Of a stretch of DNA of 64,000 bases, positions 1 to 64,000 are shown piece after piece; position 1 is the first letter of the stretch, and every line of letters starts with the position of its first letter. The position numbers were made by a program, and so were the translations under genes. This DNA is from Bacteroidota bacterium. Its GTDB lineage: Bacteria > Bacteroidota > Bacteroidia > Chitinophagales > Chitinophagaceae. The notes under the pieces were generated by a model. It saw nothing but the letters and a program-made list of their open reading frames with translations. It was not told the origin of the DNA and searched no databases. The stretch lies in assembly GCA_030706605.1 (NCBI GenBank), contig JAUZOE010000013.1, positions 21,853 to 85,852 of the forward strand, written 5' to 3'.

Positions 1-801
1 GAAGAGCCTGGAACAGTTCCGAAATTTGCCATTATCGGGCAGCCAAATGTTGGTAAATCTTCATTATTGAATGCCTTAATAGGGCAGGAGCGTACTATAG
101 TCAGTGACATTGCAGGGACCACCAGGGATGCTGTTCACACTACTTACAATTTATTTAATAAAGAATTTATTTTAATAGATACTGCCGGTATACGCCGCAA
201 GAGTAAAGTGAATGAAGATCTTGAATTCTATTCGGTGATAAGGGCCATAAGCGCTGTGGATGAGGCAGACGTGTGTATTTTCTTATTAGATGCCGAAAAA
301 GGAATCACTGCCCAGGATTTGAGTATTTTTTCATTAGCTGAAAAAAAGGGAAAAGGAATCGTGGTATTGGTAAATAAATGGGATGTTGTAAAAAAAGAAA
401 CCAATACGGCGCGTGATTACGAAAAAGTATTGAAGAAGAAACTGGCTCCATTTGCAGATGTGCCCGTTTTATTTATTTCGGCAACAGAAAAGCTCCGCAT
501 TTTCCAGGCGATGGAAACAGCATTAAAGGTGTATGATAATCGCCGTCAAAAAATACCTACTTCAAAACTGAACGATACTATGCTGAAAGCAGTTGAAGCG
601 TATCATGCTCCCGTAGTGAGGGGACATGCTGTTAAAATAAAGTATGTAACGCAATTACCTACGATTGTTCCTTCATTTGCTTTTTTCTGTAACTATCCTG
701 ATGATATTAAAAAACCATACAGAAATTACCTGGAAAATAAAATGAGGGAAATATTTCCGTTAACAGGAGTGCCTATCCGGATTTTCTTCAGAAAAAAATA
801 A
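1..801 (+). CDS. der: GTPase Der/EngA, 5'-truncated by window edge
   Basis: Frame is open from base 1 (EEPGTVPKFAIIGQPNVGKSSLLNALIGQERTIVSDIAGTTRD); second G domain with NKWD and C-terminal KH-like domain. Confidence 0.93.
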   Translation, partial: EEPGTVPKFAIIGQPNVGKSSLLNALIGQERTIVSDIAGTTRDAVHTTYNLFNKEFILIDTAGIRRKSKVNEDLEFYSVIRAISAVDEADVCIFLLDAEKGITAQDLSIFSLAEKKGKGIVVLVNKWDVVKKETNTARDYEKVLKKKLAPFADVPVLFISATEKLRIFQAMETALKVYDNRRQKIPTSKLNDTMLKAVEAYHAPVVRGHAVKIKYVTQLPTIVPSFAFFCNYPDDIKKPYRNYLENKMREIFPLTGVPIRIFFRKK

Positions 802-831
802 CCTGTCTCCATAAATTCTTTTAAAATATGT

Positions 832-865
832 CTCCCGGATTTTTCCGGGGGTATTTTATTTTAGG
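832..865 (+). terminator. Rho-independent-type terminator after der
   Basis: CTCCCGGA-TTTT-TCCGGGGG stem-loop followed by a T-rich run. Confidence 0.65.
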
Positions 866-931
866 AACATGGAAAACTAAAAATCTATGTTAATTCCCAT
901 TATTTAAAGTTTAATTATCTATTTATACTAT

Positions 932-962
932 TTTGTATAAACAGGGAAACCAAGTATCTTTG
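932..962 (+). promoter_or_regulatory. Bacteroidota-type promoter of the suf operon
   Basis: TTTG (932-935) and TATCTTTG (955-962), 19 bp apart, match the TTTG / TAnnTTTG consensus. Confidence 0.6.
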
Positions 963-1005
963 CAACCGGAAATAATGGAGATTCCTACTAAAAAAATATG
1001 GTAAA

Positions 1006-2451
1006 ATGGAAGAAGAACTGAAAATGCTGGAGGAAACAGTAGCAAGTGATTATAAATATGGATTTGTTACTGATATTGATACAGATGTAATACCAAAAGG
1101 TCTTAGCGAAGATGTGATCCGGCTTATATCTTTAAAGAAAAATGAGCCTGAATGGATGTTGGAATGGCGATTAAAAGCTTACAAGCATTGGCTGAAGATG
1201 GAAGAGCCAAAATGGCCCAATGTTAAATACCCTGAAATCAATTACCAGGACGTAATTTATTACGCGGCACCAAAGAAAAAGCCAAAAGTGAACAGCCTGG
1301 ATGAAGTAGATCCGGAATTGCTAAAAACCTTTGAAAAATTAGGTATTTCCCTTGGCGAACAAAAACGCCTGACGGGTGTGGCAGTAGATGTGGTGATGGA
1401 TAGTGTGTCGGTAGCTACTTCTTTTAAAGAACAACTATCTGAAATTGGCGTTATTTTTTGTTCTATAAGTGAGGCGATTCAAAATCATCCTGACTTGGTA
1501 AAAAAATATATGGGCTCTGTAGTGCCTATGACTGATAATTATTTTGCTGCCTTAAATTCTGCGGTTTTCACCGATGGTTCTTTTTGTTATATCCCCAAAG
1601 GCGTTAGATGCCCGATGGAATTATCTACTTATTTCCGAATCAATACAGAAAATGCCGGCCAGTTTGAACGCACATTAATTATTGCTGAAGATGAAGCGTA
1701 TGTAAGTTATCTTGAAGGTTGCACTGCCCCTATGCGCGACGAAAATCAATTGCATGCAGCAGTAGTAGAATTAATAGCCAAAGAAAAAGCAGAAATCAAA
1801 TATTCTACTGTTCAAAACTGGTATCCCGGCGATGAGAACGGACGTGGGGGTATTTACAATTTTGTTACAAAACGGGGAATATGCGCGGGGAATTATTCTA
1901 AAATTTCATGGACCCAGGTAGAAACGGGTTCTTCTATAACCTGGAAATATCCGAGTGTAATTCTTAAAGGGGATAATTCAATCGGGGAATTCTATTCGGT
2001 AGCTTTAACCAATAATTTTCAGCAGGCTGATACCGGAACCAAGATGATACACCTGGGGAAAAATACCAAAAGCAGAATTGTATCAAAGGGGATTTCAGCC
2101 GGGAGAAGTCAGAATAGTTATCGGGGCCTGGTTCGCGCGGGTAAAAATGCATTGAATGCACGCAATTATTCACAATGCGATTCTTTATTACTTGGCGATA
2201 AATGTGGAGCACATACATTTCCATACATTGAATCCAAAAATAAAACGGCCGTAATTGAGCATGAGGCCACTACTTCTAAAATTGGGGAAGACCAGCTTTT
2301 TTATTGTGAACAACGTGGTATAGACGCAGAGACTGCCGTGGCATTGATTGTTACTGGTTTTGCAAAAGAAGTAATGAACCAGTTGCCCATGGAATTTGCC
2401 GTAGAAGCACAAAAATTATTAGCTATCAGTTTAGAAGGTAGCGTAGGTTAA
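1006..2451 (+). CDS. sufB: Fe-S cluster assembly protein SufB
   Basis: 481 aa, SufB family sequence; first gene of a sufBCDSE-type operon. Confidence 0.95.
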
Positions 2452-2490
2452 TACTTATAAAATCATTTACTAATTTATATTAAAAGAGAC

Positions 2491-3258
2491 ATGTTATTAT
2501 CAATTAAAAATCTTCACGCATCAATTGAAGGAAAACAAATACTGAAAGGAATTAATTTAGATATTCAGCCGGGAGAAGTTCATGCGATCATGGGACCCAA
2601 TGGTTCAGGTAAAAGTACACTGGCATCGGTTTTGGCAGGAAGAGAAGAGTATGAAGTGACAGAAGGTTCTGTAGAATTTGATGGAAAAAACATGCTGGAG
2701 CTATCTCCAGAAGACAGGTCCCGTGAAGGTTTGTTTTTGGCATTTCAATACCCAGTAGAAATTCCGGGTGTAAGCACTACCAATTTCATTAAAACTGCGG
2801 TAAATGAAAAAAGAAAATATCATGGGCAGGAGCCAATGGATGCGGTTGCTTTTTTAAAACTAATGAAACAAAAAATTGAATTGGTAGAAATTGATAAATC
2901 CTTATTAAGCCGGTCTATCAACGAAGGCTTTTCTGGTGGAGAAAAAAAGAGAAATGAAATTTTTCAGATGGCCATGCTTGAACCTAAACTGGCTATTCTT
3001 GATGAAACAGATTCAGGCCTGGATATAGATGCTTTAAGGATTGTAGCTAAAGGCGTAAATAAATTGCGTAATTCAGAAAGAGGCATTATAGTGATTACTC
3101 ACTATCAACGGCTACTCGATTATTTACAACCGGATTTTGTTCATGTATTGGTAAATGGCCGTATCGTAAAATCGGGAACCAAGGCCCTGGCATTGGAACT
3201 CGAAGAAAAAGGATACGATTTTATTAAAGATGAAATTAGCTTAACAGCAGCTTTATAG
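2491..3258 (+). CDS. sufC: Fe-S cluster assembly ATPase SufC
   Basis: ABC ATPase with GPNGSGKST Walker A and FSGGEKKRNE signature. Confidence 0.96.
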   Translation: MLLSIKNLHASIEGKQILKGINLDIQPGEVHAIMGPNGSGKSTLASVLAGREEYEVTEGSVEFDGKNMLELSPEDRSREGLFLAFQYPVEIPGVSTTNFIKTAVNEKRKYHGQEPMDAVAFLKLMKQKIELVEIDKSLLSRSINEGFSGGEKKRNEIFQMAMLEPKLAILDETDSGLDIDALRIVAKGVNKLRNSERGIIVITHYQRLLDYLQPDFVHVLVNGRIVKSGTKALALELEEKGYDFIKDEISLTAAL

Positions 3259-3282
3259 TTGTTACCTAAAAGAGAAAAGAAA

Positions 3283-4599
3283 ATGGACCCAATCAATATC
3301 AGTTATTTCGGAGAAAAATTTAACCGGCTTCAATTGGCCAATCCGGATAACCTTTTAAATAGCATCAGGAAAGAAGGTTTTAAGACATTCAATGAATCCG
3401 GTTTGCCAGGAACCAAAAATGAAGAATGGAAATACACCAGGATCAGTAATTTATTTCATAAAGAATATCATTTAACTGAAGATGAATTGAAATCTGAGAT
3501 CAACATTTCAGATGTAAATGCAGTTCGGTTGCCGGGGTCAGAAAATGCCACTGAATTGGTATTTGCCAATGGTAAATTTATACCTGAACTTTCTACCATC
3601 CGGTCATCAGATAATGAATTAGTGATATTGCCTTTGGAAGAAGCTGCAAAAGGAGTTTTTAAAGAATTGATACATGAGCATCTTGACAAGAGCAGTCTTT
3701 TTATCAAAGATGGTATTCATGCACTCAATACTTCCTTCATTTATGGCGGTGTTTTTATTTATGTAAATAAAAACAAGGTGCTGGATAATCCTGTCTATCT
3801 CTACCATATTTCAGATGCGCGTGAAAATCATACACTTTCACAACCACGCAGCCTGGTATTTGTAGACGAAAGTGCCAAATTGCAAGTGGTGGAAACCTAT
3901 AGTACAATTGGTTCTATGGATAGTTTTACTAATGAAGTAATAGAAATAATAGTAGATACCAATGCAATAGTAGAATATTATAAGATTCAAAATGATTCCA
4001 TAACAGCAAGCCAGGTGGGTACCACGCATATCAGGCAGATAGGGAAAAGTTTTGTTCATGCATTAACCATATCACTCAATGGAGGTATGATCCGTAATAA
4101 TACTGATATCATAATGGAGGCCGCAGGAAATGAAGCTCACATGTATGGGTTGTATTTATTAAAAGGACATACTCATGTTGACAATCATACTTTGGTAGAT
4201 AATACCAAACCCAATTGCTTCAGCAATGAGTTATATAAAGGAATTATTGACGAGCAGGCAACCGGGGTATTTAGCGGTAAAATTTTTGTAAGGCCGGATG
4301 CGCAAAAAACAAATGCCTACCAGTCTAATAAAAATATTTTATTGAGCGATGATGCTACGGTAAATACCAAACCTCAACTGGAAATTTTTGCTGATGATGT
4401 AAAATGTTCACATGGTTGCACTGTTGGCCAGTTAGATGAAGAAGCAATGTACTATTTAAGAACCCGTGGTATTTCAAAAGAACATGCGCAGTCTATGTTG
4501 TTAGAAGCTTTTGCTGCTGATATTGTAGGGCAGATAAAGCCGGAACCATTGCGCATATATGTAGAAGAAATGATTTCTGAACGCTTATCTGTAAATTAA
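3283..4599 (+). CDS. sufD: Fe-S cluster assembly protein SufD
   Basis: SufD-like; ORF opens at TTG 3259 but ATG 3283 (MDPINISYFGEKF) is the more likely start. Confidence 0.92.
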   Translation: MDPINISYFGEKFNRLQLANPDNLLNSIRKEGFKTFNESGLPGTKNEEWKYTRISNLFHKEYHLTEDELKSEINISDVNAVRLPGSENATELVFANGKFIPELSTIRSSDNELVILPLEEAAKGVFKELIHEHLDKSSLFIKDGIHALNTSFIYGGVFIYVNKNKVLDNPVYLYHISDARENHTLSQPRSLVFVDESAKLQVVETYSTIGSMDSFTNEVIEIIVDTNAIVEYYKIQNDSITASQVGTTHIRQIGKSFVHALTISLNGGMIRNNTDIIMEAAGNEAHMYGLYLLKGHTHVDNHTLVDNTKPNCFSNELYKGIIDEQATGVFSGKIFVRPDAQKTNAYQSNKNILLSDDATVNTKPQLEIFADDVKCSHGCTVGQLDEEAMYYLRTRGISKEHAQSMLLEAFAADIVGQIKPEPLRIYVEEMISERLSVN

Positions 4600-4601
4600 T
4601 C

Positions 4602-5846
4602 ATGGCAGAGTTAACCATCATATCACCAGCTTTTGATGTAAATGAAATAAGGAAGTGCTTTCCTGTTCTGGAAAGAGAAGTAAAAAATCAATTGCTGGTT
4701 TACCTGGATAATGCAGCCACATCTCAAAAACCACAAAGTGTTATTGACGCGCTAAGTCATTATTATTCTAATTACAACGCTAATATCCATCGTGGTATAC
4801 ATACATTGGCAGAGGAAGCTACAGCGGCTTATGAAGCCACACGCGTTACCGTAAAAGATTTTATTGGCGCTCCTTCTTCAGATGAAATCATTTTTACCAG
4901 GGGAACCACAGAAGGAATCAACCTGGTGGCTTACACCTGGGGAAGACAAAATATAAATGCCGGTGATGAAATTATTATTTCAGCAATGGAACATCATTCT
5001 AATATCGTTCCGTGGCAAATACTTTGTGAAGAAAAAAAGGCAGTTTTAAAAGTAATTCCCGTAAATGATGAAGGTGAACTGTTGATGGATGAATATAGAA
5101 AATTACTTTCACCAAAAACGAAATTGGTTTCTGTTGTTCATGTATCCAATGCATTGGGAACCATTAATCCTGTAAAAGAAATTATTGATGCAGCTCATAA
5201 CATTGGTGCTCTTGTTCTAATTGACGGGGCTCAATCTACGGTGCATTTGGATATTGATGTTCAAAAATTAAATTGTGATTTTTTTGCATTTTCAGGGCAT
5301 AAAGTTTATGGTCCCACAGGTGTTGGCGTTCTTTATGGCAAAAAGAAAATTCTGGAGAGCATGCCCGTATTTATGGGCGGAGGAGAAATGATTAAAGAAG
5401 TAACTTTTGAAAAAACTACTTATAATAGTTTACCCTATAAATATGAAGCAGGTACACCGAATATTGCAGACACCATTGCCTTAAAAGTGGCATTGGATTT
5501 CATGACCGAAACGGGGAAAGAGATGGCAGCCTCACATGAAAATGATTTACTGAAGTATGCTACCCAACAATTAGAAACTATTCCGGGTTTGCGTATCATT
5601 GGCAAAGCGAAAGAGAAAGTGAGTCTGGTGTCTTTTGTGATTGATAAAATTCACCCGCAGGATATCGGTGTTTTATTAGATAACCAGGGAATTGCCGTAA
5701 GAACGGGTCATCACTGCACACAACCTTTGATGAAGCGTTTTGGAATTCCGGGCACAGTAAGAGCTTCTTTTGCTATGTATAATACTAAAGAAGAAGTAGA
5801 CAGGCTGATTGTGGGATTACAAAAAGCCATAAAAATGTTAGCATAA
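4602..5846 (+). CDS. sufS: Cysteine desulfurase SufS
   Basis: PLP-dependent class V aminotransferase; FSGHKVYGPTGVGVLYGKK and RTGHHCTQP motifs. Confidence 0.95.
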   Translation: MAELTIISPAFDVNEIRKCFPVLEREVKNQLLVYLDNAATSQKPQSVIDALSHYYSNYNANIHRGIHTLAEEATAAYEATRVTVKDFIGAPSSDEIIFTRGTTEGINLVAYTWGRQNINAGDEIIISAMEHHSNIVPWQILCEEKKAVLKVIPVNDEGELLMDEYRKLLSPKTKLVSVVHVSNALGTINPVKEIIDAAHNIGALVLIDGAQSTVHLDIDVQKLNCDFFAFSGHKVYGPTGVGVLYGKKKILESMPVFMGGGEMIKEVTFEKTTYNSLPYKYEAGTPNIADTIALKVALDFMTETGKEMAASHENDLLKYATQQLETIPGLRIIGKAKEKVSLVSFVIDKIHPQDIGVLLDNQGIAVRTGHHCTQPLMKRFGIPGTVRASFAMYNTKEEVDRLIVGLQKAIKMLA

Positions 5847-5848
5847 AA

Positions 5849-6298
5849 ATGAACAATAATCAAACTATAGAAGATACGGAAGCGGGAATTATAGAATCAT
5901 TTTCCTGGTTCGAAAACTGGGAAGAAAAATACGAATACATAATTGAGTTAGGGAAGAAACTTCCGGCATTGGAAGAGGAATATAAAAAAGATGAGAATAT
6001 AATTAAGGGGTGCCAATCTACCGTTTGGCTTGCTTCTGAATACAAAAACGGGAAGGTATTTTATAAAGCGGATAGTGATGCGCTTATTGTAAAAGGCCTG
6101 GTCAGCATGTTGATCTCTGTTTTATCTGGTCATACTCCCGATGAAATACTGGATGCAAAACTGGGCTTTATAAAAGAAATAGGCATGATGGCACACCTGG
6201 CACAAACCCGTTCCAACGGGCTGGTAGCTATGGTAAAGCAAATTAAAAATTATGCCCTGGCTTATAAATCAATTAGTGTTGTAGGAAAAACGATATAA
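5849..6298 (+). CDS. sufE: Cysteine desulfuration protein SufE
   Basis: SufE family with GCQSTVWL motif. Confidence 0.93.
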   Translation: MNNNQTIEDTEAGIIESFSWFENWEEKYEYIIELGKKLPALEEEYKKDENIIKGCQSTVWLASEYKNGKVFYKADSDALIVKGLVSMLISVLSGHTPDEILDAKLGFIKEIGMMAHLAQTRSNGLVAMVKQIKNYALAYKSISVVGKTI

Positions 6299-6612
6299 TG
6301 ATGGAAACTGAAATACTAAAAGAAAAGGTGATTGCGTGTTTGCAAACTATTTATGATCCTGAAATTCCGGTAAGTATTTACGAATTAGGATTAATATATG
6401 AAATAGATATTTTGCCTATCAATAATGTTCAGATTGTAATGACTTTGACAGCTCCGAGTTGTCCGTCTGCGCAGGAGATACCGATTGAAGTAGATCAGAA
6501 AGTGAGAATGATAGAAGGGGTTAATGATGTTCATGTTTCTGTAGTGTGGGATCCGCCATGGGACAGAAGTATGATGAGTGAAGCAGCTATGTTAGAATTA
6601 GGATTTATGTAA
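6298..6612 (+). CDS. SufT / MIP18-like (DUF59) protein
   Basis: YDPEIPVSIYELGLIYEI and TAPSCPSAQEIP typical of the DUF59 family. Confidence 0.88.
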   Translation: MMETEILKEKVIACLQTIYDPEIPVSIYELGLIYEIDILPINNVQIVMTLTAPSCPSAQEIPIEVDQKVRMIEGVNDVHVSVVWDPPWDRSMMSEAAMLELGFM

Positions 6613-6724
6613 TTATTCTCCCCGAAATAGGATGAAGGGACTTAGGGGATTGCTCGTTAAATTTTAAATATTTTTTTTATCATATAAAATACTGCCTTGT
6701 TTCCTTTTGGGTTAGAGGCCAATT

Positions 6725-7195
6725 ATGAAAATAACAGCACAAGAAGAATATGGTTTACGAATACTTTTACGCATTGCAAAATGTAATGAAGAAGAGAGCA
6801 TGAGTATCCAGGCACTGAGTGTGGCTGAAGGTATTTCTCCGGCTTATGTGGCCAAACTGACAAGAATACTTCGTAAAGCAGGGTATATCAATAGTACGCC
6901 GGGAAATATAGGCGGATACATCCTTGCAAAATCTGCCAGGGAAATTAATATTAATCATGTTTTGAAAACTCTTGGTGGTAAGCTATTCAGCAAAGAATTT
7001 TGCAATGACTATTCAGGTGCAATGAAATTATGCACTAATTCAGTAGATTGTTCGACACGTTCTTTATGGCAAATGATTCAATTTACTGTAGACCAATTAT
7101 TAGATAAAGTTTCTTTATACGACCTCTCTGCCTCCGAAGAAAAATCCGGCAAATTATTAAATAATATCTTGGAACAGATACCAACTTCTTTGTAG
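6725..7195 (+). CDS. Rrf2 family transcriptional regulator
   Basis: MKITAQEEYGLRILLRIAK start; three Cys spaced CX9CX5C; last gene after suf. Confidence 0.88.
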   Translation: MKITAQEEYGLRILLRIAKCNEEESMSIQALSVAEGISPAYVAKLTRILRKAGYINSTPGNIGGYILAKSAREININHVLKTLGGKLFSKEFCNDYSGAMKLCTNSVDCSTRSLWQMIQFTVDQLLDKVSLYDLSASEEKSGKLLNNILEQIPTSL

Positions 7196-7427
7196 TTATA
7201 ATCTAATTGTGTGAAGCTTTTCAAGGACAGAGATTAATATAATTGGTCAAACATTGTAGTTCCTATCTTATATCGCGATCACTTCATTTCAATATAAATA
7301 TTGATTTGTCTAGCCCTCAATTAATGGGATTCAATAAATTCTATCATCTTTGTTTTAATTTCATAGATTAGCATTATGGATCAGAAATTTCAGGCTTAGA
7401 GGGGGCAAAAATAACTATACTATAATT

Positions 7428-9629
7428 ATGAAATCAATTTGTACACTTCTTTTATTATGTGCTTTTAGAACTATTGATGCGCAAAATATTGCCCAGCAAA
7501 AACTGGAACAATTACCGCTCTATCCTTCCAGTGAAATAAAAGCTGCGCAAGGCGACTGGTTGTTGAATAATGCACATGCTATTACAAAAATCTACAGATC
7601 GGGAAATCGCAAAGATCTGATCATTACCAATGGATTAATATGCCGCCGGTTCAGGCTGCAACCCTATATGGCATGCTTTGGATTCCAAAACCTTATTACC
7701 GGAAAAGAAATGCTTCGTGCCATAGAGCCGGAAGCAGAGGTGGAAATCAATGGCAAATCATATAACATCGGAGGTGCGAAAGGACAATTTGAAAGAGGCT
7801 ATCTTCAATATGACTGGCTGGATCAATTCAAAAACGACCCACAGGCTTTTCAACTGGTTGATTTTTCAATTCGAAACATACAACCTCGTTTGAAATGGAA
7901 ACCAGCGAGGTGGAATACCAATCAACAATGGTCGCCTGCAGGGAAAGAAATAGATTTTACATTCCGGCTCGCTGGTAATGAATTGGAGGGTGTAACCATA
8001 GATGTTATATATGAAATGTATGATAATATGCCTCTCATGTCCAAAAGTATGGTAGTGCATAATGCAGGCAATAATTCAATCACTATTAATACTTTTAAAA
8101 GTGAGAAGCTGGCAATGGTAGAAGAAAGCTCAGGTGTTAACAAAGATGGGTTTCTTCCTTCTCCTCACATCTGCATACAAAGTGATTATGCTTTTGGCGG
8201 TAGTTCTTATGCCGATGCCAATCATACTACTTGTTGGCTTCGTGACTCATTATTTACTTCGCAAGTAAATTATAATCTTCAGACTCATTGCCTGCTTGAA
8301 AGTAAGCCACCTATTGGCCCCGATTATGTTGTACAACCCGGACAAAATTTTGAGACATTTCATACATACGAATTAATGTATGATAGCTATGATAGGGAAC
8401 GTTGCGGCCTGGCTGAACGGAAAATGTACCGGGTTCTTGCGCCCTGGGCCACTGAAAACCCTATGTTTCTTCACCTCACTACTACCAATCCGGAAAAGGT
8501 AAAAACGGCTATTGATCAGTGCGCGGAAGTTGGTTTTGAAATGGTAATCCTTAGTTTTGGCAGTGGACTGAATATGGAAGATACTAGTGATGCCAATATT
8601 AAAAAATTCAAAGAATTAGTGAACTATTCCCATTCTAAAGGGATTGAAATGGGAGGTTATTCTTTGTTTTCGAGTCGGAGCATTGATGTGGTGGATGATG
8701 TGATCAACCCTGAAACCGGTAAGCCTGGTGGTACTATTTTTGGTAATGCTCCTTGTTTAGGTAGTAATTGGGGGCTAGGCTATCTTCAAAAGTTGAAAAC
8801 TTTTATTACCAAAACCGGATTTACTATACTGGAAAATGATGGACCTTACCCTGGTGATATCTGTGCTTCTGTTTCACACCCGGGGCATACTGGTATTAAT
8901 GATTCACAATGGAACCAATGGAATTTAGAAACTTCTTTTTACGGATGGCTTCGTGAAAGAGATGTGTACCTGAATGCACCTGACTGGTATTTTCTGAATG
9001 GTTCCAGTAAAATCGCTATCGGGTATCGCGAAGATAACTGGTCATTACCGAGAGAGCGACAGATTATGCTTGGGCGGCAAAATATTTATGATGGTACTTG
9101 GGATAAAACACCGGGTATGAGTTGGACTTTTGTTCCTTTGACTCAATATCATGGAGGAGGCGCAGCAGCAACTATAGAACCTTTGCATGAGCACCTGGAT
9201 GCGTATGAGGCCCACTTGGTTCAGAATTTCGGGAGTGGTGTGCAGGCGTGCTACCGTGGTCCCAGGTTATATGACACGCCGGCTACAGAAATATTGGTAA
9301 AAAAGGAGGTGGCATGGTATAAAAAATACAGAAATATCCTGAACGCAGATATCATTCATATCCGTCGTCCCGATGGAAGAGATTATGATGCAATAATGCA
9401 TGCAGATCCTAAAGGAAAAGAAAAAGCCTTGGTAATGGTCTATAATCCTCTTGACAGTAGTATTATCCGGAACATAAAATTGCCATTATATTATACCGGA
9501 TTAACCACTGTGGCCAGGATAAAAGAAAAAGAAAATAAATCGCAATTGTATCATTTAAACAGAGATTATTCTGTAGATGTTTCGGTGACAATAAAACCGC
9601 ATTCTTATACCTGGCTGGTAATTGAATAA
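7428..9629 (+). CDS. Secreted alpha-galactosidase-like glycoside hydrolase
   Basis: Signal peptide, then N-terminal beta domain and TIM-barrel-like segments (FTILENDGPYPGDICASVSHPGHTG); family assigned by recollection. Confidence 0.5.
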   Translation: MKSICTLLLLCAFRTIDAQNIAQQKLEQLPLYPSSEIKAAQGDWLLNNAHAITKIYRSGNRKDLIITNGLICRRFRLQPYMACFGFQNLITGKEMLRAIEPEAEVEINGKSYNIGGAKGQFERGYLQYDWLDQFKNDPQAFQLVDFSIRNIQPRLKWKPARWNTNQQWSPAGKEIDFTFRLAGNELEGVTIDVIYEMYDNMPLMSKSMVVHNAGNNSITINTFKSEKLAMVEESSGVNKDGFLPSPHICIQSDYAFGGSSYADANHTTCWLRDSLFTSQVNYNLQTHCLLESKPPIGPDYVVQPGQNFETFHTYELMYDSYDRERCGLAERKMYRVLAPWATENPMFLHLTTTNPEKVKTAIDQCAEVGFEMVILSFGSGLNMEDTSDANIKKFKELVNYSHSKGIEMGGYSLFSSRSIDVVDDVINPETGKPGGTIFGNAPCLGSNWGLGYLQKLKTFITKTGFTILENDGPYPGDICASVSHPGHTGINDSQWNQWNLETSFYGWLRERDVYLNAPDWYFLNGSSKIAIGYREDNWSLPRERQIMLGRQNIYDGTWDKTPGMSWTFVPLTQYHGGGAAATIEPLHEHLDAYEAHLVQNFGSGVQACYRGPRLYDTPATEILVKKEVAWYKKYRNILNADIIHIRRPDGRDYDAIMHADPKGKEKALVMVYNPLDSSIIRNIKLPLYYTGLTTVARIKEKENKSQLYHLNRDYSVDVSVTIKPHSYTWLVIE

Positions 9630-9842
9630 GGGTGATTTTTAATGAATGATTATTGTCGTTAAGCGGAGACATCTTTATCATCATTACCAATGAGGGCTTT
9701 ATTGTAAACTTCCCCAAAGTTCGACCATTTAAAAGTTGAATTTGATTTTTAGGCTATAATGTAAAATGGATTCCTGAATCTTTAAGACATTGATTATGTA
9801 AAGCAAATGATAGTTCACTTAGAAGAAATATATGAGGGCAGT

Positions 9843-9881
9843 GTTCATCCCAATTTAATAGACTTAAAATATTGGATGAAC
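9843..9881 (-). terminator. Stem-loop 3' of the sigma-54 response regulator gene
   Basis: GTTCATCCCAAT ... ATTGGATGAAC inverted repeat ending 5 bp from the stop codon; weak T tract. Confidence 0.35.
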
Positions 9882-9885
9882 TAAC

Positions 9886-11289
9886 TTACATAGATTGATA
9901 AATTTTTATTTTATTATAAAGCGTTTTACGATCAATGTTTAATATTTCTGCGGCTTTGGTTTTATTAAAATTAACCTCTTTCAATACATTCATGATAGTC
10001 TCATATTCAGCCCTGGCTGCGGCATCCTTAAGATCTACAGGAGCTCCCGACAACTTTTTATGCCCATTCAATTGAGTTTCAGGGTGGAGAAGTGATTGTG
10101 TTATTTCCCAGGGAAGCACTTTAGAATTGATCAACCCTGATTGAGTGAGTAAAACTGCACGACGTACTACATTCCTGAATTCTCTCAAATTGCCAGGCCA
10201 TGAATAATTCATAAACATTTCTTCCACCTCTTCTTCATACCCTTCAATATTTTTTTGCAATTCCTCATTGGTCTTGTCAAGAAAAAATTGAGCAAATTGA
10301 GGTATATCTCCTTTTCTTTCGCGCAGTGCGGGCAGGTTAATTGAGAATTCATTAAATCTATGATAGAGATCTTCCCTGAAATTACCTTTTTGATAAGCTT
10401 CCTGTAGGTTTTCGTTAGAGGCCACAATAATTCTTATATCTACGTCCATTTCTTTATTGCCACCCACTCTTTTAAATTTTCTTTCCTGTATTACTCTTAA
10501 TAAGGATGCCTGCACGTCTCTGGCCAGGTTAGAAACTTCATCTAAAAATAAGGTCCCCCCATTGGCTAATTCAAAATGACCTTCTTTATCATTTACGGCT
10601 CCTGTAAAAGCACCTTTAACATGACCAAAAAGCTCGCTGCCAGAAAGTTCTTTAGATAAGGTTCCACAATCCATTGCTACAAAAGGCTTTCCTTTTCGTT
10701 TGCTGGATTCATGGATTGTTTTAGCTATCACTTCCTTTCCTGTGCCGCTCTCTCCATAAAGGATTACACTGTAATTGGTAGGAGCTACTATTTCTATTTG
10801 TTTATATACTTTCGCTGTTTCACCATCCTGCCCGATTAAATATTCTTTATTGGCAGAAATAATATAAGGCTTCTTATTTTTAGGAGGATTTGGTGTAATA
10901 GTAGAAGAGGTAAATGATTTTTCAGAAGGAGCAGCAAATGCTTTTTCTATAACATTAATTACCTCATCAGGAATAAGAGGTTTGGTTATGTAATCAAAAG
11001 CGCCAAGTTTGATAACATCAACAGCCGTCTTGATATCTGAATATCCGGTAATAATTATTACTATTGTTTTTGGTTTGACTTCTTTAATTTTTAGTAGAAC
11101 ATCTTTCCCATCTTTGTCTCCAAGGCGGAAATCACAAAGTACAATATCAAAATGTTCTTCATTAAATTTAGCAAGGCCTTTTGCACCATTGTGAGCTACC
11201 TCTGTTGTGAATCCTTTTTTGTCGAGAAAACGGTTTAACAAAACACACATATCATAGTCATCATCAATAATCAGTATTTTTTTCTTCAT
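9886..11289 (-). CDS. Sigma-54 dependent NtrC-family response regulator
   Basis: Receiver domain, AAA+ with GESGTGKE and GAFTGA, C-terminal Fis-type HTH. Confidence 0.95.
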   Translation of the reverse strand: MKKKILIIDDDYDMCVLLNRFLDKKGFTTEVAHNGAKGLAKFNEEHFDIVLCDFRLGDKDGKDVLLKIKEVKPKTIVIIITGYSDIKTAVDVIKLGAFDYITKPLIPDEVINVIEKAFAAPSEKSFTSSTITPNPPKNKKPYIISANKEYLIGQDGETAKVYKQIEIVAPTNYSVILYGESGTGKEVIAKTIHESSKRKGKPFVAMDCGTLSKELSGSELFGHVKGAFTGAVNDKEGHFELANGGTLFLDEVSNLARDVQASLLRVIQERKFKRVGGNKEMDVDIRIIVASNENLQEAYQKGNFREDLYHRFNEFSINLPALRERKGDIPQFAQFFLDKTNEELQKNIEGYEEEVEEMFMNYSWPGNLREFRNVVRRAVLLTQSGLINSKVLPWEITQSLLHPETQLNGHKKLSGAPVDLKDAAARAEYETIMNVLKEVNFNKTKAAEILNIDRKTLYNKIKIYQSM

Positions 11290-11323
11290 AGCTTTAAAAA
11301 AGGTCTTTTTGGATTTAGCAAAG

Positions 11324-12238
11324 TTAACTTAAATCTTCGTTTTTTAATTGGGGAGAACCTACAGTTTTTTCTTCAGTCTTAATCCATTCAGCATATTCTT
11401 TCGGTAAAATTTTCCCCCCGTAAAGTTTAGCATGTACTTTAGTGAATTCTGCACCAAGGTACAGAATAATTGAACTATAATAAACCCAAACCATGAAAAT
11501 GATTATGGAACCTGCAGCTCCATAAAGAGATGTAAAATTGCTTTGACCTAAGTAGAAACCAATAGCAAATTTCCCAATGGTGAAAAATATGGCGGTAATA
11601 AATCCCCCAAATAACACATCTTTCCATTTAATTTTAGCATCAGGTAATATTTTAAACATTAATGAAAATAAAACATTAGCGATTATGAAAGAAAGAATTG
11701 CGTCTGTAATTTGAATGAAATAAATACTATATTCCTGAATATAATTGCCAATAAATTTTCCAAAAGCAGAAACCAACGCGTTTAGCATAAGTGAAACAAT
11801 CATAATAAATCCAATACTTAATATCAAAGAAAATGAAAGTAACCTGGTAATAATTAATTGCCACCACACTTTTTTAGGTTTTACCCTTAACCCCCAAATT
11901 TTATTTATGGAGTCCTGTATTTCTCCAAATATACTGGTAGCACCAATTAATAAAATAACGATTCCTATTACAGATGCAAAAAAATTATTTCCCGCGACGT
12001 GAATATTTTTTATGGTTTCTTGAATTTGAAGCGCTGCCTTACTTCCTAATAGATTGTTTAACTGATCGTAAATTTCTCCTTGCATGGCTTCTTTGCCAAA
12101 AAAGAAACCCGATAAGGTGGTTAAAATTATTACAAAAGGAGCTATAGAAAAAACGGTATAGTAAGCAAGCGAAGCACTGTATTTAAAAATATTATCGGCT
12201 GAAAATTCCTTTAAAACTGTTTTTGTATATGATAACAT
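11324..12238 (-). CDS. YihY/BrkB family inner membrane protein
   Basis: Multi-TM protein with SASLAYYTVFSIAPFVIILTTL N-terminus characteristic of YihY/BrkB. Confidence 0.88.
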   Translation of the reverse strand: MLSYTKTVLKEFSADNIFKYSASLAYYTVFSIAPFVIILTTLSGFFFGKEAMQGEIYDQLNNLLGSKAALQIQETIKNIHVAGNNFFASVIGIVILLIGATSIFGEIQDSINKIWGLRVKPKKVWWQLIITRLLSFSLILSIGFIMIVSLMLNALVSAFGKFIGNYIQEYSIYFIQITDAILSFIIANVLFSLMFKILPDAKIKWKDVLFGGFITAIFFTIGKFAIGFYLGQSNFTSLYGAAGSIIIFMVWVYYSSIILYLGAEFTKVHAKLYGGKILPKEYAEWIKTEEKTVGSPQLKNEDLS

Positions 12239-12355
12239 ATCACGAAATAAATTTTAATGTTATTATAATAAATTTTCAAGAAAATATTCAAATAAAGTTA
12301 AAGCAAAGCAAAGACAGGTCAAAAGTAAGATCAGTAAAAAGAAAATCATTTTGCT

Positions 12356-13759
12356 TTAACTAATCCGCAAGCTTATAGTAAAAGTAGTACCAGATCCGAG
12401 CTCACTCTCCGCAGAAATACTACCATCATGGCCTAAAATAATATTTTGTGAATTAGCCAATCCTAATCCATTGCCTTTTTCTTTAGTAGTAAAATAGGGT
12501 TCAAATAATCTACTGACTTCCGATTTTGTCATACCCTTTCCGGTATCAGAAATTTTTATTATGCACATGCTATTTTTACGGGATGTTGAAATCTGCAGAA
12601 TTCCATTTTCATCCATCGCTTCAATAGCATTTACAATTATATTTAAAAAAGCAATTTTAATTTTTGATACATCTACGGAAATTGGGCAAATATCTTCATC
12701 ATAATTTTTCTCCACTTTGATATGATTCAATTCTATTCTGTCTCTTGCCAGTTCAAGGCTCTGGTCAAGTAAATCATTAACAGATGCCTCTGAAAAACTG
12801 AGTTCAGCCACTCTTGTTGTATTGAGTAAATCACTTACCAATTGATTAATTCTATCAGAATTTCTAGAAATCATATTAAATAACATAGCTGATGATTCTG
12901 TCAAATCTTGTTCGGAACGAAGATGTTCGATAGAAAGGTTAATATTGGTTAAAGGGTTGCGTACCTCATGAGCAATGGTGCGTGCTATTCTCCCGGTAAC
13001 TGCATATTTTTCAAGATTTCTCAATTCTATTAATTCCGTGTTCAATTCTGCAAGTTGATCCACCCTGTTTTGTAATTGTTCCCTGAATTCTGCAGCTTTT
13101 TTATCTGCTTCTGTTTTAGCTTTATTTTCTTTATTGTAAACTAAAATGGAAGAAAAAGTAAGCAAAATAGCTACTATAAGTGAAATGATGTTCAATATTT
13201 TGATGAGAACTGAATATTCAGAAACACTTTTGGAACGAACACTCCATAATTTTTTTTCCGCATCACGGATCTTGCTAACATACTTTTCAATATTTTTTGT
13301 TGCCTCTATTCCAAGGCCATTCCCTTCTAATAATCCAGGAGTAATTGTTTGCGCTGCGGAAAAGTCCGAAAGAATTTTTTCGGTACCTGAAAAATTTTGA
13401 TCTATCAAATCATGAAGTGTATCAAGATTGTTCTGGTTTTCGTTGTTTTCAATTGTTAAAGAATCGAGAGTACTAAAAGTATCATAGGTGTCTGTTTTAC
13501 TTTGTTCAAATTCATCAATGAATTGAGGATTTTTAGTAATAACATAACCCCGAAAAGCAGACTCCCCTTTTTTTATGTACCTAAGTATATTATCAAGATT
13601 ATGAATAATCTCGTTAGTATGATTGATCCAGTGGTCCTGTGTTATAATTTTTTGTGTGGAAATATAAGTGAGAATATAAGAAATAAGCAAAAGGAAAAAA
13701 GCAGTAAGAAACCCTATCCTGGTACGATTCGCGATTTTTTTTAAAAAATTTCTGACCAT
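12356..13759 (-). CDS. Sensor histidine kinase with CHASE3-like sensor
   Basis: Two TM helices around a CHASE3-like region (KKGESAFRGYVITKNPQF), then HisKA (AHEVRNPL) and HATPase. Confidence 0.9.
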   Translation of the reverse strand: MVRNFLKKIANRTRIGFLTAFFLLLISYILTYISTQKIITQDHWINHTNEIIHNLDNILRYIKKGESAFRGYVITKNPQFIDEFEQSKTDTYDTFSTLDSLTIENNENQNNLDTLHDLIDQNFSGTEKILSDFSAAQTITPGLLEGNGLGIEATKNIEKYVSKIRDAEKKLWSVRSKSVSEYSVLIKILNIISLIVAILLTFSSILVYNKENKAKTEADKKAAEFREQLQNRVDQLAELNTELIELRNLEKYAVTGRIARTIAHEVRNPLTNINLSIEHLRSEQDLTESSAMLFNMISRNSDRINQLVSDLLNTTRVAELSFSEASVNDLLDQSLELARDRIELNHIKVEKNYDEDICPISVDVSKIKIAFLNIIVNAIEAMDENGILQISTSRKNSMCIIKISDTGKGMTKSEVSRLFEPYFTTKEKGNGLGLANSQNIILGHDGSISAESELGSGTTFTISLRIS

Positions 13760-13875
13760 AAAAATCCGGGGGTTTATTTTTAAATATACAAAGATTACTG
13801 ACCCGAATATTAGTTTATAATATTTTAACCTATTTTTTAATCACTTGGTTCAAATAGGAAAAAAATTTAAAAACT

Positions 13876-13883
13876 TATCTTTG
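13876..13883 (+). promoter_or_regulatory. Candidate -7 element (TATCTTTG) of the AraC-family gene
   Basis: TAnnTTTG consensus 12 bp before the ATG; no clear -33 found. Confidence 0.35.
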
Positions 13884-13894
13884 CTTGATTATTT

Positions 13895-14830
13895 ATGGAA
13901 ACTATTCAACAGTTACTGTCCTTAGAACTAAATCATCCTGTAATGCAGCATGAAATGGAATTAGTGCAACACAAAACGCAACGGATTCCAGGGTCGGTAC
14001 ATTATGTGATTAACCGCTATCGAAAAATACCCAACGTAATTTTTGAAGATACCGGGATGATGATATATAATTACCACGAGGATAATAAAAAAACTAAAAC
14101 CCTGGAATTAGTCTTTTGCATTTCAGGCAATAAATACTGTAAAGAAAAAGCAGAGGAATGTAGTTTTTGCAAACATTCACAATCACATCATTGCGAAGAA
14201 TTAATTGAAACGCTGGACATAGCCAGTTTCCGATATAGCAAAGAACATCTTACTCAATTTGTAAAAGGAATAAAAACTTCCTCTTTTTCAGAAGATGTTT
14301 TAAATTTCAAACATACCAGTTCTTTTTCTAAAACTTTGCCTTTGTGCAGCAGAACAAGAAATGCTCTGGATGCATTATTAAATCATAATTATTCAGAAAG
14401 CCTGGAAAACATATTTATTAATGCCCAAACACAAATGCTGCTTTTATACAGCATGGAATGTATGGCAGGCGATGGAGAAGATTCTTTCTCTTGCAAGTTC
14501 CTGGCTAACGAAGCCGACCGTAAAAAAATATCTCTTGCCCGTGAAATTTTATTACAACAAATAGGAGAGCCTCTTACTATAAAAGAATTAAGCCGCAAGG
14601 TAGCCATCAATGAATGTTATTTGAAGAAAGGGTTTAAGGAAATGTATGGTACCACCATTTTTGATTTTTTTCAAAGCCAGCGCATGGAGCATGCAAAATA
14701 TTTATTGTATGAAAAAGAATTAACTGTGACAGATGTTTCGGCATTGTTGGGTTATTCTTCTATTTCCCACTTCTCGACTGCATTCAAAAAACACACCGGG
14801 ATAAAGCCTTGTGAGCTACTATTTCGCTGA
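13895..14830 (+). CDS. AraC family transcriptional regulator
   Basis: C-terminal AraC HTH (LTVTDVSALLGYSSISHFSTAFKKHTGIKP); Cys-rich segment in N-terminal half. Confidence 0.9.
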   Translation: METIQQLLSLELNHPVMQHEMELVQHKTQRIPGSVHYVINRYRKIPNVIFEDTGMMIYNYHEDNKKTKTLELVFCISGNKYCKEKAEECSFCKHSQSHHCEELIETLDIASFRYSKEHLTQFVKGIKTSSFSEDVLNFKHTSSFSKTLPLCSRTRNALDALLNHNYSESLENIFINAQTQMLLLYSMECMAGDGEDSFSCKFLANEADRKKISLAREILLQQIGEPLTIKELSRKVAINECYLKKGFKEMYGTTIFDFFQSQRMEHAKYLLYEKELTVTDVSALLGYSSISHFSTAFKKHTGIKPCELLFR

Positions 14831-14940
14831 ATAATATTCCTGTTACTTTAGAATTTTCCCGATTTCGGAAACGAGATTTCCCGATTTTGTAAATCATTTG
14901 AAAGCAATGATATTTCATTTGCAGAAATAAATCTGTAATA

Positions 14941-17115
14941 ATGAATAATCAAAGTATCATAGTGGCAATCATAGCCATATTGAGCTCCATGACTACAATG
15001 GCTCAACAAAATGACTCAGTAAAAACTTTAAAAGAAATAATTGTAACAGGGTACAAAACTGTAAATGGCGTCGGCCACCTGTTAGAATCAGAAGATGGCA
15101 CTATTTACGCCGGTAAAAAAACTGAAGTTATTGTTGTTGACAGCCTGGATGCCAATAAAGCCATCAATAACACCCGCCAAATTTTGGGAAGAATACCCGG
15201 ATTAAATATTGTTGAAACAGAAAGCAGTGGCTTTACTGCAAATGGAATTGCAACACGCGGACTAAACCCGACTCAAAGTATTGAGATGAACACCCGCCAA
15301 AACGGTTACAACATCAGCGCGGATGTATATGGATATAATGAAGCGTATTACATTCCACCAATGGAAGCGGTGAAAAGAATTGAGCTGGTAAGGGGTGCGG
15401 CGTCACTGCAATTCGGTGCACAGTTTGGAGGATTGGTAAATTATATCCTGGAAGATGCTCCGAAAAACAAACCTTTTCAATTTATTACTTCGCAAACAGG
15501 TGGAAGTTTTGGAATGTTCAATTCATTTAATTCAATTGGAGGCAATTATAAAAAATGGAGTTACTATGGATTTTTTCAATATAGAAATATGGATGGCTAC
15601 AGGCCAAACAGTCAACAGTGGCAACTTTCAGGATTTGGTAAAGTGAAATACACTCCTTCAGATAAAATGAATATAGACCTTGAATATTCCTTGCTTCGCA
15701 ACAAAATTCAAATGCCCGGAGGATTATCTGACAGCCTTTTTATCGCAAATCCAAAAGCCTCTATTCGCGCAAGAAACTGGCTTAAAAGTCCCTGGAATAT
15801 TGTAAGTAATGCTATTAACATCAATCCAAATGAGAATACCACCATCAGTTTAAAAACAACATATCTTTTCAGCAATCGCTCATTGGTATGGAGAAATGAA
15901 GACGGCGGTCCCGCAGCGCCTGACACGATTGATCCTTCTACGAATCAATTTGTACCCCGGGAAGTGGAAGACGAGGATATGCATAGTATAGCAACAGAGG
16001 CGAGGGTTTCAACTAATTATAATCTTGGAAAAAATCAATCCACGTTAGCAGCAGGCGTGAGGCTTTCCTATGCCTCGTTTAAAAGATTAGAAGGCGGTGA
16101 AGGAACCACAGGAAGCGACTTTGATTTATCAATTACAGGAGATTGGGAAACCAATATGGATTTTAGCACAACGAATATTGCTCCTTTTGTTGAGAATATT
16201 TTTCGCATAGGAAAAAGATTTACAGTAACGCCAGGTATTCGGTTCGAATACCTGAAAAGCACTGCCCGCGGTTATTCTATTGATGACGATTATAAGATCA
16301 CTACAGACAAGACTAAAAACCGTGATTTTCTTTTAACCGGTATTGGTATAGAATATAAAACAAAAACCAACACAGCATTTTACGGGAACATAAGCCAGGC
16401 TTATCGACCGATTGATTACAACCAGCAGCAACCGTTTGGTGTGGCTGCTAAAATTGATCCGAATTTAAAAGATGCTTTTGGCTTTAATTCTGATCTTGGT
16501 TTTAGAACGATTGTCAGCAATTATTTGAATATAGATGCCAGCTTGTTTTACCTCGCTTATAACAACCGGATTGGAGATGTGGTTAAGATGGATTCCACCA
16601 CAGGTAAATCGTATGCCTATCGCACCAATATTGCAAACAGTGTTCATAAAGGGTTGGAAGCGTATATTGAATTTAATATCCTGAAATATTTAAACAAGCA
16701 TTCAAAACAAGGATTAAGTATTTTTAATTCATTTTCCTTTATTGATGCAAAATATACCAGTGGTGAATTTAAAGGAAATCGTGTTGAGGCTGCTCCAAAG
16801 GTAATAGAAAGAGCGGGCCTTGTCTATTCCAATCGAAATTTTTCATCCACTTTTCAATTCAATTATACCGGCGATTCTTTTGGCGATGCAACAAATGTGA
16901 AAATAAGTGATAACCCTGTTGCCGGCTATATTCCCGCTTATACTGTGCTTGACCTGAGCGCTACCTATAAGATCAATAATTATTCAATAAAATGCGGCGT
17001 AAATAATCTTACTGATAAATCCTATTTCACAAGAAGAACGGATGAATACCCCGGCCCCGGAATAATTCCTGCGGTGGGTAGAAGTTTTTATGCCGGATTC
17101 ACTGCTAAATTTTAA
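14941..17115 (+). CDS. TonB-dependent outer membrane receptor (FecA-like)
   Basis: Signal peptide, plug domain, beta-barrel, C-terminal aromatic FTAKF. Confidence 0.92.
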   Translation: MNNQSIIVAIIAILSSMTTMAQQNDSVKTLKEIIVTGYKTVNGVGHLLESEDGTIYAGKKTEVIVVDSLDANKAINNTRQILGRIPGLNIVETESSGFTANGIATRGLNPTQSIEMNTRQNGYNISADVYGYNEAYYIPPMEAVKRIELVRGAASLQFGAQFGGLVNYILEDAPKNKPFQFITSQTGGSFGMFNSFNSIGGNYKKWSYYGFFQYRNMDGYRPNSQQWQLSGFGKVKYTPSDKMNIDLEYSLLRNKIQMPGGLSDSLFIANPKASIRARNWLKSPWNIVSNAININPNENTTISLKTTYLFSNRSLVWRNEDGGPAAPDTIDPSTNQFVPREVEDEDMHSIATEARVSTNYNLGKNQSTLAAGVRLSYASFKRLEGGEGTTGSDFDLSITGDWETNMDFSTTNIAPFVENIFRIGKRFTVTPGIRFEYLKSTARGYSIDDDYKITTDKTKNRDFLLTGIGIEYKTKTNTAFYGNISQAYRPIDYNQQQPFGVAAKIDPNLKDAFGFNSDLGFRTIVSNYLNIDASLFYLAYNNRIGDVVKMDSTTGKSYAYRTNIANSVHKGLEAYIEFNILKYLNKHSKQGLSIFNSFSFIDAKYTSGEFKGNRVEAAPKVIERAGLVYSNRNFSSTFQFNYTGDSFGDATNVKISDNPVAGYIPAYTVLDLSATYKINNYSIKCGVNNLTDKSYFTRRTDEYPGPGIIPAVGRSFYAGFTAKF

Positions 17116-17118
17116 TCA

Positions 17119-18234
17119 ATGAAAAAAAATAAACTTATAATCACAGTAACATTTTTGTTTATCAGTGTAATGGCTACCGCTTTGATCCTGTCTTCCTGTA
17201 ATAAAGAAACAGAATTCATCTCAGTTGATTATGTTGATAAGATTAGATTGGGCAAACTGATCTTCAATGATAAAAATCTGTCAAATCCCATTGGGCAAAG
17301 TTGTTCAAGCTGTCACAGCTCTTCTACAGGGTTTAGTGATCTAAATCATAGTATTGTTTCAGAAGGAGCTGTAGCGGGGCGGTTTGTAAACAGGAATGCC
17401 CCAAATATTGCTTATACAATATTTGCGCCTCCGCTTCATTTTGATAATGTGGATTCAACATATGTAGGTGGATTTTTTCTGGATGGTAGGGTAAACACCT
17501 TGCAGGAGCAGGCTATGAAACCATTTTTAAATCCACTTGAGATGAATAACAGTAGTGTGCAAATGCTGGTGTCTAAAATCAGGAGTGCTGAATATTATAT
17601 CCTTTACAAAAAAGTGTACGGTGACAATAGCGAAATGAATACTGTTTTCCAAAATATTACGGATGCTATTGCCGCCTTTGAAAAATCTCCTGATCTGAGC
17701 CCGTTCACTTCGAAATTTGATTTTTATCTTAAAGGGAAAGCATCGTTTACGGCACAGGAACTTCGCGGGTACCAATTGTTCAATGGTAAGGCGAAATGCG
17801 CCAATTGTCATATCTCTGAGCCGGACGAGGAGTCAGGAAAAATTCTTTTTACTGATTTTACTTATGATAATATCGGCGTTCCCAAAAATCCGGCGAATCC
17901 TTTTTATTCGATTTCTCTGGAGTTTAATCCGAAAGGGAAAGAGGCTGTTGATTATGGATTGGGTGGGTTTCTAAATGATTCATCAAATTATGGAAAATTT
18001 AAAGTACCTACCTTAAGAAATGCCGCTATTTCTGCTCCCTATTTTCATAACGGGTATTTTAATACGCTGGAAGAAGTGGTCCATTTTTATAATAAAAGAG
18101 ACGAAGAAAATTTTGGTACGCCGGAAGTGCCTGCAACAGTAAATCATGAAGAGTTGGGAAATCTTCAACTTACTCAACAGGAAGAAGCAGATATTGTTGC
18201 GTTTATGAAAACATTAACCGATGGGTATGAATAG
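17119..18234 (+). CDS. Di-heme cytochrome c peroxidase family lipoprotein
   Basis: Lipobox-like LILSSC; two CxxCH motifs (CSSCH, CANCH); CCP/MauG-like. Confidence 0.93.
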   Translation: MKKNKLIITVTFLFISVMATALILSSCNKETEFISVDYVDKIRLGKLIFNDKNLSNPIGQSCSSCHSSSTGFSDLNHSIVSEGAVAGRFVNRNAPNIAYTIFAPPLHFDNVDSTYVGGFFLDGRVNTLQEQAMKPFLNPLEMNNSSVQMLVSKIRSAEYYILYKKVYGDNSEMNTVFQNITDAIAAFEKSPDLSPFTSKFDFYLKGKASFTAQELRGYQLFNGKAKCANCHISEPDEESGKILFTDFTYDNIGVPKNPANPFYSISLEFNPKGKEAVDYGLGGFLNDSSNYGKFKVPTLRNAAISAPYFHNGYFNTLEEVVHFYNKRDEENFGTPEVPATVNHEELGNLQLTQQEEADIVAFMKTLTDGYE

Positions 18235-18289
18235 CTAAATTGTAGTTTTGAAAAACCGATGAAATTAAAAATATTAAAAATAATGAGAG

Positions 18290-18814
18290 CTAATCTTTCC
18301 TGTATTTTTTATATAATTTAATGGCAATCATCAATACAATTACAAGACCAATAAGTGCAGCCAGGCCCCATAAAGCATCCAGTAATTCTTTTACTACAGC
18401 GATCATTACAATTGCGAATAAAAAAAGTGTGGCAAGTTCATTCCATATTCTCAACTTTTGTGAAGACCACTTAAAATTTCCATTTTTTTGTTGTGCAAAT
18501 ATTTTCTGTAGGCTCAAATGATAAACAAAAAGCCCCAACACAAAAATAAGTTTTACCAAAAGCCATGTAGGCAGGCCCCCATAAAGAATACCAATCCAGG
18601 ATCCAAAAATCAGGGTAAGTATGGCTGAGGGCCAGGTAATAATATACCAAAGGCGGCTTTGCATAACCCCCAGTTGTTTTAAAAGAATTGTTTTTTCCGG
18701 TTCAGGTTTTTCATTGGCTTCAGCACTGTAAATAAATAATCTTACTATATAAAACAGGCCACTAAACCAGGTAATTACAAAAATGATATGCAATGCTTTT
18801 ATATAGAGATACAT
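18290..18814 (-). CDS. hemJ: HemJ-like protoporphyrinogen oxidase (CopD/UPF0093 family)
   Basis: MYLYIKALHIIFVITWFSGLFYIVRLFIY start and family-like TM pattern; next to hemH. Confidence 0.8.
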   Translation of the reverse strand: MYLYIKALHIIFVITWFSGLFYIVRLFIYSAEANEKPEPEKTILLKQLGVMQSRLWYIITWPSAILTLIFGSWIGILYGGLPTWLLVKLIFVLGLFVYHLSLQKIFAQQKNGNFKWSSQKLRIWNELATLFLFAIVMIAVVKELLDALWGLAALIGLVIVLMIAIKLYKKYRKD

Positions 18815-18901
18815 AATATTAAAGTATAATTATTATTGAAAAAATATTTCAGGCTAACTAGGCCTTCAATCATCTGGTTGCATTTACAAGTTTACATTTT
18901 T

Positions 18902-19921
18902 TTAATTACTAACATAGCCTGCTACAGCTTTTATCCAAAGAGGATGATCATTCAGGCAGGGAATCATTTGGAATGATTCTCCCCCTGCTTCTAAAAAGGT
19001 TTCTTTTCCTCTTATAGCTATTTCTTCTAAAGTCTCCAGGCAGTCACTCACAAATGCAGGGCATACAATGAGTAAATTCTTAATTCCTTCTCCAGGCAAT
19101 TCTTTAAGCCTGATATCTGTAAAAGGAGTAAGCCATCCTTTTCCCAGCCGTGATTGAAAAGAAATGCTGTATTTCTCTGAAGGAATTTGTAACTCTTTTG
19201 TCACCAGTTTAGTTGTTGTAATCACCTGGTGCCTGTAGCAAGTTGAATGAGCAGGGGAATCCACTTCGCAGCAATTTTCAATTTTTAAACAATGACAACC
19301 GGTGGTATCACTTTTGCGAATGTGCCTTTCAGGAATGCCATGATAACTAAATAAAATATGATCGTAAGGCGAGTCAACGTAAGGTTTGATACTTTCTGAA
19401 AGCGATTTCAAATAATCAACATCTTTGTAAAAAGGATCTATGAAATGAAGCTTGAAAGGGTATTTATTTTTTTGATGAATTTTTTTTGCATATTCAACAC
19501 CTGTTTCATAACTGGACATTGCATAGTGTGGATAGAGAGGCAATATAATAATCTCCTCTAACAGGGGATTTATTTTTAATAAAGCATCAAAAGCGGATTT
19601 GGGAGTCGGACTTCCGTATCGCATAGCAATCTCCACAGGTTCTTCTACTTTTGCCTGCAAAGCTTTTTGCAGATGTAAAGTATTTACTATCAGGGGAGAG
19701 CCTTCTTCAGTCCAGATCGTTTGATAAGCTTCAGCAGATTTTGGCGCCCTGAAAGGAACTATAATTCCTTTTATCAATAGCGCTCTGAAAAGCCACGGGA
19801 TATCAATAACCCTTTCATCCATTAAGAATTCATTAAGGTATTTTCTTACATCCGTCACTTTAGTGGACTCAGGAGAACCAAGATTCATTAAAATAATCCC
19901 TTTTTTTGTTTTTATTGACAT
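18902..19921 (-). CDS. hemH: Ferrochelatase
   Basis: GIILMNLGSPES, FSYHGIPERH, SFQSRLGKGWLTP motifs. Confidence 0.96.
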   Translation of the reverse strand: MSIKTKKGIILMNLGSPESTKVTDVRKYLNEFLMDERVIDIPWLFRALLIKGIIVPFRAPKSAEAYQTIWTEEGSPLIVNTLHLQKALQAKVEEPVEIAMRYGSPTPKSAFDALLKINPLLEEIIILPLYPHYAMSSYETGVEYAKKIHQKNKYPFKLHFIDPFYKDVDYLKSLSESIKPYVDSPYDHILFSYHGIPERHIRKSDTTGCHCLKIENCCEVDSPAHSTCYRHQVITTTKLVTKELQIPSEKYSISFQSRLGKGWLTPFTDIRLKELPGEGIKNLLIVCPAFVSDCLETLEEIAIRGKETFLEAGGESFQMIPCLNDHPLWIKAVAGYVSN

Positions 19922-20088
19922 AATTCAAGTATAATATCCACAAATGTAAGCCCTACTAAAAATATATTAGCGATTGTTGCATAGTATTTCTATTTTATAT
20001 CAAAAACCTAATCTTAATCATCTTTCCTCCTAATTCCTATCACCTTTTTTAATGACTATGCAATGACTTTTTAGAGGGGAATATTGGA

Positions 20089-20096
20089 TATGTTTG
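20089..20096 (+). promoter_or_regulatory. Candidate -7 element (TATGTTTG) of the hem operon
   Basis: Matches TAnnTTTG, 15 bp before ATG 20112. Confidence 0.4.
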
Positions 20097-20111
20097 CATC
20101 TGTTAAAACAT

Positions 20112-21338
20112 ATGATATTACCAATAGCTACATATAATAATTCTTTAGATAACTTTTGCATAGTTGGTGTAAATTATCGTAAAAGTGATATGAATATCCG
20201 GGGCAAATTTTCGCTTTCGCAGGATCAATCATTGGATTTACTCAAACAAGCTGTTTCTAAGAAAATTCCGGGATGCCTTGTTCTCTCTACCTGCAACAGG
20301 ACTGAAGTTTATGGGATTTGTAATGACCCGCATCAGCTTATTGACTTGCTTTGTAACCGTACCAATGGCCTCAAAGAGGAATTTTTGGATCATGGATATA
20401 TACATCAGGGACTTTCAGCTATTGATCATCTATTCAAAGTAGCTTCAGGGCTGGATTCTCAAATAATCGGTGATTATGAAATTCTGGCTCAGATAAAACA
20501 ATCTGCGAAAATTGCCAAGGAGAATGGTTGTATCAACAGTTTTATGGAGCGTGCGATCAACTATGCATTACAGGTTTCAAAAGAAATTAAAACTAAAACC
20601 AAAATAAGCACAGGAACCATATCTGTTTCATATGCTGCAATTGAAATAATAAAAGAAAAAATAAAAAACAGGAAAAATAAAAAAGTACTGTTGGTGGGTA
20701 CCGGAAAATTTGGCAATCATATTGCTAAAAATTTAAGGGACTATTTACCTGAATCTACTATCTCATTTACGAACAGGACTGATGAAAAGGCATTTGAACT
20801 GGCAGAACAATATGGAGCAGAATTTATTTCCTACAAAAATTTGCCTGCTGCAGCCAATGATGCCGATATTATAATTGTAAGTTCTGCTGCCGGGTCTTAT
20901 ACGGTGCATCCTTCATTCTTCATTACAGATAAATCAAGACTCATACTTGATCTTTCTGTTCCTCAAAATGTGGATCCTGCGGTGAAAAATATTGCAGGTG
21001 TTACACTTTTGAATGTGGATGAAGTATCTGTTATACTTGATGAAACTATATCAGCCAGACAGGCAGAAATACCTAAAGCATTACAAATCATTGATGACAC
21101 TTTAAATAGCCTGGAGGACTGGCATCGCCAACAGTTTAATAATCCTTTGTTACGAATTGTGAAATCACAACTTCATCAGTTGAGTGAGATTTATTTTGAA
21201 GATAATAATCACCAGGAAATAATTCATAAAACGGTTTCTTCCCTTGCGATACAACTAAAACACAAGAATGATAAGGGTTGCCAATGCATAAATGCTTTAA
21301 ATAGCTATCTTCACCTGGATTATGAAACAACCTCTTAA
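20112..21338 (+). CDS. hemA: Glutamyl-tRNA reductase
   Basis: LSTCNRTEVYG and HLFKVASGLDSQIIGDYEILAQIK; ATG 20112 preferred over TTG 20094 because TATGTTTG (20089-20096) overlaps the TTG. Confidence 0.94.
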   Translation: MILPIATYNNSLDNFCIVGVNYRKSDMNIRGKFSLSQDQSLDLLKQAVSKKIPGCLVLSTCNRTEVYGICNDPHQLIDLLCNRTNGLKEEFLDHGYIHQGLSAIDHLFKVASGLDSQIIGDYEILAQIKQSAKIAKENGCINSFMERAINYALQVSKEIKTKTKISTGTISVSYAAIEIIKEKIKNRKNKKVLLVGTGKFGNHIAKNLRDYLPESTISFTNRTDEKAFELAEQYGAEFISYKNLPAAANDADIIIVSSAAGSYTVHPSFFITDKSRLILDLSVPQNVDPAVKNIAGVTLLNVDEVSVILDETISARQAEIPKALQIIDDTLNSLEDWHRQQFNNPLLRIVKSQLHQLSEIYFEDNNHQEIIHKTVSSLAIQLKHKNDKGCQCINALNSYLHLDYETTS

Positions 21339-22275
21339 GATAGGCACAAGAGAGAGTCAATTAGCAGTTTGGCAAGCCTCTCGTGTGCAAACACTCCTAA
21401 AGCAAAATCATATTGAATCAGAATTGATCTTCATCAAAAGTGAAGGTGATGTGGATACGATAACGCCACTCTATGAATTAGGTGTGCAGGGGATTTTTAC
21501 CAAAACACTGGACGCTGCGTTGTTAAATAAAAAAATAGATATTGCTGTGCATTCTATGAAAGATGTACCCACTCAATTGCCAGCAGGAATCAGGCAGGCG
21601 GCAGTATTAGAAAGAGGCACTTACAAAGATATTTTTGTGTTTAAAGGAGATAGGAAATTAATTGAAGAAGAATTGAACCCGGATTACTCATTGGCCGATA
21701 GCTCGTCATTAACAATAGCTACGAGTAGTACCCGCCGCAAGGCACAGTGGTTACATCGTTATCCCAATCATAAAATTGAGAATTTGCGCGGAAATGTAAA
21801 TACCCGCTTACGGAAAATAAGTGAGAATAATTGGAATGGGGCCATTTTTGCGGCAGCCGGACTTGAACGCATCAATCTTCGACCTGAAAATTCAATTGAT
21901 CTTGATTGGATGTTGCCAGCCCCGGCCCAGGGAGCTATAATGATCGTTTGCAGAAATGATGATAATTTTTCTTTTGGTGCCTGCCAATTGTTAAATGATG
22001 AACCGACGTCAATATGTGCAGGAATTGAACGTGATTTTTTGCGAGCTTTATTAGGTGGATGCTCTACACCAATAAGCGCTTTGGCTACTATTAAAGAAAA
22101 TACAATTATTTTTAAAGGAAATATTTGTAGCCCTGGTGGAACTAAAAAGATTGAGATTGAAAAAACGGATGTAATTCAAAGCAATAATGAATTAGGAGTG
22201 ATTGCCGCCAAAGAATTATTACAAAATGAAGATGCTCAACTAATAATTCAGCGTATACAAGATGCAAAAAAATAA
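21322..22275 (+). CDS. hemC: Hydroxymethylbilane synthase
   Basis: KIGTRESQLAVWQA, HSMKDVPTQLP, LGGCSTPI motifs; overlaps hemA by 17 bp. Confidence 0.96.
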   Translation: MKQPLKIGTRESQLAVWQASRVQTLLKQNHIESELIFIKSEGDVDTITPLYELGVQGIFTKTLDAALLNKKIDIAVHSMKDVPTQLPAGIRQAAVLERGTYKDIFVFKGDRKLIEEELNPDYSLADSSSLTIATSSTRRKAQWLHRYPNHKIENLRGNVNTRLRKISENNWNGAIFAAAGLERINLRPENSIDLDWMLPAPAQGAIMIVCRNDDNFSFGACQLLNDEPTSICAGIERDFLRALLGGCSTPISALATIKENTIIFKGNICSPGGTKKIEIEKTDVIQSNNELGVIAAKELLQNEDAQLIIQRIQDAKK

Positions 22276-22975
22276 AGTATACATATTGAGTACCAGACCT
22301 GTGGGTGATGAGTTGATAGCAGAAGCCGCTAAAAATAATATTGTTATTGATGAAAGTTCTTTTATTAAGATTGAAGAAATAAAAGACACATCAATTGCTG
22401 AAAAAATAAAAGAATTATCCCATCAAAACATTTCAGTAGTATTTACCAGCGCGAATGCGGCTGAAGCGGTCGGCAAACTGGTTTCAATAAAAACTTCCTG
22501 GAAGATTTTTTGTATTAGTAATGCCACAAAAAAAATTGTAACGAAGATATTTGGAGAAAAAAATATTTCAGAAACTGCGGATAGTGCAGAGCAATTAGCT
22601 GGGAAAATAATTGAAAACCCTTTAATAAAAAATATTGTGTTCTTTTGCGGTGATCAGCGAAGAGACGAATTGCCCCTGAATCTGAAAAAGAATCATGTGA
22701 ATGTTGAAGAAATAATAGTGTATAAAACTATTCAGACACCATATCTACTTGCCAGGCAATATGAGGGTATTTTATTTTTTAGCCCAAGTGCTGTTCAAAG
22801 TTTTTTTTCAAAAAATTCTATTGAAGCTAAGACCCAACTTTTTGCTATTGGCGCTACCACTGCGGGGGCTATAGCTTCTTTTACCTGTCAGCCTGTTATT
22901 GTTGCAGAAATTCCGGGAAAAGAAAATTTGGTGAACCTGGCAATAAAACATTTTAGTTTAAGCAAAATTTATTAA
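22262..22975 (+). CDS. hemD: Uroporphyrinogen-III synthase
   Basis: HemD-like fold sequence (VVFTSANAAEAV, FFSPSAVQSFF) between hemC and hemE. Confidence 0.85.
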   Translation: MQKNKVYILSTRPVGDELIAEAAKNNIVIDESSFIKIEEIKDTSIAEKIKELSHQNISVVFTSANAAEAVGKLVSIKTSWKIFCISNATKKIVTKIFGEKNISETADSAEQLAGKIIENPLIKNIVFFCGDQRRDELPLNLKKNHVNVEEIIVYKTIQTPYLLARQYEGILFFSPSAVQSFFSKNSIEAKTQLFAIGATTAGAIASFTCQPVIVAEIPGKENLVNLAIKHFSLSKIY

Positions 22976-24007
22976 ATGCAATCTTTAAAGAACAATTTAT
23001 TATTAAGAGCATTAAGGCGTGAAAAAGTAGAACGTCCACCTGTGTGGATGATGCGGCAGGCGGGAAGGTATTTGCCGGATTATATGAAACTTAGAGCGAA
23101 ATATGATTTTTTTACCCGTGTGCAAACGCCAGAACTTGCGACTGAAATCACCCTCCAACCTGTTGATCAGATTGGAGTAGATGCCGCTATTATTTTTTCT
23201 GACATATTGGTCATCCCCCAGGCAATGGGTTTAGAAGTTTTAATGGAAGAAGGCAAAGGACCATTATTGCCAAAAGTGATTAGGACTCAAAAAGATGTCG
23301 ATGCACTGGAAACCGATAATGTAGAAGAGACATTAAATTATGTAACAAAGGCCCTTGCCCTCACAAAGCAGGAATTAAACGGAAGAGTTCCATTGATAGG
23401 ATTTGCAGGAGCACCCTGGACAATTTTGTGTTACATGGTGGAAGGTAAAGGAAGCAAGACGTGGGAAAAAGCAAAGCAATTTTGTTTTACACAGCCTGAG
23501 TTGGCACATCAGTTATTGCAAAGAATAACAGACACAACTATCAATTATTTAAAAGCACAATCAAAAGCAGGTGCAGATGTATTGCAGGTTTTTGACAGTT
23601 GGAGTGGCTGTTTAAGTCCCCGGGATTTTAAAATTGTTGCCCAGCCTTACCTAATTCAAATAGCCGATGCATTAAAAGATATAGCTCCTGTAATTTTATT
23701 CCCAAAAGGAAGTTGGTATTCTTTAAAAGAATTGAGCGATAGCAGTGCTTCCGGGCTTGGATTGGACTGGTGCATTTCACCTCAAATAGCAAGAGAAATG
23801 ACCGGCAATAAAATTACTTTGCAAGGAAATTTCGATCCGGCTAAATTATTATTACCGGTTGAAGAAATTAAAAAAGAGGTAACGGAAATGATCAATGCAT
23901 TTGGCGTACAGGGTTATATTGCCAACCTGGGACATGGTATTACACCCAATATTCCGGTTGAAAATGCAAAAGCATTCGTAGAGGCTGTAAAAAACTATAG
24001 TAAATAA
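22976..24007 (+). CDS. hemE: Uroporphyrinogen decarboxylase
   Basis: [16 protein letters not shown] and GFAGAPWT motifs. Confidence 0.97.
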
Positions 24008-24044
24008 TATTTTTTTGCATACATGAAAAATTTTATTAAAAACT

Positions 24045-24989
24045 ATGTTGTTTAAAACCGACACAAAAGAATTCAGGGGCAGGTGGATTGAATATGTTTA
24101 TGATCTGCAGGATAAAATTTGTAATGCCTTAGCAGAAGAGGATGGCAAAAGTGTTTTCAAAACTGATGAATGGGTAAGAGGTGTTGAAGGAAAAGGAGGT
24201 GGTGGTGTAACCAGAGTAATTGAAAATGGGAACGTATTTGAAAAAGGTGGTGTAAATACTTCTGTTGTTTATGGGAAGGTTACTAATGCCATGCGTAATC
24301 AATTAAAATTAGAAGGAAGTAAATGGTTCGCGTGTGGATTATCCTTAGTGATACATCCGCTTAATCCTTTTGTTCCGACTGTTCATGCTAACTGGCGTTA
24401 TTTTGAATTATATGATGAGGAAGGGAATGTAATAGAACGGTGGTTTGGTGGTGGTACAGATCTTACTCCCTATTATTTATTTGAAGAAGATGTTAAACAT
24501 TTTCATTGCACCATTAAAAATGCAATGGATAAATTTGGAGTGGATAACTATCCAAAATATAAAAAATGGTGTGATGAATATTTTACCAATACACACCGGA
24601 ACAATGAAATGCGTGGAGTAGGGGGTGTTTTTTATGATCACCTGCGACCTGAAAATGAATCAGAAGCAGAGGAATTGCTTTCGTTTCAACAATCTGTTGG
24701 AAATATTTTTTTGGATGCGTATTTACCAATAGTAAAGAAAAGAAAAGATATATCTTTTACAGATCGAGAAGTTGAGTGGCAGGAAATAAGGCGAGGCCGT
24801 TATGTAGAATTTAATTTAATCCATGATCGTGGAACCTTGTTTGGGTTAAAAACAAATGGCCGGACAGAAAGTATTTTAATGAGCCTGCCGCCAAGAGCGA
24901 GATGGTTGTATGATTACACTCCTGAAGCAGGAAGTGCGGAATATAAATTGTTACAGGCATGTTTGCATCCTCAGAATTGGGTAGATTAA
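24045..24989 (+). CDS. hemF: Oxygen-dependent coproporphyrinogen III oxidase
   Basis: HPLNPFVPTVHANWRYFE, FGGGTDLTPYYLFEEDV, GRYVEFNLIHDRGTLFGL motifs. Confidence 0.97.
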   Translation: MLFKTDTKEFRGRWIEYVYDLQDKICNALAEEDGKSVFKTDEWVRGVEGKGGGGVTRVIENGNVFEKGGVNTSVVYGKVTNAMRNQLKLEGSKWFACGLSLVIHPLNPFVPTVHANWRYFELYDEEGNVIERWFGGGTDLTPYYLFEEDVKHFHCTIKNAMDKFGVDNYPKYKKWCDEYFTNTHRNNEMRGVGGVFYDHLRPENESEAEELLSFQQSVGNIFLDAYLPIVKKRKDISFTDREVEWQEIRRGRYVEFNLIHDRGTLFGLKTNGRTESILMSLPPRARWLYDYTPEAGSAEYKLLQACLHPQNWVD

Positions 24990-25023
24990 TATCATCATTA
25001 AATTTCTAAATCAGCAATAACCT

Positions 25024-25998
25024 ATGTATTTACAAAGAAGAAACAGAATCCTTCGCCAATCACCTTCTATCAGAAGTATGGTTGCAGAGACCGTGTTGTC
25101 TGCCAATGATTTTATTGCACCCTTATTTATAGACGAAGGGAAAAATATAGAATTCGAAATTCCGTCAATGCCCGGCTACTATCGCCGTTCTTTAGATGGC
25201 ACGCTTATAGAAATAAAAGAATTGTGGAGTCTTGGAATAAAAAGTGTTTTACTATTTATCAAAGCCCCGGATGAATTAAAAGACAATACAGGAAAAGAAG
25301 CCTGGAATGATGATGGATTAATGCAACGCAGTATCAAAGCTATTAAGAATGCTGTGCCTGAAATGGTGGTGATGACAGATGTTGCATTGGATCCCTATTC
25401 ATCTTTCGGGCATGATGGCATCGTCGAAAATGGTGAAATAGTGAATGATCCAACTGTAGAAGCATTAGTAAGAATGAGCTTGAGCCATGCAAAAGCAGGA
25501 GCAGATTTTGTGGCTCCCAGCGATATGATGGACGGCCGGATCGGAGCTATTCGTGAAGCACTGGAACAAAATAATTTTACTAAAACCGGCATTATGGCTT
25601 ATAGCGCAAAATATGCTTCCTGTTTTTATGGGCCATTCAGAGATGCTCTGGATTCTTCCCCTGGGTTTGGTGATAAAAAAACCTATCAAATGGATTATGC
25701 AAACCGGTTAGAAGCGATAAAAGAGGCTGAGATCGATGAAGACGAAGGTGCTGATATCATTATGGTAAAACCGGCAATGGCTTATCTTGATATAATACGT
25801 GAAGTTAAAAACAGTGTAAGCCTTCCTGTAAGTGCCTATCATGTAAGTGGAGAATATGCTATGATAAAAGCAGCAGCAAAAATGGGCTGGCTTAATGAAG
25901 ATAAAGCAGTACTTGAAAGCCTTACTTCTATAAAAAGAGCCGGAGCAGATTTAATAGCTACTTATTTTGCAAAAGATGCTGTAAAATTATTATCATAA
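25024..25998 (+). CDS. hemB: Delta-aminolevulinic acid dehydratase
   Basis: [15 protein letters not shown] and [11 protein letters not shown] motifs. Confidence 0.97.
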
Positions 25999-26044
25999 AT
26001 TAATTTCAACATCTCTGGTTTTCCCTAATTCAAAATCAACAATT

Positions 26045-27325
26045 ATGAACATACATAATAGTGAATTGCTTTTTTCCCGCGCACAGCAATCAATTCCCGG
26101 TGGAGTAAATTCTCCGGTGAGAGCATTTAAAAGTGTAGGTGGCAATCCTTTATTCATGAAGTCTGCAAAGGGTGCATACCTTTTTGATGAAGATGGAAAC
26201 AGCTATATAGATTATATTAATTCGTGGGGGCCAATGATTCTGGGTCACGCATTTGAACCGGTAGTAAATGCCATAAAAGAAAAGGTTGCCAATTCAACTT
26301 CGTTTGGAGCTCCTACCCGACTGGAAGTTGAAATGGCGGAACTCATAAAAAGTATGGCGCCTAATGTAGATCTCATTCGTATGGTAAGCAGCGGTACTGA
26401 GGCGTGCATGAGTGCAGTGCGTTTGGCAAGAGGATATACAGGAAGGAATAAAATTATAAAATTTGAAGGTTGTTATCATGGGCATGCGGATTGTTTTTTA
26501 GTGAAAGCAGGAAGTGGAATAGCAACCTTAAATATTCAAACAGTTCCCGGGGTAACAGCAGGTGTTGCTAATGATACGCTTACTGCTCCTTATAATAACC
26601 TGACTGCGGTAGAAAAATTAGCAGCGGAAAATAAAGGACAAATAGCAGCAATTATTATAGAACCTATCGTTGGCAACATGGGCTGTATTCTTCCCCAGCC
26701 AGGTTTCCTGGAGGGATTACGTAAATTATGTGATGAAGAAAAAATTGTCTTCATTTTTGATGAAGTAATGACGGGTTTCCGGTTAGCACCGGGAGGTGCC
26801 CAGGAAAAATTAAAAATTAATGCAGACCTGGTCACTTACGGAAAAGTAATTGGCGGCGGCTTACCTGTTGGTGCATTTGGTGGTAAAAAAGAAATTATGC
26901 AACATATCGCCCCTTTGGGAAATGTTTACCAGGCTGGCACATTAAGCGGAAATCCAATTGCAATGATTGCCGGTTTTACTCTCCTCAATGAATTAAAAAA
27001 TAATCCATCTATTTATTCAGAACTTGAGAAAAAAGGAGCTACTCTTGAAAAGGGATTACGTGAAATTTTAGAGTACAAAAAAATTCCACATCAGATTAAC
27101 CGCATGGGAAGTATGATGAGTCTCCATTTTTGCGATCATGAAGTTGTAGATTTTGAATCTGCTTCAAATGCTGATATTGCTTTGTTTAATAAATTATTTC
27201 ATCATCTTCTTGAAAATGGAATTTATCTTCCGCCTTCAGGCTATGAAAGTTGGTTCCTCAGTAATGCGTTAAGTTCTGGAGATATAGAAAAAACTATTAA
27301 TGCATTCAAAAATTTTGCTTTTTAA
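26045..27325 (+). CDS. hemL: Glutamate-1-semialdehyde 2,1-aminomutase
   Basis: [16 protein letters not shown] start; [20 protein letters not shown] lysine motif. Confidence 0.97.
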
Positions 27326-27741
27326 TTCCACTTACACAATTCTATCATTAGGAAAAATGATAAAAAAAGAAAGCGAAGAATTACATCTCCACCTTCAACG
27401 GAACCTTTTAACTGCAAGTATCTGATTGGTATATAAAAAATATCCTACTCTTCAGTAAAGTAATTTAAAAATTAAATCAGTGTTTTTCATTCTTGCAACG
27501 GCCAATATATTCATTTATGAATATTATTGAATATAGGTTCTGCTTACTATTATAAATTTTATGCCAAATCATTTTTTTTGTGAATAAATAATTGGGTTTT
27601 TGTGATTGATTGGTATTTATTTAACATATTTAAAAATAAATTGAATCAAAAGAACAAAAGCAGGTGACCCGTTTGGTGCAACATTTAATTAAAAGATAAT
27701 TATGATAACCCATCCGAAAGTAAATTAGCGCATAAAATCAG

Positions 27742-27749
27742 TACCTTTG
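27742..27749 (+). promoter_or_regulatory. Candidate -7 element (TACCTTTG) of ileS
   Basis: Matches TAnnTTTG, 31 bp upstream of the ATG. Confidence 0.4.
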
Positions 27750-27780
27750 CCTCCTTTTTTAGTTGAAGGTTTAATATAAA

Positions 27781-30700
27781 ATGAAGCAGAAATATCGTGA
27801 ATACCGGCAGTTGAATCTTACAGAAATTGCTGATGAAATATTATCATCATGGAATAATGAAAATACTTTTGAAAAAAGTATTACTTCAAGAGAAGGAAAT
27901 CCGCCTTTTGTTTTTTATGAAGGTCCCCCAAGCGCCAATGGTATGCCTGGAATTCATCATGTAATTTCAAGAACTTTAAAAGATTTGGTTTGCCGGTATA
28001 AAACTTTACAGGGGTTCCAGGTAAAACGTAAGGGTGGATGGGACACACATGGGTTACCGGTAGAATTAGGAGTAGAAAAATTGTTGGGAATAACGAAAGA
28101 AGATATTGGTAAAAAAATATCGGTTGAAGAATACAATGCTACTTGTCGTAGGGAAGTGCTCAAGTTTAAAGATAAATGGGATGAACTAACAAATAAAATG
28201 GGTTACTGGGTTGACCTTAAACATCCATATATTACCTTTGAAAATAATTATATCGAAACATTGTGGTGGTGCCTTAAGGAGTTGTACAAAAAAGGATACC
28301 TCTATGAAAGTGTTAGCATTCAACCTTATTCACCCGCCGCCGGAACTGGTTTAAGTTCGCATGAATTAAATCAACCCGGAACTTATAAAGATGTAAAGGA
28401 TACCAGTGTGGTGGCGATGTTTGAGATAGTCAGAAATAAAAAATCAGAATTTTTATTTCAAACTTTAAATAATGAAGTAAATCCTGGTTCCGGTGAAATA
28501 TTTTTTATAGCCTGGACTACTACTCCATGGACTCTTCCATCCAATCTTGGATTGACGGTAGGTGTTCATATAGATTATGTTTTGGTCAAAACATTTAACC
28601 CCTATACACATCTTCCGATAAATGTAATTTTGGCAAAATCGCTCATTCACCAGTATTTCAAAACTGAAAATGAAAATGGTGATTTTGAAAATTTTGATGA
28701 GAAAGTAAAACATCTTCCCTGGAAAATATTAGCAGAATTTATAGGGAGAGATTTAGAGGGGATTTCTTACGAACAACTTCTTCCTTCCGAAGCCAATACT
28801 TTGGAAAAAATAAGGGAAATAACTCCAGGCGCCGAACCTTTTAAAATAATTGTAGGAGACTTTGTTACTACAGAAGACGGTACTGGCATTGTTCACACTG
28901 CTCCAGCTTTTGGCGCAGATGATTATAAAGTGGGCAAAAAAAATAACCTTGGCATTTTAACACTCGTTGATAAAGAAGGGAAATTTGTTGAGGGTGTTGG
29001 TGAATTCAGTGGTCGTTTTGTAAAAGATTACAAAGATGAAGTCAATTATACTGATGTAAATGTGGATATTTCTGTAAAATTAAAGAAAGAAAACCGGGCC
29101 TTTAAAGTAGAAAAATTCGAACATAATTATCCGCATTGCTGGCGTACCGATAAACCTATTATTTATTATCCTCTGGATGCATGGTTCATTAAAACCACTG
29201 CTGTAAAAGACAGGATGATCGAATTAAATAAAACCATTAACTGGAAGCCTGCATCTACTGGAACCGGAAGATTTGGTAACTGGTTAGAAAATATGGTGGA
29301 TTGGAATTTGAGCAGAAGCCGTTACTGGGGAACGCCGTTGCCAATTTGGCGCACGGAAGATGGAGATGAAGAAAAATGCATCGGGTCCATAGACGAATTA
29401 AAAGCTGAAATCAAAAAATCAGTTGATGCAGGTTTGTTAACTTTTGAACCAGCCGAGGATGTTACATCCGGAATTGATAATCTGATTTCAGATTTACATA
29501 AACCTTTTGTGGATAATATTGTTTTAGTTTCCTCAAAGGGACAACCTATGAGACGTGTAGCTGATTTGATAGATGTATGGTTTGATAGTGGCGCTATGCC
29601 TTATGCACAATGGCATTTCCCTTTTGAAAATCTGGAAGAGTTTAAGAATAATTTTCCGGCAGATTTTATTGCAGAAGGAGTTGATCAAACCCGTGGTTGG
29701 TTCTATACATTACATGCCCTGGCCGTTTTATTGTTTGATAGCGTAGCTTATAAAACCGTTGTAAGTAATGGGTTGGTACTTGATAAGAATGGGAATAAAA
29801 TGAGTAAACGCGTTGGCAACGTGATAGACCCATTTGAAACCCTGGAGATTTTTGGTCCTGATGCTACGAGGTGGTATTTAATTACCAATGCATCACCATG
29901 GGATAGCTTAAAGTTTGATATAGAAGGGATTAAAGAAGTTCAACGAAAATTTTTCGGAACACTTTATAATACTTATCAATTTTTTGCACTTTATGCCAAT
30001 GTAGATGAGTTTTCTTTTGAAGAAAGCGCTATCCCTGTAAAAGATCGTCCGGAAATAGACCAATGGATTCTTTCTTCACTGAATACATTAATAAAAAATG
30101 TAACCAAAAGCCTGGATGATTATGAACCCACACAGGCGGGAAGATATATCGAGGATTTTGTAGATGCGCAATTAAGTAATTGGTATGTAAGACTTTGCCG
30201 ACGTAGGTTTTGGAAACCAGTGAAGACAAAGGCGGATGGCAATACTAATGAAACAGAAGATACAAAAGATAAGGTTTCAGCCTATCAAACTTTATATGAA
30301 TGCCTGGAAGTAATCAGCGGATTAATAGCGCCAATCGCCCCTTTCTTTAGCGATTGGTTATTTAAAAATCTGAATACAGTTACTAGAAAAATAGGTGCAG
30401 ACTCAATACACTTATCCAATTTTCCAAAAGCTATTGAAAGCTCAATAAATACATATCTTGAAGAACGAATGCAATTAGCCCAGGATATTTCGTCACTCAT
30501 ATTATCACTTCGCAAAAAAGTAAATATTAAAGTAAGACAGCCACTTCAAAAGGTAATTGTTCCAGCCACGGATAGCACTTTTGAGCAGAAAATCAGGTTA
30601 ATAGAAAATATTATCAAATCAGAAACCAATATTAAAGAGGTAGAAATCATTCCGGCTACCAATAATTTTATCAAAAAGAAAGCAAAAGCCAACTTTAAAT

Positions 30701-31212
30701 CTTTGGGTAAAAAATTAGGTTCTAAAATGAAATGGGCAGCAGAGAAGATTCAAAATCTTGATGATGCAGCCATTAATCAGATCCAGGAAAATGACTTTCT
30801 GTTAAATCCAGGCCATAATGACAAAAAAGAAGATCCTATCTATATTAATTCAGAAGATATTGATGTGACTACCAATGATATAGAGGGTTTTGAAGTAGCA
30901 GTTAAAGGTAACCTTACTGTGGCACTTGATCTGGTAATAACTCCTGAACTTAAAAATGAAGGATTTGCAAGAGAATTCATTAACAGGATACAGAATATTA
31001 GAAAAGAAAGAAATTTTGAATTAACCGATAAAATCCTGCTAAGTATTGAAGATAAAGGTGATGTCAAAGATATAATTACAGAATATAATGAGTATATTTG
31101 CTCCGAAATTTTGGCAGATAAAATCGATTTCCCTAATCAAATTTCAATTGGCACCACAATTGAAGTTAATAATGACACTTTAACAGTAAAAGTCACAAAT
31201 AAAGGCAATTAA
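27781..31212 (+). CDS. ileS: Isoleucyl-tRNA synthetase (type-2-like)
   Basis: 1143 aa class I synthetase; GPPSANGMPGIHH at the HIGH position and NKMSKRVGN at KMSKS; WDTHGLPVE editing/catalytic context. Confidence 0.96.
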   Translation: MKQKYREYRQLNLTEIADEILSSWNNENTFEKSITSREGNPPFVFYEGPPSANGMPGIHHVISRTLKDLVCRYKTLQGFQVKRKGGWDTHGLPVELGVEKLLGITKEDIGKKISVEEYNATCRREVLKFKDKWDELTNKMGYWVDLKHPYITFENNYIETLWWCLKELYKKGYLYESVSIQPYSPAAGTGLSSHELNQPGTYKDVKDTSVVAMFEIVRNKKSEFLFQTLNNEVNPGSGEIFFIAWTTTPWTLPSNLGLTVGVHIDYVLVKTFNPYTHLPINVILAKSLIHQYFKTENENGDFENFDEKVKHLPWKILAEFIGRDLEGISYEQLLPSEANTLEKIREITPGAEPFKIIVGDFVTTEDGTGIVHTAPAFGADDYKVGKKNNLGILTLVDKEGKFVEGVGEFSGRFVKDYKDEVNYTDVNVDISVKLKKENRAFKVEKFEHNYPHCWRTDKPIIYYPLDAWFIKTTAVKDRMIELNKTINWKPASTGTGRFGNWLENMVDWNLSRSRYWGTPLPIWRTEDGDEEKCIGSIDELKAEIKKSVDAGLLTFEPAEDVTSGIDNLISDLHKPFVDNIVLVSSKGQPMRRVADLIDVWFDSGAMPYAQWHFPFENLEEFKNNFPADFIAEGVDQTRGWFYTLHALAVLLFDSVAYKTVVSNGLVLDKNGNKMSKRVGNVIDPFETLEIFGPDATRWYLITNASPWDSLKFDIEGIKEVQRKFFGTLYNTYQFFALYANVDEFSFEESAIPVKDRPEIDQWILSSLNTLIKNVTKSLDDYEPTQAGRYIEDFVDAQLSNWYVRLCRRRFWKPVKTKADGNTNETEDTKDKVSAYQTLYECLEVISGLIAPIAPFFSDWLFKNLNTVTRKIGADSIHLSNFPKAIESSINTYLEERMQLAQDISSLILSLRKKVNIKVRQPLQKVIVPATDSTFEQKIRLIENIIKSETNIKEVEIIPATNNFIKKKAKANFKSLGKKLGSKMKWAAEKIQNLDDAAINQIQENDFLLNPGHNDKKEDPIYINSEDIDVTTNDIEGFEVAVKGNLTVALDLVITPELKNEGFAREFINRIQNIRKERNFELTDKILLSIEDKGDVKDIITEYNEYICSEILADKIDFPNQISIGTTIEVNNDTLTVKVTNKGN

Positions 31213-31214
31213 CT

Positions 31215-32252
31215 ATGGCTATACAGAAAAAAAAGGCAACATCTGTTGTTCAAAAATCTAAGTCTAAAAAGGCAGTAGTAAAAAAGACTGTCCCGTTAAA
31301 AAAAGTAGCAGTAAAAAAGTCAGTTCCCGCTAAAAAAGTTGTAAAGAAAACGGCTGTAAAAAAAGTTGAACCCAAAAAAGCTACGCCTTCTAAAAAAGTA
31401 GCTGCTAAGAAACCTGTGGTTTCAAAAAAAGTAGTTTCAAAAAAAGCAATATCTAAATTGAGTTCTTCAACAAAAGTTACTAAACCTATTTCAAAAACTT
31501 CACCGGTTAAAAAAACTGCTAAGGCCGGTGTAAAAAAAGCAGCACCTAATAAATTGGCTACCCCTAAAAAAACATCAGTTAAAAAACCGACTGCGCCTGC
31601 AAAGAAAATTGCAAACAAGGTAGCAGCAAAAAAGACTTTAGAACCGGTAAAATCTAAAAAAGTTATCCCGGCGAAAAATGAAGTAATTGCAAAATCTATA
31701 GTTGAGCATAAAGTAAATTTAAAAAAAGCATTATCGAAAGTGAAAGAAAAAAATAAGGATAAAAAGAAAGCAGAGAAACCATTTGTAATGCCCAAAACCA
31801 GTACAGAAAAGGCTAGGAAATATGAACCTGAATTTACCAAATCAGTTCTTGATCAATCACCTGAAGAATATAGTGGCCCTACTATGCGCTACAGTGATAA
31901 CGAATTGATTGAATTCAGAGAATTGATTTCAAGGAAACTTGAAACTGCTAAAAAAGAGCTTGGATATTTACAGGGACTTATTACCCGCAAAGATCAATTG
32001 GGTGGCGATGATTCAGATAACCGTTATATGACTATGGAAGATGGTAGCCTTAGCATGGAAAGAGAACAATTGAGCCAGATGGCCAGCCGCCAAATTACAT
32101 TTATTGATCATCTTGAAAAGGCCATGATGCGAATAGAAAATAAAACTTATGGAATTTGCAGAGTAACCGGTAAACTTATTGATAAAGCAAGATTAAGGGC
32201 TGTACCACATGCTACTTTGTCTATTGAAGCTAAGATGGGTATAACAAGATAA
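31215..32252 (+). CDS. DksA/TraR-like protein with long Lys/Ala/Val-rich N-terminal tail
   Basis: About 180 residues of KK(A/V/P) repeats, then coiled-coil and TYGICRVTGKLIDKARLRAVPHATLSIEAK. Confidence 0.85.
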   Translation: MAIQKKKATSVVQKSKSKKAVVKKTVPLKKVAVKKSVPAKKVVKKTAVKKVEPKKATPSKKVAAKKPVVSKKVVSKKAISKLSSSTKVTKPISKTSPVKKTAKAGVKKAAPNKLATPKKTSVKKPTAPAKKIANKVAAKKTLEPVKSKKVIPAKNEVIAKSIVEHKVNLKKALSKVKEKNKDKKKAEKPFVMPKTSTEKARKYEPEFTKSVLDQSPEEYSGPTMRYSDNELIEFRELISRKLETAKKELGYLQGLITRKDQLGGDDSDNRYMTMEDGSLSMEREQLSQMASRQITFIDHLEKAMMRIENKTYGICRVTGKLIDKARLRAVPHATLSIEAKMGITR

Positions 32253-32271
32253 ATTTTTAATATTTTTAGTT

Positions 32272-32302
32272 AAAGAGAATTGTGAAAGCAATTCTTTTTT
32301 TT
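32272..32302 (+). terminator. Rho-independent-type terminator after the DksA-like gene
   Basis: AAAGAGAATTG-TGAAAG-CAATTCTTTTTTTT. Confidence 0.75.
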
Positions 32303-32340
32303 GAAGGCTTATTAACTCGATTTTCTTAAATTTAAACTTA

Positions 32341-33039
32341 TCACCTGGTAGCTAATGCCAAAGCCGCTATACTTACAGTTACACTTTTTACTTTTAAAAT
32401 TTCTGAAGCACATGCTTCCAATGTAGCTCCTGTAGTAATTACATCGTCTACCAATAAAAGATGTTTACCTTCTAATTGATGAGGATATAAAACTGAGAAT
32501 GATTTTTTTACATTTTGCCATCTCTCATCCCGATGTTTCCTGGTTTGAGTCTCAGTGGAAATAATTCTTACCACATTTTTTGTAATGATTGGAATATTCA
32601 TTACTTCCGAAATACCATCACAAAGAATAGCTGCCTGGTTAAATCCTCTTTTTCTTTCCTTTTTTTCAAACAATGGAAGGGGAATCACTGCATCTACATT
32701 AAAACGGTGACTGTTTAATAAACTCTCTCCTATTATCTTTCCAAGATAAGTTCCAATCCTTTTATTCCCTTTATATTTAAATTCATGAATAAGATTCTGA
32801 ATGACAGATGCTTTGGAAAAATAAAATTCGCTCATGGCTGAAGTAATAGCGATCCTACCCCAAAATTTTTTTTCTACCGGGTTATTGGCATGAATTGCAA
32901 AATTGGTATAGGGCAAATCATTAATACATTCAAGGCAAAGAAAATTTTCATTATCAATAACATCAGTTCCACATCCGATACAATTGTGCGGATAAAATAA
33001 ATGAAAAATTGGCAGTGATTTAAAGAAAGATTGTTTCAA
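32341..33039 (-). CDS. ComF family protein (phosphoribosyltransferase)
   Basis: N-terminal CIGCG ... CLECI, C-terminal LLLVDDVITTGATLEAC PRPP motif. Confidence 0.93.
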   Translation of the reverse strand: MKQSFFKSLPIFHLFYPHNCIGCGTDVIDNENFLCLECINDLPYTNFAIHANNPVEKKFWGRIAITSAMSEFYFSKASVIQNLIHEFKYKGNKRIGTYLGKIIGESLLNSHRFNVDAVIPLPLFEKKERKRGFNQAAILCDGISEVMNIPIITKNVVRIISTETQTRKHRDERWQNVKKSFSVLYPHQLEGKHLLLVDDVITTGATLEACASEILKVKSVTVSIAALALATR

Positions 33040-33080
33040 ATTAAGTCAATTTGCTAATTGCTAAAATTCTATAAAGTTTC

Positions 33081-34454
33081 TCAAAATAAATACCGGTAAA
33101 GTTCTTCAACTTTCCCTAAAGGCACTACTTCAATATTAAACTTATTTCCCCCCAGGCCCTTTGTATTGTATTTACTGACAATGATTTTTTCAAAACCTAA
33201 TTTTTCAGCTTCGGCAATGCGTTGTTCAATCCGGTTTACCGCTCTTATTTCTCCGCTTAATCCCACTTCTCCGGCAAAGCAAGTGTGCATTGGTATGGCA
33301 GTATCTTCATAAGAAGAAAGCAAGGCGCTTAATACGGCAAGATCAATAGAAGGATCTTCTACTTTTAACCCACCGGCAATATTAATAAAAACATCTTTTA
33401 CCCCGAAATGAAATCCGCCACGTTTTTCTAAAACGGCTAACAATAATTGTAATCTTCGCAAATCAAAACCGGTATTGGTTCTTTGCGGCGTTCCATAAAC
33501 ACTTTGTGTCACCAAAGCCTGGACTTCAATTAGCAAAGGACGAATTCCTTCCATAGTACCAGCAATGGCAACACCACTTAACTGTTCTTCTTTTTGAGTA
33601 ATTAAAATTTCCGAAGGATTGGTAACTTCTTTCATTCCCCCTCCGGTCATTTCATAAATACCGAGTTCAGAGGTAGAGCCAAAACGATTTTTCAATGTTC
33701 GTAAAATACGATAGGCATAATGTCGGTCACCTTCAAATTGTAAAACGGTATCTACCATGTGTTCCAGAATTTTTGGCCCGGCAATGCTTCCGTCTTTGGT
33801 AATATGCCCGATTAAAAAAACTGGCGTGTTACTTTCTTTTGCAAACCGCTGAAGTTCTGCAGCGCTTTCTCTTATCTGCGAAACGCTTCCCGGCGCAGAT
33901 TCTATATAAGGAGATTGCAGCGTTTGAATAGAATCAACAATTACCAATTGTGGTTTCAATTTTTTTATTTCCTTAAAAATAGTTTGCGTGTTTGTCTCAG
34001 TAAGTAGAAAAAAATTTTCATTAATAATTTGAAGCCTGTTAGCCCGCATCTTAATTTGCTGCTCACTTTCTTCTCCACTTATATATAGGGTAACTATATT
34101 TTGCAGTTGCAAAGAGGCTTGCAAAAAAAGAGTGGATTTGCCAATTCCCGGTTCACCTCCAATTAATACAATACTTCCCAACACTATTCCTCCGCCAAGC
34201 ACACGATTCAGTTCGGCGTCTTTTGTTATTATTCTTTTTTCTTCACCACTTGTAACCTGCTGCAATGAAATTGTTTTGATTCCATTGGTCTGTCCCGAAT
34301 ATTCTTTCCATTCACTGCTTTTCTTTTCAGTTCCTCTTTCAATTACTTCCTCAACAAAAGTATTCCACTCCTGGCAGGAAGGACATTTGCCTAACCACTT
34401 AGCACTTTCCTGTCCACAATTGCTGCAAAAAAAAGCAGTTTTGGTTTTACTCAT
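33081..34454 (-). CDS. radA: DNA repair protein RadA
   Basis: N-terminal zinc finger CSNCG...CPSCQEWNTF, GGEPGIGKSTL Walker A, KNRFGS motif. Confidence 0.97.
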   Translation of the reverse strand: MSKTKTAFFCSNCGQESAKWLGKCPSCQEWNTFVEEVIERGTEKKSSEWKEYSGQTNGIKTISLQQVTSGEEKRIITKDAELNRVLGGGIVLGSIVLIGGEPGIGKSTLFLQASLQLQNIVTLYISGEESEQQIKMRANRLQIINENFFLLTETNTQTIFKEIKKLKPQLVIVDSIQTLQSPYIESAPGSVSQIRESAAELQRFAKESNTPVFLIGHITKDGSIAGPKILEHMVDTVLQFEGDRHYAYRILRTLKNRFGSTSELGIYEMTGGGMKEVTNPSEILITQKEEQLSGVAIAGTMEGIRPLLIEVQALVTQSVYGTPQRTNTGFDLRRLQLLLAVLEKRGGFHFGVKDVFINIAGGLKVEDPSIDLAVLSALLSSYEDTAIPMHTCFAGEVGLSGEIRAVNRIEQRIAEAEKLGFEKIIVSKYNTKGLGGNKFNIEVVPLGKVEELYRYLF

Positions 34455-34942
34455 CCAAAAATATTTTATCTATAAAAAATGAAATAATCCGAAAAAAATA
34501 ACTGGTTAATTCCAGGCTGATTTTAAATTCATCAGGCAAAAAAATATAAATAAGATTATGAAATTAAACAATCATTATCAAGAGAAATAAAAAATGAATT
34601 TAAATAAAATATAAAAAACGTGAATAGAAAGTAAGAGAAGAAAATATGTTGAAGAGCAAAAAGTAAAAGAGCCAGTATTGCTACCAGCTCTTTGTACTTA
34701 CTAACCCATTAAATTCTATTGCTAAATTACTAATTGCAGCCAGATAAACAAATTAATTTTATGGATGTTAATAAATTTCTTCTCTATTCACATTAGAATT
34801 TAAGAGCTTATATTAATTTGTTATCAATTGATTATTAATATGTTAATAGCTATTATTCTGAATAAAGCAATTCTGCAAAAAATATTTTTTCAACAATTAT
34901 GTTTATTTAATAAATTACTTTATTTTTATGTCAAATTTATAA

Positions 34943-35170
34943 AAATATATAGGCTCATTTTTCCCTATTTTTATTAATAAGTTCATTTACAAAGCCCACG
35001 TAAAATTAAGTGGTAAAATCACTGACCATAGAAATAAACCATTGCGAGGAATCAACATTAGTACAATAAATAACTTATCAGGGTCCTATTATAGATTCTT
35101 TCGTATTGTTTATTTTCTAATTCAAAAAAAGGAGAACAATATTAGCTTTCGATCCTTGAATCCCAGATAA
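34943..35170 (+). pseudogene. Remnant of a carboxypeptidase-D regulatory-like domain protein
   Basis: Open stretch without a start codon encoding KAHVKLSGKITDHRNKPLRGINISTINNLSGSYY; resembles the xSGKVTDxxxxPLxGVNI domain start. Confidence 0.45.
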
Positions 35171-35220
35171 TCCAAGGATTTATTTTAAGAAAATTTATAT
35201 GTTTATCGCAAATCAACAAA

Positions 35221-35508
35221 ATGGATTTTAAAGAATTAGACCCCATATTACATTCTCAATTAAGACTGGCAGTAATGTCACTCCTTATAAGTGACAAAGA
35301 AGCTGAGTTTATTTTTTTGAAAGAAAAAACAAAGGCAACTTCAGGAAATTTGAGTGTTCAAATAAGCAAATTAAAAGGCGCGGGTTACATTAAAATCATA
35401 AAACAGTTTAATAATAATTATCCCCAGACTATTTGTAAAATTACTCCCGAAGGAGTTTCTGCGTTTGAAAATTATGTAAAAGCTTTACAAAGCTATATGA
35501 CACTCTGA
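35221..35508 (+). CDS. Winged-helix transcriptional regulator (MarR-like)
   Basis: SGNLSVQISKLKGAGYIKIIKQF wing-helix pattern, 95 aa. Confidence 0.85.
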   Translation: MDFKELDPILHSQLRLAVMSLLISDKEAEFIFLKEKTKATSGNLSVQISKLKGAGYIKIIKQFNNNYPQTICKITPEGVSAFENYVKALQSYMTL

Positions 35509-35512
35509 TGTG

Positions 35513-36733
35513 CTAAGATTTCAAATTAAACATTTGCTCCGAAGCTTTTTTGGCAGGGAACCAGGAAGCAAGAAAGGCAATAATAAGAGAAGTGCACACT
35601 ACCAGAACAAAATCTGTAATGACTAATTTTACCGGGAAGTAATCGATTAAAAAAGAATTTCCTACCAGTTTTATCAGGTGAAATTTTAATTGCAAAAGTG
35701 TAATGATTAGTGCCAGAATAATCCCTGTACCTGCGCCAGTTACCGCAAGCAAAATACCTTCACTCAAAAATATTTTTTTCACAAGAGATTTGTCCGCGCC
35801 CAAAGCCTGAAGCACACTGATGTCCTTTCTTTTTTCAAGCACAAGCATCGTTAAAGCGCCTACCATATTGAACGCAGCAATGATCAGGATTAAAGTAAGT
35901 ACTGCATAAATGAACCATTTTTCTAATCGCATGGAATTATAAAGACTGGTGTTTTGCTCGTATTTGGTGAGTACTTTATATTTACCTCTTAGAGTATTTT
36001 GAAGTTTTTTCGTAAAACTTTCTGATTGCCCGGGATCGGTCAATGAAATTTCCAAAGCACTATATTCATTGACTTTATAATTCATTTGTTGCTTTACAAA
36101 ACCAATGTTAGTAATTACATATTTGTTATCAAAATCCTGCTGAATGGCAAAACTACCTGAGGTGGTAGCGTTTCCTTCGCTTAATATTGAAAGAGGATTT
36201 GTTATAGCATGGTCTGATTTCTTGGGAAGAAAAATGGTAAGGGGAAAGAGATTCCTGTCTGCCTGCACGCCGATAGCATCTTCAATTCCTGCACCTAAAA
36301 CTAATTTAGGATGATCAATAGTCCCGGTATTGAAAACTCCATCAAACATTTTTTGAGGTACACCTGAAACCTTATTATAATTCGAATCTACTCCTTTTAA
36401 TAAAACAACTGTTTGCTGGTCGCCGTTTTGTAATAATGCTTTCTCTTCTACCTCAAGAGATAATCCTTTTATCCCTGGTAGTTGGTGAATCTCATTCAGT
36501 TGGGACTGGGTAAGAATAAAAGTTTTCCCCATGGCCGGAACTACTTTTACATCTGCATAAAAATTAGAATAAAGTGATTTTACCAAATCTTCAAAACCGT
36601 TGAAAACGCTCAATACCAATACCTGGCACATAGTAGAAAAAGCAATTACGCCCGCTGTTACCCACGAAATAATATTAATAGCGTGAGTGCTTTTTTTTGC
36701 TTTAAAATACCGCCATGCAAATTTCAGGTACAA
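35513..36733 (-). CDS. ABC transporter permease, LolC/E-type (FtsX/MacB family)
   Basis: N-terminal TM, large periplasmic domain, three C-terminal TMs; LEKRKDISVLQALGA motif. Confidence 0.9.
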   Translation of the reverse strand: MYLKFAWRYFKAKKSTHAINIISWVTAGVIAFSTMCQVLVLSVFNGFEDLVKSLYSNFYADVKVVPAMGKTFILTQSQLNEIHQLPGIKGLSLEVEEKALLQNGDQQTVVLLKGVDSNYNKVSGVPQKMFDGVFNTGTIDHPKLVLGAGIEDAIGVQADRNLFPLTIFLPKKSDHAITNPLSILSEGNATTSGSFAIQQDFDNKYVITNIGFVKQQMNYKVNEYSALEISLTDPGQSESFTKKLQNTLRGKYKVLTKYEQNTSLYNSMRLEKWFIYAVLTLILIIAAFNMVGALTMLVLEKRKDISVLQALGADKSLVKKIFLSEGILLAVTGAGTGIILALIITLLQLKFHLIKLVGNSFLIDYFPVKLVITDFVLVVCTSLIIAFLASWFPAKKASEQMFNLKS

Positions 36734-36752
36734 AAGTAATTAGTTTATTGGT

Positions 36753-37130
36753 TTAGGGTTTAGATGGATCGCCTGGTTTTTCCTTCTTAATATCCTCCAG
36801 CAATTTTTCTATTTTAAACACATAATCCAATGTATCATCCATATAAAAAGTCAACTGTGGGATACTACGAAGCTGGTGTCTCATTCTTTTCCCAAGTTCT
36901 CCTCTTATTTCGCTGCTGTGCTCCTTGAATTTTTCTAAGACTGCTTCAGGATCTTTTACCTGGAAAAAACTTAGGTAAACTCTTGCCTCAAAAAGATCAG
37001 GGGTGATTTTTACCGAAGATATAGAAATCATTCCTCCGTCCAACATGGTAAACCCCATCTTCAGAAAAATGTCATTAAGTTCTTTGGCAATTTCAATGGC
37101 TACTTGCTTTTGTCTTTTACCTTCTGTCAT
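36753..37130 (-). CDS. rbfA: Ribosome-binding factor A
   Basis: RbfA-like small KH protein (ISSVKITPDLFEARVYLSFF, LRSIPQLTFYMDDTLDYVFKIEKLL). Confidence 0.9.
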   Translation of the reverse strand: MTEGKRQKQVAIEIAKELNDIFLKMGFTMLDGGMISISSVKITPDLFEARVYLSFFQVKDPEAVLEKFKEHSSEIRGELGKRMRHQLRSIPQLTFYMDDTLDYVFKIEKLLEDIKKEKPGDPSKP

Positions 37131-37208
37131 TATTATATAATTATGATTCCTTGTAAAATTAGTTACTTTGCCTCTATTTAAAATTAATAAAGCATTTCAA
37201 TTTTATAA

Positions 37209-39035
37209 ATGAAGAGTTTACGAACTATTTTTCGTTATGTAGTTAAGTATCCAAAACTAATTTTTGCATATTTTGGGTTTAACATTCTTTCGAATTTGTT
37301 TTCAGTCATTTCCCTTGGTCTTCTTAGCCCTTTTCTGCTACTTATTTTTAAAAAGCAGAATACGCTGAGTGCAGTTAGTCAAAACAATAGTTTCTTTTCA
37401 AGAATTAATCCAATTAACCAGTTTAAAATATGGTTATACCAGGTAGTTCAAACTCCCGGCGGTGAAATAAAAGCTTTGGGGATTATCTGCATCCTGATAT
37501 TAAGTTTTATCATTTTTAAAAACATTTTTTTATACCTGTCCATTTATGTTTTAACACCAATTCGCAATCTGGTAGTGAATGACATGCGTACTAATATGTA
37601 TAAAAAAATCCTGGCATTGCCTATCGGGTATTTTAATGATCAGAGGAAAGGTGATATTATGAGCAGGCTTACCAATGACTTGAGTGATGTAGAAACTTCC
37701 AGTGTCAATTTGCTGGAAACTTTGTTTAGGGAACCGGTAACCATTATTTTGTTTTTTGTTTACATGGTTATTTTAAGCCCGCAATTGACATTTTTTCTAA
37801 TATTATTCTTACCGGTTTCTGGGCTAATAATCGGAAGGATAGGCCGTTCTTTGAAAAAACAAAGTACCCGGGTACAGGAAAAGTTGGGCGCTATTCTCTC
37901 AACTATTGATGAAACTATTGGCGGAATAAGAGTTATCAAAGCTTTTAATGCAGAGAAAAAACAATTCAAAAAATTTGATGACCAAAATGAGGAATTATTG
38001 ACCTTAAAAAACAGGGCCAACAGGCGGCGGGACCTTGCTTCACCGGTGAGCGAAGTTCTGGGGATAGCGGCTGTAGTTTGTGTGCTTTGGTATGGTGGCA
38101 GGCTGGTTTTAAAAAATACTTTCCTGGATCCGGGCGATTTCCTTGCCTACATATTAATTTTCTCTCAGGTTATCCAACCATTAAAATCTTTATCTGCAGC
38201 ATCCTACAATATAAGAAAAGGAGCTGCCAGTGTGGAAAGGATAGAGCATTTAATCCAGGAAGATGTTTCTATAAAAGAGATAACCAACCCGGTAATCCTG
38301 CATTCATTTGAAGACTCAATTGAATTTAAAAATGTATCGTTTTCCTATGAAGATAAATTAGTATTGGATAATATTAATTTAAAAATAGAAAAGGGAAAAA
38401 CGATTGCACTGGTGGGTTCTTCCGGAGCTGGCAAGAGCACGCTTGTTGACCTTATACCAAGGTTTCATGATACAGTGAAAGGCGAATTGCTGATAGATGG
38501 TATTAATATCAAGAATTATTCTCTTGAATCCTTACGGCATCATATGGGCATTGTAACCCAGGAACCCATTTTATTTAATGATACCATTGCCAATAATATT
38601 TCTCTTGGAATGAATAATGCCACAGAAGAACAGGTGATTAATGCAGCTAAAATTGCCAATGCTCATAATTTTATTTTGCAAAATGAATATGGGTACAATA
38701 CCAGCATTGGCGAACGGGGTAATAAGTTAAGCGGCGGCGAAAAACAAAGGGTAACTATTGCACGGGCGGTACTCAAAAATCCCCCGATTTTAATTTTGGA
38801 TGAAGCTACTTCGTCTCTTGATACTGAAAGTGAAAAGCTGGTACAAGATGCTATCAATAACCTGATGCACAACAGGACAAGTATTGTAATTGCACATCGC
38901 CTGAGTACCATCCGTCATGCAGATGAAATCATTGTGTTACAAAAAGGAAAAATTGTAGAACGTGGCACACATATGAGTTTGATGGCTCTTGATGGGTTTT
39001 ATAGAAGATTAGTTACCATGCAGGAAGTAAAGTGA
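37209..39035 (+). CDS. ABC exporter, MsbA-like (permease-ATPase fusion)
   Basis: Six-TM domain plus ATPase with GSSGAGKST and LSGGEKQRVTIARA. Confidence 0.93.
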   Translation: MKSLRTIFRYVVKYPKLIFAYFGFNILSNLFSVISLGLLSPFLLLIFKKQNTLSAVSQNNSFFSRINPINQFKIWLYQVVQTPGGEIKALGIICILILSFIIFKNIFLYLSIYVLTPIRNLVVNDMRTNMYKKILALPIGYFNDQRKGDIMSRLTNDLSDVETSSVNLLETLFREPVTIILFFVYMVILSPQLTFFLILFLPVSGLIIGRIGRSLKKQSTRVQEKLGAILSTIDETIGGIRVIKAFNAEKKQFKKFDDQNEELLTLKNRANRRRDLASPVSEVLGIAAVVCVLWYGGRLVLKNTFLDPGDFLAYILIFSQVIQPLKSLSAASYNIRKGAASVERIEHLIQEDVSIKEITNPVILHSFEDSIEFKNVSFSYEDKLVLDNINLKIEKGKTIALVGSSGAGKSTLVDLIPRFHDTVKGELLIDGINIKNYSLESLRHHMGIVTQEPILFNDTIANNISLGMNNATEEQVINAAKIANAHNFILQNEYGYNTSIGERGNKLSGGEKQRVTIARAVLKNPPILILDEATSSLDTESEKLVQDAINNLMHNRTSIVIAHRLSTIRHADEIIVLQKGKIVERGTHMSLMALDGFYRRLVTMQEVK

Positions 39036-39064
39036 TTTTTTCTTCTAAACCGGGTATTGAAAAA

Positions 39065-40219
39065 CTATGAAAATAATTTTACAGCAATTCCATCAGCGAA
39101 TAATTTCCCTTCATCACTTAGAATAACTTGGTCTCCGATAATAAGAACCCGGTTATTTCCTGCTTCATCCAGAACCAGGTTTTCAATTCTTTTTCTTTCG
39201 CCCACTGAAAAAGTATTTTCAACATATTTTAGATCCAAGCCTTCAATGGTGCGTAAAGAAGTCATAACGTATTCATTCAGTTTTTGTGCTTGTGTAAGAA
39301 TTTCTTTTTCAAAAGGGATAATTCCCTGCCCGATGGATTTAATGTAGAAGACATTGTGTGCTTTGTTCCATGTTCTCATTTTTCCATCAAAGGAATGCGC
39401 TGACGGGCCAATACCTATATATTTTTTCCCTTGCCAATAACTGCTGTTGTGCCTGCTTCTGAAACCTGGTTTTGCAAAATTGGAAATTTCATAATGCTCA
39501 TAACCCGCATTGCGCACCAATTGCATTAGTATAGTGTATTGCCCTGCTTGCATATCTGTATTTACATCTTCTTTTTTTTGCAAAGCAATCATTTTTTGCA
39601 AAGCCGTTTTGGGTTCTACAGTCAATGCATAGCAGGCAATATGCGGGGCATCCAGGTCAATTGCTTTTTGGATATTTTCTTTCCATTCTTTATCGGTAAG
39701 CCCCGGAGTGCCGAAAATAAGATCAATAGAAAAATTATTAAATCCTGTTTTTTTTGCGAGACGAATACATTCTGATGCCTGCACAGAATTATGAGCCCTG
39801 TTCATCCATAATAAATCTCTTTCTACAAAAGATTGTATGCCTATACTCAACCGGTTAATTCCTGCATTTTTCCATTCTTTTAATTTTTCTTTATGAATAT
39901 CATCCGGGTTGGCTTCAAGCGTAATTTCTGCCTCATCAGTTACATTATAATTTTTTCTGACAGAAGACAGCAAATCCCGGATTTCATTTTGAGTAAGAAG
40001 GCTGGGTGTACCTCCTCCCAAATAAATGGTTTCTATCATTTCATTTTTAGAAGTGAGTACCGAAGTTTCATTTTTTGGAGAAAATCTGCTTCTTATTTCA
40101 ATTTCTTTTTTTAAGGAATCGATCATTTCGTCTTTTAAAACAACCGATGTAGAAAAGTGAAAATTACAATAATGACATGCCTGTTTGCAAAAAGGAATAT
40201 GGAGATAGATACCTGCCAA
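39065..40219 (-). CDS. hemW: HemW-type radical SAM protein
   Basis: GIYLHIPFCKQACHYCNFHFS CxxxCxxC cluster; GGGTPSLL. Confidence 0.94.
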   Translation of the reverse strand: MAGIYLHIPFCKQACHYCNFHFSTSVVLKDEMIDSLKKEIEIRSRFSPKNETSVLTSKNEMIETIYLGGGTPSLLTQNEIRDLLSSVRKNYNVTDEAEITLEANPDDIHKEKLKEWKNAGINRLSIGIQSFVERDLLWMNRAHNSVQASECIRLAKKTGFNNFSIDLIFGTPGLTDKEWKENIQKAIDLDAPHIACYALTVEPKTALQKMIALQKKEDVNTDMQAGQYTILMQLVRNAGYEHYEISNFAKPGFRSRHNSSYWQGKKYIGIGPSAHSFDGKMRTWNKAHNVFYIKSIGQGIIPFEKEILTQAQKLNEYVMTSLRTIEGLDLKYVENTFSVGERKRIENLVLDEAGNNRVLIIGDQVILSDEGKLFADGIAVKLFS

Positions 40220-40286
40220 AAGTTACAATTTTATTGATTCTGTTTTGTGAATATACGGCTGTTTCAGAATTTCATTTTAGATTTGA

Positions 40287-42116
40287 ATGAATAATATGAA
40301 ACCAACGACCCTAAAATATATGAGCAGGATTTTTTCGCTCATTATATTGATCCTGTTTTTCTTTTTTAATTATGGTTTTTGTCAAAAGAAATATATGGTT
40401 CAATATGTTTTATCGGGCAAAGATACTTCGGGGAAATTAGAGCCTTTAAATTTAAAAAATACTTTTGAGGGTAAAGAAATGGCTGCTCAATATATTAGCA
40501 CATTGCCTGGAATGCTTTTGAATAAGGGCTTTCCGACATCATCAGTCGATTCAGCCTTTTATGATTCTACTTTTGCCAGGGTGTCACTTTACCTGGGCAT
40601 ACAATATAAGTGGGTACAGATTAATACCGATAGTGTTGATAAAAGTGTATTAGATAATATCGGGTGGAATGATAAACAATTCACTAATAAAAGAATTGAT
40701 TTTTCACGCTTACAGTTTCAGCAGGAAAAAATAATTAATTATTATGAAAATAATGGATACCCATTTGCAGAAATTTCATTGCAAAATATTGAAATATCGG
40801 GTAATAAAATAAAGGGTTATCTGAAAGTTAAAAAAGGCATTTTGTATCATTTTGATAGTATTAAGATTTACGGTAAAGCAAAAATCAGAAACCTGTTTCT
40901 TCAACATTACCTTAACCTTCCCAATGGCAGCATTTACAACCAGGAAAAACTAAAGCAGGTAAGCAAATTGATTGAGGAACTTCCGTTTATAAAGGAGCAG
41001 CAGCCCTGTAAAGTAACTATGCTGGGATCAGGAGCTTATCTTAATTTATACCTGGAACCCAAACGAAGCAGCCAGGTTAATGTACTTGTTGGTTTTTTAC
41101 CGGGTAATTCTATAACCGGTAAAACTCAAATTACGGGAGATGTTCATCTTGATTTAAAAAATGCTTTGGGTTCTGGCGAAAATATTCTTGTGAACTGGCA
41201 ACAACTTCAGCCACAATCACCCAGATTAAACCTGGGATATACATATCCTTATATATTGAATTCAAATTTCGGCATTGATTTTTCATTCGATTTATTAAAA
41301 AGAGATTCCTCCTATTTACAATTGAATTCCACTTTCGGGCTTCAATATATTATTTCTTCCAACCAGACCTTTAAGATATTTTATGAGTACGAAAGGAGCT
41401 ATTTACTTTCTGGTGGCGTAGATACTCCCCAGGTTATTTTTTCAAAAATGTTGCCTCCGAATATTGACGTGGCATCGGGTAATTTTGGTGTTGGCTACCA
41501 TTTTGTAAATACGAATTACAGGCTGAATCCAAGAAAAGGCAATGAATTTGATATAACGGCTTCTGCTGGTATCAAAAAAATATCAAAAAATAATGACATT
41601 GTAAATCTAAAAGACCCTGCTGATCCTACCTTTGATTTTAATTCACTTTACGATTCTATAAAATTAAAATCATATCGTTTCAGGATAGTAACTTCAGCCG
41701 CTCATTATTTTCCTTTTGGCAAAACCAATACATTAAAAATGGCAATGAATATTGGCCTCTTTCAAAGTCCTCAAACCTTCCTGAACGAATTGTTTCAGAT
41801 AGGGGGCTATAAATTGCTTCGTGGTTTTGATGAAGAAAGCATTTATGCCAATCAATATGCAGCTTTTACAGCAGAATACAGGTATTTAGTAGGGATTAAT
41901 TCTTATTTCTTTGGATTTTCTGATGTAGGATTTACTAAAACAAAATTGAATACAACTCAATATTCCAATTCATTCCTAAGTGGCGGAATAGGGTTGGCAT
42001 TTGAAACTAAATTAGGTTTATTGAATCTTAGCTATGCTATCGGGAAAAGAAATGATGTGAAATTTGACATTAGAAATGCCTCCAAGATTCATTTTGGTTA
42101 TATCAACTATTTTTGA
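40287..42116 (+). CDS. BamA/TamA-like outer membrane protein
   Basis: POTRA-like N-terminal region, C-terminal Omp85-like barrel (GGYKLLRGFDEESIYANQYAAFTAEYRY). Confidence 0.88.
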   Translation: MNNMKPTTLKYMSRIFSLIILILFFFFNYGFCQKKYMVQYVLSGKDTSGKLEPLNLKNTFEGKEMAAQYISTLPGMLLNKGFPTSSVDSAFYDSTFARVSLYLGIQYKWVQINTDSVDKSVLDNIGWNDKQFTNKRIDFSRLQFQQEKIINYYENNGYPFAEISLQNIEISGNKIKGYLKVKKGILYHFDSIKIYGKAKIRNLFLQHYLNLPNGSIYNQEKLKQVSKLIEELPFIKEQQPCKVTMLGSGAYLNLYLEPKRSSQVNVLVGFLPGNSITGKTQITGDVHLDLKNALGSGENILVNWQQLQPQSPRLNLGYTYPYILNSNFGIDFSFDLLKRDSSYLQLNSTFGLQYIISSNQTFKIFYEYERSYLLSGGVDTPQVIFSKMLPPNIDVASGNFGVGYHFVNTNYRLNPRKGNEFDITASAGIKKISKNNDIVNLKDPADPTFDFNSLYDSIKLKSYRFRIVTSAAHYFPFGKTNTLKMAMNIGLFQSPQTFLNELFQIGGYKLLRGFDEESIYANQYAAFTAEYRYLVGINSYFFGFSDVGFTKTKLNTTQYSNSFLSGGIGLAFETKLGLLNLSYAIGKRNDVKFDIRNASKIHFGYINYF

Positions 42117-42120
42117 CACA

Positions 42121-43212
42121 ATGAGAATAAAAAGGATTTCATTCTTTACGTTAGGCTTTCTGATTGCATTATGCAACAACTATACTTATGCGCAAATAAA
42201 AAAGGATAGCATACGTCTCAAAAAAGCGGACACTTCAAAAGGCATAAAGAAAAAACAAATAGATTTTGTAAAAAAAATGACTGCACATGGTACTTTTAAA
42301 ATTACATCACTAAAAGTAGGTACAGGTTACGATGCGATAAGAAAAAATGCAATTAATGGAAAAATAAAACAGTCACCTGATAGCAACTCAAAAATCAGCA
42401 ACATAGTTTTTGATTCAGAAAAAAATAATGATAACCCGGATACTGCATTACCTTCTTCTGCTGCTGCTGATTATCACAGAATTACCCATGACCTGCTTTT
42501 AAAAAATAGATTAATCAATATAAAGGATACTCCTGTTTTTTTTATCGAAGAAGAAAGAGTTGCAAAAGGAAAAGAATTTTTATTTTATACCATTTGTATT
42601 ATCATATTGATTTTAGGAATTTTTAAAACTTTTTACAGTGGTTATTTTAATAATCTTTTTCGAGTTTTCTTTAATACTTCATTAAGGCAGACGCAGTTGG
42701 CTGACCAGCTTTTGCAGGCAAAACTTCCTTCATTTATCCTGAATATTTTTTTTGCAGTATCGACGGGAATATATATATGGTTGCTTTTTGCGCATTTTCA
42801 TCCACCCAGGCTGATAAGTAGTAAACTTCTTTTGCCTTTTTGTATACTAAGTATTGCGATACTTTATTTTATTAAATATTGCTTTCTCAAATTTACTGGA
42901 TGGATATCTGCTTCACAGAAAACAACTGATAATTACATTTTTATTATATTCCTCACTAATAAGATAACTGGCATATTATTGGTTCCCTTTATCATATTGA
43001 TAGCATTTTCCATGTCTCAATGGATAAATACTATCATCACTATCACGTTACTACTAATAGGATTGCTTTTTTTATCGAGATATGTAAAAAGCTATGGAAT
43101 TATCGAGAAAAAAATCCCACTTAACCCTTTGCATTTCATATTGTATATTTTAGGGATCGAAATAATACCCTTATTGATTCTATATAAAGTGGCCATTGAT
43201 TACCTGATATGA
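42121..43212 (+). CDS. DUF4271-like membrane protein
   Basis: ORF opens at 42064 but ATG 42121 (MRIKRISFFTLGF) begins a signal-like sequence; several C-terminal TMs. Confidence 0.75.
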   Translation: MRIKRISFFTLGFLIALCNNYTYAQIKKDSIRLKKADTSKGIKKKQIDFVKKMTAHGTFKITSLKVGTGYDAIRKNAINGKIKQSPDSNSKISNIVFDSEKNNDNPDTALPSSAAADYHRITHDLLLKNRLINIKDTPVFFIEEERVAKGKEFLFYTICIIILILGIFKTFYSGYFNNLFRVFFNTSLRQTQLADQLLQAKLPSFILNIFFAVSTGIYIWLLFAHFHPPRLISSKLLLPFCILSIAILYFIKYCFLKFTGWISASQKTTDNYIFIIFLTNKITGILLVPFIILIAFSMSQWINTIITITLLLIGLLFLSRYVKSYGIIEKKIPLNPLHFILYILGIEIIPLLILYKVAIDYLI

Positions 43213-43291
43213 AATTAAAGATAACAATGTCATTCTCAAGACATTTTAGATGAAGCCTTTTAAAAAAAAAACTTAACTTTGTTATTAGCGT

Positions 43292-44098
43292 ATGAATTCT
43301 AAAATGGATATGACCACTGTAGTACCAGAAACAAAGACAATTAAGGAAATTCAAAATATCCTGATAACTCAGCACAAACCCGGAAATGAAAAGTCTCCGT
43401 ATTTTGAACTTGCCAGGAAATATAAGGTAACCCTTAGCTTTGAACCATTTATAAGAGTGGAACCAATTCCTGCAAAAGAATTCCGCAAACAAAAAATTGA
43501 TATAGCTTCATATTCCGCTGTAATATTTGCAAGTCGAAATGCTATTGATCATTTTTTCAGAACCTGCGAAGAAATGAGAATTACTACCTCTCAACATACC
43601 AAATACTTTTGTATTACAGAATCTGTGGCCCTTTATCTTCAGAAATTTATACTCTATCGCAAGCGCAAAGTTTTTTTTGGCTCTGATGGAACTAATGACA
43701 GTCTTTTTGAGGTAATGAGCAAATATAAAGATCAGGAAAGATTCTTATATCCATGTTCCGAATCGTTTGATAGTGAAATTACCAATTGGCTTATTGAAAA
43801 TAATTGTGATTACGCTACTCCGGTACTCTATAAAGTTATCTCAAATGATGTGAAAAAAATTATCGAAAAACACAATTTTGAAATCATTTGCTTGTTAACT
43901 CCTTTGGGCGTAAGAAGTTTTATGGAAAACTGCCCCTCCTTTAATCAAAACGGAACTTTGATCGGAGCTTTTGGTGACAATACCCGGAAAGCTGTAATAG
44001 CTGCTGGTTTGCGCCCTGATATAATAGCTCCGCAGCCTAATATGCCAAGTATGGTTTCGGCTCTCGAAAATTATCTTTCCGGCTTAAAAAAGAAATAA
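43292..44098 (+). CDS. Second uroporphyrinogen-III synthase family protein
   Basis: HemD-like (YSAVIFASRNAIDHFFRTCEEMRI, LLTPLGVRSFMENCP). Confidence 0.8.
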   Translation: MNSKMDMTTVVPETKTIKEIQNILITQHKPGNEKSPYFELARKYKVTLSFEPFIRVEPIPAKEFRKQKIDIASYSAVIFASRNAIDHFFRTCEEMRITTSQHTKYFCITESVALYLQKFILYRKRKVFFGSDGTNDSLFEVMSKYKDQERFLYPCSESFDSEITNWLIENNCDYATPVLYKVISNDVKKIIEKHNFEIICLLTPLGVRSFMENCPSFNQNGTLIGAFGDNTRKAVIAAGLRPDIIAPQPNMPSMVSALENYLSGLKKK

Positions 44099-44410
44099 AC
44101 GCTATAAACACTTGAATTGTTTTTTGTCTGGAAAAATAGGACAAGCAGGAAATTCTTTCCCATTATTTTTTTTATTTTGAGGATTGTACAATTACAACTC
44201 TATAATTTTTTGTTTACCATAATCTTAATACTATAGGCTTTGAAAGTAAATTTTTATAGTCCACTACTAATTTACTTACATTCCTTTTTGGGCGGTAATA
44301 TCTTGAAAATTCAGAGTAAGGCAATTTAAGAGATCACCAATTTCCTTTTTAGATTAATTTTATAATACGATATCGAGAATATTTGCTGTAGTGTATTTTG
44401 CTCACCTTTT

Positions 44411-45067
44411 CTAATCAATCAGGGAATTTTTCATAGCGAAAAACACGAGGCCTACGGAGTTTTTTACTCCAAATCGCTCCATTAGCCTATCCTTAATGGC
44501 TTCAACAGTTCGAGGACTTATTTCCATTTTTTGCGCAATCTCATGTGCGGTATATTCCATGCACACCAGTGAAAGTACTTCTTTTTCTCTATCGCTTACT
44601 ACTATTTCACTATTGAGATTTGGGTTAAATTTTTGTTTGGCGTAATTCTTTTTTATCAGTACACGGTTTACGAAATTATTAAGATAGAAGCCGGTTTTCA
44701 TTACATCCATAATAGCCTGTTTTATCTCTGCAGGTTCCGTACTTTTAAGTAAATATCCATTTGCTCCACTATCCATGAGATGACCTACAAAACGTTCATC
44801 CTCAAACATGGTTAATATAAGGATCCTCACAGCAGGGAAATGTTTATTGAGATATTTTGTGGTTTCTATACCGTCTTTCACTGGCATTTTTAGGTCCATC
44901 AAAACTATATCAGGTTGTTCTATTTCAATTCCTTTTATGAGCTCTTCACCATTTTCAGCTTCTAATATGACTCTAATATTATGGTAAGCTTTTAAAGAAA
45001 GAATTACTCCTTTCCTGAATATTTTATGGTCATCAGCTATGGCAATATTGATTATCTCGGGGATCAT
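44411..45067 (-). CDS. NarL/LuxR-type response regulator
   Basis: Receiver (ADDHKIFRKGV, IVLMDLKMP) plus LuxR HTH (SDREKEVLSLVCMEYTAHEIAQKMEISPRTVEAIKDRLM). Confidence 0.95.
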   Translation of the reverse strand: MIPEIINIAIADDHKIFRKGVILSLKAYHNIRVILEAENGEELIKGIEIEQPDIVLMDLKMPVKDGIETTKYLNKHFPAVRILILTMFEDERFVGHLMDSGANGYLLKSTEPAEIKQAIMDVMKTGFYLNNFVNRVLIKKNYAKQKFNPNLNSEIVVSDREKEVLSLVCMEYTAHEIAQKMEISPRTVEAIKDRLMERFGVKNSVGLVFFAMKNSLID

Positions 45068-45124
45068 ATTTTATTCTTAACACGTAAAAGATATAAAGAA
45101 AAAGTATAAAAATAAAATATTTAT

Positions 45125-45949
45125 TTAAACAAGTTCTCTGGGTATTTCAATGGTAGATTTATAATATGTACGAGTCCCGTCAATCTCAAATGAAATGGAA
45201 CCTTTTAAAATTCTCATGCGGCTTTGGATGTTTTTTAATCCCAGGCCAATAGAGTTGCTTTCTAATCTATCGAAATCTTCCTGAAGTATTCCTTTGCCAT
45301 CATGGTGTATGCGGAAATATACTAAATTGCCCTGGGCGTTTTGAGTCAGGTGAATAAATCCTGCGTTACTGTGTTTAATGATGTTAGTAACTAACTCCTG
45401 TATGATACGGAAGATTAATAATTCCTGTTCTTCATTCAGTCTTTGGCGGTTATCATGAAATCGGACACTGGCATTAATCACACCGGAACCATTTATTTTG
45501 TCAAATAAATCTTTTACTGCAGCTTCTAATCCAAAATTCTTTAAAGTTGGAGGCATTAGACTATGTGATATATTCCTGATCAATTGAATTGTATCGTCTA
45601 TAATTTGTTTGGCACTAAAAATTGATTGAAGTTGAACTGATGGCTCCTGGTGGATCAAATTTTCATTTAAATAAAGTCTGGCAGTGGCTAAAAGTGGTCC
45701 GGCATCATCATGCAAATCGGCTGCAATACGTTGTCTTTCATCTTCCTGGGAGCGAATTGATGCACGCAATAACATTTGTTGTCGCTCCTCTTCCATTTTC
45801 TGTATTTGCTTATTAAATCTAATGACTCTTCTTTGATGGAATACTAATAGCGAAATAAGTGTAATAGCCATGATAAACATACCTAAAGTACCCAAGACTA
45901 GCATACTTGAAATGCCAGATGAATTAGAAGATAACTGTATAAAAAACAT
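45125..45949 (-). CDS. NarL-type sensor histidine kinase with one N-terminal TM and no visible sensor domain
   Basis: HisKA_3-type EDERQRIAADLHDDAGPLLATARLYL, degenerate HATPase motifs. Confidence 0.92.
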   Translation of the reverse strand: MFFIQLSSNSSGISSMLVLGTLGMFIMAITLISLLVFHQRRVIRFNKQIQKMEEERQQMLLRASIRSQEDERQRIAADLHDDAGPLLATARLYLNENLIHQEPSVQLQSIFSAKQIIDDTIQLIRNISHSLMPPTLKNFGLEAAVKDLFDKINGSGVINASVRFHDNRQRLNEEQELLIFRIIQELVTNIIKHSNAGFIHLTQNAQGNLVYFRIHHDGKGILQEDFDRLESNSIGLGLKNIQSRMRILKGSISFEIDGTRTYYKSTIEIPRELV

Positions 45950-45963
45950 TTAATTTATGGAAG

Positions 45964-46695
45964 TTAATTTTTATTATTATAAAAAAAAATGTCATCATCC
46001 AGTTCAGGAAGTGATGGTGTTGGTTGTTTATCAATAGTATGATTGATTTTCATTGTCATGGCTACACATAGCAATATATTCTTGAGAATATTGAAAGAAA
46101 TATTAATTATAAAATAAAGTTTTTGAAAATAAACATTTTCTCTCATACTATCAGCGATAAGGTAAAGAAAAAAAGTTCCTGAAAAATAAATTAAAAATGT
46201 AATAACAACCCAGAAATTAAAAGTAGAGTAGATCAATAAGCTATTTGATCCTTTGATTTGTGAGAATAGAAAATATATGCAAAGAAGTATAATAATGATT
46301 GATTCTATCCCTGAAGCAAATGAATCAAATGCTTTCCATTTATTAAAATAGATAAAATCTATAGAAGCGAATAAAATATATGAAATGCCAATATAAAAGG
46401 TGATCTTTTTTTCTATTTGTTTACGAAAAATCAGGTAAAAGAAGTATCCTAGAAAGGAAAATTCTACAATATTATAAAGGGCAAATAATATTGTAGTATT
46501 AGTGGATCTGGTGATTTGAAAATAAAAACTTAACCCTTCATTTACTATGCAGTAAAGGATATAAAATAAAATTACCTTTAGCTCTTTTTCTTTATTATTC
46601 CTTTTGAATAACAGAAAAAAAATTAAAGGTAATAGGGTTGAAAAAATTCCTGTATATAGTAATAACTTTAAAATAGTAATTATTTTTTGAGTCAA
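45964..46695 (-). CDS. Seven-TM membrane protein of unknown function
   Basis: 243 aa with about seven hydrophobic helices and a polar C-tail; 14 bp upstream of the kinase gene. Confidence 0.8.
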   Translation of the reverse strand: MTQKIITILKLLLYTGIFSTLLPLIFFLLFKRNNKEKELKVILFYILYCIVNEGLSFYFQITRSTNTTILFALYNIVEFSFLGYFFYLIFRKQIEKKITFYIGISYILFASIDFIYFNKWKAFDSFASGIESIIIILLCIYFLFSQIKGSNSLLIYSTFNFWVVITFLIYFSGTFFLYLIADSMRENVYFQKLYFIINISFNILKNILLCVAMTMKINHTIDKQPTPSLPELDDDIFFYNNKN

Positions 46696-46734
46696 ATATA
46701 ACTACATATTTTAAATTTTATGAACAAATAAAAT

Positions 46735-47094
46735 TTATCCGCCATTAATTACTGTCCAGTCAATTACAATTTTATCAGCAACAATACCATTTTCTTTAAC
46801 GATATCGCCAGTGTTTGTAACTACAGAGTAAGTAAGAATATCTTTACCTTCTGCATCTACGCCGGTGTATACTAAATGTTCTTCATTTTCAGAAAGACAT
46901 TTGCGGAAATTAATTCCTACACAACCAGGTTGATTTAAAATTTGATCAATAATGTTCCGGCCGATGTAATAACCAGGTGTTGCATCAGGATTTGCTTCTC
47001 TAAAAGCGTTCACCAGTTTGGTACCTTCTGCCAATCCAATGTCTTCGCCAACTTCAGCAAGACTCTTGGTTTCTAAGAGTGCGTTTTGTGTCAT
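46735..47094 (-). CDS. Small soluble protein of unknown function
   Basis: 119 aa, no signal peptide, IGRNIIDQILNQPGCVGINFRKC core, C-terminal GG; upstream of 7-TM gene. Confidence 0.75.
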   Translation of the reverse strand: MTQNALLETKSLAEVGEDIGLAEGTKLVNAFREANPDATPGYYIGRNIIDQILNQPGCVGINFRKCLSENEEHLVYTGVDAEGKDILTYSVVTNTGDIVKENGIVADKIVIDWTVINGG

Positions 47095-47193
47095 GATTGT
47101 AAGTTTTTTTTGTTTTGTAAAGAGGTTTTAATATGTAATCTGAATGCTAACTTCTTAAAAAACTAATTCCGGTGCAATAGCTATTTTTTTAAG

Positions 47194-47343
47194 TTATATA
47201 CCCTATTTTTGCTTAAACTCTTGCTGGATGAATGTTTCATCGATTTGCGTAAGTAAATTAACGTATCAAAAAAGGGTATATCTACGATGTAAATATAGTA
47301 AAATTACTATTCAAAAAAAAGGTATATTACGAGGGTAAATATA
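47194..47343. repeat. Three copies of an AAAAA(A/T)GGGTATAT-type motif, one inverted and two direct
   Basis: TTATATACCCTATTTTTGC (47194-47212); TATCAAAAAAGGGTATATCTACGATGTAAATATA (47264-47297); TATTCAAAAAAAAGGTATATTACGAGGGTAAATATA (47308-47343). Confidence 0.6.
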
Positions 47344-47494
47344 CGATTGTTAAAAAATAAAGAAGTAGTAGAAGAAATTGCGTGGGTTGGTAACTATAGT
47401 GGAGAATTGATAAAAATATTGATTGACACCAGTTAACGCAGAAGTATTGGGTTTTCACGATGTTGTTCTTGAATTGTGAATTTGGATATTAACC

Positions 47495-47555
47495 TGTGGG
47501 CCAAGCTAGACAATAATGATATTAATTAATAATGATATTAATTTTTGTGGGCCAA
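47495..47555. repeat. Perfect 16-bp tandem duplication flanked by 10-bp direct repeats
   Basis: TGTGGGCCAA at 47495-47504 and 47546-47555; AATAATGATATTAATT at 47512-47527 and 47528-47543. Confidence 0.85.
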
Positions 47556-47652
47556 TGCCAATAAATGATTCAAAAATAATTATATTTAGTTTGCTTTCCT
47601 ATAGCAGGAATAATCTTTTGCTAATGTGATTAATACTTTTATTTAGATAAAA

Positions 47653-47694
47653 TACGCATTTTAATTTCGTGTTTATACGAAAAAAAAATGCGTA
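47653..47694. promoter_or_regulatory. Symmetric 42-nt hairpin or dyad
   Basis: TACGCATTTT-AA-TTTCGT-GTTTAT-ACGAAA-AA-AAAATGCGTA. Confidence 0.75.
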
Positions 47695-47820
47695 AATTTA
47701 CGTGAGTAATAATTCTAATAAATTAGAATGTTAATCGTAAATATTATTAAATATACATAATAGATTTATGAAAATTACGTTATAAATTAAAATTTTACAC
47801 CCCCTAACAGTTACAACCCG

Positions 47821-48486
47821 ATGTCTTTATCTACCGTTATTAAATTTGCAATTGCTGATGACCATAAAATTTTCAGAGATGGCATTAAAATGGCACTTAG
47901 CACCAAAGAAGATTTAAAAATGATATGGGAAGCTGAGGATGGGAGAGATCTGATTCATAAAATGACCATAAAAAAACCAGATATTTTATTAATGGACATA
48001 AGGATGCCGGAAATTGATGGTATCAATGCAATAGAGATGTTGCGAAAAGAGTATGATGACCTTAAGATTATTGTACTTTCAATGTATGATGATCAGAAGA
48101 TGATAAGTAAAATGATGGAGATGGGTGCAAATGCGTATTTAACCAAGACAACTGATCCTGGTGAAATTTATGAAGCAATACTTACCTGCATGAATGAAGA
48201 TTTTTATTTTAATCAATTAGTTAATAATGCCGTAATGGGTAAGTTAATGCAAAAGAAAAATGTACGTAAACATTATGGCAACCATATCCCAATTACTTTT
48301 AGTGAAAAAGAATTAAAAATTTTGCAATTGCTTGGAGAGGATAAAACTACTGATGAAATTTCAAAAATAATTTTCCTGAGCCCAAGAACAATTGAAACCA
48401 TTCGTCAGAACATGAAAAATAAGGTAGGTGCTAAAACGATTGGCGGCCTGCTTATGTATGGGATGAGAAATAAGATGATTGAATAA
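47821..48486 (+). CDS. NarL/LuxR-type response regulator
   Basis: Receiver (ADDHKIFRDGI, ILLMDIRMP) plus LuxR HTH (TTDEISKIIFLSPRTIETIRQNM). Confidence 0.94.
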   Translation: MSLSTVIKFAIADDHKIFRDGIKMALSTKEDLKMIWEAEDGRDLIHKMTIKKPDILLMDIRMPEIDGINAIEMLRKEYDDLKIIVLSMYDDQKMISKMMEMGANAYLTKTTDPGEIYEAILTCMNEDFYFNQLVNNAVMGKLMQKKNVRKHYGNHIPITFSEKELKILQLLGEDKTTDEISKIIFLSPRTIETIRQNMKNKVGAKTIGGLLMYGMRNKMIE

Positions 48487-48547
48487 TACTGTTTTCTTAA
48501 GTATTGTTTATATAGTTATAATGAATTAAGTTTTTTTTAATAATTTG

Positions 48548-48590
48548 ATTGGCCTTCCTCTAAGGTATTTGCTCGGCCAATTATTTTTCT
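48548..48590. terminator. Terminator between convergent regulator and leuB genes
   Basis: ATTGGCC ... GGCCAAT stem followed by TTATTTTTCT. Confidence 0.5.
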
Positions 48591-48760
48591 ACTCAAGCAC
48601 TTACTAGGACTATTTATACCTTTAAATTGCTTACAGATCAACATTGTGTGTTATATTAACCCAACTTTTGAATAGATGTATTTTGTGCGGTATTTCAGTA
48701 ATGATTTAATATTTAATCTATTGTAAAGTATTTTTTTATGCGGTTGAGAAAACCTTATTC

Positions 48761-49834
48761 TTATAAAAACTTCAATACTTCTTCGCCCATGGCATGGGTA
48801 CCCAAAAGTTTTTCCTGAGGGGTATGAGCATCTGCAATATCTCCGGTACGGTATCCGGCTTTTAATACTTTATCAACTGCGCTGATCACTAATTCTGATT
48901 CTTCTTTCATGCCGAAAGAAATATCCAATAACAGCGCTACTGAAAGAATAGAGGCTAAAGGATTAGCAATTCCTTTGCCCGTAATATCGTGCGCAGAACC
49001 ATGGATAGGTTCATAAACTCCTGTTCCGTCGCCAATAGAAGCAGAAGCTAACATGCCCATGGAGCCAGCTATCTGTGAGGCTTCATCGGTTAAAATATCA
49101 CCGAACAAATTGGCTGTGACTACCACATCAAAACGGCATGGATCTTTGATCAATAGCATGGCTGTTGCATCTACAAACTGATATTCCACTTCAATGTCAG
49201 GATATTCTAATGCTAATTTCTGAATCACTTCACGCCACAAACGGCTTGTTTCTAAAACATTGGCTTTATCAACAGAACATAATTTTTTTCTTCTTGTTCC
49301 TGCGGCTTCAAAAGCTTTTCTTCCGATCCGTTCTACTTCATAGCGGCTGTATTCTGCAACATCAAAAGCAGTATCATTATTATTTTTACGACCTTTTTCG
49401 CCGAAGTAAATATCGCCGGTTAATTCCCTGAAAAATAAAATATCAGCACCTTTTAAAATCTCTGGTTTGATGCTTGAAGCACCTAGTAATTCATCAAATA
49501 ATTTTATGGGACGGATGTTGGCATATAAACCCAATTCTTTTCTCATTTTTAATAAACCTTGTTCAGGACGGACTTTTGCAGAAGGATCATTGTCGTATTT
49601 AGGATGTCCTACCGCGCCAAAAAGCACCGCATCTGAATTCTTCATTTTCACTAAAGTTGCTTCGGGCAGCGGATCTCCTGTGGCTTCTATAGCCACATGA
49701 CCAATTAATGCTTCATCATAAGTAAACTCATGATTAAATTTTAGCGCTATTGCTTCCAATACTTTTTTACCAGCTGCTGTTACTTCCTGTCCAATCCCAT
49801 CTCCGGGAACTATTAAGATTTGTTTTTTTGCCAT
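48761..49834 (-). CDS. leuB: 3-isopropylmalate dehydrogenase
   Basis: ILIVPGDGIGQEV, ELTGDIYFGEKGR, EPIHGSAHDI motifs. Confidence 0.96.
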   Translation of the reverse strand: MAKKQILIVPGDGIGQEVTAAGKKVLEAIALKFNHEFTYDEALIGHVAIEATGDPLPEATLVKMKNSDAVLFGAVGHPKYDNDPSAKVRPEQGLLKMRKELGLYANIRPIKLFDELLGASSIKPEILKGADILFFRELTGDIYFGEKGRKNNNDTAFDVAEYSRYEVERIGRKAFEAAGTRRKKLCSVDKANVLETSRLWREVIQKLALEYPDIEVEYQFVDATAMLLIKDPCRFDVVVTANLFGDILTDEASQIAGSMGMLASASIGDGTGVYEPIHGSAHDITGKGIANPLASILSVALLLDISFGMKEESELVISAVDKVLKAGYRTGDIADAHTPQEKLLGTHAMGEEVLKFL

Positions 49835-49872
49835 AATTAACTTTAAATTATTTTTCCTGTAGCTTTTAAATT

Positions 49873-51387
49873 TTAAATCACATTCAACATTTTTTCAGTT
49901 GCTTTAATAGCAGCAACTGTTTGATCACTGTCTAACCCTCTTGTTTTAAATTCTTTACAATGGTGCGACCATGTAATTATCGTTTCGCATAATGCATCTG
50001 ATTTGCCACCGGGAGGTATGCGTACTTCATAATCGACTAATTCGGGTAATTCTATTTCTTTCAGCTTGTATACTTTATTTAGTGCATTCACAAATGCATC
50101 ATATTGCCCGTCGCCCTGCGCATGTTCTTCAAACAATTCTCCATTAATGCAAATGCTTAATGTAACAGAAGGGCGCAAATTTTTTGAATGGCTGAGTACA
50201 TAGTTTTTAATCAATACTTTTTCTGATATGCTATTGCTATCCAGTACATCAGAAATAATATAAGGGAGATCTGCCTGTGTTACGGTTTCTTTACGATCAC
50301 CCAGTTCAATAATCCGTTGTGTTACTTTTTTTAAATCAACTCCAGCCAACTGAATCCCCAATTGAAGCAGGTTATTTTCAATATTGGCTTTACCGCTCAT
50401 TTTTCCCAGGGCATATTTGCGTTCGCGGCCAAATCGTTCAGGCATTAAATCATTAAAATAAAGGTTATTCTTTTTATCGCCATCTGCATGTATACCTGCA
50501 GTTTGTGTAAAAACATTTTCTCCAACAATAGGTTTATTAGCCGATATTCTGAAACCTGAAAAAGTTTCTACCAATTTGCTTATCGAGTACAATGATTTTT
50601 CTATAACAGAAGTGGCAACCTCGGGCATAAAATCATTTAGTACAGCAATAGAACTTGCTAATGGGGCATTTCCAGCTCTTTCGCCCATACCATTTACAGT
50701 AAGATGTAGTCCTTTGGCACCAGCCTTAACTGCTTCTAATACATTTGCAGTACTAAGGTCATAGTCATTATGCGCATGAAAATCAAAATGCAGGTCAGGG
50801 TATTTATTTACAATAGATGAAATATATTCATAGGTCTCTGAAGGAATCAAAACCCCTAAAGTATCGGGTAATAAGATTCTCTTTACAGGCTGCTTGGAAA
50901 GGAAATCCAGGTATTGAAATACATATTCTTTTGAATGTCGCATTCCATTACTCCAGTCTTCCAAATAAACATTACATTCCAATCCTTTGTGCCGGGCTAA
51001 GGCAATCACTTGGGCAATATCTTTAAAATGCTCTTCCGGTTTTTTCTTTATCTGGTGTGTCAAATGATTTAATGAACCTTTGGTAAGTAAGTTCATTACT
51101 TTGGCTCCCGCAGCCAACATCCAGTTTACCGATACGTCGCCATCTACAAAAGTGAGTACTTCCACCTTATCAATAAAACCATTTAAAGCAGCCCATTCAG
51201 TAATCTTTTTTACTGCCTGGAACTCGCCTTCTGAAACTCGTGCCGAAGCAATTTCAATTCTGTCAACTTTTACTTCTGTTAATAATAATTGAGCGATGGT
51301 TAATTTTTCAGATGAAGAAAAAGATACGCCGCTGGTTTGTTCACCATCCCGGAGCGTAGTATCCATTATTTCAATGTGACGTTGCAA
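49873..51387 (-). CDS. 2-isopropylmalate / citramalate synthase family protein
   Basis: HIEIMDTTLRDGEQTSGVSFS HMGL-like domain, FHAHNDYDLSTAN, C-terminal regulatory domain. Confidence 0.88.
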   Translation of the reverse strand: MQRHIEIMDTTLRDGEQTSGVSFSSSEKLTIAQLLLTEVKVDRIEIASARVSEGEFQAVKKITEWAALNGFIDKVEVLTFVDGDVSVNWMLAAGAKVMNLLTKGSLNHLTHQIKKKPEEHFKDIAQVIALARHKGLECNVYLEDWSNGMRHSKEYVFQYLDFLSKQPVKRILLPDTLGVLIPSETYEYISSIVNKYPDLHFDFHAHNDYDLSTANVLEAVKAGAKGLHLTVNGMGERAGNAPLASSIAVLNDFMPEVATSVIEKSLYSISKLVETFSGFRISANKPIVGENVFTQTAGIHADGDKKNNLYFNDLMPERFGRERKYALGKMSGKANIENNLLQLGIQLAGVDLKKVTQRIIELGDRKETVTQADLPYIISDVLDSNSISEKVLIKNYVLSHSKNLRPSVTLSICINGELFEEHAQGDGQYDAFVNALNKVYKLKEIELPELVDYEVRIPPGGKSDALCETIITWSHHCKEFKTRGLDSDQTVAAIKATEKMLNVI

Positions 51388-51486
51388 TTCTATAAAATTT
51401 TTATTGGTTAAAAAGCCTGCATTAATGGCACTATCTTTAGATAATATTAATTTTAAAAGATAGTGGTTGAATATTTTAAAATAGGT

Positions 51487-52083
51487 TTATATTTCTTTTT
51501 CTGCAGCAAATGAAGCAATATCGTTTTTCATGGCCTGTAAATAATCTATATCATCAAAGCCATTCAACATGTTATGTTTCTTGTAACCGTTTATCTTGAA
51601 AGATTCGCGATCACCTTTAGCCAGGATAGTAATCGTCTGGTCAGGGAGGCTAACTTCCAATTCTGTTTTTGGATCAGCTTCAATAGCTTTAAAAATTTTT
51701 TCTAAAAATGCAGGACTTACCTGTACGGGTAATATACCAATATTAAGTGCATTCCCTTTAAAAATATCAGCAAAAAAACTGGATACCACACATCGGAATC
51801 CATAATCGTAAATTGCCCAGGCTGCATGTTCACGACTGCTTCCACTACCAAAATTGGTACCCGCAACTAATATTTTTCCTGAATAGAGAGGATTATTTAA
51901 TATAAAATCCTGCTTAGGTGATTCATCATTATTATAACGCCAATCTCTAAAAAGATTATCACCAAACCCTTCCCGTTTGGTTGCTTTTAGAAAACGAGCC
52001 GGAATGATCTGGTCTGTGTCTACATTTTCAATTGGCAAAGGAACCGCCGAGCTTTTAAGAACCGTAAATTTATCGTAAGCCAT
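51487..52083 (-). CDS. leuD: 3-isopropylmalate dehydratase small subunit
   Basis: [14 protein letters not shown] and [13 protein letters not shown] motifs. Confidence 0.96.
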
Positions 52084-52118
52084 TTTATTTTTTTATAATT
52101 TGATATTTGATTTTGCTA

Positions 52119-53522
52119 TTACATTAATTCTCTTGGGTCTGTTACAAAACCTGTAACAGCAGCAGCAGCAGCCATTAATGGGCTTGCCAGTAATGTGCGG
52201 CTTCCTGGTCCCTGGCGACCTTCAAAATTCCGGTTACTGGTACTTACTGCATATTTACCTGCAGGAATCTTGTCATCATTCATAGCAAGACATGCTGAAC
52301 AACCCGGCTGGCGCAATGTGAAACCAGCTTCAGTTAGAATATCCAGAATACCTTCTTCTTTAATTTGTTGTTCTACAATATGAGAGCCGGGAACCACCCA
52401 TGCTGTAACATGGTCGGCTTTTTTGCGGCCTTTAATGATTGATGCAAATGCCCTGAAATCTTCGATACGGCCATTGGTACAGCTACCGATAAAGACATAA
52501 TCCACCTTTTTGCCAATCATTTTGTCTTCTTCTGAAAAACCCATGTATTTGAGCGATTTTTCGTAAGTAGTGGCACCTCCTTTTAAGTCAGCCGCTTTAG
52601 GTATCAGTTTAGAAATACCTATTCCCATGCCCGGATTAGTACCATAAGTAATCATAGGTTCAATATCCGAAGCATCAAAATTATATTCCATGTCAAACAC
52701 CGCATCCTCATCGGTTTTTAATGTTTTCCAATAGGCCAGGGCCTTATCCCAGGCTTCACCTTTTGGCGCCTGATCACGACCATTAATATACGCAAATGTG
52801 GTTTCATCTGGGGCTACCATGCCGCCACGAGCTCCCATTTCAATACTCATATTACAAACAGTCATCCGGCCTTCCATGCTCATTTTTTCAAAAACATCAC
52901 CGGCATATTCTACAAAATATCCTGTAGCACCCGCAGTAGTTAGTTTTGAAATGATATATAAAGCAACATCTTTTGGAGTAACAGCCTTTCCTAAAGTCCC
53001 ATTCACATTGATGCGCATTTTTAAAGGCTTTGGTTGCATGATGCATTGAGAAGACAAAACCATTTCTACTTCAGAAGTGCCGATGCCAAAAGCAATAGCG
53101 CCGAATGCACCGTGTGTCGACGTATGAGAATCGCCGCATACAATAGTCATTCCTGGCAGCGTGATCCCATTTTCGGGACCTACTACATGCACAATTCCGT
53201 TTTTAGGATTGCCAAGCCCCCAATGTGAAATTCCATATTTTGCAGAATTTTGTTCCAATGCTTTCAACTGGTTGGCAGACAATGGATCCTTTACTGGTAA
53301 GTGTTGATTAATGGTGGGTGTGTTGTGATCCGCAGTAGCAAAAGTGTGCTCGGGAGACATTACTTTAATGCCCCTGCTTTCCAGTCCCAAAAATGCCACA
53401 GGGCTGGTAACTTCATGAATAAAGTGGCGGTCAATAAAAAATACATCCGGGCCATCTTCAATTTTACGAACTACGTGCGAATCCCATACTTTATCAAATA
53501 AAGTACTTGGTTGATTACTCAT
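52119..53522 (-). CDS. leuC: 3-isopropylmalate dehydratase large subunit
   Basis: [45 protein letters not shown]. Confidence 0.97.
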
Positions 53523-53968
53523 GATAAATAATTGGTTTTAGAAATATTTCTGCAAATATCCATCGTTATTGGCAAAATTTCAATTAAAATCTGTTAATGA
53601 AGACGCCTGTTGAACAAATAGTCAATACTTATGTAAGGAATCTTTTAATAAAGTAAGCCCTTACTAATCCACGAGATGCAATAGGATAGCGTTTAATATT
53701 TAATTTTAGAGAGTATATTATCGGTACTAGATTATAATTATACATTTATAATCTCCTGTAAATTGAATTTATTACACATTGCTTTCTTCCTTAATTAATT
53801 CAATCTCATACTGCTGATACTGGATCCATCGAAGAAGTGAATCATTGATTAGGGATAATAAAAATTTAGCAATCCTTTTTGTCCGGATCAGTTTTTCAAA
53901 GGAGGATATTTTTTAAGTGATTTAATCATTCTGACTAATTAATCAAATTTTTTATTCCTGCCTACGGA

Positions 53969-55819
53969 ATGTATTTTCACACCATGCCAACAACTCATCC
54001 ATATATCAGGCAACTATTGTCATGTATTCATTTAGAAGAAAAAGAGGAAATAAAGCGTTATAGCCTTGATCAGCAACATACATTAAAATCTTTGAAGGTT
54101 GAGGGACTTGCACTTCATCCTATAGTTATAACCCGCAAAAATTTTGGTTATGCGGATTACCCTGAGATCAGTTTCCGGCTACCATTTCCTGCCGAGACTA
54201 ATCATTTCAGGGATGGCGTTGCCATAGAATGTTTTTGTGCTGGTGAAGATTCTATAAAAGGTATATTGATATACCTGGACGGAAAGATGGGGGAATTCAG
54301 GCTGTTTACGCCTGATTTTCCTGAATGGATAGAGGACGATAAAGTGGGTATTAAGTTGGCACCAGATCAGCGCACCAGCACAATCATGAAAAATGTGTTG
54401 AACGGCCTGGAGAATAACAAAGTGCTGTACCACTTGTTTGAACAAATACATGCTGATACATTGATGGATAACATTGATATTGTAAACAAATTTGAATTTA
54501 CATTTATCAATCAGTTTCTAAATGATAGCCAGCAAAAAGCCGTTACTGCTATTCTTCAAAAAAAGGAGATTACAATTGTACATGGGCCTCCGGGAACAGG
54601 CAAGACAACTATACTGGTAGAAGGTATAGAACAGTTAGTGAAAACCGGGGAAAAAGTATTGGTAAGTACCCCTGCCAATAAGGCTGTGGATCATATTACC
54701 AAAGAACTTATTAAAAAAGGATTGAAGGTGCTAAGGGTAGGAAATTTTAGTAAGACAGATGAAGAAGTTTTTGCGTATACACCTGAAGGTAAACTTGCCA
54801 ATGGTAAACAGCAAAAGGAAATTAAAGAGCTTAAAAAAAGAGCCGAAGAATTTCGCAGAATGGCCCTGAAATATAAACGTAGTTTTGGAAAAGCGGAGAG
54901 GGACCAGCGGAATCTTTTATTTAAAGAAGTAAAAAATATACGCAATGAAATAAAAAGCCTGCAACTATATAATGAGGAAAAATTATACAGCGAAGCCAAT
55001 GTAATATTAGGAACTCCCATTGGCTTATATGATGCAAAAATCAATCAACTCCAATTTGGAACATTAGTGATAGATGAAGCGGGTCAATGTATTGAGCCAT
55101 TGGCGTGGTGCATTTTTCCCCTGGCATCAAGGTATGTGCTGGCGGGCGATCATTTCCAGTTGCCGCCTACTGTGCTCAGCCTTGAGGCTGCTGCCATGGG
55201 GTTGAATGAATCTATTTTAGAAGTCTGTGTAAAAACGGTTTCCAATATTTTTTTGCTGGATACTCAATACCGCATGCGCAAGGCAATTGCGGGTTTTTCA
55301 GGAGATTATTTTTACAAGGGCTTGTTGCAAACACCAGCACGTCTTTCCAATACAGGTGTACATATCAGTTTTATTGATACCGCCGGATCTGGTTACAATG
55401 AAATGCAGGGAAGCAATGGTACTAGTTGGCAAAATGAAGGAGAGATGATGATCGTAAAAAAACTGGTGGAAGCAGGTAACCTTGATTTATTTTCTACAGC
55501 CTTTATTTCTCCCTACTCAGGGCAGGTGGCCGCAGCTAAAGAAGTGTTGCCAAAATCAATGCGCATTAGTACCATCGACAGTTTCCAGGGACAGGAAAAA
55601 GAGATTGTGATTCTTTCACTGGTACGCAGCAATGATGATGGTGATATTGGATTTTTAAAGGATTATCGTCGTATGAACGTAGCTATCACTCGGGCTAAAG
55701 AACAATTGTTTGTTATAGGCGATAGCGCAACTATTGGCGCAGATCCGTTCTACAATGCCTTTCTGACTTATATTGAAAAATATGGAAGTTACAGAACAGT
55801 GTGGGAATTTGAAATATAA
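53969..55819 (+). CDS. Upf1/IGHMBP2-like superfamily 1 helicase
   Basis: GPPGTGKTT, VIDEAGQ, QYRM, STIDSFQGQEKEIVILSLVR; ATG 53984 is an alternative start. Confidence 0.92.
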   Translation: MYFHTMPTTHPYIRQLLSCIHLEEKEEIKRYSLDQQHTLKSLKVEGLALHPIVITRKNFGYADYPEISFRLPFPAETNHFRDGVAIECFCAGEDSIKGILIYLDGKMGEFRLFTPDFPEWIEDDKVGIKLAPDQRTSTIMKNVLNGLENNKVLYHLFEQIHADTLMDNIDIVNKFEFTFINQFLNDSQQKAVTAILQKKEITIVHGPPGTGKTTILVEGIEQLVKTGEKVLVSTPANKAVDHITKELIKKGLKVLRVGNFSKTDEEVFAYTPEGKLANGKQQKEIKELKKRAEEFRRMALKYKRSFGKAERDQRNLLFKEVKNIRNEIKSLQLYNEEKLYSEANVILGTPIGLYDAKINQLQFGTLVIDEAGQCIEPLAWCIFPLASRYVLAGDHFQLPPTVLSLEAAAMGLNESILEVCVKTVSNIFLLDTQYRMRKAIAGFSGDYFYKGLLQTPARLSNTGVHISFIDTAGSGYNEMQGSNGTSWQNEGEMMIVKKLVEAGNLDLFSTAFISPYSGQVAAAKEVLPKSMRISTIDSFQGQEKEIVILSLVRSNDDGDIGFLKDYRRMNVAITRAKEQLFVIGDSATIGADPFYNAFLTYIEKYGSYRTVWEFEI

Positions 55820-55885
55820 GATTGTCAATAAACCAGGAAGCCTGGCAGCTTGTGAATTATTTAAAATAAATATTTTATTCTTTTC

Positions 55886-56929
55886 TTAATGTGGAGCAGA
55901 ATAAATGACAATATCGAATACCCGCATGGGGAGATTTTTTTTGACCACTTCTATTGCACTTACCAGGGGTTGATCAAAAATCTTATTATCATTACAGTTA
56001 TCACAGCTAAGCATTACAGCAGTTTTATTAAAATCAATTCCATCATTTTGCCCGGGCTTTACCATAAAAGCTAGTTCTGATTGATTGCCATAGATGCCAA
56101 AATCCATTTTGTTCAGTTTTAATAGTTCTTTAATAGTCATTCCTGTATGAATCCCATTTTGAGTTTGCCATTCATTGTTCCCGGTAAGAGAACTATTCGT
56201 TATTCCTGCTTTTGTTGGCATCAGGTTGCTGATAATGATATAGGAAAGATCATTAAGATTATTTTGATCTCCCCAAACAAAAACAACTTGCCGGTTGGTA
56301 TTCTCAAATAAAACTGAGCATTTTTTTAATTCATTTTTTGAGAAAAAATAAAAATCTTTTTTTACACTTTGTTCGCCAAAAAAGCTGACAAGATATTCGT
56401 GTGAATCAAATCTTAAAAGATCATCGGCATATTTAATATTGTTTATATCAGGTATTTCTTTTTGCTTCAATAAAAATGTATAATCTGGGACGTCATTCCC
56501 TGTTTCATCAGTAGCTTGAATTGAAATATTTCTTTTTTGAAAGAGTACAGAAGATTCCTTGCTTATATCTACTTTATCATCATAAAAAAAGCCATCCTTA
56601 ATCAGCCTGTTTTCACCATCACGGAAGTCATTTAGTATGGAAGTATGAAATAAAATATATCTTGTATCTCCTTTTTTGATGAGATCAATATATCTTTTTA
56701 TGAGCTTGTCATCATTATTAGAGGATCGTTTCCAGGTAAACCTTGCCACAATCCCATTGCTATCAGGATTGGCCCGGACATGCACAAACCCTTTTTTGTT
56801 CATAAAGCGGTTAATTTTTTCGGATGGCAGATAAGCCATCGAAATAAGATCGTCAATATTAAATGACTGGCCTTGAGTTTTACTATTAGCACAATTAAGA
56901 AAGATGAGAATAAGCAGTAATCTCTTCAT
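55886..56929 (-). CDS. Hypothetical secreted protein
   Basis: 347 aa with N-terminal signal-like MKRLLLILIFLNCANSKTQGQ; no family recognised. Confidence 0.7.
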   Translation of the reverse strand: MKRLLLILIFLNCANSKTQGQSFNIDDLISMAYLPSEKINRFMNKKGFVHVRANPDSNGIVARFTWKRSSNNDDKLIKRYIDLIKKGDTRYILFHTSILNDFRDGENRLIKDGFFYDDKVDISKESSVLFQKRNISIQATDETGNDVPDYTFLLKQKEIPDINNIKYADDLLRFDSHEYLVSFFGEQSVKKDFYFFSKNELKKCSVLFENTNRQVVFVWGDQNNLNDLSYIIISNLMPTKAGITNSSLTGNNEWQTQNGIHTGMTIKELLKLNKMDFGIYGNQSELAFMVKPGQNDGIDFNKTAVMLSCDNCNDNKIFDQPLVSAIEVVKKNLPMRVFDIVIYSAPH

Positions 56930-57371
56930 TAGTTTTCATGTTCATTACATTGCCAATTGCGTTTTTATGAGGATGGGGAAAAAGGAAAGATAAGAGGTAA
57001 GATACCCTCTATCTGTAGTAAAGAACTAAAGTAATATTTTTTTTTACAAATAACAAAATCGGGACTAAAAATGATTCTATATAAAAAGATGATCGGGACA
57101 ATTGCGGGAAAGCTTGAATAGATAAACGGCTCTCAATGCAGTTATTTAAAAATATGTTTCACTTTTTATTCTGTCCACAATTAGATAATTTTGTTTTTAA
57201 TTATTGCCCTTTAATGAAAAATATTTACACGCTGTTATTATTTTGGCATTAACAGCATACCTTAGAATAATTGACAGCTTATTTGCAGGAAGACTGTTGT
57301 TATCATTTAATAGATTAGCTTGAATGGGAAGAACAAATAGTATTAATTAAATTGAGCTAAAGAAATTAATT

Positions 57372-60011
57372 GTGAGTCAAAAAAGTTTTACAACAGCAGA
57401 GCATCAGCGTCTTGCGGATAATTTACCTAATAAAGTACCTCTTGAGCAGTGGGGGCCTTACCTGAGTGAAAGGCAGTGGGGTACTGTACGTGAGGATTAT
57501 GGGCCTTATGGCGATGCCTGGAATTATTTTCCTTACGACCATGCGCATTGCAGGGCTTATGTTTGGGGGGAAGATGGTATCGCCGGCATTACTGATATTT
57601 TTCAAAACCTTTGTTTTGCAGTAACTCTGTGGAACCGGAAAGATCCTATTCTGAAGGAGCGACTTTTTGGTCTTGGTAATAACGAGGGGAATCATGGGGA
57701 AGATGTAAAAGAATTGTATTATTACCTCGATAATGTGCCTACACATTATTATATGGAATACCTCTACAAATATCCCCAGAAGGAATTTCCATATGAAGAC
57801 ATAAAAAATGAAAACAGGAATCGATCTAAGAATGATCCAGAATACGAAATTCTAGATACGGGTATTTTTGATAATAATGAATATTTTGATGTAACCATAA
57901 CTTATGCCAAACAGGACTCACAAGATATTTTTATCAAAATTAATATTCATAATCGCTATACAAAAAGCGCGGGTATAACGGTGTTGCCTACACTATGGTT
58001 TTACAACCGGCTAAGCAATCAGAGACTTGCAGAAAAACCCATCATTGCTGACTATAATAAAACAACCGTGAAAGCCAGCCATCAGCGTTTGGGGGATTAT
58101 TATTTATATTTTCAAAAAACGAGGGCTACTTTTTATACGGACAATGTAACCAATACTCAAAAAGTTTCCGGTATCCCTAATAAAACTCCTTTTGTAAAGG
58201 ATGCATTTCATGAGGCCATCATACGTAAGAAAAATGTGAAGTCGTTACGAAAAAGCACATCGGGAACAAAATTTGCCCCGATTTATGATTTAACTATTGA
58301 GGGAGGCAAATCAAAAACTATTTACCTGCGTCTCTCCAATAAAGAATTGGAAAATGGTTTTGAAGAAGGGTTTGAAAATATTTTTACAAGTCGTAAAGCA
58401 GAAGCAGATGATTTTTATAATGCTATTCTCCCAAAAGATATCAGTCCCGAATTAAAAAATATACAACGCCAGGCGCTTGCCGGTATGTTATGGAGTAAAC
58501 AATTTTATCATTATGATGTGGAAAGATGGCTTACTACAAGTGATGGAATTACTCCGGTAAATGATGGAAAACTCTACGGCCGCAATCATGACTGGAAGCA
58601 CCTTAAAAATCAGAATGTAATTTTAATGCCGGATAAATGGGAATATCCCTGGTATGCAGCGTGGGATCTTGCCTTTCATTGTATTCCAATGGCTATAATG
58701 GATCCAGGATTTGCTAAAGATCAATTATTATTGGTCATGCGGGAATGGTATATGAAACCTGACGGGCAGTTGCCAGCTTATGAATGGCATTTTAGTGATG
58801 TAAACCCTCCGGTACAGGCTTGGGCAGCTTTACAGGTCTATCGGATTGAAAAATCAGCAACAGGTATTGGGGATATCAATTTTTTAAAGAGAATTTTTCA
58901 AAAACTAATTATCAATTTTACCTGGTGGATCAACCGGAAAGATGCAAGTGGTAATAATATTTTCCAGGGAGGCTTTCTTGGCCTGGATAATATCGGTGTT
59001 TTTAACCGCAGCATTGAAATGCCGGGAAACCATCGGCTGGAGCAGGCTGATGGAACAAGTTGGATGGGAATGTATGCGTTGAACATGATGGATATGGCTT
59101 TGGAGATTGCTGTGGTTGACCCTGCTTTTGAAGATACTTCAACCAAATTTTTTGAACATTTTGTGCTGATTGCTGAAGCCCTAAACGAACATGGATTGTG
59201 GAGTGATGATGACAAATTTTTTTATGATATTCTTTCTACCCCTTCCGGCAACCAGATTCAATTGCGCATACAATCTATTGTTGGCTTAACTACATTATTC
59301 GCTGTATCAATTATTAAAAAAGAAGTACGTGATAAGCTTACTGATTTTAAAAAAAGAATTAAATGGTTTGAGAGTTACCGGGTTAGAAACGAACGTTTCT
59401 GGCCTAATGAAGAAGAAGACAATGGAGATAAGATATTATTATCAATGGTGCCTAAGCAGCGTTTAATAAGTATTCTGGGACGCTTGTTGAATGAGGAAGA
59501 ATTTCTTTCTCCCGGAGGCATCAGGGCTCTATCTAAGTTTCATGAGAAGAACCCTTTTGGAGTTAATATTGATAATGTTGAGTACTCTATTCAGTATGAT
59601 CCCGGAGATTCCACTTCCGATTTTTTTGGGGGTAACTCTAACTGGCGTGGGCCTGTGTGGATACCCATTAATTATATCATCATACAATCAATTCGGAAAT
59701 ATGGTGAATTTTATGGAGATGATTTATTGATTGAATATCCTACAGGTTCAGGCAATTCTCTTAATCTTAAACAAGTAGCTGATGAATTGGCAAAAAGAGT
59801 AATCAGCCTGTTTGAAAAAGATGAAGAACAAAAACGAAGCATTTATGGTAAATATAATTGGTTTTACCAGCGACCTGAAAATGAACATCTTATGTTATTT
59901 TACGAATATTTTCATGGGGACAAGGGGAATGGATTGGGAGCAAGTCACCAAACAGGATGGACCTCACTGGTAGCACAATTAATAAGTGAACTGCATGAAA
60001 ATGAGGATTAG
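57372..60011 (+). CDS. GH63/MGH1-like glucosidase
   Basis: 879 aa, GTG start, no signal peptide; ERQWGTVREDYGPYGDAWNYFPYDHAHCRAYVWGEDGIAGI and GPVWIPINYI. Confidence 0.82.
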   Translation: MSQKSFTTAEHQRLADNLPNKVPLEQWGPYLSERQWGTVREDYGPYGDAWNYFPYDHAHCRAYVWGEDGIAGITDIFQNLCFAVTLWNRKDPILKERLFGLGNNEGNHGEDVKELYYYLDNVPTHYYMEYLYKYPQKEFPYEDIKNENRNRSKNDPEYEILDTGIFDNNEYFDVTITYAKQDSQDIFIKINIHNRYTKSAGITVLPTLWFYNRLSNQRLAEKPIIADYNKTTVKASHQRLGDYYLYFQKTRATFYTDNVTNTQKVSGIPNKTPFVKDAFHEAIIRKKNVKSLRKSTSGTKFAPIYDLTIEGGKSKTIYLRLSNKELENGFEEGFENIFTSRKAEADDFYNAILPKDISPELKNIQRQALAGMLWSKQFYHYDVERWLTTSDGITPVNDGKLYGRNHDWKHLKNQNVILMPDKWEYPWYAAWDLAFHCIPMAIMDPGFAKDQLLLVMREWYMKPDGQLPAYEWHFSDVNPPVQAWAALQVYRIEKSATGIGDINFLKRIFQKLIINFTWWINRKDASGNNIFQGGFLGLDNIGVFNRSIEMPGNHRLEQADGTSWMGMYALNMMDMALEIAVVDPAFEDTSTKFFEHFVLIAEALNEHGLWSDDDKFFYDILSTPSGNQIQLRIQSIVGLTTLFAVSIIKKEVRDKLTDFKKRIKWFESYRVRNERFWPNEEEDNGDKILLSMVPKQRLISILGRLLNEEEFLSPGGIRALSKFHEKNPFGVNIDNVEYSIQYDPGDSTSDFFGGNSNWRGPVWIPINYIIIQSIRKYGEFYGDDLLIEYPTGSGNSLNLKQVADELAKRVISLFEKDEEQKRSIYGKYNWFYQRPENEHLMLFYEYFHGDKGNGLGASHQTGWTSLVAQLISELHENED

Positions 60012-60138
60012 GTGAATAGTAGTTTAACCGAAAATTATAATTACTGAAGGCTGGCAGATTTCAATATTTAATTGGCTTACAGAAACAAGCAAAGTTAAAT
60101 ATTCAATCAGGATAAATCAGTCTGTTATTCTTTTACAC

Positions 60139-60876
60139 TTATTGAAGCCTGTCTACAAAAATAATTTGTTCTTCCTTCAACAAAGGCAAACCTTTGAACC
60201 TGAGAATTACATTACCCACCGTAGCTACATCTTTTTCACAGTAAATTGAAATACGTTCGAGGTCTTTTTCTTTCCAATAAACATCTCCTACCTGGCTTCC
60301 GTCAATATCATCTTTGGGTGAAGGAACCCCTAAAGCTGCTGCTAATAATTTTAAAGAAGTATAATGTTTGTAATCGCCGAAGCGCCATAGATGCAACGTA
60401 TCCAATATCGGAGTTTCCCAGGGTTTCATATTTTGAAAATCGATGTAAGGGGGAATAGGAATATTATTAATCAGCATTCTTCTGCACAAGAAGGGTACAT
60501 CAAATTCTTTGATATTATGCCCCGTAAAAGTCCAGTGATGATTGTTGGCATGCATTTGTTTTAGGGTAGCATTGAAAGCGGCTAAAATTTCTTTTTCGTT
60601 CTCGGATCGGTATGATTTAATTCTTAACAGCCATTCATTATTTTCTTTTTTAAAATAACCAAAACTGATACAGACTACTTTGGCAAATTCAGCAAGTATG
60701 GCTGCACGCATCGGGTAGTATTCTTCGACAGTCGTATCTGGGGGTAGGCTTTTCCTTATTTTTTGGGTCCACAGTTCCTGCCACTCATTATCCAACGCCT
60801 TAAAATCTTCCTTTTCAGAAACAGTTTCAATATCTATAAGAAACAAATTTTCAATGGCTATATGTTGCATAATCAT
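60139..60876 (-). CDS. Predicted 3'-5' exonuclease (PolB-exonuclease-like, RNase H fold)
   Basis: LFLIDIETVS, FTGHNIKEFDVPFLCRR, YCEKDVATV exonuclease motifs. Confidence 0.85.
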   Translation of the reverse strand: MIMQHIAIENLFLIDIETVSEKEDFKALDNEWQELWTQKIRKSLPPDTTVEEYYPMRAAILAEFAKVVCISFGYFKKENNEWLLRIKSYRSENEKEILAAFNATLKQMHANNHHWTFTGHNIKEFDVPFLCRRMLINNIPIPPYIDFQNMKPWETPILDTLHLWRFGDYKHYTSLKLLAAALGVPSPKDDIDGSQVGDVYWKEKDLERISIYCEKDVATVGNVILRFKGLPLLKEEQIIFVDRLQ

Positions 60877-60946
60877 TTTGTTTGCCGGTATGAATATACA
60901 AAAAAACCATTTTTAAAGGGGAAGAAAGATTCAAAAAACTAATTAT

Positions 60947-61577
60947 CTAAAATGTGAATCCTGCAAAAATGGTAAACGCCTGGCTTTTCCATTTTTCGCT
61001 GTTGTCAATATCATTCAAATTGGTAAGTCCTATTTCGTATCGTGCACCAAGGTTGATAAAAGGAATCTGGATCCAAAGGCCACCAACAGTGGACCAATCT
61101 CCGGTTTTAAAAATATTTGTATTGTTTTTTAAACTATCAACACTTTGCTTAAGTAAACTCGCTACCTGGGGACCTAATTGCAACTTTACCCTTTTGCTGG
61201 GCCCCACATTTATATTCAATAATAAAGGAATTTTCAGGTAATCCAGTTTGGCTTTTCGCTGGCTTCCATTGTAGAAAAGGTCACCATAAACTGTAGAAGG
61301 GTCATTGGAAAATTCTGAAGATGACTGTACAAAATTGATTTCCGGTTGTAAGCCGAAAATCTTGGAAAAATTAAGTTGCATAAAACCTCCCAACAAGTAA
61401 TTATATATAGCTAAATCCTGATCGGTAAGATTGCCCGTTAATTTTATTGATATTAACGCCGGCCTTTGCACCAATCCTGAAAAAATTTTCATGATCAGTT
61501 TTAGGGTTAAATTTTCTTTGTGAATATGCTGATAATGAAATTGTCATTAACAAGCCTAAACAAATATTTTTCATCAT
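60947..61577 (-). pseudogene. PorT-like outer membrane beta-barrel protein, frameshifted
   Basis: Upstream frame gives MMKNICLGLLMTISLSAYSQRKFNPKTDHENFFRIGAKAGVNINKINGQSYRSGFSYI*; downstream frame continues YNYLLGGFMQLNFSKIFGLQPEINF to C-terminal FAGFTF. Confidence 0.75.
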
Positions 61578-61726
61578 GATATACGAATTTTAGCCTGGTT
61601 CATTTTAGCAGAGCTATGAAACAAACTACAAGATACCTTTTTTAATATTTTTCAAAATGTACTCGTCTTTTCAAATGATTTTTATAATTGTAAATGCAGT
61701 ATTATTCTTCAATACTAAATGAAGGA

Positions 61727-62020
61727 TTACCAATGCCCGTGTATCCAGATCCATCCTTCTTTTTTATGCTGCCAATGTCCGGCAGAATAATGATACCGGC
61801 CCCGGCGTGGAGCTACCCAATAACCTTTACGGTATACATAACCATGTCCTCGTTTTATCCAGTTGCCTTCTACCCAAATGTAGGCCGGTGAAGGAGCTGG
61901 CGGTTGCGCATATGCAGGACGAACGGGTCTTTCTCTTACTACTATTGCAGAAGGGACGCAACCCATAGCAAAGACCAAAATAATGAAGAGGGTGGTAAAA
62001 AGGAATAGTATTCTTTTCAT
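61727..62020 (-). CDS. Small lipoprotein with YxWxxG.W/GHW repeats (YXWGXW-like)
   Basis: MKRILFLFTTLFIILVFAMGC lipobox, then AYIWVEGNW / GYVYRKGYWV / YHYSAGHW / GWIWIHGHW. Confidence 0.8.
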   Translation of the reverse strand: MKRILFLFTTLFIILVFAMGCVPSAIVVRERPVRPAYAQPPAPSPAYIWVEGNWIKRGHGYVYRKGYWVAPRRGRYHYSAGHWQHKKEGWIWIHGHW

Positions 62021-62407
62021 CTTATTGATTTTGCACCTTGGATTCAATTTCTGAAGAGAAGTTTAATGATTAAATGTGGAACTATTAAAATAGACGTTTA
62101 AGCAAGAATAAAATAGTGATTTTTGCTATTGATATTCGGGAAAAAAGGAATTACCTAGCCCCTGCGATTAATTTATCCTGGCATTAGTTCTTTGATAAAA
62201 AAAATATCGCTTACGAATGAAGAAATATATTACTGATTAAAGGCATCAGTATAATTCATAAATTAGCTGAAGGAAAAAGTTGAATACCTTTAAATAATAA
62301 ACCGTTCAATTATTTGAAGGTGAAAATTCAATTAATAGAGATTAAAAAATGGAAGCTATTTAATAGCAAACAGTAATGTGATTTTTTTTTAACATAAATA
62401 ACTAAGC

Positions 62408-63001
62408 ATGAAAAAACTATTTATTTTAATCTTATTCTTTTATTCAGGCTTTAATTGCTATAGTCAAAAATTACTTAGGGGAGTTGTGTTGGGACAATTA
62501 CAAGATTACCAGGGAACAATTGCTTATTGCAATAAGGTAATTGAGGTTAATCCTAATTATGCATATGCATATAATGAAAGAGGATATGCAAAATACAATT
62601 TGAAAAATTATCTGGGCGCTATTGAAGATTATAATAAAGCAATTGAAATTAATAGAAATAATGCAGAAGCTTTTATAAATAGAGGAATTATAAAGGCGAC
62701 CCTTCACAATTATCTGGGCGCTATTGAAGATTATGATAAGGCACTAAGGATTTATCTGTATTATGAGGATGCTTATTATTATAGAGGAGTTGCAGAGGTT
62801 GAACTAAAAAAACACGCAGAAGCTCTTGAGGATTATAATAAGGCAATAAGCCTTAATCCATGGTATGCAGATGCTTATTATTCGAGAGGACTTTTAAAAA
62901 TTTTGATGAATCAAAAAGAAAGTGGATGTATAGATTTAAGTAAGGCTGGAGAATTGGGATTTAAAGATTCTTATGATATGATAAAAAAATATTGCAAATG
63001 A
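62408..63001 (+). CDS. TPR-repeat protein with signal peptide
   Basis: Tandem ~34-residue TPR units (NYLGAIEDYNKAIEINRNNAEAFINRG). Confidence 0.9.
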   Translation: MKKLFILILFFYSGFNCYSQKLLRGVVLGQLQDYQGTIAYCNKVIEVNPNYAYAYNERGYAKYNLKNYLGAIEDYNKAIEINRNNAEAFINRGIIKATLHNYLGAIEDYDKALRIYLYYEDAYYYRGVAEVELKKHAEALEDYNKAISLNPWYADAYYSRGLLKILMNQKESGCIDLSKAGELGFKDSYDMIKKYCK

Positions 63002-63048
63002 CCTTAGTTGGATGCTTATAAGGTTGCAATAGAGTTAATAGCATTTTT

Positions 63049-63759
63049 ATGGACAGATATAAATCTTATTTTATAGCAGTAACATTATCTATTTCAGTCA
63101 TTAACGGAGTAGTTGCCCAGACAACTAATATCTTGACAAAGATTGAAAAGCAAAAAGGATGGCATTTACTCTTTGACGGTAAAACATTTAATGGTTGGAA
63201 AAAGTTGGCAGATACTGGCTGGGTTATAGAAGAAGGAGAGCTAAGGGCAAAGGCTTTTAATGATGGAAGACAAAAAGACATTATTACTGTGGATCAATTT
63301 GAAAATTTCGAGCTTTCATTGGAATTTAAAATTTCTAAATTAACAAATAGTGGTATTAAATATCTGGTAACCGATTCTTACCCTGGACATGAGGGTTCTT
63401 ATTTGGGGTTGGAATATCAAATTTTAGATGATATCAATTATAAATACCCCGAACGCGGTATTTACCGGTCAACAGCGTCATTGTACGATTTGATTCCAGC
63501 TAAAAATAAAAGAATCATCTCTTTGAATGAGTGGAATACTGCCCGAATCATTGTAAAAGGTAACCATGTAGAACACTGGCTGAACGGAAGGCTGGTAGTG
63601 GAATATGATCGAAGTACTAACGATTTTAATGTTTTGGTACATGATAGTAAATATAGAGATTTAAAAAAATTTGGAAAGACAATAACTGGGCATATTTTAC
63701 TGCAAAATGAAGGTACCCCGATTGCATTCCGTAGTATAAAAATTAGACCTTTATTTTAG
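63049..63759 (+). CDS. DUF1080 / 3-keto-disaccharide hydrolase domain protein
   Basis: Signal peptide, GWHLLFDGKTFNGWKKL, GLEYQILDD, HWLNGRLVVEY motifs. Confidence 0.92.
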   Translation: MDRYKSYFIAVTLSISVINGVVAQTTNILTKIEKQKGWHLLFDGKTFNGWKKLADTGWVIEEGELRAKAFNDGRQKDIITVDQFENFELSLEFKISKLTNSGIKYLVTDSYPGHEGSYLGLEYQILDDINYKYPERGIYRSTASLYDLIPAKNKRIISLNEWNTARIIVKGNHVEHWLNGRLVVEYDRSTNDFNVLVHDSKYRDLKKFGKTITGHILLQNEGTPIAFRSIKIRPLF

Positions 63760-64000
63760 AATGTAAAATAATTGACAAATAGATACTATTTTTAAATAAG
63801 ATGCTCTGTAAATTATAAACTTCTATAGAAAGACATTACCCGCTATTGACTAATTATAATATAATTAATTCAAGTTGCTAGTTATTAAGTCAGTTTATTA
63901 AAAGTAAATGCTACTATAAACATTAATAGTTTCAGCAAAAATCCTTTAAATGTAACTGCATGTATTTTTCTTAAAAACAAATTTTTTATTTCACTAAAGC

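Follow-up and report, generated by a model that had tools for sequence, protein, structure and literature searches.

Which protein supplies the input to a histidine kinase that has no sensor domain of its own? Many kinases of Bacteroidota lack a visible sensor domain, and their inputs are unknown. The locus presented here lies in a 64,000-nucleotide stretch of DNA from a member of the Chitinophagaceae (the window). It offers a concrete candidate for such a missing sensor, i.e., a 7-TM protein (T) and a small protein (S), which are encoded together with a kinase (K) and a response regulator (R). S and T belong to unnamed families, and S-T-K-R constitutes a previously undescribed signalling system.

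Five genes were confirmed at the coordinates given in a preliminary description of the locus, which had been made from sequence alone. Four are on the minus strand: S (46735..47094; 119 aa, unclassified family, without signal peptide here), T (45964..46695; 243 aa, unclassified family, TTG start, the presumed sensor or receptor subunit), K (45125..45949; 274 aa) and R (44411..45067; 218 aa, a NarL/FixJ-type response regulator). They form a tight cluster with gaps of 39 bp (T/S), 14 bp (K/T) and 57 bp (R/K), and no terminator-like sites were found between them on this strand. A divergent NarL-type response regulator, R2 (47821..48486, plus strand; 221 aa), faces the cluster. R and R2 each carry Response_reg and GerE domains and share 37% identity across 219 aa (E 3e-57); therefore, they are paralogous. 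Coordinates, domain matches and this identity bear out the initial claim of four closely packed minus-strand genes, 14-57 bp apart, facing a paralogous LuxR-type regulator. PADLOC returned no match to an anti-phage defence system.

K possesses a HisKA_3 domain (E 7.5e-7, 30.1 bits, cut-off 24) and a HATPase_c domain (E 2.6e-9, 37.9 bits, cut-off 26.4), with ADLHDD as H-box and ELVTNIIKHS as N-box. Beyond these, there is a single hydrophobic N-terminal segment, the only TM segment, and no further domain above threshold. K has no sensor domain, as had been claimed. The features of a NarL/HisKA_3 two-component system are present, i.e., kinase domains above curated cut-offs and an adjoining regulator with receiver and GerE domains. 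Phosphotransfer from K to R is inferred.

T has no family match in Pfam or NCBIfam. Its structure is predicted with confidence as seven helices (pLDDT 90.9, pTM 0.86), which upholds the earlier assignment of about seven TM segments. The conserved positions are E78 in TM3 and F161-W162 in TM6. In a Foldseek search the closest folds were GPCRs, with a TM of about 0.4-0.5, an rmsd of 6-8 Å and a best E of 0.026, which is not significant. A relationship to VanZ/lipocone proteins, an idea suggested by a paper, was dropped: no match to VanZ came out of the family search, and GPCRs rank first among the folds.

S likewise has no family match in Pfam or NCBIfam, and no PDB relative was found. An alignment of 80 sequences shows a conserved core of about 108 aa with invariant G16, L53, Q55-P56, C58, G60, V75 and G78; the tail is the most variable portion, the core is kept. 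The AF2 model has a pLDDT of 80.7. In Chitinophagaceae S mostly lacks a signal peptide. Across lineages its location varies: it is a lipoprotein, has an N-terminal TM segment or carries no signal at all. Several lineages appear to export S, to judge from a lipobox or an N-terminal TM segment. This variable location sits awkwardly with one shared mechanism.

How well is the arrangement conserved? Among the 73 S loci whose downstream sequence is long enough, the order S-T-K is present in 69 and S-T-K-R in 63. A divergent LuxR-type gene accompanies 68 of 77 S loci. All 13 T seeds from the examined S-less loci of Chitinophagaceae retain T-K-R; a search of S-less loci for a hidden small peptide disclosed no consistent small ORF. 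S-T-K-R was found again in further families and classes of Bacteroidota; cultured Chitinophagaceae with the cassette include Niastella and Flavihumibacter. Elsewhere the gene ahead of T-K-R encodes a small S-like protein, in some cases a lipoprotein. Profile comparisons join these upstream small proteins of many lineages: the S profile of the window matches S proteins with a CPPxC tail at 99.7%, and the CPPxC-tailed set in turn matches L271 (98.5%), L272 (96%), L264 (95%) and the lipoprotein set (83.5%). Exceptions exist: at some loci R does not adjoin K, and L146 holds copies of S without T-K-R. The S-T-K-R gene order is thus kept across the phylum Bacteroidota. The preliminary description had mentioned similar small-protein neighbours in other Chitinophagaceae, which is correct, and had stated that it would be refuted if S and T were not consistently linked to kinases of the NarL type. 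The linkage was found, with 69/73 for S-T-K, 13/13 for T-K-R, and in other families and classes. Its proposal that the 7-TM protein and/or the small protein provide the input gains support from this linkage; without interaction or phosphotransfer data it remains an inference. It had missed the reach far beyond Chitinophagaceae, the operator array in the spacer and the occurrence of the same operator ahead of a multi-copy sRNA.

The spacer between S and R2 (47095..47820) had been described as repeat-rich. This held, and the meaningful repeats are GTA-N4-TAC palindromes with the consensus ATCGTAAATTTACGAT. In the window they are located at 47276..47285 (GTATATCTAC), 47298..47307 (GTAAAATTAC, within ATAGTAAAATTACTAT), 47335..47344 (GTAAATATAC) and, on the R2 side, 47692..47701 (GTAAATTTAC). 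In 84 spacers 193 such palindromes were counted versus 12.4±3.1 expected. Strong enrichment is restricted to the N4 spacing; N2 is weaker (43). The sites peak at -250 to -100 relative to S. The operator also precedes some S-T-K-R operons which have no divergent regulator (L237, L238, L239, L241). Outside Chitinophagaceae it is found upstream of 18% of cassettes compared with 4% after shuffling (≥10 bits). We predict that the palindromes are operators for R and/or R2, an inference without binding data. The source genome was scanned for one strict pattern only, the paired operator, which occurs at just three places: in the cassette spacer, at the front of an sRNA array (operator at C27:6638, sRNA at 6777) and once on C71.

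The sRNA family is about 115 nt long and multi-copy, with nine copies in the source genome. It had no Rfam match at gathering score, nor under a permissive search, and to this extent is previously unlisted. The elements bear promoter and terminator: a Bacteroidota -7 box, TANNTTTG, is located just upstream of 97 of 100 elements (1.4% when shuffled). One long stem closes the 5' and 3' ends; the remainder consists largely of single-stranded loops with UCCAA repeats, of which there are 2.16 per element compared with 0.21. GGA is not the repeated motif, to judge from inspection of the listed elements. Using an operator matrix trained solely on sites outside sRNA promoters, a site of ≥8 bits was detected within 250 bp of 95% of 43 sRNA copies not associated with a cassette, versus 13% of random windows; these operators cluster 60-140 bp upstream. 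Many cassette spacers contain sRNA copies. The spacer of the window has no copy above threshold, and the window's sole match, at 44454-44588 within R (16 bits, E 0.37), is due to chance. The family was found exclusively in Chitinophagaceae. Among 150 genomes of this family it is present in 48 of 67 with T and in 3 of 83 in which T was not detected; 19 genomes with T at E≤1e-8 show no detected sRNA. These counts carry no phylogenetic correction, and the cut-off for T was picked afterwards (three cut-offs are shown, all strong).

The reading which we prefer, with moderate confidence, is that T, with S, feeds the sensor-less K, and that R and/or R2 control the cassette and the sRNAs via the operators. 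The signal, the binding and the action of the sRNAs are inferences, and wet evidence does not exist for any step. T would sense a membrane or extracellular cue, with S as a ligand-like or modulating subunit, and would switch K through direct contact in the membrane. K would phosphorylate R, perhaps also R2. The phosphorylated regulator would bind the GTA-N4-TAC palindromes, thereby autoregulating the cassette, and would turn the multi-copy sRNAs on or off. These may operate in trans, either by protein titration or by mRNA pairing. By analogy, the circuit logic would resemble that of Gac/Rsm or LuxO/Qrr. Operator and sRNA together suggest a post-transcriptional global regulatory circuit, few of which are known in Bacteroidota, and the common operator with a multi-copy sRNA provides a ready read-out in the form of an sRNA-promoter reporter. 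Some observations do not fit the overall reading easily. The genomes with T and no detected sRNA are one, as is the window's own spacer, which is devoid of a copy; beyond Chitinophagaceae the operator is upstream of a minority of cassettes, and the sRNA is confined to that family. A bolder reading, which we consider unlikely, views T as the first representative of a class of bacterial GPCR-like receptors that extends across the phylum, with S as a dedicated protein ligand or co-receptor and a separate kinase, the regulator driving multi-copy sRNAs in Chitinophagaceae. If true, this would be a Bacteroidota counterpart, from unrelated parts, of Gac/Rsm or quorum-sensing sRNA circuits.

Other explanations must be weighed. 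It is possible that the cassette is no more than a two-component system of the ordinary kind, and that operator and sRNAs belong to another LuxR-type regulator which also acts on the locus. Chitinophagaceae encode many LuxR-type regulators, the source genome has nine sRNA copies, with none above threshold in the cassette spacer, and in three genomes the sRNA is present while T was not detected. Against this stand the concentration of operators ahead of S and beside a divergent regulator, a usual sign of autoregulation, the sRNA copies within many cassette spacers, the co-occurrence of sRNA and T (48/67 versus 3/83), and the operator ahead of S-T-K-R operons which lack the divergent regulator (L237, L238, L239, L241).

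Less credible is an agr-like set, in which S is a secreted or processed signal precursor, T the processing or export factor and K the receptor. The order of small protein, membrane protein, kinase and regulator would suit it, as would the variable tail of S next to a conserved core and the apparent export of S in several lineages (lipobox or N-terminal TM). However, K has no multi-TM receptor domain. The only prominent positions in T are E78 and F161-W162, and a conserved Cys/His pair, as a protease should have, is absent. Further, what is conserved in S is a folded domain of about 108 aa, not a leader, and Chitinophagaceae S proteins mostly have no signal peptide. That T is a bacterial rhodopsin or a 7TMR-DISM-type receptor can practically be ruled out. 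Seven helices and GPCRs as best Foldseek folds speak for it, and in Chitinophagaceae E78 (TM3) and K205 (TM7) are reminiscent of the opsin pair of counter-ion and lysine. Yet position 205 is Lys in 51 of 96 sequences of the Chitinophagaceae-based T alignment and in only 3 of 47 T proteins outside it. The TM7 lysine is not conserved; therefore, T has no retinal lysine. A 7TMR-DISM identity is rejected by the absence of a PF07695 match and an hhalign probability of 1.6% against 7TMR-DISM_7TM, and the Foldseek similarity (best E 0.026, rmsd 6-8 Å) is not significant.

How, then, does the preferred reading, T and S as input and sRNAs as output, compare with known systems? Like Gac/Rsm (GacS/GacA - RsmX/Y/Z), the cassette has a LuxR/NarL-type response regulator and a palindromic box with a GTAA...TTAC core ahead of short sRNAs that are present in multiple copies and contain a repeated motif, binding being inferred. 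The Gac-box is TGTAAGN6CTTACA (PMC11837529), whereas the cassette box has N4 between GTA and TAC. A GacS-type hybrid kinase is missing; K has only HisKA_3 and HATPase_c next to a separate 7-TM protein and a small protein. The sRNA motif is UCCAA and not the GGA bound by CsrA/RsmA, and the sequences are unrelated. The LuxO/Qrr cascade of Vibrio quorum sensing ends in a single sRNA family with several copies, as proposed for the cassette. LuxO is an NtrC/sigma54-type regulator, and Hfq mediates the pairing of Qrr RNAs with mRNA; the two systems have no homologous parts. BceS with BceAB is an intramembrane-sensing kinase with a separate sensor protein. The cassette similarly combines a kinase with little input domain and a neighbouring gene for a membrane partner, its control of K being inferred, but T, a 7-TM protein, represents a new family and is no transporter, and S is extra. 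Like 7TMR-DISM receptors (PF07695), T is a bacterial 7-TM signalling protein; unlike these it stands alone without a fused output domain, and the profile comparison is negative. Finally, FopS/GibS of Bacteroides is a multi-copy sRNA family with its own promoters; FopS has a 5' single-stranded stretch and a terminator hairpin, and its transcriptional regulator is unknown (PMC11697453). The cassette-linked sRNA differs from FopS in the closing stem, which joins the 5' and 3' ends, and has no Rfam match, yet like FopS/GibS it is a multi-copy sRNA family of Bacteroidota which bears its own promoters.

The preliminary description placed four closely spaced genes on the minus strand, facing a divergent second regulator. 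Its open reading frames, coordinates and intergenic gaps of 14-57 bp all held. The cassette comprises S (46735-47094; a small protein of 119 aa), T (45964-46695; 243 aa, 7-TM), K (45125-45949; a kinase) and R (44411-45067; a regulator); R2 (47821-48486, plus strand) lies beyond a spacer (47095-47820). No terminator-like sites were found between S, T, K and R. K possesses HisKA_3 and HATPase_c domains only, plus a single hydrophobic N-terminal segment. R and R2 are both NarL/FixJ-type regulators and share 37% identity. Inspection found the H- and N-boxes of K intact, along with the aspartates and lysines of the receivers. S and T have no match in Pfam or NCBIfam, and their relatives show no consistent match either.

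The gene order is conserved. Of 150 family genomes searched at the protein level, 35 gave a match to S and 96 to T, the S and T matches being adjacent. In the 28 S/T loci whose neighbourhoods were read T follows S, and K and R come next in nearly all (counting loci with a sufficiently long contig). Scanning 84,980 species genomes yielded 79 named S loci; Chitinophagaceae and other Bacteroidota bins account for nearly all. Where enough downstream sequence was available (73 S occurrences), the order is S-T-K in 69 and S-T-K-R in 63; a divergent LuxR-type gene is upstream of S in 68 of 77. T-K-R order prevails in 13 of 13 T seeds from S-less Chitinophagaceae loci. In other families and classes of the phylum the S and T profiles again match neighbouring genes, and a small ORF precedes T in most loci read in which T has no S match.

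Several loci depart from this arrangement. Chitinophaga sp. CF118 (L146, 6321-15579) has four orphan S genes, two of them adjoining, with no T-K-R nearby. Extra T genes (L246, L247, L254; L063-L070, L115-L136) stand in tandem before K or, in the Niastella/Pseudoflavitalea-type loci, as a second T copy after R. Directly 3' of T in L243 (7068-9122) is a 684-aa ORF matched by the regulator profile, which suggests that kinase and regulator are fused in this form of the cassette. In L237 and L239, from another family of the phylum, the gene just before S encodes a multi-TM protein of 146-153 aa and is itself preceded by two operator palindromes.

By profile comparison the window's S is related to S proteins of other families that end in CPPxC (99.7%), which in turn connect with several lipoproteins and further small proteins encoded upstream of T (83-98%); for a few of the proteins upstream of T the comparison shows no relation. 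The CPPxC C-terminus marks many S outside Chitinophagaceae and is kept in some within (e.g., L074, L152, L159); the window's S lacks it. By inspection, the location of S varies among lineages: a lipobox in L262, L266, L269, L272, L273, L274, L275 and L258, an N-terminal TM in L243, L244, L246 and L248, no signal in the window's S. Two S domains per chain, with Cys-Pro-rich motifs, are encoded at L090:5697-6530 and L250:5881-6633. The AF2 model of S (pLDDT 80.7) is a beta meander with two helices, and no PDB relative of it was found.

The AF2 model of T is confident (seven long helices, pLDDT 90.9, pTM 0.86). E78 (TM3) and F161-W162 (TM6) are conserved. In a Foldseek search against PDB, GPCRs make up nearly all of the top 50 matches at TM scores of about 0.4-0.5. 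Since no match reaches a significant E-value (best 0.026) and most 7-TM entries are GPCRs anyway, this likeness is only a hint. T does not belong to 7TMR-DISM, and it has no retinal lysine that is conserved. Many T (alignment A2) have a predicted cytoplasmic tail ending in a short acidic motif, e.g., PFLDxD or LPELDDD, conceivably a docking peptide.

That the spacer is rich in repeats, as previously described, also held: the repeats are GTA-N4-TAC palindromes, three in the window's spacer at 47276, 47298 and 47335 and one at 47692, and the 64-kb window has no other cluster. In 84 distinct spacers we counted 193 vs 12.4 (sd 3.1) in dinucleotide shuffles; these spacers share descent, and the 193 cannot be taken as that many independent events. 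When spacings of 0-8 were compared, strong enrichment was confined to N4 (N2: 43). The palindromes concentrate 100-250 bp upstream of S, with the consensus ATCGTAAATTTACGAT. The paired-operator pattern turns up at three places in the whole own genome: the S-R2 spacer, the stretch directly in front of an sRNA array on contig C27, and one site on C71. The palindrome also precedes some other-family cassettes without a divergent regulator (L237, L238, L239, L241, L250), suggesting that R is among the proteins that bind it.

Word enrichment in the spacers exposed an sRNA element of 115-130 nt, directed toward S/T, in many Chitinophagaceae cassettes including S-less ones. Its closing stem, GAAGUUGAYUG...CARUCAACUUC, is followed by a T-run. 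The search used the stem arms as its pattern, so most of their pairing is by construction; columns outside the pattern also pair, one with two-sided change (UA 19 / CG 19). TANNTTTG lies within 30 nt upstream in 97 of 100 distinct elements vs 1.4% in shuffles, and the loop repeats UCCAA (2.16 per element vs 0.21). A covariance model found nine copies in the own genome, ten in genome G046 and at least one in 51 of 150 family genomes; 16 genomes from other families of the order yielded none. No Rfam match was found. Three of the own-genome copies share the window's contig and precede the window by about 20 kb; others lie in arrays, about 410 bp apart. The tandem arrays of ~115-nt sRNA genes (L325-L328; G000:C27:6777-7710, C5:1-2133, C1:1-523, C28:27404) lie between unrelated genes, many copies having GTA-N4-TAC about 105 bp upstream. 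In L338 (1721-4355) a copy lies close to two genes for LuxR-type regulators, with no S-T-K-R cassette around it.

Operator and sRNA are linked. We trained a matrix on 183 spacer sites, all outside any sRNA promoter. It places a site of at least 8 bits within 250 bp upstream, at 60-140 bp, in 95% of 43 non-cassette copies; the rate is 13% in random windows from these loci and 11% in regions that precede long ORFs. Of the in-cassette copies 51% have a site vs 6% in shuffles. The sRNA is present in 48 of 67 genomes with T at E<=1e-8 vs 3 of 83 others (Fisher p about 6e-20, with no correction for descent).

What the computation shows is the gene order, the two unclassified families, the operator, the sRNA family and the sharing of that operator by cassette and sRNA. 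The circuit itself is inferred: T, with S, would provide the input to K, K would signal to R/R2, these would act on the operators, and the sRNA may act by titration or pairing. No published description was found in the open-access literature searched; one elsewhere is not excluded. The GGA repeat and the GacS-type kinase of Gac/Rsm are absent here, and we therefore do not count the circuit as a member of that system, which it resembles in its logic only.
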